Source of the DNA: Chloroflexota bacterium
GTDB lineage: Bacteria > Chloroflexota > Dehalococcoidia > Lucifugimonadales > UBA3495
Direction: 5' to 3'
Assembly: GCA_028875055.1 (NCBI GenBank)
Contig: JAPPGG010000024.1
Location: 1 to 49,333 of the forward strand
DNA: 49,333 nt
The position numbers were made by a program, and so were the translations under genes. Under the pieces are notes generated by a model. It ran no database searches, was not told the origin of the DNA, and saw nothing but the letters and a program-made list of their open reading frames with translations. This document shows, one piece after another, positions 1-49,333 of the stretch (position 1 is the stretch's first letter; each line of letters opens with the position of its first letter).

Positions 1-17
1 TCTCCAGTTAGTCGCCT

Positions 18-1118
18 TTGCCCGGCCCGGATACGGGCGTAACTCTGCTTTCCACCAACAACGGCGCTGGACAGGTTTCAGCGCACGTGGTCCGGTTCCA
101 ATTGTGCCGGGCGGCGGAGGCCACAGCAAGCGTAGTGGCCAACGGGGCAGTCCTGGAGCGGCCCGACAAACTTGGTCTGCTGTGGAATGCCAGGCAGGGT
201 TGGGGTGAGAAAGGCTTTTCTCTGACTGACGCTTCCAGCGCGGGAATTACACTAAGCACGGTCAACAACGCCAGACGCTGGCTGGCCACCGTCGAAATAT
301 CTCGGCAACTGGGTGGACGTCACAATGCTCCTGGAGGCCATCATGAGGGAGTGGCTGTCAAGTTCACTCCAGAGCAGTTAAACGTTCTTGGGGCAGCCAG
401 CGCCACAAAGCCGGTGGCGTTGCAGTTCAATATTCCGGTTACCGCCGGTATGGTCAACCCGAAACGTATTGGCCAGTATCGATGGGAAGTGGCATTATTC
501 CACGATTCGCCGAACTTTTGCCGGGCTTCCCAGGCGGAAGCCACCTCCAAGATAGTGCCGACTCCGACTTCTGAACCGACTGTCCACCTGTCCAGACCCA
601 TCGTCACGGCCGGTGACTGGGTGACCGTGATGGGGACCGGGTTCACGCCCTTTGCTCCGGTGGAGCGCGTTACGTTGGGCAATAAGGAATGGACTTATGG
701 TCTTGAAGCTCCCGCGGCCACCATAGACGCCTGGGGGACCTTCGAGTTTAGCATCGTGTTTCTTGACTCTAACCAGGGTTCCCACGCCTTGCGAGTGGAG
801 ACCAATGGAGAGGATTCTGCGACGGAGATAGTCATCTATCCTTCGGGTGTCCTCCCTGCTGAGTTTGGGTACAGGGCAGAGAGGTTGAAGGAAATATTGG
901 GGGATAATTTTGTCCGCTCCTTTCACTATAGCCCCGATTTCGGGGAATGGATGTTCTACGATCCGGAACACCCGGAAACAAGCACCTTGAGATGGCTATA
1001 TTCCGGTAAATGCTATTGGATATTGGTCAAGGAGCCAGTGGAAGGGATGGACCTGAATCCGGCCCTGAATCTCACCTGCACCCCCGAAGGCAACTGCTGG
1101 AACCTGGTAGTTTTGTAA
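18..1118 (+). CDS. secreted IPT/TIG-like protein, N-terminus probably incomplete
   Basis: The reading frame opens after a TAG at 9-11, and the first possible start is a TTG at 18 with no ribosome binding site. It shows no signal peptide although the composition looks extracytoplasmic, so the true N-terminus is probably upstream in another frame (frameshift) or outside the window. Residues about 185-275 resemble an IPT/TIG immunoglobulin-like fold (PTVHLSRPIVTAGDWVTVMG, then GTGF). The C-terminal 85 residues contain GDNFVRSFHY, WMFYDPE, YWILVKEP and end with CTPEGNCWNLVVL. I know this type of module as a recurrent C-terminal unit of secreted Chloroflexota proteins. Specific function is unknown; the coding call is firm, the start is not. 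Confidence 0.7.
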   Translation: MPGPDTGVTLLSTNNGAGQVSAHVVRFQLCRAAEATASVVANGAVLERPDKLGLLWNARQGWGEKGFSLTDASSAGITLSTVNNARRWLATVEISRQLGGRHNAPGGHHEGVAVKFTPEQLNVLGAASATKPVALQFNIPVTAGMVNPKRIGQYRWEVALFHDSPNFCRASQAEATSKIVPTPTSEPTVHLSRPIVTAGDWVTVMGTGFTPFAPVERVTLGNKEWTYGLEAPAATIDAWGTFEFSIVFLDSNQGSHALRVETNGEDSATEIVIYPSGVLPAEFGYRAERLKEILGDNFVRSFHYSPDFGEWMFYDPEHPETSTLRWLYSGKCYWILVKEPVEGMDLNPALNLTCTPEGNCWNLVVL

Positions 1119-1130
1119 CGCCGTTTCCCC

Positions 1131-1160
1131 ATTCGCCTCCATTCGTGTATATTCGTGAAC
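1131..1160 (+). repeat. right arm of decamer repeat family (3 units)
   Basis: Three consecutive 10-bp units each begin ATTCG (1131, 1141, 1151), and the last two read ATTCGTG. The same units recur near 2031, 3138, 4184 and 25206, where inverted CACGAAT units precede them. Here only the right arm is seen, just upstream of the FAH-family gene. Confidence 0.8.
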
Positions 1161-1185
1161 AAACCAACAGCAACAGGAGGCAGCC

Positions 1186-1968
1186 ATGATCTGGTGCCGC
1201 TTTGAACGGGAAGGCAGAGTCAGCCACGGCCGCATCGTGGATGACGAAGTAATTGAGGTTGACGGCAGTCCCATCTCCAGTCCCGCGGATACCGGCGTTA
1301 CCTATGCCCTGGGCGAAGTACGCCTGCTGGCCCCCATAGTCCCGCCCATGCTGTACGCCGCCGGGCCCAACCACAACGGCCACGTGGAGGGCATGGCCGC
1401 CCGCCGGGGCGCGCCCCCCAACTACCCCAGGTTCCCCGAACCCAACTTTCGCTCGGTCCACGCCCTCATCGGCACTGAGGAGAACATCGTGATCCCCGCA
1501 GACAGCGCCGGCGCGGTGCAGCCCGAGGGACAGCTGGCGGTGGTGCTGGGTAAGCACGCCCGCAAGGTGACCAGCCGCGAAGAGGCGCTGGACTGCGTTT
1601 TCGGCTACACCATCGCCAACGACATCAGCGAGCGGGTATGGCAGGGCGGCGACCGCACCATGTTCCGGGGCAAGAGCTGCGATACCTTCAAGCCCCTGGG
1701 TCCCTGGATCGTCACCGACCTGCCTCACGACGGTTTCCGCATTATTGTCCGGCACAACGGCGAGGTGTGGGAGGACTTCACCTCGGCCGAGCAGATCTGG
1801 GACGTGCCGACCTGGATCATTGAAATGAGCAAGTACACCACCATGCACCCCGGGGACGTGCTGATGATGGGCACCCAGGGCGCCGACGGCGATATGTTCC
1901 CCGGCGACACAATCGAAGTGGAAATCAGCGGCATCGGCGTCCTGCGCAACTACATTGTCGCCGAGTAA
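1186..1968 (+). CDS. fumarylacetoacetate hydrolase-family protein
   Basis: A 260-residue protein of the FAH superfamily (2-hydroxyhepta-2,4-diene-1,7-dioate isomerase, acylpyruvase or decarboxylase type), which acts on beta-diketo acids in aromatic and keto-acid breakdown using Mg2+. Family landmarks are visible: LYAAGPNHNGHVEGM near residues 62-76, GYTIANDISER around 140-150 with the metal-binding Asp, and RGKSCDTFKPLGPW after it. The usual E-x-E metal pair reads E114-G-Q116, so one carboxylate ligand is a glutamine. ATG at 1186 has AGGAGG about 8 bases upstream. It is followed by a DinB-like gene but is not clearly co-transcribed with it. Exact substrate cannot be told. Confidence 0.9.
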   Translation: MIWCRFEREGRVSHGRIVDDEVIEVDGSPISSPADTGVTYALGEVRLLAPIVPPMLYAAGPNHNGHVEGMAARRGAPPNYPRFPEPNFRSVHALIGTEENIVIPADSAGAVQPEGQLAVVLGKHARKVTSREEALDCVFGYTIANDISERVWQGGDRTMFRGKSCDTFKPLGPWIVTDLPHDGFRIIVRHNGEVWEDFTSAEQIWDVPTWIIEMSKYTTMHPGDVLMMGTQGADGDMFPGDTIEVEISGIGVLRNYIVAE

Positions 1969-1974
1969 GTTTTG

Positions 1975-2049
1975 TCCACGAATGGGCACTAATTATCGCT
2001 AATGGATTAAGTTCAATGTCACTCGTGAAGATTCGTGCCCATTCGTGGA
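1975..2049. repeat. inverted decamer array (hairpin element)
   Basis: A perfect 15-bp inverted repeat, TCCACGAATGGGCAC at 1975-1989 and its complement at 2035-2049, bounds 75 bp. The left arm continues as 10-bp units with AAT in phase (CACGAATGGG, CACTAATTAT, CGCTAATGGA), and the right arm as ATTCGTG units. It sits between the FAH-family and DinB genes. Confidence 0.85.
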
Positions 2050-2071
2050 TTACATAGCAGGAGGAAGCGCT

Positions 2072-2593
2072 ATGACGGCTATGCAGGACCTGATAAAGCA
2101 AGCCTTTGAAACCAACTGGCAGTGGACCGAGCAATACATCGACGGCCTGAGCCAGGAAGAGATTGAATACCGCCCCAACGACCAGTGCCATTCCATCGGC
2201 TTTATCCTGTGGCACTATGGGCGGGCGATGGACCGGTGGGTGCAGTCTCGCGCCAAGGGTGAGCCCCAGCTTTACGAGCAGGGCTGGGCGGAGAGACTGG
2301 GCAAGGACCCCGACCCCAACGATGTCGGCTTCGGCTACGGGCAGGAAGAGCTGGGCAACTGGCGCTGTCCCGACAAGGATGCCCTGGTGGAGTACGCCAA
2401 CGCCATACGGGAAAACACCCTGGAATACCTGTACAGTCTGGACGAGGAAACCATGCTGAGCAAGGGAGTGGTCACCCGCACGGGCGATACCATCAGCGTG
2501 GCCGCCATGTTCTTCCACCTGCTGTGGGAAGTAAACCAGCACGGCGGCCAGGCCGGTTACCTGCGGGGCATGCAGCGGGGGCTGGGGCAGTAG
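2072..2593 (+). CDS. DinB-family (DfsB/YfiT-like) protein
   Basis: A 173-residue four-helix-bundle protein of the DinB superfamily, which includes metal-dependent thiol-S-transferases and many uncharacterised proteins. Histidines fit the three-His metal site: HSIGFILWHYGR near residue 45, then FFHLLWEVNQHGGQAGYLRG near the C-terminus, where the last His precedes the family's typical G-Q-x-x-Y-L-R. ATG at 2072 has AGGAGG 7-8 bases upstream; the in-frame GTG at 2045 lies in the repeat and is less likely. Small-molecule thiol partner and role are unknown. Confidence 0.85.
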   Translation: MTAMQDLIKQAFETNWQWTEQYIDGLSQEEIEYRPNDQCHSIGFILWHYGRAMDRWVQSRAKGEPQLYEQGWAERLGKDPDPNDVGFGYGQEELGNWRCPDKDALVEYANAIRENTLEYLYSLDEETMLSKGVVTRTGDTISVAAMFFHLLWEVNQHGGQAGYLRGMQRGLGQ

Positions 2594-2602
2594 AAGGGAG
2601 AA

Positions 2603-2824
2603 TTAAGTGGTGTGCGCTTGAGGCTTGACCGGTTCCACGCCGTCCTCGGCGCACCAATCCAAGTATTCGTCGACTGATATCTGGAACTCCCGCAGCAGGT
2701 CTTCCGAGTGGTTGGCGTGGAAGGTAGCAATGGGGCAAGGGGCGGTGTTTATGACGCTGCCGCAATAGACTTTCGCTATATCATCATACTCGGTTTCGGC
2801 GATGTATCCCTTGTATTCCATCAT
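2603..2824 (-). CDS. HicB-family antitoxin
   Basis: A 73-residue protein with the partial RNase-H-like fold of HicB antitoxins: it opens with YKGYIAETEYDD, has CGSVINT in the second strand, and continues with SEDLLREFQISVDEYLDWC, ending with EPVKP. HicB proteins bind and neutralise HicA and usually repress their own operon; no separate DNA-binding domain is visible in this short form. Its ATG overlaps the stop of the upstream hicA-like gene (ATGA, 4 bp), so translation is coupled. Compared with typical members it carries a few extra residues (APCPIAT) in the strand after INT. Confidence 0.88.
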   Translation of the reverse strand: MMEYKGYIAETEYDDIAKVYCGSVINTAPCPIATFHANHSEDLLREFQISVDEYLDWCAEDGVEPVKPQAHTT

Positions 2825-3081
2825 GGTGCAACACCTATCGCAGTAAGGAATGTAGCGATGTCCCGGACGGCTCGCCTGTCGAGATAAGGGTTAGGGTGAG
2901 GTTCATGGACCACTATGCGTACTCCGTCTTTACCGATCCTTACCCGAGAGCCCGCCCTCTGGCTGATTTCCACATCTAGCGCCCTTAACAATGACACCAC
3001 TTCTGCCCAACGAATGTCCGATGGGGTAGGCCTGGCGAATATCCGCTCCAGCGTGCGCCGGTGTCTTGTCCTCAAATACAT
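2821..3081 (-). CDS. HicA-family toxin
   Basis: An 86-residue HicA-type mRNA interferase of the short 'HxKTLxxIF' subgroup: RHRRTLERIFARPTPSDIRW, then EVVSLLRALD, then SRVRIGKDGVRIVVHEPHP carrying the dsRBD-like core and the catalytic-type His. It cleaves mRNA when free of HicB. The order toxin then antitoxin with a 4-bp overlap is classical for hicAB. No Shine-Dalgarno is evident: TATAGT lies directly before the ATG on this strand, so translation may begin at the TTG two codons in, or the message may be leaderless. Confidence 0.85.
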   Translation of the reverse strand: MYLRTRHRRTLERIFARPTPSDIRWAEVVSLLRALDVEISQRAGSRVRIGKDGVRIVVHEPHPNPYLDRRAVRDIATFLTAIGVAP

Positions 3082-3105
3082 ACTATACTATCCATGCGGG
3101 CATTC

Positions 3106-3167
3106 TTCCACGAACAGGAAAGAACAATCAACAGTCCATTCGCGAAAATTCGTGCGCATTCGTGGTT
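3106..3167. repeat. inverted decamer array
   Basis: TTCCACGAA at 3106 faces three right-arm units with ATTCG at 3138, 3148 and 3158, exactly 10 bp apart. The array ends about 20 bp before the MBL-hydrolase start, and lies behind the divergent hicA promoter. Confidence 0.75.
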
Positions 3168-3187
3168 CGAAATAGAAGGGAACAACC

Positions 3188-4051
3188 ATGCAAATAACCC
3201 AGCACATCTACAGCACCCACATCATGGAAGACCAGTCCACCTTCGGGGCGATGCACCCCGGGGGTACGCAGATCTACTTTGTGGGCGACCCCAGCGAGAG
3301 CATGGTGCTGGTGGACTCGGGGGAACCCTACCGCCACTGGACCCGCCAGATCCTCGACTACCATGAAGAGCTGGGCCGCCCCACAATGTCTGCCATCCTG
3401 ATAACCCACGGCCACGGCGACCACATCGGGGGACTGGACCGGCTGCAAGAGGCCTTCGGCTGTCCCGTCCGGTGTCATCCCAGGCTGGCCCCGGCCCTGG
3501 AGCAGAGGCTGGGGAGAGGTTGCGTGGTCAAGCTGCGGTCCAGGGAACTGGTCTGGACCGGCAGGCCTGCCGCGAGCCCGGGGCGAGGGGGGCAGGGGGT
3601 TTCCCTGAGAGCCTTGTTCACCCCAGGCCACGAGGACGACCACGTCTGCTACTACCTGCGGGCCGACAACGTCCTTTTCAGCGGGGACAACATCCTGGGC
3701 AACTCGTCCTCCAGCGTGCGCAACCTGAAACAGTACATGGAGTCGCTGGAACTGATGGCCAGACAGCGGCCGGCGATCATCTGCCCCGGCCACGGCCAGA
3801 CGATCCACAACGGCGAGGCCCGCATACGCTGGTACCTTCACCACCGCCAGGAGCGGGAGGACCAGGTGCTGACCGCCCTGGCCGAGGGAGCGGAAACGGT
3901 GGACGAAGCGGTATCAGCGGTCTATCCCCGCAATCTTCGCAAGAACCTGCGGGGCGCCGCCGCCCGAAACGTGAACACCCACCTGGCCAAGCTGCGGGAA
4001 GAGGGGCGCGTCACCGAGAGCCCCGCCACCTACACAGTCAACCACCAGTAA
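3188..4051 (+). CDS. MBL-fold metallohydrolase, LACTB2-like
   Basis: A 287-residue metallo-beta-lactamase-fold hydrolase. Metal motifs are all present: THGHGDHIGG near residue 73 (HxHxDH), FTPGHEDDHVCYYL about residue 140, FSGDNILG about 160 with the bridging Asp, and CPGHG about 199. The C-terminal 70 residues (REREDQVLTALAEGAETVDE, then HLAKLREEGRV) form the winged-helix segment typical of LACTB2-like proteins, which include endoribonucleases and thioesterase-like hydrolases. The start has AGAAGGGAACAACC before ATG, an acceptable but distant binding site. Substrate is not predictable. Confidence 0.9.
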   Translation: MQITQHIYSTHIMEDQSTFGAMHPGGTQIYFVGDPSESMVLVDSGEPYRHWTRQILDYHEELGRPTMSAILITHGHGDHIGGLDRLQEAFGCPVRCHPRLAPALEQRLGRGCVVKLRSRELVWTGRPAASPGRGGQGVSLRALFTPGHEDDHVCYYLRADNVLFSGDNILGNSSSSVRNLKQYMESLELMARQRPAIICPGHGQTIHNGEARIRWYLHHRQEREDQVLTALAEGAETVDEAVSAVYPRNLRKNLRGAAARNVNTHLAKLREEGRVTESPATYTVNHQ

Positions 4052-4075
4052 TCCACGTAGGAAACGAAGGGAGAA

Positions 4076-4202
4076 TCCACGAACGGGCGCGTACTGTCAC
4101 AAATGCTGGATTGCGCATTCTGGCCATCGCACTCGGGAGCCTGACCAGGTCGCGATGACGCCCGGCCAGGCCCATTATCGACCATTCGTGCCCATTCGTG
4201 GA
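4076..4202. repeat. inverted decamer array between convergent genes
   Basis: TCCACGAACGGGC at 4076-4088 faces GCCCATTCGTGGA at 4190-4202 (one mismatch), with an additional ATTCG unit 10 bp earlier at 4184. It fills the gap between the convergent MBL and MDR genes. Confidence 0.8.
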
Positions 4203-4215
4203 AAGGTTGAAGAAA

Positions 4216-5244
4216 CTAACTCTCGATAACCAGCTTGCCGAAGAACTCTCGGGACTCCATTACCCGGTGAGCCTCTGACACCTCCTCCAGGGGGAAGGTC
4301 TGGCCCACGATTCCCTTCAGTTCCCCATTGTTGACGCACTTCATCAGGTCGCCGAAGCTGCGGCGAGTGCGGCCGCCACTGCCCATCAGGTGCAGGGGAC
4401 GTCCCTGCAGGATCGACAGGTCCATATCCGTCCGGGCTCCCGAGGTAACACCGGTAATGACCAGGCGGCCGCCTGGTTTCAGGGACAGCATGTTCTGTTC
4501 CCACACGTCGGCGCCTACCACGTCAAACACCAGGTCCACACCCTTGCCATCAGTCAATTCCCTTACCCGTTCGCTGATATTTGACGTTTCGCGGTAGTTT
4601 ATGACCTCGTCGGCGCCCCACTTCTTCGCCTCTTCGAGCTTCCAGTCGCTGCCGGCGGTGGTGATCACCCTGGCCCCAACCATCTTGGCAATCTGAATGG
4701 CCATGCTGGCCACGCCGCTGCCCGCAGCCTGGATCAGCACGTCGTCCCAGGAACGCACCTGGCCCTGGACCACCATGCACTGCCAGGCCGTATGGCCGGC
4801 CAGGGGAATGGCGGCGGCCTCGGCGTAGCTCATGCCGTCGGGCAGCCTGTAGGCGTTGATGGCCGGCGCGGTTATGTACTCGGCATGGCCGCCGTCCAGG
4901 TCCACGCCAATGCGCTTCTGGGCGATGCAGTACTGGTCGTTTCCGTCAACGCAGTATTCACAGGCGTGGCACTTGGTCCGGTTTTCCAGCAGCACCCGGT
5001 CTCCTGCCTGCAGGTTGGTATTGGCTTCGGGACTGACGGAGACGACTTCTCCCGCCACGTCCATGCCCATGATGCGGGGACTCTGGCCGCTGCGGCCCCG
5101 GTTGCGCATGCCCATGTCTGCCCGGTTCAGGGCGCTGCCATGCACCCGCAGCATCACCTCCCCCGGGGCCACCTCGGGATCGGGCAGGTCGCCATACACC
5201 AGGGCTTCGGGGCCACCCGGTTCCTGCAAATAGACGGCTTTCAT
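4216..5244 (-). CDS. MDR-family zinc-type alcohol dehydrogenase/quinone reductase
   Basis: A 342-residue medium-chain dehydrogenase/reductase. The N-terminal GroES-like domain starts MKAVYLQEPGGPEAL; CHACEYCVDGNDQYC near residue 95 supplies the four structural-zinc cysteines; the Rossmann segment AAGSGVASMAIQIAKMVGAR near 170 and GVDLVFDVVG near 240 follow. It oxidises or reduces small alcohols, aldehydes or enones with NAD(P)H. GTTFPLEEVSEAH-like ending QTFPLEEVSEAHRVMES is family-typical. ATG at 5244 with AGGAGG 8 bases upstream is preferred over the in-frame TTG at 5250. Divergent from the DUF3574 gene. Confidence 0.9.
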   Translation of the reverse strand: MKAVYLQEPGGPEALVYGDLPDPEVAPGEVMLRVHGSALNRADMGMRNRGRSGQSPRIMGMDVAGEVVSVSPEANTNLQAGDRVLLENRTKCHACEYCVDGNDQYCIAQKRIGVDLDGGHAEYITAPAINAYRLPDGMSYAEAAAIPLAGHTAWQCMVVQGQVRSWDDVLIQAAGSGVASMAIQIAKMVGARVITTAGSDWKLEEAKKWGADEVINYRETSNISERVRELTDGKGVDLVFDVVGADVWEQNMLSLKPGGRLVITGVTSGARTDMDLSILQGRPLHLMGSGGRTRRSFGDLMKCVNNGELKGIVGQTFPLEEVSEAHRVMESREFFGKLVIES

Positions 5245-5414
5245 CAGCAAGACCTCCTCAGCTGCGAATGAATGAGTGGCCGCATATTACTAGATGCCGG
5301 TTGCGGGGGTCAAAGTCCCACCTCTTGAGCGCCTCTTTTGACATGCCTCCTGGCGAAAAATAGAATCTAATGCGAATGAGACTGGCGCCATAGGCTGGTG
5401 AGGCTGTTCAGCTT

Positions 5415-5852
5415 TTGACCGCGACGCGAAACACTCTGCTGTGGATTCTGGCCCTGGCTGTTGCCGCCACCGTGGCCTGCGTCCAACAAAGTGAAGAATC
5501 ACTGTCTTGTATCCAGGGCTGGGACCAGGTAACCGAGTACCAGGTCTATTTCGGTCGCAGCGATGCCTCCGGCGCTCCAGGCGCAATTTCCGACCAGGAT
5601 TGGGAACAGTTCCTGGCTGACACGGTAACGCCCCGCTTCCCCGAGGGACTGACCGTTACCGACGGCGCAGGCCAGTGGCGCGACGAGTCCGGTGAGATTC
5701 TTCGGGAGCAATCCAAGGTGCTGACCCTCCTCGTGTGGCCCGACGACACGACCCTGCAACGGCTGGATGAGATTACCGCCGAATACGAGAGCCGTTTCAA
5801 CCAGGAGTCGGTGCTGCTGACTTCCAGCCCTGCCTGCGCCTCATTCAGCTAG
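5415..5852 (+). CDS. DUF3574-family lipoprotein
   Basis: A 145-residue exported protein. Residues 5-22 form a lipoprotein signal ending LALAVAATVAC, with Cys22 as the likely lipidated residue. The mature part matches DUF3574: YQVYFGRSDASG, ISDQDWEQFLADTVTPRFP, GLTVTDGAGQW and LREQSKVLTLL. The family has no established function. No ATG or GTG lies between the upstream TAG (5391) and the signal sequence, so the TTG at 5415 with GTGAGG about 11 bases upstream is the start. Confidence 0.85.
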   Translation: MTATRNTLLWILALAVAATVACVQQSEESLSCIQGWDQVTEYQVYFGRSDASGAPGAISDQDWEQFLADTVTPRFPEGLTVTDGAGQWRDESGEILREQSKVLTLLVWPDDTTLQRLDEITAEYESRFNQESVLLTSSPACASFS

Positions 5853-6292
5853 TCTCGTATGGTCCGCTGGTATCCAGGAAGTTCCGGTGGCCCACGCCTT
5901 GCCGAACTTGCAACGGAGCAGAGGACTTTTCCGAAGCATCTGACACTCGGCAGGGAACTGTTCCTGCCCCTGGCATTGGGTTTCCCAAAGGGCCCGAACT
6001 CTTGGCCGGTGGCCGGGGTTTGCTGCCATGCCGGAGACTTTCGTGACGTGGGCGGCAGAGCCGGGCCAGAGGGCGCTTTCTTCGAACAGCTGGACGCCCA
6101 AACCAATGCGTCGGCTTCAAACGCCCCTCCGGAGCGGGTCATTTGACAGGTTATTGGGTGGGTGGATAGATTGCTGAAATCAGGTAACAACATGCGACAC
6201 GGGCGGCAGGTGTGATGGGTGTAAAATGCATCCAGCGCCGGCAATCGCCGGCAAGTCCATGAGGGCCGGAGACAGGCAATCAGTCCCCCTGA

Positions 6293-6316
6293 CCGCTCTG
6301 CCGAGCGGGGTTTATT
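6293..6316 (+). terminator. possible weak intrinsic terminator
   Basis: A 6-bp stem CCGCTC/GAGCGG with a TGCC loop is followed by GGTTTATT. It lies 440 bp beyond the nearest upstream gene, so its role is uncertain. Confidence 0.35.
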
Positions 6317-6471
6317 GAATTACAGTGCCGATTTATACTCTCAGGAGCCCTGTATATCGTGAGGGCCTTCCGGTTTGGTGGTCCCCTGCACGGGAAGCCT
6401 TTTGAAAATCCTACACCGGGCTGATGGTTCTATTCAGGGGAAAGACCTGAAGCGGCCCCACCCCTCCTCAC

Positions 6472-6490
6472 CTTTTCCCTTAAGGGGAAG
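6472..6490. repeat. REP-like hairpin
   Basis: CTTTTCCC, a TTAA loop and GGGGAAGA form a hairpin preceded by CCCCACCCCTCCTCACC. The same composition recurs at 11197-11290, 35846-35885 and 49291-49333. Confidence 0.5.
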
Positions 6491-6548
6491 AGATTTTGAA
6501 ATGGCCCCTGAGCAGAGAACAGACATCCCTGGCTGAAGAAAGTGCGAT

Positions 6549-8870
6549 ATGACTGAATTGCTGGCTCGTTACAGTTCCCGGCGACCCTGGATAGTTATCG
6601 GCGTATGGGTGGCGCTTATTGTCGTTGCCCTGGGCCTCATACAGGTCTTCCTGCCAACGGCAACCACTACCGACTTCCGGCTGGCCGGCCGGTACGAGTC
6701 GGAGAGAGCCGGCGCCCTGCTGGAAGAGCGTATGCGGGGACCGGAAAAGCTGGCGGAGATTGTCATCATACAGTCGCCCACCCTGACGGTGGAGGACGAA
6801 GCGTTTCGCGCCAAGGTGGAGACGGTCCACGAGGATATACTCTCCCTGGGTACCGGGACGATTGCAGGGGGGATTAACGGAGAACCGCTGTACCACTACT
6901 ACCAGGCCATCGACGCGGGCCCGCTGATTCCCCAGGAGCAGCTGACGCGGATACTGCCGCTTATGGTCTCGCTGGACCAGCAGACCGTGCTGATGCACTA
7001 CACCCTGGCCGGCACGTCCCAGGAAGCCACGGCGAATGTCGCGGACATAGTCCACAAGGTGGAGGAGGCCAACGCCGCAGACGATTTCCTGGTGCTGATT
7101 GGCGGGGACGCCAGCGTGGCCCACGAGAACAATGAGCTGGCGGAGGAGGACCTGAGGAAGGGGGAGCAGTTCGGGGTGCCCGTGGCGCTGCTGGTGCTTC
7201 TGCTACTGTTCGGGGCGGTGGTGGCCACCCTGCTGCCCCTGGGCCTGGCGATAGTTTCCATCATCATAGCTATGGCGGCGGTGGCGGTTATTGGCCAGGC
7301 AAACCAGCTGGTCTTTTTCGTATCGATGATGGTGGTGATGATCGGGCTGGCGGTGGGAATAGATTATTCGTTGCTCATTGTGTCCAGGTTCAAGGAAGAG
7401 ATGGGTCGCGGCACGCCCCCGAAGGACGCCGTGGTCATTACCGGACGCACCGCCGGTCGAACGGTGTTCTTCAGCGGGACAACGGTGGTACTGGCCCTGG
7501 TGGGACTGCTGATAGTCCCGGCATCCTTCTACCAGTCGCTGGCCCTGGGGGCGATCCTGGTGGTGATAGCCTCGCTGGCGGCGACGCTGACCCTCCTGCC
7601 GGCCGTGCTGGCCCTGCTGGGGCCCCGGGTGGACCTGCTGTCCATAAAGTTCCTCGCCAGGTTCGCCATCAAGGCGCCGGAGGAGACCGAAGAGGGGTTC
7701 TGGGAGTCGGTAACGAGGGCGGTGACCAGATTCCCGGTGATCAGCATTCTCGCCATTGCGATTCCCATGGTGGTGGTGACCCTGTTCTATTTCAACGTGG
7801 GATTCCTGGGCATTGACGGCATAAATACGGGCCTGAACGATGTCAACACCTTCCCCGACAAGGCGGAAACCAAGAAGGCATTCATCGTCCTTAAGGAGGA
7901 GTTTTCCGTTGGGGATGTGAGCCCCGCCGGGGTTCTCAGTCCCGCCGAGATAGTGATTGACGGGGACACAACCAGCCCGCAGGTCCAGGAGGCGATTGCC
8001 GCGTTGCAGCAGTCCATTGTCGAGTCCCCAACCTTCCCGGTGCCGCCGTTGCTGGAGGTGAACGCGGCGGGAGACCTGGCCCTGCTGACGCTGCCGTTCC
8101 CCGGAGAGTCTTCCAGCCGGGAAGCCACGGGTCACCTGACCACCCTTCGCGAGGAGTTGATACCGGCAGCCTTCGACGGAGTTCCTGCCGAAGTGTACGT
8201 GGGGGGCCTGACTGCCGAAACTGCGGACTTCTACGGCATTGTAGATTTCTACACGCCCATCGTGTTCCTATTTGTGCTGGGACTCAGCTTCCTCATCCTG
8301 ATGATGGTGTTCCGGTCGATAGTGATACCGATCAAGGCAATCATTATGAACCTGCTCTCCGTGGGGGCGACCTACGGGCTGCTGGTGATTGTGTTCCAGA
8401 AGGGTGTGGGGGCCAGCCTGTTCGGGTTCCAGCAGGCGGAAGTCATTGACGCCTGGCTGCCTCTGTTCCTGTTTACGATCCTGTTCGGGCTGTCTATGGA
8501 CTACCACGTATTCCTGCTCAGTCGCATCCGGGAACGGTACGATGAGACCGAAAACAATACCGAGGCAGTGGCCTATGGGCTGCGCTCCACCGCAGGTATC
8601 ATTACCGGGGCGGCCCTGATAATGGTGGTGGTGTTCGGGGCGTTCGCCGCTGGCGAGACGGTAGTGAACCAGTTGATGGGGTTCGGCCTGGCCATTGCGG
8701 TGTTCCTGGATGCCACCCTGGTACGGTCGGTGCTGGTGCCGGCCAGCATGGAGGTGCTGGGAAAGGGCAACTGGTACCTGCCCTCCTGGCTGCGCTGGCT
8801 GCCCGACCTGCGGGTGGAGGCGCCCGAAGACCATCCTGAACAGGGGAGCGGGGGCACGGAAACCGCCTGA
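6549..8870 (+). CDS. MMPL/RND-family membrane transporter
   Basis: A 773-residue inner-membrane protein with the two-fold layout of MMPL transporters: TM1 at about residues 14-34, a large external loop, a five-to-six helix block (about 195-370), a second loop, then a second helix block (about 575-745). The proton-relay motif is seen in both halves: GIDYSLLIVSRFKEE near 269 and GLSMDYHVFLLSRIRE near 645. Family members export lipids, peptides or drugs using the proton gradient. Start ATG at 6549 has only a weak GAAG-type site. The gene stands alone, so the cargo is unknown. Confidence 0.92.
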   Translation: MTELLARYSSRRPWIVIGVWVALIVVALGLIQVFLPTATTTDFRLAGRYESERAGALLEERMRGPEKLAEIVIIQSPTLTVEDEAFRAKVETVHEDILSLGTGTIAGGINGEPLYHYYQAIDAGPLIPQEQLTRILPLMVSLDQQTVLMHYTLAGTSQEATANVADIVHKVEEANAADDFLVLIGGDASVAHENNELAEEDLRKGEQFGVPVALLVLLLLFGAVVATLLPLGLAIVSIIIAMAAVAVIGQANQLVFFVSMMVVMIGLAVGIDYSLLIVSRFKEEMGRGTPPKDAVVITGRTAGRTVFFSGTTVVLALVGLLIVPASFYQSLALGAILVVIASLAATLTLLPAVLALLGPRVDLLSIKFLARFAIKAPEETEEGFWESVTRAVTRFPVISILAIAIPMVVVTLFYFNVGFLGIDGINTGLNDVNTFPDKAETKKAFIVLKEEFSVGDVSPAGVLSPAEIVIDGDTTSPQVQEAIAALQQSIVESPTFPVPPLLEVNAAGDLALLTLPFPGESSSREATGHLTTLREELIPAAFDGVPAEVYVGGLTAETADFYGIVDFYTPIVFLFVLGLSFLILMMVFRSIVIPIKAIIMNLLSVGATYGLLVIVFQKGVGASLFGFQQAEVIDAWLPLFLFTILFGLSMDYHVFLLSRIRERYDETENNTEAVAYGLRSTAGIITGAALIMVVVFGAFAAGETVVNQLMGFGLAIAVFLDATLVRSVLVPASMEVLGKGNWYLPSWLRWLPDLRVEAPEDHPEQGSGGTETA

Positions 8871-8899
8871 TCGGCAGGCTTGCAGCCAGTCGAGAGGGT

Positions 8900-9093
8900 C
8901 AGGGGAGTTGCATTCTGAAGAATGTCATGCCGGGTGGAGTCAAAGCGGCTGAATCCGTACCCTTCAGCCAGGCATCGGGACACTGACCGCTGGGTCCAGC
9001 CAGGATCGGGCCCTTCGGCGGGTCCAGAGTGGCATGAATCCCTGCTGCCGGCTCTGGCCCAGTTCAAGCTGCGATAATGATGCCATTGCCCCG
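8900..9093. mobile_element. degenerate MITE-like element (copy E)
   Basis: A 194-bp stretch matches the intact element at 12008-12203 in length and layout. The left end is CAGGGGAGTTGC (9 of 12 matches to CAGGGCAATCGC), the inner left arm has GAATGTCATGC, the right arm has CCCTTCGGC followed by GCATGA, and the right end is GCCATTGCCCCG (10 of 12). Flanks show only a poor duplication, as expected for an older insertion. It fills most of the gap between the MMPL and MpaB-like genes. Confidence 0.5.
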
Positions 9094-9103
9094 TCGGAAC
9101 AGG

Positions 9104-9138
9104 TTGAGGTCGAACGGCCCGACTGGAAAGGCTATAAT
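9104..9138 (+). promoter_or_regulatory. possible promoter for MpaB-like gene
   Basis: A consensus -10 TATAAT sits at 9133-9138, with TCGAAC 17 bp upstream as a weak -35 (9110-9115). Transcription would start about 80 bp before the ATG at 9226. Confidence 0.45.
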
Positions 9139-9225
9139 TGGAAGAGAGAAACAAGCCACATCTGCTGAACCAATCTACCCGGTTACTCTCAACGTTCCGC
9201 AAAGGGCAGCCGCATTAGGGAAGCG

Positions 9226-10422
9226 ATGTCAGAGCGCATACAAGGGTTGACCATACCGACCGACTACATTGAAGGATATGAGAAGGCGCGCAAGATTGCG
9301 CCGGACATAGCCGACAACTACGTGGCGCACTCGCTCATCGGGGACCCGCTGGGCGACGCCATGATGGAAGACCTGGGACAACTTCCGGCAGAAGAAGCGA
9401 CACGGCTGATCGAAGCGGCCATGCAGCAGGAAGGGGAGGAGGCCCTGAAGGACGCGCCGGCCTCTTTGCGAGAGTTCTTCAAGGATGCGGAAGCGACTCC
9501 TGAATGGGTGGACTACAATCAGTTCTTGCCGGGCGTCCGCATGTTCCACCGGCACTCGCCGGTAGTTCTTGCGGCTTTCGTGGCGGGCACCCTGATAGAG
9601 GGTTTCGCCACAAACATTGCCAGGTCCTTCTTCATCACCGGGCGGGTGCGGGACCAGGGCGTAAGGCGCCTGGGTCAGAACAACCGCCACATCATTGAGA
9701 TTTTCTTCCCTGGCGGTATGCAGCGGCACGGCGATGGCTGGAAGCTTTCGGTCCGTATCAGGATCGTCCATGCCCAGGTAAGGCGCCTTCTGAAATCGTC
9801 CCCTGACTGGGACCAGGAGGCCTGGGGGGAACCGATCAGCGCGGCGCACCTGGGATACGCGATTGCCGGCTTTTCGGCCAGATTGCTGAATCACATGAAG
9901 ACGCTGGGGGCCACATACACCGACGAGGAATATGACAGCTTCATGGCCGTCTGGCGCTTCTCGGGTCACCTGATGGGCATTCCGGACAGCATCCTTTTCC
10001 AGAACGCGGATGAGGCATTGAAACTGCTGGAGATCGGGGGCATGTGCGAGCCTGACACTCCCCTTGAATCGGTGGTGATGGCCAACGCGCTGATTAACTC
10101 CGCTCCCTTGCTGGTGGGCATTACTGATGCCAGGGACCGTCAAAGGCTGGCCAACTACGTGTACCGGGTTTCCCGCGGCCTCATCGGTAATGAGGCGGCC
10201 GACGCGCTGCAATACCCGAAATTATCTACTGTTGGCGTGCTCTGGTACTTCAAGATGACGCAACGCTACGGCTCCCTCCTGGACAGGCTGCTGCCCATCC
10301 GCAGCCAGAACAGCGACCACGCCAGGTTTATGTCCCTGCTGGAGGTCTCCATATACGACGAGGGTGGGATTTCCTACGCCTTGCCCGACAACGTCAACGC
10401 TGAGAGGTCGTCCCACTACTGA
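9226..10422 (+). CDS. MpaB/Lcp-like (DUF2236) oxygenase-family protein
   Basis: A 398-residue protein of the ER-bound oxygenase MpaB / rubber-oxygenase Lcp family (DUF2236), a helical haem-b-binding fold that oxidatively cleaves isoprenoid chains in characterised members. Family signals are FITGRVRDQGVRRLGQ, LSVRIRIVHAQVRRLL near residue 180, EPISAAHLGYAIAGFSA and FMAVWRFSGHLMGIPDSIL. No signal peptide is seen, so a cytoplasmic location is likely. The start has AGGGAAGCG before ATG at 9226. Substrate is unknown. Confidence 0.82.
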   Translation: MSERIQGLTIPTDYIEGYEKARKIAPDIADNYVAHSLIGDPLGDAMMEDLGQLPAEEATRLIEAAMQQEGEEALKDAPASLREFFKDAEATPEWVDYNQFLPGVRMFHRHSPVVLAAFVAGTLIEGFATNIARSFFITGRVRDQGVRRLGQNNRHIIEIFFPGGMQRHGDGWKLSVRIRIVHAQVRRLLKSSPDWDQEAWGEPISAAHLGYAIAGFSARLLNHMKTLGATYTDEEYDSFMAVWRFSGHLMGIPDSILFQNADEALKLLEIGGMCEPDTPLESVVMANALINSAPLLVGITDARDRQRLANYVYRVSRGLIGNEAADALQYPKLSTVGVLWYFKMTQRYGSLLDRLLPIRSQNSDHARFMSLLEVSIYDEGGISYALPDNVNAERSSHY

Positions 10423-10557
10423 TTCCGGCTTGGTAGGGGTTGCCGCCGGGTTCCCTTCTTCCTCAGAACCGCCATTGACCTGTCCCCACAAATTTGACGG
10501 CCCGTCAGCGGCAGGTCCCTCGGACTGCCGGCGGACGTTTGCGCCGGTCCCCTCAAG

Positions 10558-10585
10558 TTGACATCGTATCTGCCGGGGCTATAAT
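10558..10585 (+). promoter_or_regulatory. consensus sigma-70 promoter
   Basis: TTGACA at 10558-10563, a 16-bp spacer and TATAAT at 10580-10585 are perfect consensus hexamers. Transcription would begin near 10592, giving a leader of about 45 nt before the TPP-enzyme start at 10636. Confidence 0.85.
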
Positions 10586-10635
10586 CAAGCCAATCCAAAG
10601 CTGGCCGGCTATTGCCGGAGAAGGCAGGTAAGAGA

Positions 10636-11154
10636 ATGACTCAACACGGGGAAGGTGAACTCAGTCCCGAAGTGGTAATGGCCGAAATGAAGAAGAACGG
10701 GGTCACCCACGTGGTGTGGCTGCCGGACAGCGAGACCAACTTCCTGTATTTGTTGATGGAAGCGGACCCGGACCTGGACCTGATTCCCGTCAGCCGGGAG
10801 GGTCAGGCCTTTTCCACCGCAGCCGGCCTGACCGTAGGCGGCAAGAAGCCCGTCATCCTGATCCAGAACACGGGGATGATGGAGTCGGGCGACTCCCTGC
10901 GAGGCTGGGGCCTCAGCCTGAACATTCCGGTGGTGATGATGGTGGGCTACCGGGGCTGGACGCGCCACGGCGTGAACACCGACACCGCCGCCACCTACAC
11001 CGAGCGGTTCCTGAACGCCTTCGGCATTCAATACTACCTGGTGGAGAATGGCGAGGACGCGCCCCGCATCTCCGTAGCCTTCGAAGAGGCATCCCGTACC
11101 CGCCGCCCGGTGGCGGTGCTGGTGGGTGATGAGTACCACGGGTTTAACCGGTAG
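10636..11154 (+). CDS. TPP-dependent decarboxylase-like subunit, pyrimidine-binding half
   Basis: A 172-residue protein equivalent to the N-terminal (PYR) domain of thiamine-diphosphate enzymes, like the alpha subunit of sulfopyruvate or phosphonopyruvate decarboxylase. The catalytic Glu is in VSREGQAFSTAAGL near residue 56, which is followed by GKKPVILIQNTGMMESGDSL and MVGYRGW. It needs the downstream protein, which carries the diphosphate-binding half. ATG at 10636 is chosen; the in-frame TTG at 10612 would place the binding site inside the coding region. A 169-bp gap with a REP-like element separates the two subunits, which is unusual for a stoichiometric pair. The substrate acid is unknown. 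Confidence 0.82.
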   Translation: MTQHGEGELSPEVVMAEMKKNGVTHVVWLPDSETNFLYLLMEADPDLDLIPVSREGQAFSTAAGLTVGGKKPVILIQNTGMMESGDSLRGWGLSLNIPVVMMVGYRGWTRHGVNTDTAATYTERFLNAFGIQYYLVENGEDAPRISVAFEEASRTRRPVAVLVGDEYHGFNR

Positions 11155-11196
11155 AATCAAACATCGACCGGCAAGAAAGAAAGCATAGCATTAATC

Positions 11197-11290
11197 CCTT
11201 CCCCCTTGACGGGGGAAGGTCAGGATGGGGGTGAAAGCTTGCCAGCGACCCATCCCCCTCAACCTAACCCTCTCCCGCCCAGGGGAGAGG
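11197..11290. repeat. REP-like double hairpin between TPP subunit genes
   Basis: A perfect 9-bp hairpin CCTTCCCCC/GGGGGAAGG (11197-11219) and an 8-bp hairpin CCTCTCCC/GGGAGAGG (11269-11290) flank about 50 bp. Similar hairpins occur near 6472, 35859 and 49310. It could act as a processing or mRNA-stability site between the two subunits. Confidence 0.65.
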
Positions 11291-11323
11291 AAACTTGTAA
11301 TCCATGTAAATTAGCGAGGAAAT

Positions 11324-11914
11324 ATGATTGACACTGCGGAGATGCTGAAGGCCTTCGCTCCCCACCGGGGCGATTCCATAGTTATCCCCGGTCGCGGAGG
11401 ACGGCACTGGACCCAGATAAGCGACCAGCCCAACCGGGACCTGCCCGTGGGCGACCCGGCCATGGGCGGGCACGCATCCTTCGGGCTGGGCGTGGCGCTG
11501 TCGCTGCCCGACGAACGGGTGATCCTGTTTGACTCGGAAGGCGACGTGCTGATGAACATGGGGGCCCTGCCGACCATCGCGGAGAAGGCGCCGAAGAACT
11601 TTTACCATTTCATGCTGGACAACGAGTGCTACGCCACTACCGGCGGCCAGCCCGTGCCCAATGCCAAGAACATCGCCTACGAAGTTATCGCCAAGGGTTC
11701 GGGCTACCCGGCCACCTATGCCTTCGACAACCTGGAAGACTTTGCCACCCACCTGGAGGAGATTCTGGAACAGCCGGGGCCGGTGTTCGTGGCCTTGAAG
11801 GTCAATCCGGAAGTGGAGAATACGCCCATTGGGGCTCGGGTCCGGTGGCAGACGCGCTCCCGCACCCAGGTAATTGACGACTTAAAGGACGAACTGGGTA
11901 TTGAGGGGCCGTAG
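11324..11914 (+). CDS. TPP-dependent decarboxylase-like subunit, diphosphate-binding half
   Basis: A 196-residue protein equivalent to the C-terminal (PP) domain of ThDP enzymes, partner of the preceding gene. GDPAMGGHASFGLGVALSLP is the usual approach, and FDSEGDVLMNMGALPTIAE with LDNECYATTGGQ is the cofactor motif. The classical GDG-S reads S-E-G-D here, so the metal-binding Asp is a Glu, while the Asn of LDNE is kept. This may be normal for its subfamily. The pair resembles sulfopyruvate decarboxylase ComDE or phosphonopyruvate decarboxylase; the two cannot be told apart. ATG has GCGAGGA upstream. Confidence 0.82.
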   Translation: MIDTAEMLKAFAPHRGDSIVIPGRGGRHWTQISDQPNRDLPVGDPAMGGHASFGLGVALSLPDERVILFDSEGDVLMNMGALPTIAEKAPKNFYHFMLDNECYATTGGQPVPNAKNIAYEVIAKGSGYPATYAFDNLEDFATHLEEILEQPGPVFVALKVNPEVENTPIGARVRWQTRSRTQVIDDLKDELGIEGP

Positions 11915-11997
11915 TTCGCGGGTTAGCCCCCGCTCCCCGATGCATTTCCGTACCACCGAATAGAGCGGGACAAGGCCTCCGCAATAGTCCAGTTCCC

Positions 11998-12007
11998 CCG
12001 TTCTGGG
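11998..12007. repeat. target-site duplication, left copy
   Basis: CCGTTCTGGG directly abuts the left end of the MITE-like element; the identical 10-mer follows its right end at 12204-12213. Confidence 0.85.
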
Positions 12008-12203
12008 CAGGGCAATCGCGTTTTAATTGAATGTCATGCTGAGCGAAGCCGAAGCATCTAAGATCTATCCCTGGAACCACCTTCACTACCCGCAGCCGGG
12101 CTGAGGATGAGGACTTCAGGCCCTTCGGCAAGCTCAGGGCGACATGACTTCTGCCCACCGCATTGTGCCCCCTGTAGCCTGATTCTATAGTGCAATTGCC
12201 CTG
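12008..12203. mobile_element. MITE-like element with TIRs and 10-bp TSD (copy A)
   Basis: A 196-bp non-coding element. Terminal inverted repeats are CAGGGCAATCGC at 12008-12019 and GCAATTGCCCTG at 12192-12203 (one mismatch). Sub-terminal inverted arms hold ATGTCATGCTGAGCGAAGCC on the left and CCCTTCGGCAAGCTCAGGGC followed by GACATGA on the right. A perfect 10-bp direct repeat flanks it, showing that it inserted by transposition. It encodes no protein, so it would need a transposase supplied elsewhere. A 10-bp duplication fits IS4-like transposases, but that is only suggestive. Confidence 0.85.
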
Positions 12204-12213
12204 CCGTTCTGGG
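12204..12213. repeat. target-site duplication, right copy
   Basis: CCGTTCTGGG, identical to 11998-12007. Confidence 0.85.
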
Positions 12214-12285
12214 GCCCCGGAGTGCGGCCTACGAGCGGATGGGATACCCTTGGCAATCAACGGTTGCGAAAGGCGATTCGCCCAA

Positions 12286-12315
12286 TTGACAAGCAACCCC
12301 TGGTGTTTATATAAT
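12286..12315 (+). promoter_or_regulatory. consensus promoter of tRNA-tuf unit
   Basis: TTGACA at 12286-12291, an 18-bp spacer and TATAAT at 12310-12315. Transcription should start near 12322, reading into the hairpin at 12345 and then the tRNA-Thr gene. Confidence 0.85.
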
Positions 12316-12344
12316 TTTCCACGTATCAAGCAGGCTGGCGGAAT

Positions 12345-12369
12345 GGCCCCGACTTTGCGGGGCCTTTTT
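12345..12369 (+). terminator. intrinsic terminator / attenuator before tRNA-Thr
   Basis: A 7-bp stem GGCCCCG/CGGGGCC with loop ACTTTG is followed directly by TTTTTC. It lies 30 nt after the predicted transcription start and 20 nt before the first tRNA, so full expression of the tRNAs and tuf from this promoter requires readthrough. Confidence 0.75.
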
Positions 12370-12389
12370 CTAGTCTGAAGATAGTGTCT

Positions 12390-12465
12390 GCCCCTGTGGC
12401 GCAATTGGAAGCGCAGTCGACTTGTAATCGACAGGTTAGGGGTTCGAGTCCCCTCTGGGGCTCCA
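12390..12465 (+). tRNA. tRNA-Thr (TGT)
   Basis: Cloverleaf read by eye: acceptor GCCCCTG/CTGGGGC with a T-T mismatch at the sixth pair, D-arm GCGC/GCGC, anticodon loop CTTGTAA (anticodon TGT), T-arm AGGGG-TTCGAGT-CCCCT, discriminator T and encoded CCA. Confidence 0.93.
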
Positions 12466-12539
12466 TAGATTACTATCCAAACCCAGAATTGCCGAACTGG
12501 GTTGAAGCTTTCTCCGGAAGCGGAGAAGGGCACAGGCAG

Positions 12540-12627
12540 GGAGGGGTGGGTGAGTGGTTAAAGCCACCAGACTGTAAATCTGGCGTCCGGAAGGACTTCG
12601 CAGGTTCGAATCCTGCCCCCTCCACCA
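12540..12627 (+). tRNA. tRNA-Tyr (GTA)
   Basis: Acceptor GGAGGGG/CCCCTCC is fully paired. The anticodon stem CCAGA/TCTGG encloses loop CTGTAAA (GTA). A long variable arm (class II, CGTCCGGAAGGACTTC region) is as expected for bacterial tRNA-Tyr. T-arm GCAGG-TTCGAAT-CCTGC, discriminator A, encoded CCA. Confidence 0.94.
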
Positions 12628-12683
12628 CCCAAAATGGCAGGATACAAGAAAACCAAATTTATTCTATAATTTTGGGGTAGCGA

Positions 12684-12758
12684 GCCCAGATAGCTCAGCG
12701 GTAGAGCACGTTCTTGGTAAGAACGGGGTCGGCGGTTCAATCCCGCCTCTGGGCTCCA
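12684..12758 (+). tRNA. tRNA-Thr (GGT)
   Basis: Acceptor GCCCAGA/TCTGGGC is fully paired. Anticodon stem CGTTC/GAACG encloses loop TTGGTAA (GGT). T-arm GGCGG-TTCAATC-CCGCC, discriminator T, encoded CCA. It lies 37 bp before tuf, matching the Thr-Tyr-Thr-tuf order known from the E. coli thrU-tyrU-glyT-thrT-tufB operon, without glyT. Confidence 0.94.
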
Positions 12759-12795
12759 TCACTCCCAAAGGAAAAGCAGGAGAGTAAGACAAGAA

Positions 12796-13980
12796 ATGGC
12801 CAAGCAGCAGTTCGATCGTTCCAAGCCCCACGTAAATGTGGGCACCATCGGTCACGTTGACCACGGCAAGACCACCCTTACAGCCGCGATCACCCGGGTG
12901 ATGGCGGAGAAGGGCATGGCCAACTTCCGGGACTTCGGCAGCATCGACAACGCGCCGGAAGAGCGGGAGCGGGGCGTAACCATCGCCATTGCCCACGTGG
13001 AATACGAGAGCGACACCCGTCACTATGCGCACGTGGACTGCCCTGGCCACGCTGACTACATCAAGAACATGATCACCGGCGCCGCCCAGATGGACGGAGC
13101 AGTGCTGGTGGTAAGCGCCCCGGACGGCCCCATGCCCCAGACCCGGGAACACATCCTCCTGGCCCGCCAGGTGGAAGTGCCCCGCATCCTGGTCGCCCTG
13201 AACAAGGTGGACATGATGGATGACGAGGAGTTGCTGGAGCTGGTGGAACTGGAAGTCCGTGAGCTGTTGAGCACCTACGACTTCCCCGGCGACGATACCC
13301 CCATAGTTCGGGTCAGCGCCCTCAACGCCATGGAGGGCGAGCCGGAAGCCATGGAGGGCGTAGCCAACCTGGTCCAGGCTATGGACGAATACATTCCCGT
13401 TCCCGAGCGGTTGACCGACCGCCCCTTCCTTATGCCCATTGAGGACGTATTCGGCATCAAGGGCCGCGGCACCGTGGTTACCGGCCGGGTGGAGCGCGGA
13501 ATGCTGAAGCAGGGCGAAGAGATCGAAATTATCCGGTCCGGCGACGTACGCCGCACCGTGGCCACCGGCCTGGAAATGTTCCACAAGCTGCTGGACTCCA
13601 CTGAAGCCGGCGACGCGGTAGGAATTCTGCTGCGCGGCGTGGACCGGGACGAAGTGGAACGCGGCCAGGTGGTGGTGAAGCCCGGTTCCATGCAGCCGCA
13701 CCGGCATGCCGAGGCCGAGGTGTACGTGCTGAGCCGTGAGGAGGGTGGCCGCCATACCCCCTTCTTCTCGGGTTACAAGCCCCAGTTCTACATCCGCACC
13801 AGTGACATCACGGGCGAGATTACCCTGCCCGAGGGTGTGGAAATGGTCATGCCTGGCGACAACATCACCATGACCCTGAACTTGATTACCCCCATCGCCC
13901 TTGAGGAGCGGCAGCGCTTTGCCATTCGTGAGGGCGGACGCACCGTGGGGTCCGGCGTCATCACCAGGCTGCTGGACTAA
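12796..13980 (+). CDS. tuf: elongation factor Tu
   Basis: A 394-residue GTPase that brings aminoacyl-tRNA to the ribosome. P-loop GHVDHGKT at residues 19-26, switch region with [18 protein letters not shown] at about 81, [10 protein letters not shown] at about 136, and intact domains 2 and 3 ([32 protein letters not shown]). The segment after switch I reads TIAIAH where TINTAH is commonest. AGGAGAGTAAGACAAGAA precedes the ATG. It is co-transcribed with the three upstream tRNAs and probably with rpmG and secE. Confidence 0.99.
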
Positions 13981-14024
13981 CGGTCCCATACGCCTGCGCG
14001 GCAGGTGAAGAGAGAAGGTGAATT

Positions 14025-14195
14025 ATGGCTCGAAAGTCTGCTGATGTCCGCGGGGTGATAACTCTCCAGTGCGGCGAATGCCGGGAGCGGAATTACGCCA
14101 CGGTAAAGAACCGCCGGAATGACACCCAGCGGATGGAACTGCGCAAGTACTGTTCCCGCTGCCGGGGACACAAGACTCACCGCGAAGTACGGTAG
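14025..14195 (+). CDS. rpmG: 50S ribosomal protein L33
   Basis: A 56-residue protein read directly from the sequence: it starts [16 protein letters not shown], continues with [11 protein letters not shown] and ends [10 protein letters not shown]. Two CxxC pairs (CGEC and CSRC) make it the zinc-binding (C+) form. GAAGGTG precedes the ATG. The position between tuf and secE is the classical one. Confidence 0.96.
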
Positions 14196-14201
14196 TCGGT
14201 A

Positions 14202-14462
14202 ATGGCGCGCGTCGGCACGCAACAGCGCAACCAGTCGCCCATCACTCCCCGCAGTGTGGGGCGGGTCAGCCCGGTACTCTTCCTGCAGGAAGTGATATCG
14301 GAGTTGCGAAAGTCGGTATGGCCCAGCAAGGAAGAAACGGCGCGGCTTACCGCCATCGTCATTGCCCTGTCGGTGGCCGTGGGCTTCTTCCTGGGCGGCC
14401 TGGACCGGGTGTTTGCCGAACTGTTTAACCGGGGAATCTTCGCCGTGTTCCGGTTTTTCTAA
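14202..14462 (+). CDS. secE: preprotein translocase subunit SecE
   Basis: An 86-residue single-span SecE. FLQEVISELRKSVWPSKEET (residues 27-46) is the conserved amphipathic helix and hinge; LTAIVIALSVAVGFFLGGLD is the transmembrane segment. It clamps SecY in the protein-export channel. The start lies 6 bp after rpmG. A 25-residue hydrophilic N-terminal tail precedes the conserved helix. Confidence 0.97.
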   Translation: MARVGTQQRNQSPITPRSVGRVSPVLFLQEVISELRKSVWPSKEETARLTAIVIALSVAVGFFLGGLDRVFAELFNRGIFAVFRFF

Positions 14463-14485
14463 AGGCTGCCGGAAACACGGGAGGC

Positions 14486-14586
14486 TCGGGTCCCGCCCCT
14501 AGCCGGCCATGAAACCACAGTCCATTGACAGCAAGCCCGCCAGCGCGGCGGGCTTGTGAAGTCAATGGCACAGGCCCGCGACCCGA
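14486..14586 (+). promoter_or_regulatory. nested hairpin in the secE-nusG spacer
   Basis: An 8-bp outer stem CCATTGAC (14522-14529)/GTCAATGG (14561-14568) encloses an 11-bp inner stem GCAAGCCCGCC (14531-14541)/GGCGGGCTTGT (14547-14557) with loop AGCGC. A further TCGGGTC (14486-14492)/GACCCGA (14580-14586) pairing closes the whole. There is no U-run, so it is not an intrinsic terminator; a processing or protein-binding leader for nusG-rplKAJL is possible. Confidence 0.65.
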
Positions 14587-14610
14587 AGTTTGAAGGGAGC
14601 GTGACGGCTT

Positions 14611-15195
14611 ATGACCACTGAAAGAGACATCCGAACTGAAGAGGAACAAGACCAGGAATTTCACTGGTACATTGTTCACACCTACTCGGGCCAGGAAGAC
14701 CGGGTCAAGAAAAACCTGGACCTTCGCATCCAGAGCCTGGATATGCAGGACCGCATTTTCCAGGTGGTGGTACCCACCGAAGAGGAGGTAATCTTCAAGG
14801 ACGGGAAACGCAAGTCGGAGCAGCGCAAGCTGTTCCCCGGCTACATCCTGGTACAGATGAACATGGACGACGAGAGCTGGTACGTTGTTCGCAACACGCC
14901 GGGAGTCACGGGCTTTATCTCGACGGAGGATGACTACGACAGCCGTCCCAAGCCGGTGCCCCTGGAAGATACCCAGCTGGAGTCCATTCTCAAGCAGTCT
15001 GAGTCCGGCCCGGCCCGAATCAAGATCGGTCTGCAGAACGGCGACACGGTCCGCATCACCGAGGGTCCCTTCATCGACTTCGTGGGAGCCGTGGGCGACG
15101 TTGACGAGAGCAAGGGCAAGGTGAGGGTGCTGGTATCCTTCTTTGGCAGGGAAACGCCGGTGGAACTGGACTTCCTGCAAGTGGAACGCGCATAG
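14611..15195 (+). CDS. nusG: transcription termination/antitermination factor NusG
   Basis: A 194-residue NusG: WYIVHTYSGQEDRVKKNL opens the NGN domain, KLFPGYILVQM and NTPGVTGFIS follow, and the C-terminal KOW domain reads NGDTVRITEGPFIDFVGAVG to residue 194. It binds RNA polymerase and couples it to Rho or S10. The acidic 17-residue N-terminal tail (TTERDIRTEEEQDQEF) is slightly longer than usual. AGGGAGCGTGACGGCTT precedes the ATG. Confidence 0.98.
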   Translation: MTTERDIRTEEEQDQEFHWYIVHTYSGQEDRVKKNLDLRIQSLDMQDRIFQVVVPTEEEVIFKDGKRKSEQRKLFPGYILVQMNMDDESWYVVRNTPGVTGFISTEDDYDSRPKPVPLEDTQLESILKQSESGPARIKIGLQNGDTVRITEGPFIDFVGAVGDVDESKGKVRVLVSFFGRETPVELDFLQVERA

Positions 15196-15210
15196 GTTTA
15201 GGAGGCCCCT

Positions 15211-15639
15211 TTGGCAAAAAAGGTCAGAGCAGTAATCAAGTTGCAACTGGAAGCGGGCAAGGCGACGCCCGCGCCACCGGTGGGCCCGGCCCTGGGTCAG
15301 CACGGTGTAAACATTATGGGATTCGTCAAGGAATATAACGAACGGACCTCCTCCCAGGCCGGCACCATTGTTCCGGTGCACCTGACGGTGTTTGAGGACC
15401 GCTCCTTTACCTTCGTGACCCGAACTCCTCCGGCTTCCGACCTGCTTAGAAGGGCGGCCGGAGTAGAAAGGGGCGCGGGCGAGACACGGCGGGAAAGCGC
15501 GGGAGTAATCACCCGCGACGCCCTTCGGGAAATTGCCGAAACCAAGCTGAAAGATCTGAACGCCAACTCGGTAGAACAGGCTATGTCCATCATTGAAGGC
15601 ACCGCTCGCAGCATGGGCATCAGCGTGGAAGGGGATTAA
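15211..15639 (+). CDS. rplK: 50S ribosomal protein L11
   Basis: A 142-residue L11 (starts [52 protein letters not shown]; ends with the [10 protein letters not shown] helix). It binds 23S rRNA in the GTPase-associated centre. The start is TTG at 15211, set by GGAGG 5 to 9 bases upstream; no ATG is available. It lies 15 bp after nusG. Confidence 0.98.
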
Positions 15640-15644
15640 ATACT

Positions 15645-16358
15645 ATGCCCAAGCACAGCAGAAGGTATGACGCGGTAGCGGAAAGAGTTGACCCCGACAA
15701 GCTGTATCAGCCCCGGGAGGCCATCGACCTCCTCAAGGAGCTTTCCAACACCAAGTTCGACGAGACCATGGAAATTCACATCCGCACCAGCGCCGATCCC
15801 CGCCACGCTGACCAGATGGTGCGGGAAGTGGCGGTATTGCCCCATGGCCTGGGGAAGCAGGTCCGGGTCCTGGTTTTCACCAGCGGTGAGGGAGCCGACA
15901 TTGCCAGGCAGGCCGGCGCCGACTACGTTGGCGACGACGATCTGATTTCCCAGATTGAGGGCGGCTGGCTGGAGTTTGAAGTCGGACTGGCCACGCCGGA
16001 GATTATGCCCAAGATAGGCAAGCTGGGCCGGATTCTGGGCCGCCGCGGGCTGATGCCCAATCCCCGGACCGGTACCATGGTGCAGCCTCGGGACCTGGGG
16101 CGTGTAATCGAGGAATCCAAGGCCGGCCGGGTGGAGTACCGGACCGACCGGACCGCCATCATTCACTCGTCTTTTGGCAAGGCCAGCTTCGAAACCGACC
16201 AGCTTATGGACAACCTGGCAGTGTTGATTGACTCCATAGTGCGGGCCAGGCCGGCTGCGGTGAAGGGCGCGTTCCTGCGTTCCGCTTACATCACGTCGTC
16301 CATGGGCCCCAGCATTCCCCTGGACCTGAACGCCCTCCAGGCGCTGAGGCCCGATTAG
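15645..16358 (+). CDS. rplA: 50S ribosomal protein L1
   Basis: A 237-residue L1: PKHSRRYDAVAERVDPDKLY, HIRTSADPRHADQMVR, GRILGRRGLMPNPRTGTM (signature) and ITSSMGPSIPLDLNAL. It binds the mobile L1 stalk of 23S rRNA and in many bacteria represses its own L11-L1 message. It starts 5 bp after rplK, so the two are translated together. Confidence 0.98.
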   Translation: MPKHSRRYDAVAERVDPDKLYQPREAIDLLKELSNTKFDETMEIHIRTSADPRHADQMVREVAVLPHGLGKQVRVLVFTSGEGADIARQAGADYVGDDDLISQIEGGWLEFEVGLATPEIMPKIGKLGRILGRRGLMPNPRTGTMVQPRDLGRVIEESKAGRVEYRTDRTAIIHSSFGKASFETDQLMDNLAVLIDSIVRARPAAVKGAFLRSAYITSSMGPSIPLDLNALQALRPD

Positions 16359-16602
16359 CCTTTTCGGACCTTTTGTGCTAATCTCTTGATGCTCAATAAC
16401 AGTTAGCTGAGGACAGGACTTCAGATTTAACCTAAGATCAGACATAACCCCTCACGCTGCAGACCGCCGGTCTCCTTTCCGGAGCCAAGGGCCTACACCG
16501 GGCCGCCTGCCGAGGCGCATTTACCGGGTTCATCGACCTTGCTTGCCGATTATCCCTGCGTCTCCGTTGCAGACGCAGGGATTTTTTCAAGGAGGTAAAC
16601 AT
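16359..16602 (+). promoter_or_regulatory. L10-type leader of rplJL
   Basis: A 244-nt untranslated leader between rplA and rplJ, in the position of the L10(L12)4-binding autoregulatory leader known from many bacteria. It ends with a strong intrinsic terminator (16553-16587), so an attenuation mechanism is likely. I cannot assign the kink-turn/L10 site base by base. Confidence 0.65.
16553..16587 (+). terminator. intrinsic terminator in rplJ leader (attenuator)
   Basis: A perfect 11-bp stem TCCCTGCGTCT/AGACGCAGGGA with loop CCGTTGC, then six T. It ends only 3 bp before the AGGAGGT site of rplJ, so it must be read through for rplJL expression. Confidence 0.88.
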
Positions 16603-17142
16603 TTGCCGACACAGGCCAAAATAGATCGGGTAACCGAACTAAAGGAAAAGATCGAGCGCTGCTCCATCGCCTTGACCGCCGGCTACTCAGGTATTGCCGT
16701 TAACGAAATGACTGAACTGCGGCGCCGGATGCGGGAAGCCAACGTGGAATTCATTGTGGTGAAGAACACCCTGGCAAACCTGGCCGCCGAGGAAGCCAAC
16801 GTTCCCCAGTTCAACGACATAGTGGAGGGTCCCACGGCCATCGCCTTTGGCTACGATGACCCGGTGGACACCGCCAAGGCGGTCAGCGAATACATACGGA
16901 CGACCCGGTCGCCGCTGGCAATTCATGGCGCTATCCTGGGCGACGGACCTGCCCTGGAGCCCCACGAGGTCGAGAGGCTGGCCAGCCTGCCGGCCAAGCC
17001 CCAGCTGGTGGCCAACCTCCTGGGGCAGATGCAGGCGCCACTGACGAGGCTGGTTGGCGTACTGAACGGTCCTCTTCAGAGCCTGGACGGCCTGCTGCAG
17101 GCCCGAATTCGTCAGCTGGAAGAGGAAGGACAGGCAGCCTAG
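16603..17142 (+). CDS. rplJ: 50S ribosomal protein L10
   Basis: A 179-residue L10: KIDRVTELKEKIERCSIAL, YSGIAVNEMTELRRRMRE, FIVVKNTLANLA and EGPTAIAFGYDDP. The C-terminal helix (NLLGQMQAPLTRLVGVLNG) carries the L7/L12 dimers. The start is TTG at 16603 with AAGGAGGT 6 bases upstream. A longer in-frame ATG-like opening at 16543 would read through the terminator hairpin and is rejected. Confidence 0.97.
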   Translation: MPTQAKIDRVTELKEKIERCSIALTAGYSGIAVNEMTELRRRMREANVEFIVVKNTLANLAAEEANVPQFNDIVEGPTAIAFGYDDPVDTAKAVSEYIRTTRSPLAIHGAILGDGPALEPHEVERLASLPAKPQLVANLLGQMQAPLTRLVGVLNGPLQSLDGLLQARIRQLEEEGQAA

Positions 17143-17233
17143 TACAGGCGACCAACCGCCTGCCTGAAGCAACTCCGGAGAGGGTTTCGCTCTCATCCGG
17201 TACAGAACAGACAAACATATTTGAGGAGGCCCC

Positions 17234-17626
17234 ATGGCTACTAAAGAGGAACTGCTGGAAACTATCAAGGGCATGAGCGTGCTGGAGCTGGCCGACCTGG
17301 TCAAGGCTCTTGAGGATGAGTTCGGAATTACGGCTGCCGCACCCGTGGCTGTTGCCGCCGCCCCGGCCGCTGCCGGCGATGGTGGCGCCCCGGCCGCCGG
17401 AGCTGATGATGAGCAGAGCGAGTTCGACGTGAGCCTGCAGGACATCGGCCCCAACAAGATCAACGTCATTAAGGCCGTGCGCGAAATCACTTCCCTGGGC
17501 CTGCGGGAAGCCAAGGAACTGGTGGAGTCCGCCCCCGCGCGGGTCAAGGAAGCGGTAGCCAAGGACGAAGCCGACAGCATCAAGGCGAAGCTGGAAGAGG
17601 CCGGAGCCGTAGCGGAAGTACGGTAA
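17234..17626 (+). CDS. rplL: 50S ribosomal protein L7/L12
   Basis: A 130-residue L7/L12. The N-terminal dimerisation domain starts [20 protein letters not shown]; an Ala/Gly-rich hinge spans about residues 38-58; the C-terminal factor-binding domain is [20 protein letters not shown], with [23 protein letters not shown] precedes the ATG. rpoB does not follow, unlike in many bacteria. Confidence 0.98.
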
Positions 17627-17702
17627 GGCTCCCCTTCTACAATAGTCACTAACAGTCCAGCTACAATTTAACGAGGCCCGGGCCGCCGCAAGGGAGGTCG
17701 CA

Positions 17703-17924
17703 ATGAGCCGTCGCAAGGATCGAGAACGATTCCAGCGGATAAAGGAACAGAACCCTGGCTATACGGGGTTCCGGGGAGCCGACAACGTTGTCGCAACCCC
17801 ACCGGCGCCGCCGGTACTGGAGTCGGTGGTATGCTCGATCTGCAATCGTCGGCGCAATGTGGCCATGGAAACCTTGCCGGAGGACCGGTCCTCGTTCGTT
17901 TGCCTGAGATGCCAGGGCGAATAG
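17703..17924 (+). CDS. small zinc-ribbon protein of unknown function
   Basis: A 73-residue basic protein (starts MSRRKDRERFQRIKEQNPGY). The C-terminal half has C-S-I-C and C-L-R-C pairs 20 residues apart, a plausible zinc ribbon. GGGAGGTCGCA before the ATG is a good binding site. It follows rplL by 76 bp and may be part of that transcript; a role in translation or transcription is only guilt by association. Confidence 0.75.
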   Translation: MSRRKDRERFQRIKEQNPGYTGFRGADNVVATPPAPPVLESVVCSICNRRRNVAMETLPEDRSSFVCLRCQGE

Positions 17925-18064
17925 CTTCCGGCCCAACATTACCTCGTATAACTACTGTCAGACGAGGCAGGACGGACCCAACACTTGCCGCGTAAAATTC
18001 CCATCGCAGACGTGAGAACCCATATCCTGGATCACGTCCAGATCTCGAAGGGAGTTTCGCGAGC

Positions 18065-18550
18065 GTGGCAAGCAATGGGCCCGACAGCCGCAGGGAGAGT
18101 ATCTGGAGCCTACGCCAGCTTTCCCTCATTCCGTACTATGTCGCCTTCGCGGCCCTGTTTGTCCTGTCCACCGGCCTATACCTGTGGAGAGGGTTTGCAA
18201 CAGCGGGACCGGCCGCTCATCATTTGGATACTACCCTGGCTTCCCTGAAGGAAGCTTCAGCTTTAATTCCCTGGTTGATAGTATTTGCCTATTACCTGGT
18301 GGAGGGATTATCCATGCTGGCTGAGAGATACCTGAGATCGCGCTACGCCAAGGGAAAAGAGGAAGGATTAAAGGAAGGTCGCCAAGAAGGCAGGGATGAG
18401 GGTCGCCAAGAAGGCAGGGAAGAAGGCAGGGATGAAGAACGACGACAGTGGCTGGCCTGGAACCTGCGGCGGGAAGAAGCCTTCCGAGAAGGCAGGGAGT
18501 TTAGTGAATCACCGCCTGGTGAGGCTGAGAAGTACGGGAAACTCCCTTAA
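18065..18550 (+). CDS. membrane protein with charged EGR repeat tail
   Basis: A 161-residue protein with two predicted membrane spans (YYVAFAALFVLSTGLYLW about residues 24-41 and SALIPWLIVFAYYLVEGL about 65-82). A highly charged tail follows, built from short E-G-R-x-E-G-R units (LKEGRQEGRDEGRQEGRE) encoded by a 24-bp DNA tandem repeat at about 18371-18440. Such tails form long single helices. GTG at 18065 has GAAGGGA about 11 bases upstream. I recognise no family with a defined role. Confidence 0.65.
   Translation: MASNGPDSRRESIWSLRQLSLIPYYVAFAALFVLSTGLYLWRGFATAGPAAHHLDTTLASLKEASALIPWLIVFAYYLVEGLSMLAERYLRSRYAKGKEEGLKEGRQEGRDEGRQEGREEGRDEERRQWLAWNLRREEAFREGREFSESPPGEAEKYGKLP
18371..18440 (+). 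repeat. 24-bp coding tandem repeat
   Basis: Near-perfect repetition of a unit containing GGTCGCCAAGAAGGCAGGGA, two full copies and a partial third, inside the charged tail of the preceding gene. It is a likely site of length variation. Confidence 0.75.
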
Positions 18551-18625
18551 CTGTTACCTTCGGTACAGCCGCAATGATGGCCCAAAAAGGGGCGCACCGC
18601 GGTCGGATCCAGCCCCCTGCAGCAG

Positions 18626-18949
18626 TTAGACCACTGTCATATCTTCGATGGAAAAGAAGGGCTTTCCCCAGTCAGGGTCGGGTTCCCTGGTCAGCCTTCG
18701 GGTGTGGAGGCGACAGGCCCTCAGCCAAAGCTGCAGGACGTTGTTATTGATGATGGGCTGGGGCAGCCGCCGACCGTAGGTAAGAAGAATCCACTGGGAG
18801 TGTCCGGTACCCAGGAATTCCTCCATGAAGGCCGTGGGTTCCGCTTCGGCGGCGCAGGCCTCCAGAATCTCGTCAGGGGCCTCAGAGCACAGCATCTCCG
18901 GGTTTTCCGCCGCAAAATCGATGTAGTATTCTTCCCGCTCCCTGTCCAT
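18626..18949 (-). CDS. hypothetical protein
   Basis: A 107-residue acidic protein (starts MDREREEYYIDFAAENPEML) with no membrane span and no family I recognise; LGTGHSQWILLTYGRRLPQP and ACRLHTRRL are the most distinctive stretches. ATG at 18949 is preceded by GGAGGAAGAGGAAAACC. The longer in-frame opening to 19075 lacks a binding site and is atypical in composition. Confidence 0.6.
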   Translation of the reverse strand: MDREREEYYIDFAAENPEMLCSEAPDEILEACAAEAEPTAFMEEFLGTGHSQWILLTYGRRLPQPIINNNVLQLWLRACRLHTRRLTREPDPDWGKPFFSIEDMTVV

Positions 18950-19079
18950 CAGTGGTTTTCCTCTTCCTCCGGATGTTGGGCCTTCAATATATTCCCTACG
19001 TCGCCAGCTGGTTACGAGGCACTTGTTGCCCCTGTCCATGTGTCGGCGCAGTTTGAAGGGACAGACCAAAGCCACGACA

Positions 19080-19110
19080 AAGGGGCGGATTTACCACCCG
19101 CCCCTTCCTT
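19080..19110 (-). terminator. hairpin after NHL gene, possible terminator
   Basis: A 9-bp stem AAGGGGCGG (19080-19088)/CCGCCCCTT (19098-19106) lies about 40 bp beyond the NHL stop on the minus strand. Only a short T-run follows on either strand (CCTTTT on plus), so strength is uncertain. Confidence 0.5.
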
Positions 19111-19149
19111 TTGACCAGTTTCCCTGGTGATGGGAATGGCCAGCCCGGG

Positions 19150-20220
19150 CTAAAGGTTCATCTGGGGAACCATGTAACCGGTGACCTTGTTATAGATCTG
19201 GAACCGGCTCCGCTGGCTGTCCACAACCAACAGACGACCCTTGTCCGCGTCATACATCAGGCCGGTGGGCAGGGCAAACCGCCACTCAGATTCCATGTTC
19301 TGCAGGTTCACTTCCCGGCGGCGCTTCAGGTAGTCGGCGTTGGCGTCCACCGTCAGCTTGGCCCAGGCAGAAAGCTCCTGCGCATCGCCTATAAGGGTGA
19401 TGATGAACGTCCCTTCCGCGTCGAAGATGTGGACGCGGCCGGGGTGCTGTCCATTGTCGCTCCAGTCGGCGATGTAAACGTCTCCCTCAGGGTCCACCGC
19501 AACGCTGGTGGGCAGATGCAGCTGGCCGCGACCCGTGCCGGGACTGCCGAAACTGGCCATCCAGCGTCCATCTGAGGTGAACTTCTGGACGCGGTGGTTG
19601 CGATGGTCGGCTACATAAACGTTGCCGGCCTGGTCCACGGTAATGCCCCAGGGAGCGTTGAACTGGCCGTTGTCCGAGCCCTGGCTGCCCCAGGATGCTA
19701 TGAACTTGCCATCGCTGCCGAATTTGCGGACCTGGTGGCTGCGGCCGTCTGTCACGTAGATATTGTCGTCAGCGTCAATGGCGATGCTGGCGGTGCCGTG
19801 TTCCCCGCCGTCATCGGATTCCAGCGTACTCCAGCGGCTCAGGAAGTTGCCGTCCTGGTCATAAACGTTGATCTGATTCAGCCATTCGTCGGAAACATAG
19901 ACCCGACCCTGGCTGTCCACCACGACGCCGGAACCCCAGATGAACTCCCCGTTTCCGTCCCCATACTTGGAGAACTCGCCGAGGAACTCTTCCTGTCCCC
20001 ATTCTGCGCCGATGGTAATCTGGGAAACCCGGGCGCCGTAGCCGATGCGATTCCAGGAAACGTTGCTGATTCCCTCGCTGCCCCGGTTGACGACGTAAAC
20101 GACGCCGTTGGGGCCCTGGGCGGCGGCAACGGGCTGGCTGAAACCCATGCCCGACTGGGCGCCGCGGCCCACGGAGTGGCTAAAGTCGTAAGTGCGCCCG
20201 GCTGCTACTTGCGTTAGCAT
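19150..20220 (-). CDS. NHL-repeat beta-propeller protein
   Basis: A 356-residue protein built of about six NHL repeats (for example GSGVVVDSQGRVYVSDEWLN, ASIAIDADDNIYVTDGRSHQ, WGITVDQAGNVYVADHRNHR, TSVAVDPEGDVYIADWSDN) joined by KFGSDGKFIASWGSQGS-type links. NHL propellers bind proteins or sugars; enzyme members exist, but no catalytic site is apparent here. No signal peptide is seen. ATG at 20220 has GGAGAG 6 bases upstream. It is last in the minus-strand set after DUF1800 and DUF1501. Confidence 0.9.
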   Translation of the reverse strand: MLTQVAAGRTYDFSHSVGRGAQSGMGFSQPVAAAQGPNGVVYVVNRGSEGISNVSWNRIGYGARVSQITIGAEWGQEEFLGEFSKYGDGNGEFIWGSGVVVDSQGRVYVSDEWLNQINVYDQDGNFLSRWSTLESDDGGEHGTASIAIDADDNIYVTDGRSHQVRKFGSDGKFIASWGSQGSDNGQFNAPWGITVDQAGNVYVADHRNHRVQKFTSDGRWMASFGSPGTGRGQLHLPTSVAVDPEGDVYIADWSDNGQHPGRVHIFDAEGTFIITLIGDAQELSAWAKLTVDANADYLKRRREVNLQNMESEWRFALPTGLMYDADKGRLLVVDSQRSRFQIYNKVTGYMVPQMNL

Positions 20221-20255
20221 TGTGCACTCTCCAGTTTTGTTATTTCGCGTCCAGC

Positions 20256-21383
20256 CTAGAAGTAAGCCGGCTTCTCGAAGATGCCGCCTACCAGGGGCTG
20301 GGCGTCCATGCCCATCCAGTCTTCCGCGATGGCGGTGTACACACTGCGGAAGTCGGTGTGGGGGACCAGGTCACCCTGCTCCAGGTGCTCGGGGCGCAGG
20401 GACGGATATTCGCCGTACTCGCCGCCCTTGATGGCGTCACCGGCCAGGAAGGCCACGCCGCCAGCGCCGTGGTCGGTGCCGGAACCGTTGTCGTGGACTC
20501 GGCGGCCGAACTCGGTGAACATCAGCATTATGACGTTGTCAGCAGCGTCGTTCTCGCGCAGGTCGTCGAAGAAGCTCTCCACGGCCTGGGAAACGTCTAT
20601 CCACAGCTTGTCATGCATGCCCACCTGGTTGGAGTGGCTGTCGAAGCTGCCATGGTCGCAGTAGAAGACGCGAGTGCCCAGGTTGGCCTGGTGTACCTGG
20701 GAGATTCCCTTAAGCTTGGAGGCAATGGAAGTGTCCGGGTACTCGATGCTGGAGGAGTACATCTCCGGCGCGACCTTCAGGATGTCGGCGGCCTTCATGG
20801 AGTCGAGACCGGTCTGGCCCAGGTAGTCCATGACGGCGCCGGTGCCGATGGTCGGGGAATAGAGGCGGGTGAAGCGGTCAAGAATCTTGTCCCGCTGTTC
20901 GGCCTCGTTGATACCGGTCAGCAGACCGAAGGAGTCCAGGTCGTCCACACAGGCCACCGGCACGCTGGGCAGGGCCAGGGCGCGGGGAAGGCTGGGGCCG
21001 AAGCTGACGGCGGTTACCACGTTTTCCTTGTTGGGGTCAATTTCCTTGGTGGCGCGGCCCAGCCATCCCTCGGTGCCCAGCTTGTCCGGCTCGCAGGTGT
21101 GCCAGATGTCCATGGAGCGGAAGTGGGAGCGGGGGGAGTTGGCATAGCCGACCCCGTGGATGATGGCCAGGTTGCCCTGGTCCCACAGGTTCTTCAAAGG
21201 GCCCATGGTGGGGTGCAGGCCGACCTGATCGTTGAGCTTGAGGATGCGGTCTTCGGCCACGCCCACCGCCGGGCGATTGTCGCGGTAGAGAGGATCGGTA
21301 AAGGGAATTACCGTGTTCAGGTAGTCATTGCCGCCGGTAAGCTGCAAAACAACCAGAACGGGATCTTTCTTGGTTGAGGCCAT
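20256..21383 (-). CDS. DUF1501 family protein
   Basis: A 375-residue protein of DUF1501, a sulfatase/alkaline-phosphatase-fold family: LVVLQLTGGNDYLNTVIPF at the N-terminus, ANSPRSHFRSMDIWHT, FYCDHGSFDSHSNQ and MLMFTEFGRRVHDNGSGTDH as metal-site-like motifs. Members typically carry a Tat signal and pair with DUF1800. This copy starts directly at MASTKKDPVLVVLQL with no signal. GGAGGA precedes the ATG. Function of the family is not established. Confidence 0.92.
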   Translation of the reverse strand: MASTKKDPVLVVLQLTGGNDYLNTVIPFTDPLYRDNRPAVGVAEDRILKLNDQVGLHPTMGPLKNLWDQGNLAIIHGVGYANSPRSHFRSMDIWHTCEPDKLGTEGWLGRATKEIDPNKENVVTAVSFGPSLPRALALPSVPVACVDDLDSFGLLTGINEAEQRDKILDRFTRLYSPTIGTGAVMDYLGQTGLDSMKAADILKVAPEMYSSSIEYPDTSIASKLKGISQVHQANLGTRVFYCDHGSFDSHSNQVGMHDKLWIDVSQAVESFFDDLRENDAADNVIMLMFTEFGRRVHDNGSGTDHGAGGVAFLAGDAIKGGEYGEYPSLRPEHLEQGDLVPHTDFRSVYTAIAEDWMGMDAQPLVGGIFEKPAYF

Positions 21384-21470
21384 TGCTGTTTCCTCCTGGA
21401 AGTTTCTGGTTTCTGTCTAATACTTGCCGGGGCAGCCTTTGGCCACGGCCGCCCCGGCGACTTTCAAGCT

Positions 21471-22862
21471 TTAGGCGTACTGATAGTCCCGCAGGGAAAC
21501 GATGAGCTGCAGCAACTCGGAGACGCGCTCCGAGGCGGCGGCTTCGTTGCTCCAGGACAGGCTGCCGCCGGGGACAGCGTGGTCCAGCAGTTCCTGGCGG
21601 GTATCGGCGCTGACTTCCAGGGGACCCATGAGGTCCAGGCAGGTGTCAACGAACTGCTCGGGGCCGACATCGCCCTGGCTGCGCAGGCGGTTGACGATGG
21701 ACTGGACGCCGGGGCGGGACACATCGCCCACCATGTCGGCGGTGAAGTTGATGCGGCGCATCAGCGAGCCGCTGTTAATCCACTCGGCGCCGGTGTGCCA
21801 ACCCTCCACGCTGGGAGGATTGAGCAGGTCCTGGCCCATGTAGTTGGGCTGGCGGGAAAGGTCGCCGATGCCGGGGCCCGGGAAATCTGAGCCGCCGACC
21901 AGCTTCAAGGTGCCAACCACGACTTCGGCCGGGCTCTTGAGCTTGGCGAACCGGGCGTTCTTGAAGAAGTCGGAGTTGAACAGAACCCGCAGCATGGCCT
22001 TGATATCGTAGCCGGAGTCAATGAAGGCATCGGCCAGCGCGTCTATGGCATCCTCGTCCACGGGGGGAGTTACCTGCCAGGCGGGCACCTGCGCCTCGTC
22101 GGCCACGAAGAAGTTGTATAGGTGGCGGGCGATGAAGGTGGCGGTGGCGGGATGGTTGCAGACGATGTCGATGATATCCTCGCCATTGAAGTTGCCGGTC
22201 TCGCCCAGGAAGGTCTTCTCGCCTTCGTCGTGGTCCTCGGGGCGGTACTCGAAGCGCCAGTCGTGACGGCCCAGGGGACCGCGGGGGAGCTTGGCCTCGA
22301 AGGTCCAGCCGGTAAAGGCGCGGGAACACTCGCGGACGTCAACCTCGGTGTAGTTGCCGACACCCATGCTGAAGAGTTCCAGGAGCTCGCGGCCCCAGTT
22401 CTCGTTGACGGCATCGGCGTGGTTTTCGTTGTTGTCCAGCCAGTAGAGCATGGCGGGATTCATGGACAGGGTCAGGAGCAGGTCCTTGTAGTTGCCCATG
22501 CCCTTTTCGCGGAACATGGTGATCATGTTCTGGATTTCGTCGTAGTGGTCAACCTTGGAAACGCCGGTGGCAAAAATGTGGTGCCAGAAGAGGGTCATTT
22601 TCTCTTCCAGGGGCCGCCGGGTGTTGACCATCCACCACAGCCATTCGGCGGCGCCCATACCGGGCAGGGTGCCGGGACGCCAGGTCCAGGGCTGGTAGCG
22701 CATCATTTCGAAACGGTCCAGGGGCTCTTCGGTGGGGTTGAGCAGTTCTTCCACCACGGCCTCGTAACCCTTCTCGCAGAGGGTTTCCAGCTCTTCGCGG
22801 GTGGCGCCGAAACCGGCGCGGCGCATAAGGTGAGCCATCAAGGCTATATCCTGGTTCGCCAT
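21471..22862 (-). CDS. DUF1800 family protein
   Basis: A 463-residue protein of DUF1800: AHLMRRAGFGATREELETL at the start, WLWWMVNTRRPLEEKMTLFW, FWHHIFATGVSKVD, NENWGRELLELFSMGVGNYT, ECSRAFTGWTF and GQDLLNPPSVEGWHTG. Almost always encoded next to DUF1501, as here. No signal peptide. GAGGAGGAAAGGCA precedes the ATG. The family has no proven activity. Confidence 0.93.
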   Translation of the reverse strand: MANQDIALMAHLMRRAGFGATREELETLCEKGYEAVVEELLNPTEEPLDRFEMMRYQPWTWRPGTLPGMGAAEWLWWMVNTRRPLEEKMTLFWHHIFATGVSKVDHYDEIQNMITMFREKGMGNYKDLLLTLSMNPAMLYWLDNNENHADAVNENWGRELLELFSMGVGNYTEVDVRECSRAFTGWTFEAKLPRGPLGRHDWRFEYRPEDHDEGEKTFLGETGNFNGEDIIDIVCNHPATATFIARHLYNFFVADEAQVPAWQVTPPVDEDAIDALADAFIDSGYDIKAMLRVLFNSDFFKNARFAKLKSPAEVVVGTLKLVGGSDFPGPGIGDLSRQPNYMGQDLLNPPSVEGWHTGAEWINSGSLMRRINFTADMVGDVSRPGVQSIVNRLRSQGDVGPEQFVDTCLDLMGPLEVSADTRQELLDHAVPGGSLSWSNEAAASERVSELLQLIVSLRDYQYA

Positions 22863-23084
22863 TGCCTTTCCTCCTCGTGAAATTCTTCAATAATCATTGT
22901 TGTTTGCGAATGATTATAGTTGGGGGAATTATCGGGTATGGGGTGGGGTGGTGTCAATTGGAGGTTGGCTTAAGAAGCCCTTGGTATCGGCTTAATTCAA
23001 TACCAAAGGGAATCTCCGATATAATGTACTTTTAGGTTACCTCTTGTATCTTTAGGACTATCTCGCCATTAGAATACAACCTTC

Positions 23085-24175
23085 ATGAGTACACGTAAGC
23101 ATCATTCGTCCCGTTATTTTATCTCCGGGCTTTCCAGAGCCAAGAGCGTCGAATAAATCTATATCATATTCAGAGCAAGAGGCAAGTTCTAGACGCAAGT
23201 CTAAAGAACCAATGCTACAGACTCCGTTTGCACGGCCCCGATGACGATGTGGAAGTTCGTCTAGCACAATTGGAGGGGCTGATTGCGCCTGCTTTCAAGA
23301 AAGTGCGAGATGAAGGTGTACTTCCGTCGGTCAGAAGCGATGATGGAACCTGTTTGTGCGCGTTTGTAGCGATGCAGTTAGTACGAGTGCCCAAGTACGG
23401 TGAACAATTTAGTCTCCTGATAGATAAGGCTATGAAGCAAGCATACTCTAGCGCAAGCAACGATGAGGCAACAGACTTGGAAAGCCTAAGAATTAGGCTC
23501 ACCGATCCCGTACTTGCCACACTTAAGGCTCTCCCTTACATGTTGACTGGAATATTGGACTTGAGAGCCCACCTAATTTCATCGAGCAGTAACGTATTTC
23601 TGACGAGTGACAATCCTGTGGTCAGATACAATCAGTATTGTGAGGGTATTGAACACTCAGGGGTAACGGGAGTAGCAAGCAAGGGCCTCCAGTTATTTGT
23701 CCCACTTTCTCCGCGGCACTATTTAATACTCTATGATAGTAGTACCTATAGGGCAGTAGCGGGCCGCTTTACACGCAAGAGTAAAGCCGTAGATTCCGAC
23801 ATAGATCAACTAAACAAAATACAGTTGATGTCCGCTGAAGACCACATATACTTTTCAGAAAGGCAACAACTACAGGATATTCTTCGCCTTCTTCCTGAGG
23901 TTTCAGATCTTCGCGACATTGACCGCACTGTGGTACAAGAGTATGGGCAAGACGATAATCCCAGTTCATCCTTGCTTCACATGTATGAACAAATGGAGAA
24001 CATGTCCGTGAACCTCACGTTCTTGAGAGTACGAGGCAAATCTCGTAAAGTGCCGATCTGGGATCGTCCGCAACAATTCAGAAATCAAATACCCAGAATT
24101 GAAACACCCTCGAATTTCGGTCCAGAGTTGGGTACCGAAGTTGTAACTTTTTCCCGATTTATCGGCAAAAGATGA
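23085..24175 (+). pseudogene. DUF4238 gene with a 5' frameshift
   Basis: The long open frame (from TTG at 23228, 315 codons) is a DUF4238 protein (VFLTSDNPVVRYNQYC motif, then LFVPLSPRHYLIL). Reading further upstream in that frame gives FVPLFYLRAFQSQERRINLY then HIQSKRQVLDASLKNQC, which is the conserved DUF4238 N-terminus, but it is cut off by TAA at 23096. The natural start, ATG at 23085 (MSTRKHH), is in another frame and joins it perfectly if one base is restored near 23103-23106. This is therefore a single-base deletion (real or an assembly error). The region is visibly AT-richer than its neighbours, suggesting acquisition by transfer. Function of the family is unknown. Confidence 0.8.
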
Positions 24176-24249
24176 CGTTAAGAAGGTAAGGCTAGTTCGG
24201 CCTGTGCCCTTAAGTGGGTTTCCCAGTGCTGACTACCTTATTGGTACTT

Positions 24250-24470
24250 TCATTCCCGCTCCCGACTGATGTACTCGTCCGCTTCGTCTGCCGACTTGAA
24301 ACGCCGCTTTCCTGGCGAGTCGGCAAGGTTTGAGCTGCGGAACGCCGTGTAGGGGCCGTGATTGGGCTGACGGCGACGTGGACTTCATCCCCTCCGGACA
24401 GGTCGGGGTCTTCTACCACTATTCGCCCAACTGGCAATACGGTGGTTGTGATGTGGAGTGTCTTGTTCAT
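24250..24470 (-). pseudogene. decayed antitoxin-like gene
   Basis: From ATG at 24470 the frame reads MNKTLHITTTVLPVGRIVVE then DPDLSGGDEVHVAV, typical of small AbrB-like or MITE-spread antitoxins. It then drifts into low-complexity residues. The neighbouring frame continues with the expected tail PGKRRFKSADEADEYISRER, ending at TGA 24250-24252, so a frameshift lies near 24360-24372. The terminal TGA also sits where such proteins usually have Trp (the codons after it read K-Y-Q-stop). No toxin partner is adjacent. Confidence 0.65.
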
Positions 24471-24598
24471 GTTCTTGAACTCACTTTTCCCAAATCATAT
24501 ACCAGAGGTGGATGGGGCCGTTTCTCCCTTTCGATTTGATTAATTGTGGGAGACTGTGAGGCAACCTTTGACTTGGCTTTGGGCGTTGGTTGTGGGGA

Positions 24599-24641
24599 AG
24601 GATTTTAGATCCTTCGGCTTTGCTCAGGATGACATTACTTA
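24599..24641 (-). mobile_element. MITE fragment (copy B)
   Basis: On the minus strand this reads ATGTCATCCTGAGCAAAGCC followed by GAAGGATCTAAAATC, closely matching the left arm of the intact element at 12031-12065. No terminal repeat is present, so it is a remnant. It lies in the 24.2-24.7 kb spacer together with the decayed antitoxin gene. Confidence 0.65.
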
Positions 24642-24749
24642 TGATGAGCAATTTGACCAGCTTCCAGATGGCGAGCCCTACCCACCCCCATACCCCTGTT
24701 GTAAAATGGCCACCAGCCCAGACCAATAAATACGCAAGGAGTTTCCCCA

Positions 24750-25061
24750 ATGATTAAGGTTTCCTTCCTTTACCCCAATGAAGAGGGTAAGAATTTTGAC
24801 ATGGACTACTATACGGGGACGCATATGCCCCTGGTGCACCAGCGGCTGGATTCCATGGGGCTGCTGCGGAGCGAGGTGGAGAGCGGGGTGAGTTCCGCCG
24901 ACCCCAACGCCGCTGCGCCTTTCGTGGCCGTCGGCAACCTTTACTTCAATACCACCGACGAGGTCCACGAGGGGTTCAAGACCCACGGACGGGAGTTGAT
25001 GGGAGACACGCCCAACTACACCGACATCCGCCCGCAAATTCAGATCAGCGAACTGGTCTAG
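24750..25061 (+). CDS. EthD family protein
   Basis: A 103-residue dimeric alpha/beta-barrel protein of the EthD family: MIKVSFLYPNEEGKNFDMDY, then YYTGTHMPLVHQRL, the family's hallmark, and NYTDIRPQIQISEL at the end. Members assist ether degradation or act as small ring-opening enzymes, but most are uncharacterised. GGAGTTTCCCC precedes the ATG. No P450 or ferredoxin partner is adjacent. Confidence 0.88.
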   Translation: MIKVSFLYPNEEGKNFDMDYYTGTHMPLVHQRLDSMGLLRSEVESGVSSADPNAAAPFVAVGNLYFNTTDEVHEGFKTHGRELMGDTPNYTDIRPQIQISELV

Positions 25062-25070
25062 TCTGTTGGT

Positions 25071-25235
25071 CCACGAAGGACACGAAGGGGCGCGAAGAGG
25101 GATTTAGTCCACGAATGGGCGCAATTGCTCAATTATGTGCCAGACAGGGGTGGGGCTTGAGCCTTTTTGTGGGGGCCAGGCCTCTCCAGGAGAATATTCA
25201 AAAACATTCGCGCTCCTTCGTGTTTATTCGTGGAC
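25071..25235. repeat. inverted decamer array upstream of DUF885 gene
   Basis: Left arm: CCACGAAGGA, CACGAAGGGG and CGCGAAGAGG in perfect 10-bp phase (25071-25100), then TCCACGAATGGGCGC (25108-25122). Right arm: ATTCG at 25206, CTTCG at 25216 and ATTCG at 25226, ending TGGAC. It is the longest array of this family in the window. Confidence 0.8.
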
Positions 25236-25251
25236 AAGAAAGAGAAAGAGT

Positions 25252-26919
25252 ATGAATGGCGCTTTTGAGAGTTTGGCCCAGCGGCTGGTCAAGGAGCACT
25301 GGGACTTCTATCCTACGGCCGGTTCCCGCATAGGCCGCCACGAGTATGACGGGCAGCTTCCCGACCTTTCGCCCCACCGCATAACCCGCCGGGTGGAGGA
25401 GTTGCGGCGGGGACTGGCGCAGTTATCGGGGCTGTCCGGTGGTAGCGGTAACGGGTCAGACCCCGAGGACCGCCTGACCCGGCGCCTGCTGGACTTGTTC
25501 CTGCGCCGGGAGCTGTTCAACCTCGAGGAGATGCGGCCGCTGGAGAATAACCCCATGCGGCAGGTGGGCTACCTGAACGTGGGCGGCTACGTGAAGCGGG
25601 ACTACGCGCCCCTGGTGGACCGGCTCCGCGCCGCCACCCAGGCCATGGAGCAGATCCCCGACTTCCTGCAGGTTATTGACGCGGCGCTGACGGCGGAACT
25701 GAGCCGTCCAGTGCTGGAAATGAGCATCGAGAGCTACCGGGGAATGGCCCGATTCTACCGGGTTGACCTGGACCAGTCGGGCAGCGACGTGGGGGACGCG
25801 GAAACCCTGGCAGGGTTTGACCAGGCGCGCGAGAGGGCGGCCAAGGCGCTGGACGCTTTCGCGGTGAAGCTGGAGGAGCGGCTGGGCAGGCTGCCCGAGG
25901 GCGTCGAGGGGGACTTTGCCATCGGCTCCCAGCTGTACTCGGACATGCTGGCCTATGGCGAGGGCGTCAACGTCCCGTTGAGGGACATCATCGCCCTGGG
26001 CCAAGCCAACATGGAGCGGAACCTGGAGCGGCTGGCCGAGGCCACGGAGGCCATCGGGCCGGGTCGTTCCATACGAGACATTGTGGGTGAGATCGGGCGG
26101 AACCACCCGGACGCCGACGCGCTGATTCCTGAAACCCGGGCAATGCTGGAGGATATCCGGCAGTCGCTGCTGGACCACGATATCATCTCCCTGCCCTCGG
26201 AGGACCGCTGCCAGGTAATTGAGACCCCCACCTATATGCGATACGCCTTCGCGGCAATGGACAGCCCCGGGTCTCTGGAAACCCAGGCCACCGAGTCCTA
26301 CTACTACGTAACGCCGGTGGAGGAGACGTGGACAGCCACCCAGGCAGAGGAATGGCTGACCAACTTTAACTACGACACCCTGCGCATAATTTCTATCCAC
26401 GAAGTTTACCCGGGCCATTTTGTCCACCACCTGCACAGCAGCTACGGGAAACCGCTGCCCCTGGTAAACCGGGTGGCATCGTCCTATGCCTTTACCGAGG
26501 GCTGGGCCCACTACACGGAAGAAATGATGCTGGAAACGGAGTACGCCAGGGGTCAGGCGGCGCTGCAGGTGACCCAGTTGCTGGAGGCCCTGGTGCGCAA
26601 CTGCCGGTACCTGTGCGCCCTGGGCATGCACACCCAGGGGATGACGCTGGAGGAGGCGACGCAGTTCTTCATCGACAACGCCTACATGGAAGAACTGCCG
26701 GCCAGGCGGGAGGCGCTGCGGGGCACCTTTGACCCGGGCTACCTGAACTACACCCTGGGCAAGCTGATGATCCTGAAGCTGCGGGACGATTACCGTCGGG
26801 AGAAAGGGGCGGCCTACTCGCTGAGGGGATTCCACGACGAACTGCTGTCCTACGGCGCTCCGCCTTTGCCCCTGCTGCGGGAGGTTATGCTGGCCGACCC
26901 GGGGGACGGACCGCTGTAG
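25252..26919 (+). CDS. DUF885 family metallopeptidase-like protein
   Basis: A 555-residue protein of DUF885, a gluzincin-like helical fold. HEVYPGHFVHH near residue 383 gives the His pair, and AFTEGWAHYTEEMMLE near 422 gives the downstream Glu ligand. The tail PGYLNYTLGKLMILKLRDDY and LSYGAPPLPLLREVML is family-typical. No signal peptide, so probably cytoplasmic. ATG at 25252 follows AGAGAAAGAGT; the longer in-frame opening at 25135 is in the repeat. Peptidase activity is assumed from the motifs. Confidence 0.9.
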   Translation: MNGAFESLAQRLVKEHWDFYPTAGSRIGRHEYDGQLPDLSPHRITRRVEELRRGLAQLSGLSGGSGNGSDPEDRLTRRLLDLFLRRELFNLEEMRPLENNPMRQVGYLNVGGYVKRDYAPLVDRLRAATQAMEQIPDFLQVIDAALTAELSRPVLEMSIESYRGMARFYRVDLDQSGSDVGDAETLAGFDQARERAAKALDAFAVKLEERLGRLPEGVEGDFAIGSQLYSDMLAYGEGVNVPLRDIIALGQANMERNLERLAEATEAIGPGRSIRDIVGEIGRNHPDADALIPETRAMLEDIRQSLLDHDIISLPSEDRCQVIETPTYMRYAFAAMDSPGSLETQATESYYYVTPVEETWTATQAEEWLTNFNYDTLRIISIHEVYPGHFVHHLHSSYGKPLPLVNRVASSYAFTEGWAHYTEEMMLETEYARGQAALQVTQLLEALVRNCRYLCALGMHTQGMTLEEATQFFIDNAYMEELPARREALRGTFDPGYLNYTLGKLMILKLRDDYRREKGAAYSLRGFHDELLSYGAPPLPLLREVMLADPGDGPL

Positions 26920-27084
26920 GGCGAGGCCAGGTAGCTGTCCACCAATATTGAGAAGGTTTAAGAGATGGCGGATTTCTCCGCCACCGTACCGGATGAGTTG
27001 GTCAGGGCGCCGGATGAAGCTTCACGGGCCACTGACCGGAGCAGGGGTGTTACGATAGCGCCAATCCATCCGGTTCAACGCGAA

Positions 27085-27105
27085 GGGCAGCCCTTGTGGC
27101 TGCCC
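27085..27105. terminator. hairpin between convergent genes
   Basis: A perfect 8-bp stem GGGCAGCC/GGCTGCCC with loop CTTGT, without a T-run. It sits in the gap between the convergent DUF885 and PIG-L genes and may serve as a 3'-end structure for both. Degenerate decamer units (GTCCACCAAT at 26938, TTCGTGGAC at 27139) flank it. Confidence 0.4.
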
Positions 27106-27155
27106 CTGCAATTCCCTATTTGTGGCAATTGGTGGCTGTTCGTGGACGGGCGCCT

Positions 27156-27863
27156 CTAGCCCGTGCGGAAGTTTACGCGGCGGAAGGCTTCGGCGTACTG
27201 GCAGCCACCTTCGGCGCCAGCGTCCCGGGCGCGCTGGTACACGTAGTCAACTACTTCCCGTTCGGGGTGGTCGGCCACCTGGCTCTTGTGAGCCTGCACC
27301 GCCGCCAGCTTCACCTCCATGGTCTCGCCGATGTCAATGAAAGTGTCTGCCCGCTCTGTTCCCCAGAACAGAATGGTGCCCGTCTTGTGGGGTTCCAGGC
27401 CTTCCTCGCTCCATAGTTCGCCGAAGTGCAGGTGGTCGCGGGCGTAGGGGAAAACGGCGTCCAGGGCTACCTGGCCCGCTACCCGGCGGTCGCGGTGCCA
27501 CACCATGCTGCGGACGTAGGGTTCGGTGACCATAACCACGTCGGGCTGGACCCGCCGGATTTCGCGGACCAGTTGCTTGCGGAACTCGCCCGTGTCCTCC
27601 AGCTCTCCATCGGGGTGGCCCAGCTTCACTATTTCCCTTACCCCCAGTACGTCCGCGGCGGCCACTTGCTCCCGGTCCCTGGTTGCGGCCAGCTCCTGGG
27701 CGGTAATTCCGGCCTTGTCAGTGCCCTTGCCGCCATCGGTGCAGAGCACATAAACCACCTCGGTCCCCTGTCCAATCCAGCGGGCCAGGGTGCCGCCGCA
27801 CCAGATTTCCGCATTGCCGGGATGGGGTGTGACTACCAGAACGCGCTGGGGTGTTTCTTCCAT
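27156..27863 (-). CDS. PIG-L (LmbE) family protein lacking catalytic residues
   Basis: A 235-residue PIG-L/LmbE-fold protein. Active members are Zn-dependent N-deacetylases using a His-Pro-Asp-Asp motif and a second motif H-P-D-H. Here these read TPHPGNAEIWCGGTLA (residues about 12-27) and WHRDRR (about 122-127). The catalytic base Asp is Gly, the Zn-binding Asp is Asn and the Zn-binding second His is Arg. The rest of the fold (VLCTDGGKGTD, LGHPDGELEDT, DTFIDIGETMEVKLAAVQAH) is well kept. It may be a pseudoenzyme or use another mechanism. GGAGAG precedes the ATG. Confidence 0.88.
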   Translation of the reverse strand: MEETPQRVLVVTPHPGNAEIWCGGTLARWIGQGTEVVYVLCTDGGKGTDKAGITAQELAATRDREQVAAADVLGVREIVKLGHPDGELEDTGEFRKQLVREIRRVQPDVVMVTEPYVRSMVWHRDRRVAGQVALDAVFPYARDHLHFGELWSEEGLEPHKTGTILFWGTERADTFIDIGETMEVKLAAVQAHKSQVADHPEREVVDYVYQRARDAGAEGGCQYAEAFRRVNFRTG

Positions 27864-28086
27864 TCGTTCTCTCCTGCGATTGGACCGGCAAAATCACGGT
27901 AGCGACGAGGCCCCTCTACCGGCATTACAGCTGTCGGGCGTCCAGATTCAAAAGGTCAAGCCAAGTACAATTTTCGACCCTATGATACCCGCCCTTCAAA
28001 GCAGGTACAAGCTTGGCCCCGGACAGCATTGTACGAGCAGCGGGTTATACCCTGCCTGCTTCAGGTCCATGCGTGGAGTCTCGAGC

Positions 28087-29220
28087 TCACCCCAGCTGGG
28101 GAATGTCCCCGGGCAAATACCAGGAGCAGCGGAAGACCTGGTTGCCGTCAATGCCGTCGGAGCCCGCCGCAAAGTAGGGATTGATGTACTCCCACACGAC
28201 CTCGCCCTGGGGAGTTACCTGGAACATCCGCCCGAACATGCCCTCGGTGATCAGGGTGTTGCCGTTGGGCAGTCGCCGCGCGCCGGAAATGCGGGAACTG
28301 TAGAAGTTGAAGTAGGGCCTGTCCCGGTATTCCCAGACTATTTCGTTGGTCCGCGGGTCAATCTCCACAACCCGGGAGAAGACCCGGACGTCGTTCTTGC
28401 GCCGCTCGCCGTTGTCGAAGATGAGAATGTTGCCGTTGGGCAGCAGGCTTGGGTCGTGCTGGCGGGCAATGATGTCCCAGCCGATTTTCCAGGTTATGTC
28501 CCCGGAAGCCTTGTCAATCATCAGCACCGTTGAAATGTTGCGGAAACTGGCCAGCACCCGGTCTCCGTCCAGGGGAACGATGGTGTTGCCGTGGCTCCAC
28601 TCGTGGCGCGGCTCGCCTGGCGTGATAATGTCTTCCTCCAGGTCGAGGTGCTGCCAGGCGTGCCAGTCCCAGACCCGGTTGCCCTGGGCATCTATCTCAA
28701 TGAGGTGGTCGGCCCACATATGGGTGGTAGATTCCTGGCCACCTTCGTGGTCCGCCTCCATGCCGCTGCCGGGCTGACCGCCTTTGACCTGGTCGGCTAT
28801 TTCCGATGGGATGGTCTCCAGGGTCAGGAAGATTGCTCCGCCGGACTCGGTGCGGCGGGCGTCGTGGTGCTGCGCCGGGTTAACGTGCTCCCAGACAATG
28901 TTGCTGTCCCAGTCCACCTCCATTAGCCAGCCTCCCACGAAGTTGGTGGCCGGCATGGAGTGGTCGTCGGGCTGCTGGGCCTTGCCCATATAGAAGAGAT
29001 TGCCGTTGGGCAGCAGGTAGCCCCAGGAGCCGGGAGGCGTGGGCAGATACCACCGGTGCACTTCGTTGCCTTCCATGTCCATCAGGAAGGCCACGCCCTT
29101 GCCCGTCCCGTCACCGTTGTAGGGGGAATAAACAAAGTGGCCCGGGCAGGCCTTGTCGCGGTCCAGGCCGGTAAGGCCGGTACGCGCAATCCGGCGCCAG
29201 GTCTGCTGGTCAACGCTCAT
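28087..29220 (-). CDS. arylsulfotransferase (ASST)-family protein
   Basis: A 377-residue beta-propeller protein of the Arylsulfotran family: FVYSPYNGDGTGKGVAFLMD, GSWGYLLPNGNLFYMG, HEWSHGNTIVPLDGDRVL, RQHDPSLLPNGNILIFDNG (carrying a conserved His) and ARRLPNGNTLITEGMFGRMF. Characterised members move sulfate between phenols, but many homologues are not tested. No signal peptide is visible, although ASST enzymes are periplasmic. ATG at 29220 has GGAGG 4 bases upstream; the longer in-frame opening to 29562 is shadow sequence. Confidence 0.88.
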   Translation of the reverse strand: MSVDQQTWRRIARTGLTGLDRDKACPGHFVYSPYNGDGTGKGVAFLMDMEGNEVHRWYLPTPPGSWGYLLPNGNLFYMGKAQQPDDHSMPATNFVGGWLMEVDWDSNIVWEHVNPAQHHDARRTESGGAIFLTLETIPSEIADQVKGGQPGSGMEADHEGGQESTTHMWADHLIEIDAQGNRVWDWHAWQHLDLEEDIITPGEPRHEWSHGNTIVPLDGDRVLASFRNISTVLMIDKASGDITWKIGWDIIARQHDPSLLPNGNILIFDNGERRKNDVRVFSRVVEIDPRTNEIVWEYRDRPYFNFYSSRISGARRLPNGNTLITEGMFGRMFQVTPQGEVVWEYINPYFAAGSDGIDGNQVFRCSWYLPGDIPQLG

Positions 29221-29485
29221 GTCGCCTCCGAGTGGTTCCTGAAATGTGCCCTGCGGGAGTGAGGCCATTATGGTTGTCCCCACCAGGGTTGTAAACCTGA
29301 GTGGGGCACAGGGCAGGGGATTCGCGGCTTGGTGGCCTACTACCCCGGACCTTTCCAAGGGATCAGGGCAGGCCCCGCGGGATATCCTACGCCGTTCAGG
29401 AAACATCGGGAAGGCTGATGCCAGGGGCGAGGGGCGAGCGCTGGAGGGGCGGTGCCGCCAAGCCGGGCTTTTCCCGTCGCGGGGG

Positions 29486-30157
29486 TCAGTCGTGATCGCG
29501 TTCGTTGAGGACGGGAGCTTCCACCTCAGACTCGGCCATGAGGGAGCCAGCGAGAAGACCACCGGAGATAATGATCTTCATGGCGTCGTCCACGGTGATG
29601 TCGGTGAAGGTGACATCGGAATAGGGCACTACAATCAGGAAGCCGGAGGAAGGGACCGGAGTGGTGGGAACGTAAACGGCCACCTTGTCTTCGCCATCAA
29701 CCTCGCCCAGGTAGGAGGTGATGAGTCCGATGGACTTGGATCCCTGCCGGGGAAACTCCACCAGGACCACGCCCCGGTAGGGATGTTCTTCACCCCGGCT
29801 CAGGGTCTGCATGGCGTTGTGCAGCGGGCTGTAAATGCTTCCGATGCCGGGAATGCGTTCCACCAGCCAATGGACTCCGTTAATCAACCGCCGGCCCAGA
29901 CCGTGGGTAGTGAACCAGCCGGCAATGTAGAGGAGGACCAGCATAACGCCAACGCCCATGCCGGGATAGTGGGGGCCCGGCAGCCGGTCGATGATCAGGT
30001 CCTGTACCAGCGGGTCAACAAGGTCGAAGAAGAACTTGAGAATCCATATAGTAATGAAGAGAGGCAGGATTACCAGCAGGCCGGCAGCCAGCGTTGCCTC
30101 AAAATGGAAAATTATCTTGCGGAGAAAATTCCTTTCCTCAACGTCGGGTCGGGCCAT
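29486..30157 (-). CDS. DUF502 family membrane protein
   Basis: A 223-residue inner-membrane protein of DUF502: two N-terminal spans (LAAGLLVILPLFITIWILKF and GVGVMLVLLYIAGWFTTHGL), IPGIGSIYSPLHNAMQTL, FPRQGSKSIGLITSYLG, YVPTTPVPSSGFLIVVP and the C-terminal DDAMKIIISGG motif. Function is unknown. ATG at 30157 is used; a TTG two codons upstream is an alternative, and neither has a strong site. Confidence 0.92.
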   Translation of the reverse strand: MARPDVEERNFLRKIIFHFEATLAAGLLVILPLFITIWILKFFFDLVDPLVQDLIIDRLPGPHYPGMGVGVMLVLLYIAGWFTTHGLGRRLINGVHWLVERIPGIGSIYSPLHNAMQTLSRGEEHPYRGVVLVEFPRQGSKSIGLITSYLGEVDGEDKVAVYVPTTPVPSSGFLIVVPYSDVTFTDITVDDAMKIIISGGLLAGSLMAESEVEAPVLNERDHD

Positions 30158-30372
30158 CGCCAATTACCATGCCTTTTGGGCGGGGTGGAGAAGAGCAGGT
30201 TACCACTCACCCCGGTATTCCAGATACCGTGATCACAAAACCGGTACCGCAAGCGGAGGAAACACGCCGGGCCGGAGGAGCCTTGCCTGCTCCTCAACTT
30301 ATCACAACAGCGAACTAAGGGCGGCGCGTGAAAGGGGAAGCTTTAACGCCCGGAAACGTCTTTCAAGGTTGT

Positions 30373-31608
30373 TCAGGCCGCGCCGGACGCGGCCCTTTCC
30401 CTGGCCAGAATATCGTAAATTCCGGCGATTTGCTCGGCCACCTTGTCCCAGCTCATATCTTCGGCACGGCGCCGTGCGGCCAATCCCATGCTGTGCTGCA
30501 AGCTCTTGCTTGATATTAGCATTTCAACAGAGTTCGCGAAAGCTTCGGGGCAGCGCCAGGACTTGAGATACCCGGTGCTGCCATGCTGGATGACGGTGGA
30601 AAGGCCACCCACCCTTGACGCCACCACCGGCGTGCCGCAGGCCATGGACTCCAGGGCGGCCAGCCCGAAACTCTCGTAGAAAGAGGGAACGACGCAAACG
30701 TCGGCGGCGCTGTAATAGACGGGCAGCTCTTCCTGGGCAACCCGTCCCACGAAATCAATGGTGTCGCCCACCTCCAGGCTTTCGGCCAGTTCCCGGAGGC
30801 GGTCCACTTCCCGGTCCTGGCCATTGTCATCGCCAACCACCAGCACGCGAACCGGTTCGCAGGTATCCAGCTGGGCGGTGGCGCGGACAAGCAGCTCCAC
30901 TCCCTTCAGGGACTCGATGCGGCCCACGCAAAGCAGGACTTTGTCGCCGTTGAGGCCCAGCTGACGCCGGGACTCCTCCCGGTCCAGGGGCCGGAAAGTA
31001 CCCAGGTCAACCCCGCAGGGGGCCAGCTGTACCCGGCTGACGTCGGCCCCGTAGAGGCGGGCCATGGCGTCCCGCTCGTGGGGACTGAAGGCGACTATGC
31101 GGTCGGCGGAGCTTATTATCTGCTCTTCCACTTCCTGGCGCTGGAGGGGTTCCCGTTCGCCGGGGCGAGACTGCATCTTGATGCGCGACAGGGTATGGAA
31201 GGTGATGACGTGGGGAATATCCAGCCAGCGGCTGAATGCCTGCCCCAGCCACCCCGAGAGCCAGTAGTGGGAGTGTACGGCACGGTACTGCAGCCCGTTC
31301 CGGCGGGTGAAGTCCTGCATTTCAGCCAGGAAGCCGGGGAGAAGGTCGAAAAAGTCCTCCATGGGCGTGTCGGGCTGGCCAGCCGGGAGGTGGATGACCC
31401 GGGTGTTTCCGGAGAGGTTTTCCACCATGTCCGCGGGGGTGGAGCCCGGGCGGTGCTCGCGGGTGAATACGTCAACGGGGATGCCCGCGCTGCCCAGGGC
31501 CCGGGCCAGTTGCCGGACGTAAACGTTCATGCCCCCGGCCTTGCCTTCGCCCGGGGCCGCAAGGGGACTGGCGTGAAAGGATATGAAGGCTACTCTTGCT
31601 TCGCTCAC
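30373..31608 (-). CDS. glycosyltransferase family 4 protein
   Basis: A 411-residue GT-B-fold transferase, nearest in look to MshA or sucrose-phosphate-synthase-like enzymes: PGEGKAGGMNVYVRQLARAL at the start, HSHYWLSGWLGQAFS, LAPCGVDLGTFRP, CVGRIESLKGVELLVRA and the donor-site PSFYESFGLAALESMACGTP with its paired glutamates. It transfers sugar from an NDP-sugar; acceptor not predictable. The start is GTG at 31608 with GAGGACAGG just after the FemAB stop. Last gene of the hom-thrC-folE-FemAB-GT run. Confidence 0.9.
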   Translation of the reverse strand: MSEARVAFISFHASPLAAPGEGKAGGMNVYVRQLARALGSAGIPVDVFTREHRPGSTPADMVENLSGNTRVIHLPAGQPDTPMEDFFDLLPGFLAEMQDFTRRNGLQYRAVHSHYWLSGWLGQAFSRWLDIPHVITFHTLSRIKMQSRPGEREPLQRQEVEEQIISSADRIVAFSPHERDAMARLYGADVSRVQLAPCGVDLGTFRPLDREESRRQLGLNGDKVLLCVGRIESLKGVELLVRATAQLDTCEPVRVLVVGDDNGQDREVDRLRELAESLEVGDTIDFVGRVAQEELPVYYSAADVCVVPSFYESFGLAALESMACGTPVVASRVGGLSTVIQHGSTGYLKSWRCPEAFANSVEMLISSKSLQHSMGLAARRRAEDMSWDKVAEQIAGIYDILARERAASGAA

Positions 31609-31621
31609 CGAAAGCCTGTCC

Positions 31622-32611
31622 TCAGGGTTTACTTACTACCATGCGGTAAATGGTGCGGTTCAGGCCGCCCAGGTGGTACTTGTATGGCTCGGGTCCTCGC
31701 AGAAAGTCGAAGTAGGCCTTGCCCTGCTCGATGGCTTCACGGAGACACAGGGCATTGAGCAGCAGACCTACGCTGTAGTAACCGTATTCGGGATTATAGC
31801 CGCTGTTGTAGAGGAAACGGGTGCCGTTGTAGTCGAAACAGAGGGACGTTGCCACGTCCTTCTCGTCCATCTCAAGGAAGAAGAGGCGCAGCATATCCAG
31901 TTCAGATGTGCGGCGGGCAATGCGACGGAAGAAGGCCTCCCGTTCGGAGGTCATGTAGGCGTCTTTCTCCGGGTCACTCTGGCGCATCAGGGCCAGAAAA
32001 TCGTCCAGGCGCGCGTCTATGGTTTCCGGATCCTGGACACAGTACCAGCGCCATCCTTCGACACCTTCCAGGCGGCGGAGCTTGCGCCGCAGTTCGTGGC
32101 GGTTTTTCTTGTTCAGGCCGGCCAGGTACTGGTCCCAGTTGTCCGGGAGTTCCAGGCCGGGGGTCACGTCTTCCTCGATGACTTCCACCGAATAGCCCTG
32201 CTGGCGAGCCACGCCGGGCAGGAATTCCAGGGTGGGGGAGTTCTCGATCAGCGAAGGCAGCTCCAGGGCCCGGATGTCCTCCTGGCCCAGCCAGCCCATC
32301 AGGGCGGAGAAGAAGTCGCCCTCGATGCCGGGACGAATCATAAAGTCGTTGTAGTCGAAGGTTTCGGTGTTGCCCACGAAGGACATTTCGTCGCCCTGGC
32401 GCGCCAGGGACGCGATGGCGGCGACACCGTCGGACTGCTTGAGGTAGAAGCCGGCCATTTCTCGGCTGTCGCGGAAGGCCTCCCACCAGATTTCCTGCCA
32501 CTGGGGCATCAGGTAGAAGGTATTAACAGGGCATTCTTCCAGCAAATCCAGCCATTCGCTGCGAATCTCCTCGAAGGAGTTCAGGGGGGTAGCGTCCAGG
32601 CCCTGGGTCAA
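31622..32611 (-). CDS. FemAB/BioF2-like acyltransferase
   Basis: A 329-residue protein with the GNAT-like fold of FemAB/Acetyltransf_6 proteins: NTFYLMPQWQEIWWEAF, NKKNRHELRRKLRRLEGVEG (typical lysine/arginine-rich helix), EMDEKDVATSLCFDYNGTRF and YYSVGLLLNALCLREAIEQG, ending YKYHLGGLNRTIYRMVV. Family members attach amino acids or acyl groups to lipids, peptidoglycan or exopolysaccharide. TTG at 32611 is chosen because GGAGGG lies 9 bases upstream and it starts right at the folE stop; an ATG at 32665 lies inside folE. Paired with the glycosyltransferase, a role in surface polymer making is possible. Confidence 0.85.
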   Translation of the reverse strand: MTQGLDATPLNSFEEIRSEWLDLLEECPVNTFYLMPQWQEIWWEAFRDSREMAGFYLKQSDGVAAIASLARQGDEMSFVGNTETFDYNDFMIRPGIEGDFFSALMGWLGQEDIRALELPSLIENSPTLEFLPGVARQQGYSVEVIEEDVTPGLELPDNWDQYLAGLNKKNRHELRRKLRRLEGVEGWRWYCVQDPETIDARLDDFLALMRQSDPEKDAYMTSEREAFFRRIARRTSELDMLRLFFLEMDEKDVATSLCFDYNGTRFLYNSGYNPEYGYYSVGLLLNALCLREAIEQGKAYFDFLRGPEPYKYHLGGLNRTIYRMVVSKP

Positions 32612-32612
32612 A

Positions 32613-33170
32613 TCAGGAATCCCTCCGCAGCAAGGCCAAAAGGCTTTCGCGGGTCCATCTGCCATCGGGGAAATTGCCCCGTACGGCGGTGGTGACCATC
32701 CTGGCGCCGGGCATTCTCACGCCGCGCATGGCCATGCACAGGTGCTCGGCCTCCAGTTCCACCGCCACACCGTGGGGAGCCAGCACTGCGCAAATGGCGT
32801 CGGCCACCTGACCGGTCAGCCTTTCCTGGACCTGGGGACGACGGCAGGCCAGGTCGAGAGCCCGGGAAAGCTTGCTGATGCCGGCGATTCTGCCGTTGGG
32901 GATGTATGCCATTCGGGCGGTGCCAAAAAAGGGAAGGAGGTGATGCTCGCACATGGAGTAAAAGGTGACGTCGCGGAGAACGACCGGGTCGGCGCTCTCC
33001 TCGTCGAAAACGGCGTCAATGGCCTCCCGGGGATCAATGCCCACGCCGGAAAACAGTTCGCCGTACATGCGGGCCACCCTCTGGGGAGTTTCCCGCAAAC
33101 CCTGTCGCTGGGGGTCTTCTCCAATCGCGGAGAGCAGGTCCGCGACGATATGTTCGATACTGGGTTGAAT
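32613..33170 (-). CDS. folE: GTP cyclohydrolase I, non-canonical start
   Basis: GTP cyclohydrolase I, the first step of folate/tetrahydropterin synthesis. MCEHHLLPFFGTARMAYIP carries Cys and His zinc ligands, HLCMAMRGVRMPGARMVTTA the third, and VQERLTGQVADAI is conserved. The usual N-terminal helix (IEHIVADLLSAIGEDPQRQG then LRETPQRVA) is present in frame upstream of the first TTG (33098). No ATG, GTG or TTG precedes it before the thrC region; an ATT at 33170 with GAGGG about 11 bases upstream is the best start (185 residues). Confidence 0.88.
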   Translation of the reverse strand: MQPSIEHIVADLLSAIGEDPQRQGLRETPQRVARMYGELFSGVGIDPREAIDAVFDEESADPVVLRDVTFYSMCEHHLLPFFGTARMAYIPNGRIAGISKLSRALDLACRRPQVQERLTGQVADAICAVLAPHGVAVELEAEHLCMAMRGVRMPGARMVTTAVRGNFPDGRWTRESLLALLRRDS

Positions 33171-33214
33171 AGTATTACCCGCCCTCTGGGAAAATCGGGG
33201 TGCGCGGTCGGACG

Positions 33215-34273
33215 TTATGCGGTGGCCAGGGCTGCCGCCTCCACCGCTTCCATGGTGGGTTCGACTTCAATGGTCTGGGCAGTCACGCTGCTGACCGCCA
33301 GGTCGGGGTCCTTCAGGCCGGACCCGGTAATGATACATACTACACGCTGGTCGGACAGATTCAAGCCCTGCCTTACCTGCTTTATCAGGCCGGCCACAGA
33401 GGCGGCGGAGGCCGGTTCGCCAAAGAGGCCTTCGCGGGAGGCCAGCAAACGGTATGCTTCCAGGATTTCATCGTCGCTGACCTTGTCAATAGTCCCGCCG
33501 GAATCGTCCCTCGCCTTCAGGGCCTGCTGCCAGCTGGCAGGGTTGCCAATGCGAATGGCGGAGGCGATGGTCTGGGGGTTGGCAATGGGATGACCGTGGA
33601 CTATGGGGGCGGCCCCGGCGGCCTGGAAGCCCATCATGCGTGGGAGCGTCCTGGTGCGTTCCAGTTGATGGTACTCGACAAAGCCCTTCCAGTAGGCGGT
33701 GATGTTGCCGGCGTTGCCTACGGGTATGAAGAGGTAGTCGGGGGCGTCGCCCAGAACGTCGGCGACCTCGAAGGCGGCGGTTTTCTGGCCTTCAATGCGG
33801 TGGGGGTTTACGGAGTTGACCAGGGTTATGGGGTGATTCCGGGTAAATTCGCGGACCAGGGTGAGGGCGGCATCGAAGTTGCCGTCCACCATGATAATCC
33901 TGGCGCCGTAGGCCATAGCCTGGGCGAGTTTGCCCAGCGCCACCTCCCCCTTGGGAATCAGGACAAATGCCTGAAGGTCCAGATATGCGCTGTAGGCCGC
34001 CGCCGAGGCGCTGGTATTGCCGGTGGAAGCGCACATAATGCCCACCGCGCCCTCTTCCACGGCCTTGGCGATGGCTACCACCATGCCCCGGTCCTTAAAG
34101 GAGCCGGTGGGGTTGCAGCCCTCCAGCTTGAAGTACAGTTCCTTGCAGCCCAGTTCTTTTCCCAGGCGGTTGGACTTTACCAGGGGCGTGTCCCCCTCGC
34201 CCAGGGAAAATATGGGTGTGTCCTCGGTAAGAGGGAGGAACTCTCCGTATTTTTTCAGTACGCCGACGCCCAT
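33215..34273 (-). CDS. thrC: threonine synthase
   Basis: A 352-residue PLP enzyme converting O-phosphohomoserine to threonine: [54 protein letters not shown] with the Schiff-base Lys, [37 protein letters not shown] and [16 protein letters not shown]. It follows hom by 20 bp. ATG at 34273 is preferred; a GTG at 34285 is possible and neither has a strong binding site. The long in-frame extension to 34546 overlaps hom and is rejected. Confidence 0.95.
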
Positions 34274-34293
34274 ACTCTTGCACACAGCCCTTG

Positions 34294-35601
34294 CTAGTCC
34301 TCGATACGCAACAGGCTGTTGATTTCCTGCACTACCTCCAGGCCTTCCGCCTGCTGCAGGGCCCTTTGAACCCATAACTCCCGCGCAGGATGGGTGGTAA
34401 TCACGATTTCCGCGGTCTGTGCCTCGGGGTTGGCATCCTTCTGGAGCACCGACGCTATGCTGATGTTCTGGTCGCCAAGGATGCGGGCGATCTGGGCCAG
34501 CACCCCGGGGCGGTCGGCAATGTTCAGCCGCAGGAAGTACTGGCACTCCAGGTCGTCAATGGACCGCACGCTGCCGGTATCTTCGGGGGCCACCGACGGC
34601 AGAGGCGTCGAACCGGAACTCAGGCTCCTGGCAATTTCGACCAGGTCTCCTACAACGGCGCTGGTGGTGGGGCCCCTTCCGGCTCCCCGGCCGTGAATCA
34701 GTACCCTCCCGCAGAGGCTGCCCTCCACTTCCACCGCATTATACACCCCATCCACCTTGGCAAGCATATTATCCTGGGGAATCAGGGCCGGATACACCCG
34801 GGCCTGTATCGCACCGTCTGCCTCGGTGGCGATGGCCAGGGACTTGATGGCATAACCCAGTTCGCGGGCGTACCTGAAGTCCTGGGGCTGGAGGCGGGTG
34901 ATGCCTTCGCGGTAGATGCTCTCCGGAGGCACGCGACGGTGAAAGGCCAGGCCGGCCAGGATGGACAGCTTGTAAACCGCGTCAAAGCCCTCTATGTCGT
35001 TGGTGGGGTCGGACTCGGCGTAACCCCTTTCCTGGGCTTCGGCCAGGGCGAGGCCAAAGTCGGTGTGGTCGTTGGCCATGCGGGTCAGGATGTAGTTGGT
35101 GGTGCCGTTGATGATGCTGCGGACGGAATGGAACCGGTTGGCCACCAGTTCCTTTCCCAGGCACCCGATAATGGGGATGCCGCCGCCCACGCTGGCCTCG
35201 TAAAGCAGGTTGACGCCCCGGCTCTGGGCGACAGCGAGCAGTTCCGGCCCCCGCTTGGCCATAACCTCCTTGTTGGCAGTAACCACGTGCTTGCCGGCCT
35301 GGAGGGCGTCCTTCAGGTACTGGGCGGCGGGAGTCTCGCCGCCAATAACCTCAACCACCAGGGGTATATCCGGGTCGGAAAGGATGTCCTCGGGGTTGGT
35401 GGTTATCAGGCTGTCAGGCACTGCCACGTCCCGTTTTCGGGCGGCGTCGCGGACCAGGACTTTCTTCAGGTTTACGGGGCGGCCAACCTTGGCAGCCACG
35501 ACTTCGGCCTGCTCCAGCAAGGCGGCAGCGACTCCGCCGCCGACCACGCCCAAGCCGAGCAGTCCAACATTTATCGGGTTACCGTGGGATAAATCGCTCA
35601 T
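34294..35601 (-). CDS. hom: homoserine dehydrogenase with ACT domain
   Basis: A 435-residue enzyme reducing aspartate semialdehyde to homoserine. NAD(P)-binding [67 protein letters not shown] and [20 protein letters not shown] are signature stretches. The C-terminal ACT domain ([20 protein letters not shown], residues about 355-430) is the usual threonine-feedback site. First gene of the minus-strand hom-thrC-folE run. Confidence 0.97.
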
Positions 35602-35845
35602 AAACCGCCTGATGGCCCTTCAGCATTGCGCCGAGGGATGTGCCGGGACCCGGTTCGCCGGCTGCTGGCCCGAGGGACATCCCGGGCCGGACTGGCGCAG
35701 CCTGCCACGGAAGGCCTTTCGACAGCCGCTGGACGAACGGGAGAATCATTTCTCTTTTCCAGGGCAGTTGCGCAACCGGGAGCCATGTCAAGGATAAGCT
35801 GCCCCTTCGTCGGATGCCGGAGACCGGCATCCTGCGCAACACGCC

Positions 35846-35885
35846 ACCCCCACGCTCACTTCCCCTATCAATTGGGGAAGGCGCC
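35846..35885. repeat. REP-like hairpin
   Basis: CTTCCCC (35859-35865), an 8-base loop and GGGGAAG (35874-35880), preceded by CGCCACCCCCACGCTCA. Same family as near 6472, 11197 and 49310. It lies between the PpiC-like gene and hom. Confidence 0.55.
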
Positions 35886-35896
35886 TTGAAGGGCAA

Positions 35897-37132
35897 TTAT
35901 GGGAGACCGGGGCCGCCTACGGGTGGGCCTCCGGAAACCCGGGGAGCCGAAAGCTGTACCTGGTCGGCCACCCAGCCATAGAGTTCGCTGTCGAACCGGA
36001 TCTTCAACCACTCCTCGTCGGAGCCACGGGAAATCTGGTCATCGAACCACTGGTCAACTTCCTGCTGGGCCAGCTTTCCCCGAATGCGAAGCTCCTGGCG
36101 AAGGGCATCGCGGTCTTCCTGGGTGAGGCTTTGGAAGGCTCCCTCTCCCATATCGGCGAGGGCCTGGAAGCCACGCAACGGCTGCACTTCGGGGCCGGAA
36201 ATCTTGTGGATTATATACACACCTTCCTGGGTGAATATGGGGTCGCTGATTTCGCCGGGGGGCACCGGCTCCAGTTCCCTGGCGGGGTTTCCGTAAAGGT
36301 CATCGTCCAGCTCGGGGAAGGCGCCCCGGGGAACCCAGCCCACGTATCCCTGGGGATTGGTAAAGCCGTCGGGGACGTTTACCTCCGCGGCCACCTGGCC
36401 GAATTCCTCCCGCATCAGGCGGTTGCGGACCTCCTGGGGGTCGGCGGCGCCATCCTGGTCCATACGGATCCAGGCCACCTCCACCTGCTCTATTTCGCTG
36501 GGTATGCCGGCGTCGATGAGCAGGGACAGCTGGCTGCGGAGCAGTTCCTCTTCCACCAGCCGCCGGTAGTCGTCCTCCGAGAGCTTGGTGGAGGTGAGGA
36601 AGGTGGTCAGGGCGTTGTCGTATTCCTGGTCCAGCTGCCCTGGGTCAACCTCCTGCCCTGGCGGAGGTGTGGGAAGGAAGCGGCGGCGCAGTTCCTGGTC
36701 TATGTCCTCGTCGGTGACGCTGAAGCCCAGGCCCCGCGAAGCCTGGCGGATAATTTCAGCCTGGATCATATCCTGAAGGTATTCGAAGGGGACCGTGCTT
36801 AGGTCAACCCGACCTCCCTGGTAGCGGTTGATGCCCTGCAGGACCCGAATGCGGTCCACCAGGTCTCCCATGGTGAAACGGACGTCCCGCACCTGTCCGG
36901 CCAGTTCCCGGGGCGGCTTGTAGAACTCAATATAGTAACCAATGCCAACGATGGCGATAACAACCAGGACGAGGGCCGCCCCGATGCCAATGGCGATTTT
37001 CTGGCGGCGGCGTTCCTGGACACGTCGTTCCGATTGCCTTTGGGCGTCCTCGGCAGACATCCGTCTTCGGCGACGTCTGCGCTGCGTGGGAGCCTGGGGA
37101 AGGGATTCTTCGGGTGACCGGGGAAACACCAT
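35897..37132 (-). CDS. membrane-anchored PpiC/SurA-type peptidyl-prolyl isomerase
   Basis: A 411-residue protein: an arginine-rich cytoplasmic start (QRRRRRRRMSAEDAQRQS), one span at about residues 47-67 (IGIGAALVLVVIAIVGIGYY), a SurA-like helical N-domain (LQDMIQAEIIRQASRGLGFS), then a parvulin domain (GYVGWVPRGAFPELDDDLYG, PPGEISDPIFTQEGVYIIHK). The Gly/Pro-rich tail follows WVADQVQLSAP. It would aid folding of exported proteins. AGAGGTCAAGG precedes the ATG. Confidence 0.9.
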   Translation of the reverse strand: MVFPRSPEESLPQAPTQRRRRRRRMSAEDAQRQSERRVQERRRQKIAIGIGAALVLVVIAIVGIGYYIEFYKPPRELAGQVRDVRFTMGDLVDRIRVLQGINRYQGGRVDLSTVPFEYLQDMIQAEIIRQASRGLGFSVTDEDIDQELRRRFLPTPPPGQEVDPGQLDQEYDNALTTFLTSTKLSEDDYRRLVEEELLRSQLSLLIDAGIPSEIEQVEVAWIRMDQDGAADPQEVRNRLMREEFGQVAAEVNVPDGFTNPQGYVGWVPRGAFPELDDDLYGNPARELEPVPPGEISDPIFTQEGVYIIHKISGPEVQPLRGFQALADMGEGAFQSLTQEDRDALRQELRIRGKLAQQEVDQWFDDQISRGSDEEWLKIRFDSELYGWVADQVQLSAPRVSGGPPVGGPGLP

Positions 37133-37214
37133 CCTTGACCTCTAGGGATATCCGGTAAATTTGGGCCGCCTGGCAGATATTACGGAGGAGGCGGGCCGGC
37201 GGACTCTGCTGCCT

Positions 37215-37246
37215 AACAAAAGCCGAGCTTTCCAGGCGGAAAGCTC
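37215..37246 (-). terminator. intrinsic terminator after rpsR
   Basis: On the minus strand a perfect 9-bp stem GAGCTTTCC/GGAAAGCTC with a 4-base loop is followed by GGCTTTTGTT. It lies about 40 bp beyond the rpsR stop and ends the rpsF-ssb-rpsR transcript. Confidence 0.85.
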
Positions 37247-37284
37247 AGCCGAAATTCGACAACCGGGAAGCGGACCTGGCGCGG

Positions 37285-37707
37285 CTAGCGGCGGATGCCG
37301 CTGCGCATGGTCTGCATGGGAACGAAGGGCAACAGGGCCAGGTGCCGGGCACGCTTGATGGCGTTGCTCAGGGCCCGCTGGTGTTTGGCGCACACACCGC
37401 TCTTGCGACGGGGTTCAATCTTGGCGCGGTCGGAGACGTAGCGGCGCAGCCGCTCGTAGTCCTTGTAGTCAATATGCTTGACGTGTTCCACGCAGAAGGA
37501 ACAAACCCTGCGTCGCGGCGCATAGCGTCCCCGGGGACGGCCGCCGGGACGGGCTCCTCCCGCCGGGCGCGGGCCGCGCTGCTGGTAGCCGCCGGGGCCG
37601 CCGGGCCTGGGACCCTGCCCTGCAGGAGCGGGGCTGGGACTGGGGCTGGACTGGGCCGGCTGTTCCGGGGTCGTGGGTATTGCCGGTGCGGGTGCAGGTG
37701 TAGTCAT
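37285..37707 (-). CDS. rpsR: 30S ribosomal protein S18 with Pro/Gly-rich N-terminal extension
   Basis: A 140-residue S18. The conserved part is residues about 66-140: [49 protein letters not shown]. The first 65 residues are a low-complexity Pro/Gly/Ala/Arg extension ([20 protein letters not shown]), absent from ordinary S18 (about 75-90 residues). The cysteines fit a zinc-bound form. AGGAACAGTACAGGA precedes the ATG. Partner of rpsF and ssb in the usual order. Confidence 0.96.
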
Positions 37708-37770
37708 TCCTGTACTGTTCCTCCGCTATTAATCAGGACAAATGCCGTACGCCGGGGTCAGGAGCCCGGG

Positions 37771-38262
37771 CTAGAAGGGCAGGTCGTCGATATCGTCGGA
37801 TTGGTTGCCGAAGCCGCCGCCCATGCTGCGCTCGCCAGCCATGCCGCCGCCGCTGTAGCCGCCGGGACTGTTGTAGTCATCCATTCCGCCACGGCCCATG
37901 TCTCCGCCGTAGGGAGCGCGGTCGTCTTCCATCCCGCCGCCACGGGAACCGATCATCTGCATTTCGGTCATTCGCACGTCGTTGGAAACCCGTGGCTGAC
38001 CGTCGTTGCCAGTAAAAATGCGAGTCGTCAGGGTGCCTTCCACATAGACCTGGCTGCCCCGGGTGAGGTACTGATTGCAGATTTCCGCCTGACGGCCCCA
38101 AGCGTTGACGTTGAACCACATGGTCTCCTCGCGCTGCTCGCCGTCGGCGGTGCGATAGCGGCGGTTGGAAGCCACGCTGAACGAGGTTACGCCCTGTCCG
38201 CTGGGGGTGTAACGCATTTCGGGGTCTCGACCCAGGTTGCCTATGATTACTATCTTGTGCAA
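37771..38262 (-). CDS. ssb: single-stranded DNA-binding protein
   Basis: A 163-residue SSB: OB fold from MHKIVIIGNLGRDPEMRYTP through TMWFNVNAWGRQAEICNQYL and GSQVYVEGTLTTRIF, a Gly/Met-rich linker, and the acidic tip DDIDDLPF that docks partner proteins. The start is TTG at 38262, 10 bp after the rpsF stop; the longer open frame upstream is a shadow of rpsF. An rpsF-ssb-rpsR order is widespread. Confidence 0.96.
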   Translation of the reverse strand: MHKIVIIGNLGRDPEMRYTPSGQGVTSFSVASNRRYRTADGEQREETMWFNVNAWGRQAEICNQYLTRGSQVYVEGTLTTRIFTGNDGQPRVSNDVRMTEMQMIGSRGGGMEDDRAPYGGDMGRGGMDDYNSPGGYSGGGMAGERSMGGGFGNQSDDIDDLPF

Positions 38263-38272
38263 GTTTTCTTGC

Positions 38273-38941
38273 CTAAGCCTCGGATTGTTCCTCAGATGCC
38301 GGGGTTTCGGCCTCGGCGGCTGGAGCCTCTTCCGCCGCAGCGGCCGGGGCTTCTTCCTCGGCGGGAGCCTCAGCCACAGGAGCCTCTTCCGCTTCGGCGG
38401 TCGGGGCTTCGGCCTGTTCAGCGGAAGTTTCGGGTGCGGTGGCTTCTTCAGCGCTTTCCGCTGCCCCGGCGGGGGTCGCTTCGGCCTCAGCGGGAGCAGC
38501 CTCGGCGCCTGCTTCGCCGGGGGTCTCGCTGGCGGCTTCAGGCGCGGCGGCATTCTCCGCGGCCGCTCCTGCGCCATCCTCGGGGCGAGCGGCTGCCGCC
38601 GCAGGGGCGGGCCGGGCCGCCACGGGGTCGGGCAGAATCTCCCGGTCTGGGATGGATACCACCAGGGAGCGCAGTACGCGCTCGTCCATCCTCAGGTAGT
38701 TCTCCAGCGCCTGGTTGAAGGGCGTCTCGGTGGAGAAGCGAATCAGGCGGTAATTGCCTTCCAGGAAGTGGTAGGAACCCTGGTGGATGGGATAAGCCAA
38801 CCGGCGGGTCCCCCAGGGCTGTTCCTGGAAGATGTCGCCGTTCCGGTTGGTTATGAAGTCGTCAATCTGACCCCACGCCTCCGAAGCCTGATCCTGGCTG
38901 AGCATGGGGCTGAGGATGGTAACAAGTTCGTAATGACGCAA
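38273..38941 (-). CDS. rpsF: 30S ribosomal protein S6 with Ala/Glu-rich C-terminal extension
   Basis: A 222-residue protein. Residues 1-100 are S6 (MRHYELVTILSPMLSQDQAS, GTRRLAYPIHQGSYHFLEGN, LRMDERVLRSLVVSI). Residues about 108-222 are an acidic Ala/Pro/Glu low-complexity tail (AEEAPVAEAPAEEEAPAAAA), doubling the protein's length. S6 tails vary, and E. coli S6 receives added glutamates, but a genetically encoded tail of this size is unusual. The start is TTG at 38941 with AGGAG 6 bases upstream. Confidence 0.96.
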   Translation of the reverse strand: MRHYELVTILSPMLSQDQASEAWGQIDDFITNRNGDIFQEQPWGTRRLAYPIHQGSYHFLEGNYRLIRFSTETPFNQALENYLRMDERVLRSLVVSIPDREILPDPVAARPAPAAAAARPEDGAGAAAENAAAPEAASETPGEAGAEAAPAEAEATPAGAAESAEEATAPETSAEQAEAPTAEAEEAPVAEAPAEEEAPAAAAEEAPAAEAETPASEEQSEA

Positions 38942-39011
38942 AAAGCACTCCTGACTATGGGCCCAATCTAAACTGTTTGCGGATTATATCACTGGCCGGT
39001 TTGCCGCTCAA

Positions 39012-40256
39012 CTAGGAATCGAGCCCTGGAACGGGGAAACCTGACGTCAATTCCTTCACCGCACCCTTGACTTCGCTCATCACCTGCTTGTCGCCCATAT
39101 TGTTCAGCACGCGGGTGATGAGGCGGGAGACCTCCTGGGTTTCGGCCTCGCCGAAGCCCCGGCTGGTTATGGCGGGGGTTCCCAGGCGCATGCCGCTGGC
39201 GACGCGGGGCGGCCTGGGGTCGAAGGGGATGGCGTTCTTGTTGGTAATGATTCCCACGGATTCCAGGGCGGTTTCCGCCTGCTGCCCGGTGATGTCCATG
39301 GGCGTCAGGTCCACGAGAATGAGGTGGTTATCGGTGCCGCCGGAAACCAGGCGCAAGCCCGCCTCGGAGACCTCGGTGGCCATGGTGGCGGCGTTGGCGA
39401 CCACCTGTTGGGCATAGCGGGCAAACTCGGGTCGCAGGGCCTCGCCGAAGCAGACTGCCTTGGCGGCGATGACGTGCATCAGCGGCCCGCCCTGCATGTA
39501 GGGGAAGACGGCGAAGTCAATCTTGCGGGCCAGGTCGGACGTGGACAATATGAACCCGCCCCGGGGGCCGCGCAGGCTCTTCTGGGTGGTGGACGTGACC
39601 ACGTGGGCGTGGGGGAAGGGCGACGGGTGCGCGCCGCCGGCAATCAGTCCGGCGATGTGGGCCATGTCCACCATCAGGTAGGCGCCAACCTCGTCGGCGA
39701 TGGCACGGAAGCGCGGGAAGTCGAGAATTTTGGCGTAGGCGCTGCAACCGGCCACTATCAGTTTGGGCCGGTTTTCCCTGGCCAGGCGTTCCACCTCGTT
39801 GTAGTCGATAAGTTCGGTGTCCTTGTCCACACCGTAGGGGACGAAGTTGTAGAGCTTGCCGGAAAAGTTAACGTTGGCGCCGTGGGTGAGGTGCCCGCCG
39901 TGGGACAGCTCCATACCCATAACGGTGTCGCCGGGGTCCAGGAGGGCGAAGTAAACGGCCATGTTGGCCTGGGCTCCGCTGTGGGGCTGGACGTTGGCGT
40001 GCTCGGCGCCGAAAAGCTGTTTGGCCCGTTCAATGGCCAGGGACTCGACGACGTCCACGTGCTCGCAGCCGCCGTAGTAGCGGCGGCCGGGGTAGCCCTC
40101 GGCATACTTGTTGTTCATAACGCTGGTCTGGGCTTCCAGCACTGCCTTGCTGGCGTAGTTCTCGGAGGCGATGAGGACGACGCAGTTGCGCTGGCGGGCG
40201 TCTTCCTGTTCAATGGCGCGAAAAACGTCGGGGTCTTGCTGGGAAAGCAGGGACAT
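39012..40256 (-). CDS. glyA: serine hydroxymethyltransferase
   Basis: A 414-residue PLP enzyme interconverting serine and glycine and loading one-carbon units on tetrahydrofolate: [57 protein letters not shown] and [20 protein letters not shown]. The PLP-lysine segment reads [13 protein letters not shown] around residue 226, where most bacteria have TTHKTLRGPRGG; the Lys is kept. AGGTAGGCTTTTGTT precedes the ATG. A strong promoter and structured leader lie upstream. Confidence 0.97.
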
Positions 40257-40281
40257 AACAAAAGCCTACCTTTTTTCGAGC

Positions 40282-40376
40282 AAATAAAAAGCCGGGCCAC
40301 CGGCGCAACCGAGGTGGGGAGGTCTGGGAGACCAGCCCGTCGGGCCGCTGCCGCGCCACGGCCAAGCATCCCGTTA
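40282..40376 (-). promoter_or_regulatory. structured glyA leader with intrinsic terminator
   Basis: On the minus strand the leader folds as CGGGC (40339-40335)/GCCCG (closing pair near 40297-40292), enclosing the hairpin GGTCT-CCC-AGACC and a second hairpin CACC...GGTG, and is followed by TTTTTATTTG at 40290-40282. This three-way shape plus U-run 30 nt before glyA looks like an attenuator or riboswitch. It does not clearly match a ZTP, SAM, glycine or THF consensus that I can recall. Confidence 0.5.
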
Positions 40377-40406
40377 AGTATAGCGGCGGGGGTGTTGGGG
40401 TGTCAA
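40377..40406 (-). promoter_or_regulatory. glyA promoter
   Basis: On the minus strand TTGACA (40406-40401), an 18-bp spacer and TATACT (40382-40377). It gives a leader of about 115 nt before the glyA ATG. Confidence 0.75.
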
Positions 40407-40423
40407 AAACGGGGGTCCAGCAG

Positions 40424-40470
40424 CAGGGCAATCGCGTCTTGACTGACTGTCACTCCGAGCCCTTCGGCAG
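40424..40470 (+). mobile_element. MITE fragment (copy C)
   Basis: Begins with the intact terminal repeat CAGGGCAATCGCGT (40424-40437) and continues TTGACTGACTGTCACTCCGA then GCCCTTCGGCAG, resembling the outer left arm of the element at 12008. No right end is found. It lies in the 40257-40748 spacer; the rest of that spacer shows nothing beyond the glyA control region. Confidence 0.6.
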
Positions 40471-40748
40471 GCGCGGGAAAATAAGGGGCAACCGGCAGAA
40501 TCTGCCCTATCGGCAAATATCCTCGCCTTCGCTAACCTTCCGGTTAATTCCTCCACCGGGAATAGCCCGTGAACCCAGGCAGGGCAGACCTGGACCGGCC
40601 ATACCGCGGCGGGAAAGCCCGGAAAGCTGTTCTTTTGTTCGCCGGAACCCCCAGCACTGCCGGCGGGGAACTGCTCCTTGAACGAGACCTTAATCCTCCA
40701 GCCAGTCATCCGCGGCGGAGGCATCGAAGCGTTCACCTCTATTGCGGC

Positions 40749-42125
40749 TTATACCAGCAGACTGATTGCCGCGCTGGCTATTCCGAGGAAGAGAAGGAAG
40801 CCAAACACATCGGTGAAGGTTGTCACCACCACTGCCGAGGCGACGGCCGGGTCTATTCCTATCCGGCGCAGGAACAGGGGGACTCCGGCCCCCGCTACCC
40901 CGGCGATGACCATGTTGCCTAGCATTGCCAGTCCCAGCACCATGCCCAGCGCGGGATTGCGCGTCCATAGCAGGGCTATGACCCCGACGAGCACGCCCAG
41001 CCAGACTCCGTGCAACACTCCAAGCAATGCCTCCCGGGTCAGCAGCCTCCACGCGCTGACTCCCACGAATTCACCCAGCGCTATTGACCGGACGATCATG
41101 GTGAGGGTCTGGGTTCCCCCTATTCCGCCCTGTCCTGCAACTACTGGAAGGAAGGCGGCCAGAATGACCACCTGGGCGAGAGTGGACTCGAACAGGCTGA
41201 TGGTAGCCGCAGCCAGGAAGGTCGTGCCCAGGTTGACGGTCAGCCAGGGAAGCCGGGTACGAATGGCCGATACCATGGAAGTCTCGCCCGAGTCGCCGCT
41301 CACGGCTCCGACATTCAACATCTGCCGTGTATCCTCTTCCACCACGGCGCTCAACAGGAATTCCGCGGGGATTACGCCAATAAGCGCTCCCTCCCACACC
41401 ACGGGCAATTGCATTATGTTGTAGTGACGCCGCAGCCTGGCGCATTCCGCCGCCGGTGTATCCGGCGTCACCGTCGCCGCCACGGGCCCCAGGATGTCCC
41501 GAATCCGGGCCTGCTCCAGGCTCAGGGCCAGGTCCACTACGGAAATCTGGCCGGCCAGCCCCCCGTTTCCGTCCACAACGTACACCCGGCTGAACTCGTA
41601 ACGCAGGCTTCCCATATCCCGCAGATTGGCCAAAGCCTCGGCTACCGTCTCATCCAGGCTGACGAAGGGATACTCCGGAACCATCAACGCGCCGGCGGTG
41701 CCGGTCGCGTATTGGAAAGCCTCTCTCTCGGCAACCTCCAGCTCCAGATTCCCCGATACTTCCCTCGCCTGGGGTAGCCGCATCTTGAGCAGAGTATGCA
41801 TGGCGTTTCGAGGATTGACCTGGTCCAATACGCCCGAAATCAACTGCGACCCCAGGTGAGCCGCCACCCTGCCGGCCTGCAGCGGGTTCATCTGCCGGAA
41901 CATCCAGGTCAACGTCTCCGGCTCCACAATTCTGACAATGGTGTCCCGACTGGACCGGGGCAGAGAGGCAATAATAGAGCCCATATCCGCCGGGTGAAGG
42001 GAACGTAGTCGTTCCCAGGCGATGGCCTCTTCTCCGGCCTTTATCAGGCTCCTGACTTCCCGTGCAATGTTGGAAGCCTCCCGGTGGGACAAGACCGGGG
42101 GCTGTTCGGAATTGGTCGGTTGCAT
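40749..42125 (-). CDS. mgtE: MgtE-type magnesium transporter
   Basis: A 458-residue MgtE: N-terminal helical domain (LRSLHPADMGSIIASLPRSS), two CBS domains (MVPEYPFVSLDETVAEALAN; LQLPVVWEGALIGVIPAEFL-like region), and a C-terminal membrane domain of five spans with FLPVVAGQGGIGGTQTLTMI and IDPAVASAVVVTTFTDVFGF. It admits Mg2+ and closes when the cytosolic domains bind Mg2+. In the pore region the family's usual GNAG reads GIGG. ATG overlaps the stop of the preceding BrkB gene (TAATG), so the two are co-translated. Confidence 0.92.
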   Translation of the reverse strand: MQPTNSEQPPVLSHREASNIAREVRSLIKAGEEAIAWERLRSLHPADMGSIIASLPRSSRDTIVRIVEPETLTWMFRQMNPLQAGRVAAHLGSQLISGVLDQVNPRNAMHTLLKMRLPQAREVSGNLELEVAEREAFQYATGTAGALMVPEYPFVSLDETVAEALANLRDMGSLRYEFSRVYVVDGNGGLAGQISVVDLALSLEQARIRDILGPVAATVTPDTPAAECARLRRHYNIMQLPVVWEGALIGVIPAEFLLSAVVEEDTRQMLNVGAVSGDSGETSMVSAIRTRLPWLTVNLGTTFLAAATISLFESTLAQVVILAAFLPVVAGQGGIGGTQTLTMIVRSIALGEFVGVSAWRLLTREALLGVLHGVWLGVLVGVIALLWTRNPALGMVLGLAMLGNMVIAGVAGAGVPLFLRRIGIDPAVASAVVVTTFTDVFGFLLFLGIASAAISLLV

Positions 42126-43912
42126 TATTCAGTCTCCTCTGGGCTGGTTATAACCACGTTCTCCGGGGGCGCCGGAGACCGGGGGCGCAGCTCCCCGGAC
42201 ACCCGGGCCAGGGCCGCACCGTACAGGAATATAACTCCGGCGTAGTACCCCCACATCAGCAGTACGACGGCAGACGCCACGGGACCGTAAATGACGTCCC
42301 TCTGGACCGCCAGGCCGGTGATCCAGAAGAAAAGGTGCTTGCCGGTTTCAAACAACAGCAGGGCGATCAATCCCCCAAAGGCGGCGTCCTTCCATTCAAC
42401 GGGGGTACGCGGCAGGTTGTGGTACAGCACAGCAAAGATAATCCCCGTCACTATTGCGGGCGAGGCCGTCAACAGCAGGCCGAGCGTCACCATCAGGACG
42501 CCGGAAACCTCACCGGGGCCCAGTATTCTCTCCCCGGCAAAGCCGATGGAGAGCTGCAGAAATGCGCTGGCGGAAACGGAAATTATCAGGACCAGGCCGA
42601 GAGCCGACGATATGAAAGCATCAGCCAGGTTGCCTCGGAAAGACCTGGGGGAATTCACCCCGAACACCCGGTTGACGGATCGGTTGGCGGCCAGGAAAAG
42701 GCCGTTGGCCGCAATCAGGACTCCCACCAGGGCTATCAGGCCCAGGGCAGCGGAATTGTTGATCAGGAGCTCTACGGATTCCTGGAATAAACCGGCGGAA
42801 GCGGGGAAGTAGTAAACGAGCAGGCCGTTGAGCGCCTGCCGTGCTGTCCCCGTGTCTGCCACTGCGGCAAAGACCAGAATTATCATCGCGACCAGTGGAA
42901 AGAAAGAAAGGACCGTGAAATAAGCCAGTGAAGCTGCCAGGTCGGTTACGCCCGCGCCCCACAGGGTTCGGGCCGCCACGAGGAGGGCCCTTCCCCTCCA
43001 GGTCCATTTCCAGGTCCATTGCGCCCCGGGCAGTTCCACCGCCAGTTTTTCTCCGACCTGGGACAGTTGCTGGCGCATCTCCGGGGCCAGGGAAGGCCGG
43101 GCAGCGGCAATGCTCCGCGCCAGCTCATCGCGAACTGTGGCCGCGTAAAACGGGCTGACCCGGTAGGCGGATTCCAACGCCCCAATTGCCGAAAGGGAAA
43201 CCAGCGCGTCCACCTCGGATGAAGTGTCCGCAGTCCTGTGCGCCTCCTCCGCCACCACATTTACGACCTCCCCGGCCATGGCGGCTATCTCTTCCCGGGA
43301 GCGTTCGTGATCCGCCGCCCGGTTAACCAGTTGGCCCGCCGAATCGCGCATCGCCCCGGCCATGTCTCCGCCCGCGGCGGCAATGCCGGTCGCAACCCCG
43401 CTTATGGTTGCCCTGGCAATATCGGTCAGGTCCTCTCCGGCGGCCAGCATGGCGTCCACCGCGCCTTCCACTGCCGCGCCGACCGCTTTCTCGCTTTCTA
43501 TCCCTACGGCCGCCGCGCCGACAATTGCCCCCTCTACCGCGCCCTGCCCCACCTCTACCACGTTCTCGCTCACTTCCCTGCCGCCGCTAATGGCTCCGGA
43601 GACCACTTCCTTTATGGCGGGAGCCGTAACCGACACAATCTGGTCGGTCCCCTCAATAACGCCAATGACGGTGTCCCGGACGAATGAGGTCGTTTCTCCG
43701 CTGATCTCTCCAACTGCATTGATGGCGCCCTCCACCGCCTCCCTGGCGAAGTGACCGGCGCCACGACCCACGGTCGGCACTCTCCTGGTCGCCAAGAGGG
43801 CCGCCACCCTTACCGCGCTTCCGGTCAGCCGTTTTCCGGCGCGGACTTCGCGGGAGAGCGAGGCCCTCATTATCTGACCGATTCGATGTGCTCTTTGACT
43901 CGATGAGCTCAT
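42125..43912 (-). CDS. YihY/BrkB-family membrane protein with long repetitive N-terminal region
   Basis: A 595-residue protein. Residues about 310-575 are the YihY/BrkB domain with six spans (LAASLAYFTVLSFFPLVAMI; GLIALVGVLIAANGLFLAAN; WKDAAFGGLIALLLFETGKH; YGPVASAVVLLMWGYYAGVI). Residues about 45-235 are Ala/Val/Gly-rich, helix-forming degenerate repeats around V-E-G-A-I/A-x-x-A (EAVEGAINAVGEISGET; GQGAVEGAIVGAAAVGIESE; KAVGAAVEGAVDAMLAAGED). Ordinary BrkB proteins are about 280-320 residues and lack this. AAGGGAGACT precedes the ATG. Coupled to mgtE. Function of BrkB proteins is not settled. Confidence 0.85.
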   Translation of the reverse strand: MSSSSQRAHRIGQIMRASLSREVRAGKRLTGSAVRVAALLATRRVPTVGRGAGHFAREAVEGAINAVGEISGETTSFVRDTVIGVIEGTDQIVSVTAPAIKEVVSGAISGGREVSENVVEVGQGAVEGAIVGAAAVGIESEKAVGAAVEGAVDAMLAAGEDLTDIARATISGVATGIAAAGGDMAGAMRDSAGQLVNRAADHERSREEIAAMAGEVVNVVAEEAHRTADTSSEVDALVSLSAIGALESAYRVSPFYAATVRDELARSIAAARPSLAPEMRQQLSQVGEKLAVELPGAQWTWKWTWRGRALLVAARTLWGAGVTDLAASLAYFTVLSFFPLVAMIILVFAAVADTGTARQALNGLLVYYFPASAGLFQESVELLINNSAALGLIALVGVLIAANGLFLAANRSVNRVFGVNSPRSFRGNLADAFISSALGLVLIISVSASAFLQLSIGFAGERILGPGEVSGVLMVTLGLLLTASPAIVTGIIFAVLYHNLPRTPVEWKDAAFGGLIALLLFETGKHLFFWITGLAVQRDVIYGPVASAVVLLMWGYYAGVIFLYGAALARVSGELRPRSPAPPENVVITSPEETE

Positions 43913-44626
43913 AGTCTCCCTTCAGGGGAATCACACTCCCCCTGCCATTGCGCCAGCAGCCAGGGCACAACCCTGGGACGCGGGCAGGCTCGGCTCCAAC
44001 CCAGGACCCTCATTCGACGTCGCGGCGCTGGGTTGCACCCGCCGGTATTGGACGACTGAAACACTTTGCTGACGTGAATGCCGGCGGCAGTCGGGCCCGT
44101 CCCTGCGCTTACGACTTCACTATAGCCTCTTCACTATAGCCTCGTTGCCGCCGCCCGACAGGGTAGCCCGAAACGAGCTCTCCGGCGGTGCCGCTGATTT
44201 CCTGAGCGGTACCCGGGTTCCCCAGACCGACTGGAGCGCCGGCCTCCGTCAGATTAGCCCCGGGGCCCGGCTGCCAACCTCGCGCTCCGTGCTGCCGCCA
44301 GCGTTGCCTCACCCGGGTCTATGCCGTTGCTTCCAGCGCCCGCAACGGAGCAAGGGACATGGATGCGCCTGAGGCGGCTCGCAGCAGGCCACCATACCGG
44401 GCGACCGGCAAGCCTGAGTGGGTCCCTGAATTTGTCGCTGCTGACGACCGAGAATGCAAGATCTATGGAGTCTGCCTTTCCTGAAGCCGCATTCTATTAT
44501 GTGGGACAACGGGAAAAGCTCAAACCCGGAGTCGGGGCAATCCCGTTATGGATTCAGGCTATAGGAGGCACAAATTCGGTGGGGCAGAGTCATGCCGCCC
44601 CGAGCCTGCCGCAGGGCCTGAGGTCC
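43913..44626. other. spacer with tandem 14-mer and MITE fragment
   Basis: No gene is supported in this 700-bp stretch. It contains a 14-bp tandem duplication at 44116-44143 and most of MITE fragment D. The promoter for the brkB-mgtE pair should be here, on the minus strand. Confidence 0.6.
44116..44143. repeat. 14-bp tandem duplication
   Basis: TTCACTATAGCCTC occurs twice head-to-tail. On the minus strand each copy holds TATAGT, a possible -10 hexamer for brkB-mgtE about 210 bp downstream. Confidence 0.8.
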
Positions 44627-44647
44627 TTATCCTCGGCCCGGTAGCGG
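44522..44647 (-). mobile_element. MITE right-half fragment (copy D)
   Basis: On the minus strand this aligns almost without gaps to 12089-12203 of the intact element, at roughly four of five bases by eye (for example GGACCTCAGGCCCT against GGACTTCAGGCCCT, and TATAGCCTGAATCC against TGTAGCCTGATTCT). It ends in a terminal-repeat-like GGGATTGCCCCG. The left half is missing. It merges with the end of the broken lipoprotein gene. Confidence 0.75.
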
Positions 44648-45584
44648 CTTGTCGAACTCGCTCTCCTTTTGGATTATGGCCCGCGCGTCCGGGTAAATCT
44701 CCCCCACGCCCAGTTGCCATGGGGTCCTGAAGTCCCGGACCTCCCCATATTCGCCCAGCGAAATCGGGTTAATCCAGGAGCCAAGCCTGGGTACAGCGGT
44801 TGGCTCCGCCGTCAGGGTGGCCCTCGGGAGTCGAGTGAGGCCCGGCGCGTCCGTTGGTTCAGGCATTGACTCAGTCGAAGTTGGTTCCGGTTCGGCAGGA
44901 CGGGTCTGGTCCGCGGGGACGTCTCCTGTCGTCGTCACACTATTTTCGCCTTCCTCTCCGGACGGAGTTGCTCCTGGCGCGCCGCCCGGCTCCGGGACAA
45001 CCTCTGTGGACGGGACTGGCGTTCCCTGGGGGGATGGTGTTTCGGTTCCAGCCTGGTCGGTCTCAGTTTCCGGCGCCGGAAGCGGCGCTTATTGCTCAAC
45101 CCCTACCGGTTCGGGAGCGCTCGTGGCGGGGGATGGCGTCACGGTTGGCGCTTCCGTCGCTGCGGGAGGCACGCTTTCTGTTGGCAGGGGTACCTCGCCC
45201 TCTACTGCGGTGGGGCCGGGGGGGTTGTAGGGGCCCCTCTTCCGGCGCGAAGTTTACCTCGGAAGGTGGAGCCGGGGCGCTGGTGGGGACTGATGCAGGG
45301 AGTCCGGAGCTTACCGGCGGGTCTATTGTGGGGATTGATTTCCCGCAAGCCGCCATCGCGATTATCAGCAGTGTGGCCAGGTACAGCCCGCTTCGGATTG
45401 CCAGACCGGCCGCATTGTTCCTGGCTGCTATGAAAGCATGCCCCTGTTGTGCCGCACTGAGTCGGGGGCGGCCGGCGGATATTGTCCTTGGGATTTTCTC
45501 GTCCTCGGGATGACTATATCGGGGAATTCCAGGGGCGGCGGGGACAGGAGATTCCTGGGAATGGCGATGCTGCCCCCAGGGCAT
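44627..45584 (-). pseudogene. broken Pro/Thr-rich lipoprotein gene
   Basis: Three pieces in order on the minus strand: a lipoprotein-like leader (SGLYLATLLIIAMAACGKS) with PASVPTSAPAPPSEVNF; after a frameshift in the C-run near 45225, PPGPTAVEGEVPLPTESVPP to VGVEQ; then an in-frame TAA at 45089-45091; then the same frame resumes APLPAPETETDQAGTETPSP and runs to a folded-looking end (LGSWINPISLGEYGEVRDF, GVGEIYPDARAIIQKESEF). The final PLPGRG-stop is encoded by MITE fragment D. No good start codon fits the signal peptide. Original function unknown. Confidence 0.65.
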
Positions 45585-45956
45585 TGGGGGGCCGAGGGGC
45601 CGCCCGGCTGGTTGTCTTATGTTTCTCGCGTTTCAGGGCAATATTCCCTGGCAGTCCTTCTCTATTGAATTGAAGGGCAAAAGGAGACTGGGCCCTGAAG
45701 CGCCAGCACACGCGGATGCCATCCTGGTTGCGGGCCTTGCTCCGCTGCTGGCACGCGGCCCTTTACCGATCCCGGGTCTGCTGGTCAGGAATGCTCCGGT
45801 CCAGGCATTGGCCGGCCAGCGCACTGTCAGCCTGGCAGGTATCCCCCACTTCAATTCAGTGGACATAGCTCAGTGGACATAGCCTGCCAGGAATGTCCTG
45901 AGCCGAAGGACGCCGGAACAAGCATAGCCGGGGTTTCGGGTGCCGGTTAGCCTTCC
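45585..45956. other. spacer with 14-bp tandem duplication
   Basis: No gene supported. CAGTGGACATAGCT/CAGTGGACATAGCC are adjacent 14-bp copies at 45857-45884, close to the 3' end of the acyl-CoA synthetase gene. Confidence 0.6.
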
Positions 45957-47579
45957 CTAACTGCCCACCACATAGTCCTGGTACCGGTCCCGCAACAGTT
46001 TCTTGTCGAACTTGCCCACACTGGTCTTGGGGATTTCTTCGATGAATACCACGTCGTCGGGCAGCCACCAGCGGGCGAAACGTCCACTGATGAATTCCAT
46101 AATCTGGGTCTTGTCCAGCGAACTTTCGGCCCCCTCCCGGGGAACGACGCAGGCCAGCGGGCGCTCCACCCAGGTGGGATGGGGTATGGCGATGACCGCC
46201 GCCTCCAGGACGTCGGGATGGGCAATGATTGCCGTTTCCAGGTCCACCGAGGAAATCCATTCCCCGCCGCTCTTTACCATGTCCTTGACGCGATCGCCGA
46301 TCTGGACGTAACCCTCCGGGTCCACCGAGGCGATATCCCCGCTATGGTACCATCCGTCAATGTAGGTTTCGGCGGTGCGCTCGTCGTTGTAGTATTCGCT
46401 GGAAATCCAGGGTCCCCGGAAAAGTAATTCGCCGCGCTGCTCGCCATCCCAGGGCAGGTCTTCCCCGTTTTCGTCCACCAGGCGCATTTCCAGGCCGGCC
46501 ACCACCAGGCCCTGGCTGCCGGCCAGTTCGTATTTCTCATCTTCGGGCAGGTCTTCCAGATGACCTTTGACCCGGTTGTAGGTAACGATCGGCGTGGCTT
46601 CGGTCATGCCGTAGGCGTGGACCAGGTCAACCCCCAGCCGCTCCTTGTAGGCCCTGATCACGCTGACGGGCACCGCGGAGCCGCCGCTGATTACCGCCCG
46701 CAGCGACGAAAAGTCGTACTCCTGCCCCGAGCGCTCCAGGTAGTCCAGCACTCCCACCCAGATGGTGGGTACGCCGGCGGTGACCGTCACCCTGTGCCGG
46801 TCTATCAGTTCGCAAATGGCCTGGGCGTCGGGACGGACGCCGGGCATTACCTGGTTGGCTCCAACGAAAGCGCTGGAATAGGGGAAGCCCCAGCAGTTGG
46901 CGTGGAACATGGGCACCATGGCCATAGTGGTGTCCCTCTCGCTGAAGGCCACCGTGTCCGCCATGCATTCGGTTAAGGAGTGCAGGTACAGGGCCCGGTG
47001 GGTATAGGTTACCCCCTTGGGCCTGCCAGTGGTGGCCGAGGTGTAACAGAGACCGGCAGGGTCCCACTCGTCCAGTTCCGGTGGCCTGAACTCATCGGAA
47101 GCCTGGGCCAGCAGCGTTTCGTAGCCGATGGCATTGGGCAGGGACGTAGCCGGTTCCGGGTCGTCGGTCAAAATGATGAAATGTTCTACCGACTCAAGCT
47201 GGGGAGCCAGGGCTTCCAGGATGGGACACAGGTCGGGGTCAACGAAGATTACCTTGTCCTGGGCATGGTTGACGATATAGACCAGGTCATCGGGGAAAAG
47301 CCGGATATTGATGGTGTGGTTCACCGCCCCCATCACCGGCGAGGCGAAATAGGCTTCCAGGTGGCGGTAGGTATTCCAGGCGAAGGTACCAACCCGGTCG
47401 CCCTTCTCAACTCCCAGGGAACCAAGGGCGTTGCACAACCGGTTTACCCGCGCGGCCATCTCTGCATAGGTGTAGCGATGGCTGCCTCCCTCGGTGCGGG
47501 TGATGATTTCCTTCCCGGGAAAGGCGGTCCTGGCCCGGTTAAGAATGCTGGGCACCAGCAGAGGATAGTGCATGGTCAT
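45957..47579 (-). CDS. acyl-CoA synthetase (AMP-forming)
   Basis: A 540-residue ANL-superfamily ligase that activates a medium- or long-chain fatty acid (or similar acid) through an acyl-AMP to the CoA ester. Motifs: CYTSATTGRPKGVTYTHRAL (P-loop-like, about residue 177), VHAYGMTEATPIVTYNRV, GWYHSGDIASVDPEGYVQIG, DRVKDMVKSGGEWISSVDLE and the C-terminal lysine in KTSVGKFDKKLLR. GAGGAGG lies 8 bases before ATG at 47579. Nearest in look to FadD3/DMSP-lyase-associated type enzymes; substrate not certain. Confidence 0.94.
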   Translation of the reverse strand: MTMHYPLLVPSILNRARTAFPGKEIITRTEGGSHRYTYAEMAARVNRLCNALGSLGVEKGDRVGTFAWNTYRHLEAYFASPVMGAVNHTINIRLFPDDLVYIVNHAQDKVIFVDPDLCPILEALAPQLESVEHFIILTDDPEPATSLPNAIGYETLLAQASDEFRPPELDEWDPAGLCYTSATTGRPKGVTYTHRALYLHSLTECMADTVAFSERDTTMAMVPMFHANCWGFPYSSAFVGANQVMPGVRPDAQAICELIDRHRVTVTAGVPTIWVGVLDYLERSGQEYDFSSLRAVISGGSAVPVSVIRAYKERLGVDLVHAYGMTEATPIVTYNRVKGHLEDLPEDEKYELAGSQGLVVAGLEMRLVDENGEDLPWDGEQRGELLFRGPWISSEYYNDERTAETYIDGWYHSGDIASVDPEGYVQIGDRVKDMVKSGGEWISSVDLETAIIAHPDVLEAAVIAIPHPTWVERPLACVVPREGAESSLDKTQIMEFISGRFARWWLPDDVVFIEEIPKTSVGKFDKKLLRDRYQDYVVGS

Positions 47580-47692
47580 GGATTCAGCCTCCTCGCCGGC
47601 CCCTCGACCGGGGAGCGCGAAGATTCATGCCGGGGTGTTTGCTTGCCAGGGAGCAACGGCAGTGGCCGGCGTCGCTGGCGGGACCAGGAGTT

Positions 47693-48085
47693 TCAAGGCG
47701 ATATGACTGAGAGTCCCTGGATTCGCTCAAAGTGTCCGCGGTTGTTGGTCAGAAGCGTCAGGTTATGGTGGATTGCCGTAGCGCCTACCAGCAGATCAAA
47801 ATCGGCAACAAGAAAACCGATGGAACGAAGTCGCCGCCGCTCACGTGCGAAGATATGACAAATTTCCTGGTTCACATTAACCAGTTCCAGGAAACCCAGC
47901 AACGCGTCAAGTGAGTGCCTTTCTTCATCTAAATTTCGTGCCCCGTAAAGCCCGTCAAATAATTCCGCGAGAGAGATAATGCTGATTCCAACCCCCACTG
48001 GTATCAGGTCTTGAACCCTTTGGACAGTTTCTTGAATACCATTCAGGTAGTCAATTGCCCAGTCAGTATCGATAAGGTATTCCAT
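47693..48085 (-). CDS. VapC-type PIN-domain toxin
   Basis: A 130-residue PIN-domain ribonuclease: EYLIDTDWAIDYLNG with the first acidic residue, ISIISLAELFDGLYGA with the Glu, VADFDLLVGATAIHHNLTLL with the third Asp, and TNNRGHFERIQGLSVI at the end. VapC toxins cleave tRNA or rRNA when unbound. It lies 4 bp after the antitoxin-like gene, and its ATG follows AATAAGGGA. Confidence 0.92.
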   Translation of the reverse strand: MEYLIDTDWAIDYLNGIQETVQRVQDLIPVGVGISIISLAELFDGLYGARNLDEERHSLDALLGFLELVNVNQEICHIFARERRRLRSIGFLVADFDLLVGATAIHHNLTLLTNNRGHFERIQGLSVISP

Positions 48086-48089
48086 TCCC

Positions 48090-48335
48090 TTATTCGCCGG
48101 GTGGCAATCTTGATCCGGTTCGCCGGGCTTCGTACAGTTCCTGCTTCAGCAAATCCCCGTCTATCTTTCCCATCCAGGCACCGGCAACTGACCTGGCAAT
48201 TTTCATTCTCTCGTCAAGCTCCACCGACCCGTTTACGTCAAACGAGATTTGCACCTCAGTGCCCTCTTCCATAGCCAGTTCCTCCAGTGGAACCAGAACT
48301 CCCCTGGAAAACTTGGCAGTAATCGTCTTTCTCAT
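48090..48335 (-). CDS. AF2212-like antitoxin
   Basis: An 81-residue protein. The first 35 residues (MRKTITAKFSRGVLVPLEEL then EEGTEVQISF) match the AF2212/DUF104 beta-barrel found in antitoxins paired with PIN toxins; the C-terminal helix (GKIDGDLLKQELYEARRTG) would wrap the toxin. GGGAAGAGT precedes the ATG. Forms a bicistron with the VapC-like gene. Confidence 0.82.
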   Translation of the reverse strand: MRKTITAKFSRGVLVPLEELAMEEGTEVQISFDVNGSVELDERMKIARSVAGAWMGKIDGDLLKQELYEARRTGSRLPPGE

Positions 48336-48398
48336 ACTCTTCCCGCCCGCAATAGCGGTGGATTAGACCCACCCTGCGCTGGATAAGGGTACCGTTCC

Positions 48399-49193
48399 TT
48401 ACCCGCTCTTGATGCTCACCCCGCCGTCCACGGCCCAGGTCTGCCCGGTTACGTACGCGGCGGCCGGGGAGGCCAGGAAGACGGACAGGTAACCAATTTC
48501 CTTGAGGTAGCCCACGCGGCCCAGGGGCACCTGCTCTTTGGCGGCGTCCTGGCGGGCCTGGTAGGCTTCGGATGACATCTGGTCGGGATCGGGAAAGCTG
48601 CCCGGGGCCACCGAGTTGACCCGAACTCCGTAGGGGGCCCACTCCTGGGCCAGGGACTCGGTGAAGCGCATAACGCCAGCCTTGGCGGCGTCGTAGGCGG
48701 CGGAACCCTGTCTGCCCCGGAAGGCGGCCCAACCAGAAATATTGATCACCGAACCCTGTCCCCGATCCAGCAGGTGCTGCCCAAATGCTCGGCAGCCCTG
48801 GAAGGCCTCGGTGAGGTTGACGTCCACGATAAAGTGCCACTCCTCTTCGCTCATGCCCTCAACACTGATGCCGGGGAGCTTTACCACGGGCTTGCGGATG
48901 GCGTCCCCCACGCAGGTTACCAGGGTATCCAGGTGCCCAAATTCGGCCAGGGCCTGCTGGGCGATGCGGTCCATATCCTCGGCGCGGGTCGCGTCGCCGG
49001 TAAGGGGCAGCGCGGTCTGGCCCAACGCCCGAATCTGGGCCGACACCGCGTTAACACCGGTGTCGGTCAGTCCCGTTATTGCCACGTCTGCGCCAGCCTC
49101 GGCGAAAGCCAGGGCAATGCCCTTGCCTATACCGCGACCGGCCCCCGTGATCAGCACTTTCTGTCCGGCAATTTCAAACTCTGGAAGGCTCAT
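48399..49193 (-). CDS. SDR-family oxidoreductase
   Basis: A 264-residue short-chain dehydrogenase: VLITGAGRGIGKGIALAFAE (TGxxxGxG), LVTCVGDA in place of NNAG, NISGWAAFRGRQGSAAYDAA with catalytic Ser and Tyr followed by K in AAKAG, and VRVNSVAPGSF, YVTGQTWAVDGGVSIKSG at the end. It reduces a keto group or oxidises an alcohol with NAD(P); substrate unknown. GGAGGGG lies 5-6 bases before the ATG. Closest to 3-oxoacyl-ACP-reductase-like (FabG-type) enzymes. Confidence 0.93.
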   Translation of the reverse strand: MSLPEFEIAGQKVLITGAGRGIGKGIALAFAEAGADVAITGLTDTGVNAVSAQIRALGQTALPLTGDATRAEDMDRIAQQALAEFGHLDTLVTCVGDAIRKPVVKLPGISVEGMSEEEWHFIVDVNLTEAFQGCRAFGQHLLDRGQGSVINISGWAAFRGRQGSAAYDAAKAGVMRFTESLAQEWAPYGVRVNSVAPGSFPDPDQMSSEAYQARQDAAKEQVPLGRVGYLKEIGYLSVFLASPAAAYVTGQTWAVDGGVSIKSG

Positions 49194-49290
49194 TTTGCCC
49201 CTCCGGCATGGGAGAAATAGCTTTCTGGCAGTGTAAGGCCAATGGGAATTAGCGTCAACGCAAACCTGGTCCGGGTAGCTGTTCAGAGTT

Positions 49291-49333
49291 GGGGTGTCCC
49301 CCTCACCCCTGCCCCTCTCCCTGAGGGAGAGGG
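49291..49333. repeat. REP-like hairpin at window end
   Basis: CCCCCTCACCCCTGCCCC followed by the palindrome CCCTCTCCCTGAGGGAGAGG. Same family as near 6472, 11269 and 35859; it is cut by the window edge. Confidence 0.65.

What the first reader, a model, noticed from the sequence alone, without database searches (positions are those of the whole stretch)
11998..12213. Intact miniature inverted-repeat element with terminal repeats and a perfect 10-bp target duplication
The 196-bp non-coding element at 12008-12203 begins CAGGGCAATCGC and ends GCAATTGCCCTG. It is immediately flanked on both sides by CCGTTCTGGG. This combination is direct evidence of transposition into a single-copy site just upstream of the tRNA-tuf promoter. 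The interior arms are also inverted (ATGTCATGCTGAGCG against the complement of CAGGGCGACATGA). No transposase is in the window, so it must be mobilised in trans.
Basis: seen in the sequence. Interest (0 to 1): 0.7.

Follow-up and report, generated by a model that had tools for sequence, protein, structure and literature searches.

The report
ISAs1-type MITE with empty-site proof
A 196-base stowaway DNA element without genes of its own, present in about 40 copies in this Chloroflexota genome, jumped in next to a tRNA-tuf operon, almost certainly using the enzyme of a resident insertion sequence of the ISAs1 family; it is a clean new example of a well-known kind.

Summary
Window 12008-12203 is a 196-bp non-coding element with imperfect terminal inverted repeats, flanked on both sides by CCGTTCTGGG. 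The same genome holds about 40 copies (75-100% identical, 33 full length). Twelve of the 33 have perfect 10-11 bp duplications exactly at their ends and 20 have at most one mismatch, against 1 of 1056 shuffled flank pairs. The nearest relative (G003, about 97% identical flanks) has this locus empty, with a single copy of the target; three other copies also have clean empty sites there. The ends (CAGGGCAATCGCG...) and the 10-bp duplication match insertion sequences of the ISAs1 family. One intact ISAs1 element in this genome (1237 bp, TIR CAGGGCAAACGCATTCTAAATTG, duplication GCATTGACCG) has a transposase scoring 428 bits against NCBIfam's ISAs1 model. A congener's ISAs1 end matches 19 of the first 20 MITE bases. 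So this is a non-autonomous MITE mobilised in trans by an ISAs1 transposase; that last step is inferred. 32 of 33 full copies lie between genes. I detected it only in this genus. It is a new family of a known kind. Not in the finding: its parent family, and an interior resembling an older palindromic repeat found elsewhere in the order.

The parts
11998..12007 (+). left copy of the 10-bp target site duplication CCGTTCTGGG
   Evidence: single copy CTGTTTTGGG at the empty site in G003
12008..12203 (+). 196-bp ISAs1-type MITE, non-coding
   Evidence: 40 copies in own genome; empty site in G003
12008..12031 (+). left terminal inverted repeat and subterminal bases CAGGGCAATCGCGTTTTAATTGAA, like ISAs1-element ends
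12032..12149 (+). interior module bounded by opposed hairpin arms (GTCATGCTGAGCGAAGCCGAAGCATCT at 12033-12059; CCCTTCGGCAAGCTCAGGGCGACATGAC on the right)
   Evidence: the left arm occurs stand-alone in other families of the order; limits approximate
12180..12203 (-). right terminal inverted repeat (CAGGGCAATTGCACTATAGAATCA on the minus strand)
12204..12213 (+). right copy of the 10-bp target site duplication CCGTTCTGGG

Best explanation
The element is a non-autonomous miniature insertion sequence (MITE) of the ISAs1 family. It carries only the ends that an ISAs1 transposase recognises. A DDE transposase made elsewhere in the genome binds the two CAGGGCAAT... ends, cuts or copies the element, and joins it to staggered cuts 10 bp apart, which on repair give the 10-bp duplication. 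It inserted upstream of the tRNA-Thr/Tyr/Thr-tuf promoter after this lineage split from its nearest held relative. Shown: copies, ends, duplications, empty sites, and an intact ISAs1 element in the same genome. Inferred: which transposase acts on it, and that it is still mobile. At this site it is probably neutral, since the promoter lies outside it and a relative without it keeps the same promoter.
For: 40 copies, 33 full length, 15 of them at least 95.9% identical to the window copy; mean pairwise divergence of these 15 is 2.4%. Perfect 10-11 bp duplications in 12 of 33 and at most one mismatch in 20 of 33; control 0 and 1 of 1056. Empty site at this locus in G003 with one target copy and at three more copies. 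Intact ISAs1 element at G000:C47 (L031:1386-2622), 1237 bp, TIR CAGGGCAAACGCATTCTAAATTG, duplication GCATTGACCG; transposase matches NF033564 ISAs1 at 427.9 bits (cut-off 70) and PF13808 + PF01609. ISAs1 ends nearer to the MITE's: 19 of 20 in congener G004, 18 of 20 in a broken copy at C58. A second ISAs1 element (C11, L032:569-1841) also shows a perfect 10-bp duplication, GCTCTTACAC (sequence). A 175-bp mini-element (L120) has 23 bases of one end identical to the intact element's end and a 10-bp duplication.
Against: The intact IS matches the MITE in only 16 of the first 20 end bases; the better-matching ISAs1 remnant in this genome (C58) has a broken transposase gene, so the true partner may be lost or not assembled. 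Only the ends, not the interior, resemble the IS. No transposition was observed.
Confidence: 0.93

Rival explanations
1. A MITE mobilised by another IS family that happens to give 10-bp duplications; the ISAs1-like ends are a coincidence.
For: The intact ISAs1 element's ends are only 16/20 identical to the MITE's. I did not inventory all other IS families in the genome.
Against: Three lines agree: CAGGGCAAT...-type ends on ISAs1 genes in two species, 10-bp duplications on two ISAs1 elements of this genome, and a mini-element L120 whose right end is identical to the intact IS end over 23 bases.
Confidence: 0.05
2. A conserved regulatory or structural repeat (REP/BIME-like) kept in intergenic regions for a function, not a mobile element; the flanking repeats are incidental.
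For: 32 of 33 full copies are intergenic where about 75% of the sequence is coding; interior hairpin arms occur stand-alone in other genomes.
Against: Exact duplications at the element ends, well above control, and four empty sites in a close relative. Intergenic bias is what selection against gene disruption gives.
Confidence: 0.02

Closest known systems
ISAs1 insertion-sequence family (includes the E. coli H-repeats)
   Same: CAGGG-type terminal inverted repeats; 10-bp target duplication, as seen on two ISAs1 elements in this genome; transposase model NF033564
   Different: The MITE has no transposase gene and shares only its ends with the IS
MITEAba12 of Acinetobacter (PMC6382973)
   Same: Short non-coding element, TIRs shared with a co-resident IS (ISAba12), same duplication length as that IS, many copies, trans-mobilisation proposed
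   Different: Different IS, 113 bp and 9-bp duplications; its movement was observed in the laboratory
MITEs of Anabaena sp. 90 (PMC3542288)
   Same: Many short dispersed elements, mostly intergenic (132 of 147)
   Different: Those have no IS with matching ends in the genome, although an ISAs1 element is present
REP / palindromic intergenic repeats
   Same: The interior arms are short palindromic repeats found elsewhere as stand-alone units
   Different: REPs lack IS-like ends with exact target duplications

Membership tests
bacterial MITE | about 50-600 bp, non-coding, no transposase | tested here: met
   196 bp; full copies 195-222 bp; the one ORF of at least 100 aa that crosses it (11802-12533, minus strand) also runs over the neighbouring gene end and tRNA-Thr, so it is not a gene of the element
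bacterial MITE | terminal inverted repeats | tested here: met
   11 of 12 outermost bases pair; several older copies carry CAGGGCAATCGC at both ends
bacterial MITE | target site duplications of constant length | tested here: met
   10-11 bp; 12/33 perfect, 20/33 with at most one mismatch; control 0 and 1 of 1056
bacterial MITE | multiple dispersed copies and empty sites | tested here: met
   40 copies; four empty sites in G003
bacterial MITE | co-resident IS with like ends and same duplication length | tested here: met
   G000:C47 ISAs1 element, ends 16/20, 10-bp duplication
ISAs1-derived (non-autonomous member) | ISAs1-family ends beginning CAGGG | tested here: met
   19/20 to a G004 ISAs1 end, 18/20 to the C58 remnant
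type I MITE (internal-deletion derivative) | interior derived from the parent IS by internal deletion | tested here: not met
   no convincing similarity to the intact IS beyond about 25 bases at the ends; so not a simple deletion derivative of that element; an unsampled parent is not excluded
ISAs1-derived (non-autonomous member) | mobilised by ISAs1 transposase | not testable with these tools
   needs a transposition assay

The most novel reading that the evidence does not exclude
The MITE is a composite: ISAs1 ends captured an older palindromic repeat (GTCATGCTGAGC...GACATGAC) that spreads by its own, unknown mechanism across this order, so one mobile repeat now travels inside another.
Probability: 0.3. 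Interest if true: 0.45.

Novelty: new member of a known kind. Interest (0 to 1): 0.3.

Why it matters
It gives a well documented ISAs1-type MITE family (copies, duplications, empty sites, co-resident candidate helper) in a Chloroflexota genus known here from assembled genomes. Of the open-access papers found that mention both ISAs1 and MITEs, the two I looked into did not describe such a pair, but the library is incomplete. Near-identical copies may also explain contig breaks in relatives, and the polymorphic insertions can serve as strain markers.

Tried and rejected
Structure as evidence: single-strand folding of the element is not unusual (z -0.95). Rfam: only the three tRNAs match in the area. 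Scanning the window for the 12-bp ends with 3 mismatches was uninformative (98 hits). Internal-deletion origin from the intact IS: rejected, only the ends match. My first script for element limits mis-set the end gaps and crashed; it was replaced, and no result is used. Literature searches for the interior repeat gave nothing relevant. A search for small elements with similar ends in 294 genomes of the class gave only three genomes: this one, G086 with a perfect 10-bp duplication, and G199 without an obvious one.

Full report
What is there. The window holds a 196-bp element at 12008-12203 with ends CAGGGCAATCGC and GCAATTGCCCTG, flanked by CCGTTCTGGG on both sides. The ORF upstream ends at 11914; downstream come a perfect sigma-70-type promoter at 12286-12315, tRNA-Thr, tRNA-Tyr, tRNA-Thr, and the ORF at 12796, which from its sequence and the finding I take to be tuf (EF-Tu).

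Copies. In the same genome (3.75 Mb, 75 contigs) the 196-bp sequence has 40 strong matches. One on C38 is 100% identical. Thirty-three are full length. Fifteen full copies are at least 95.9% identical to the window copy, with a mean pairwise divergence of 2.4%; the others range down to 75%. This looks like one recent burst on top of older ones.

Target duplications. Taking the element limits strictly, 12 of 33 full copies have perfect duplications of 10-11 bp and 20 have at most one mismatch; pairing the left flank of one copy with the right flank of another gives 0 and 1 in 1056. The youngest copies keep them best.

Empty sites. In the nearest relative, G003, the flanks are 97-98% identical and joined without the element, with a single CTGTTTTGGG where the window has two CCGTTCTGGG. 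Predicted empty sites for ten other copies were searched in G003: three (L001, L004, L008) match uninterrupted at 95-97% across the junction; the rest gave partial, weak or unclear matches. G002 shows no listed element match between the two flanking matches, though that stretch has diverged. G003 is probably the MAG Chloroflexota bacterium RHO2_bin_36 (JAPPJA): a 4845-base contig of that record carries the MITE end at its end, as does a G003 contig at the same position. Another near-identical MITE piece in G003 starts at base 1 of its contig, as expected if short-read assembly breaks at repeats, so the absence of young full copies in G003 is not evidence.

Parent family. ISAs1-type transposase domains (PF13808) occur at four places in this genome. 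One element, G000:C47 (L031:1386-2622), is intact: 1237 bp, identical 23-bp inverted repeats CAGGGCAAACGCATTCTAAATTG, duplication GCATTGACCG, and a transposase that scores 427.9 bits against the NCBIfam ISAs1 equivalog (cut-off 70) with PF13808 and PF01609 domains. A second (C11, L032:569-1841) has ends CAGGGTCTTTTCATTCT and duplication GCTCTTACAC, and sits against the end of a partial MITE copy. Ends still closer to the MITE's belong to a congener's ISAs1 gene (G004, L072; 19 of 20) and a broken copy at C58 (18 of 20). That ISAs1 elements generally have CAGGG-type ends and 8-10 bp duplications is my own knowledge of the family; here it was tested on two elements.

Related mini-elements. L120 (G000:C15:42850-43024) is a single-copy 175-bp element with one end matching the intact IS over 23 bases and duplication CGCCGAGAAG. 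G086, in another family of the class, has a 203-bp one with duplication GGTTAGGGCG. So ISAs1-type miniature elements probably arose more than once.

Distribution and placement. The MITE, whole or in part, was found in all 5 genomes of the genus and in none of 54 relatives outside it. With a simple codon-usage gene caller trained on the window, 32 of 33 full copies are intergenic although about 75% of the flanking sequence is coding. This is a rough caller, but the bias is large; selection against broken genes explains it.

Interior. The left arm GTCATGCTGAGCGAAGCCGAAGCATCT is found 41 times in this genome within 3 mismatches, mostly inside MITE copies, and exactly, without MITE ends, in three genomes of another family of the order. 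A sister form with C/G exchanged on both sides (GTCATCC...GGATCT) exists. So the interior probably existed as a repeat before it was enclosed between ISAs1 ends; this is inference, and it is the least understood part.

Mechanism and verdict. Best reading: a type-II-like MITE of the ISAs1 family moved in trans (0.93). Shown: mobility in the evolutionary sense, duplication length, and a co-resident candidate helper. Inferred: the actual transposase and present activity. The closest published parallel I read is MITEAba12 with ISAba12 (PMC6382973). New family, known kind.

Noticed in passing
window 12345-12364: A terminator-like hairpin (GGCCCCG...CGGGGCC then TTTTT) lies between the perfect promoter and tRNA-Thr; it is conserved in three congeners while the sequence upstream of the promoter diverges in two of them. 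Possible attenuator of the tRNA-tuf operon.
   Followed up: partly
L120:1501-1675 (G000:C15:42850-43024): A second, single-copy ISAs1-type mini-element of 175 bp with a 10-bp duplication; one end matches the intact IS over 23 bases.
   Followed up: yes
L118:402-604 (G086): A 203-bp ISAs1-type mini-element with perfect 10-bp duplication GGTTAGGGCG in another family of the class.
   Followed up: partly
L032:569-1967 (G000:C11): A different ISAs1 element (ends CAGGGTCTTTTCATTCT) inserted so that its duplication touches the end of a partial MITE.
   Followed up: partly
L037, L040, L041, L042, L045: Some older MITE copies carry an extra palindromic piece of about 24-28 bp (e.g. CCCTTCGGCAGGCTCAGGATAAACTGCG) in the left or right interior arm.
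   Followed up: no
window 24607-24633: A stand-alone relative of the interior arm, GTCATCCTGAGCAAAGCCGAAGGATCT, minus strand.
   Followed up: no
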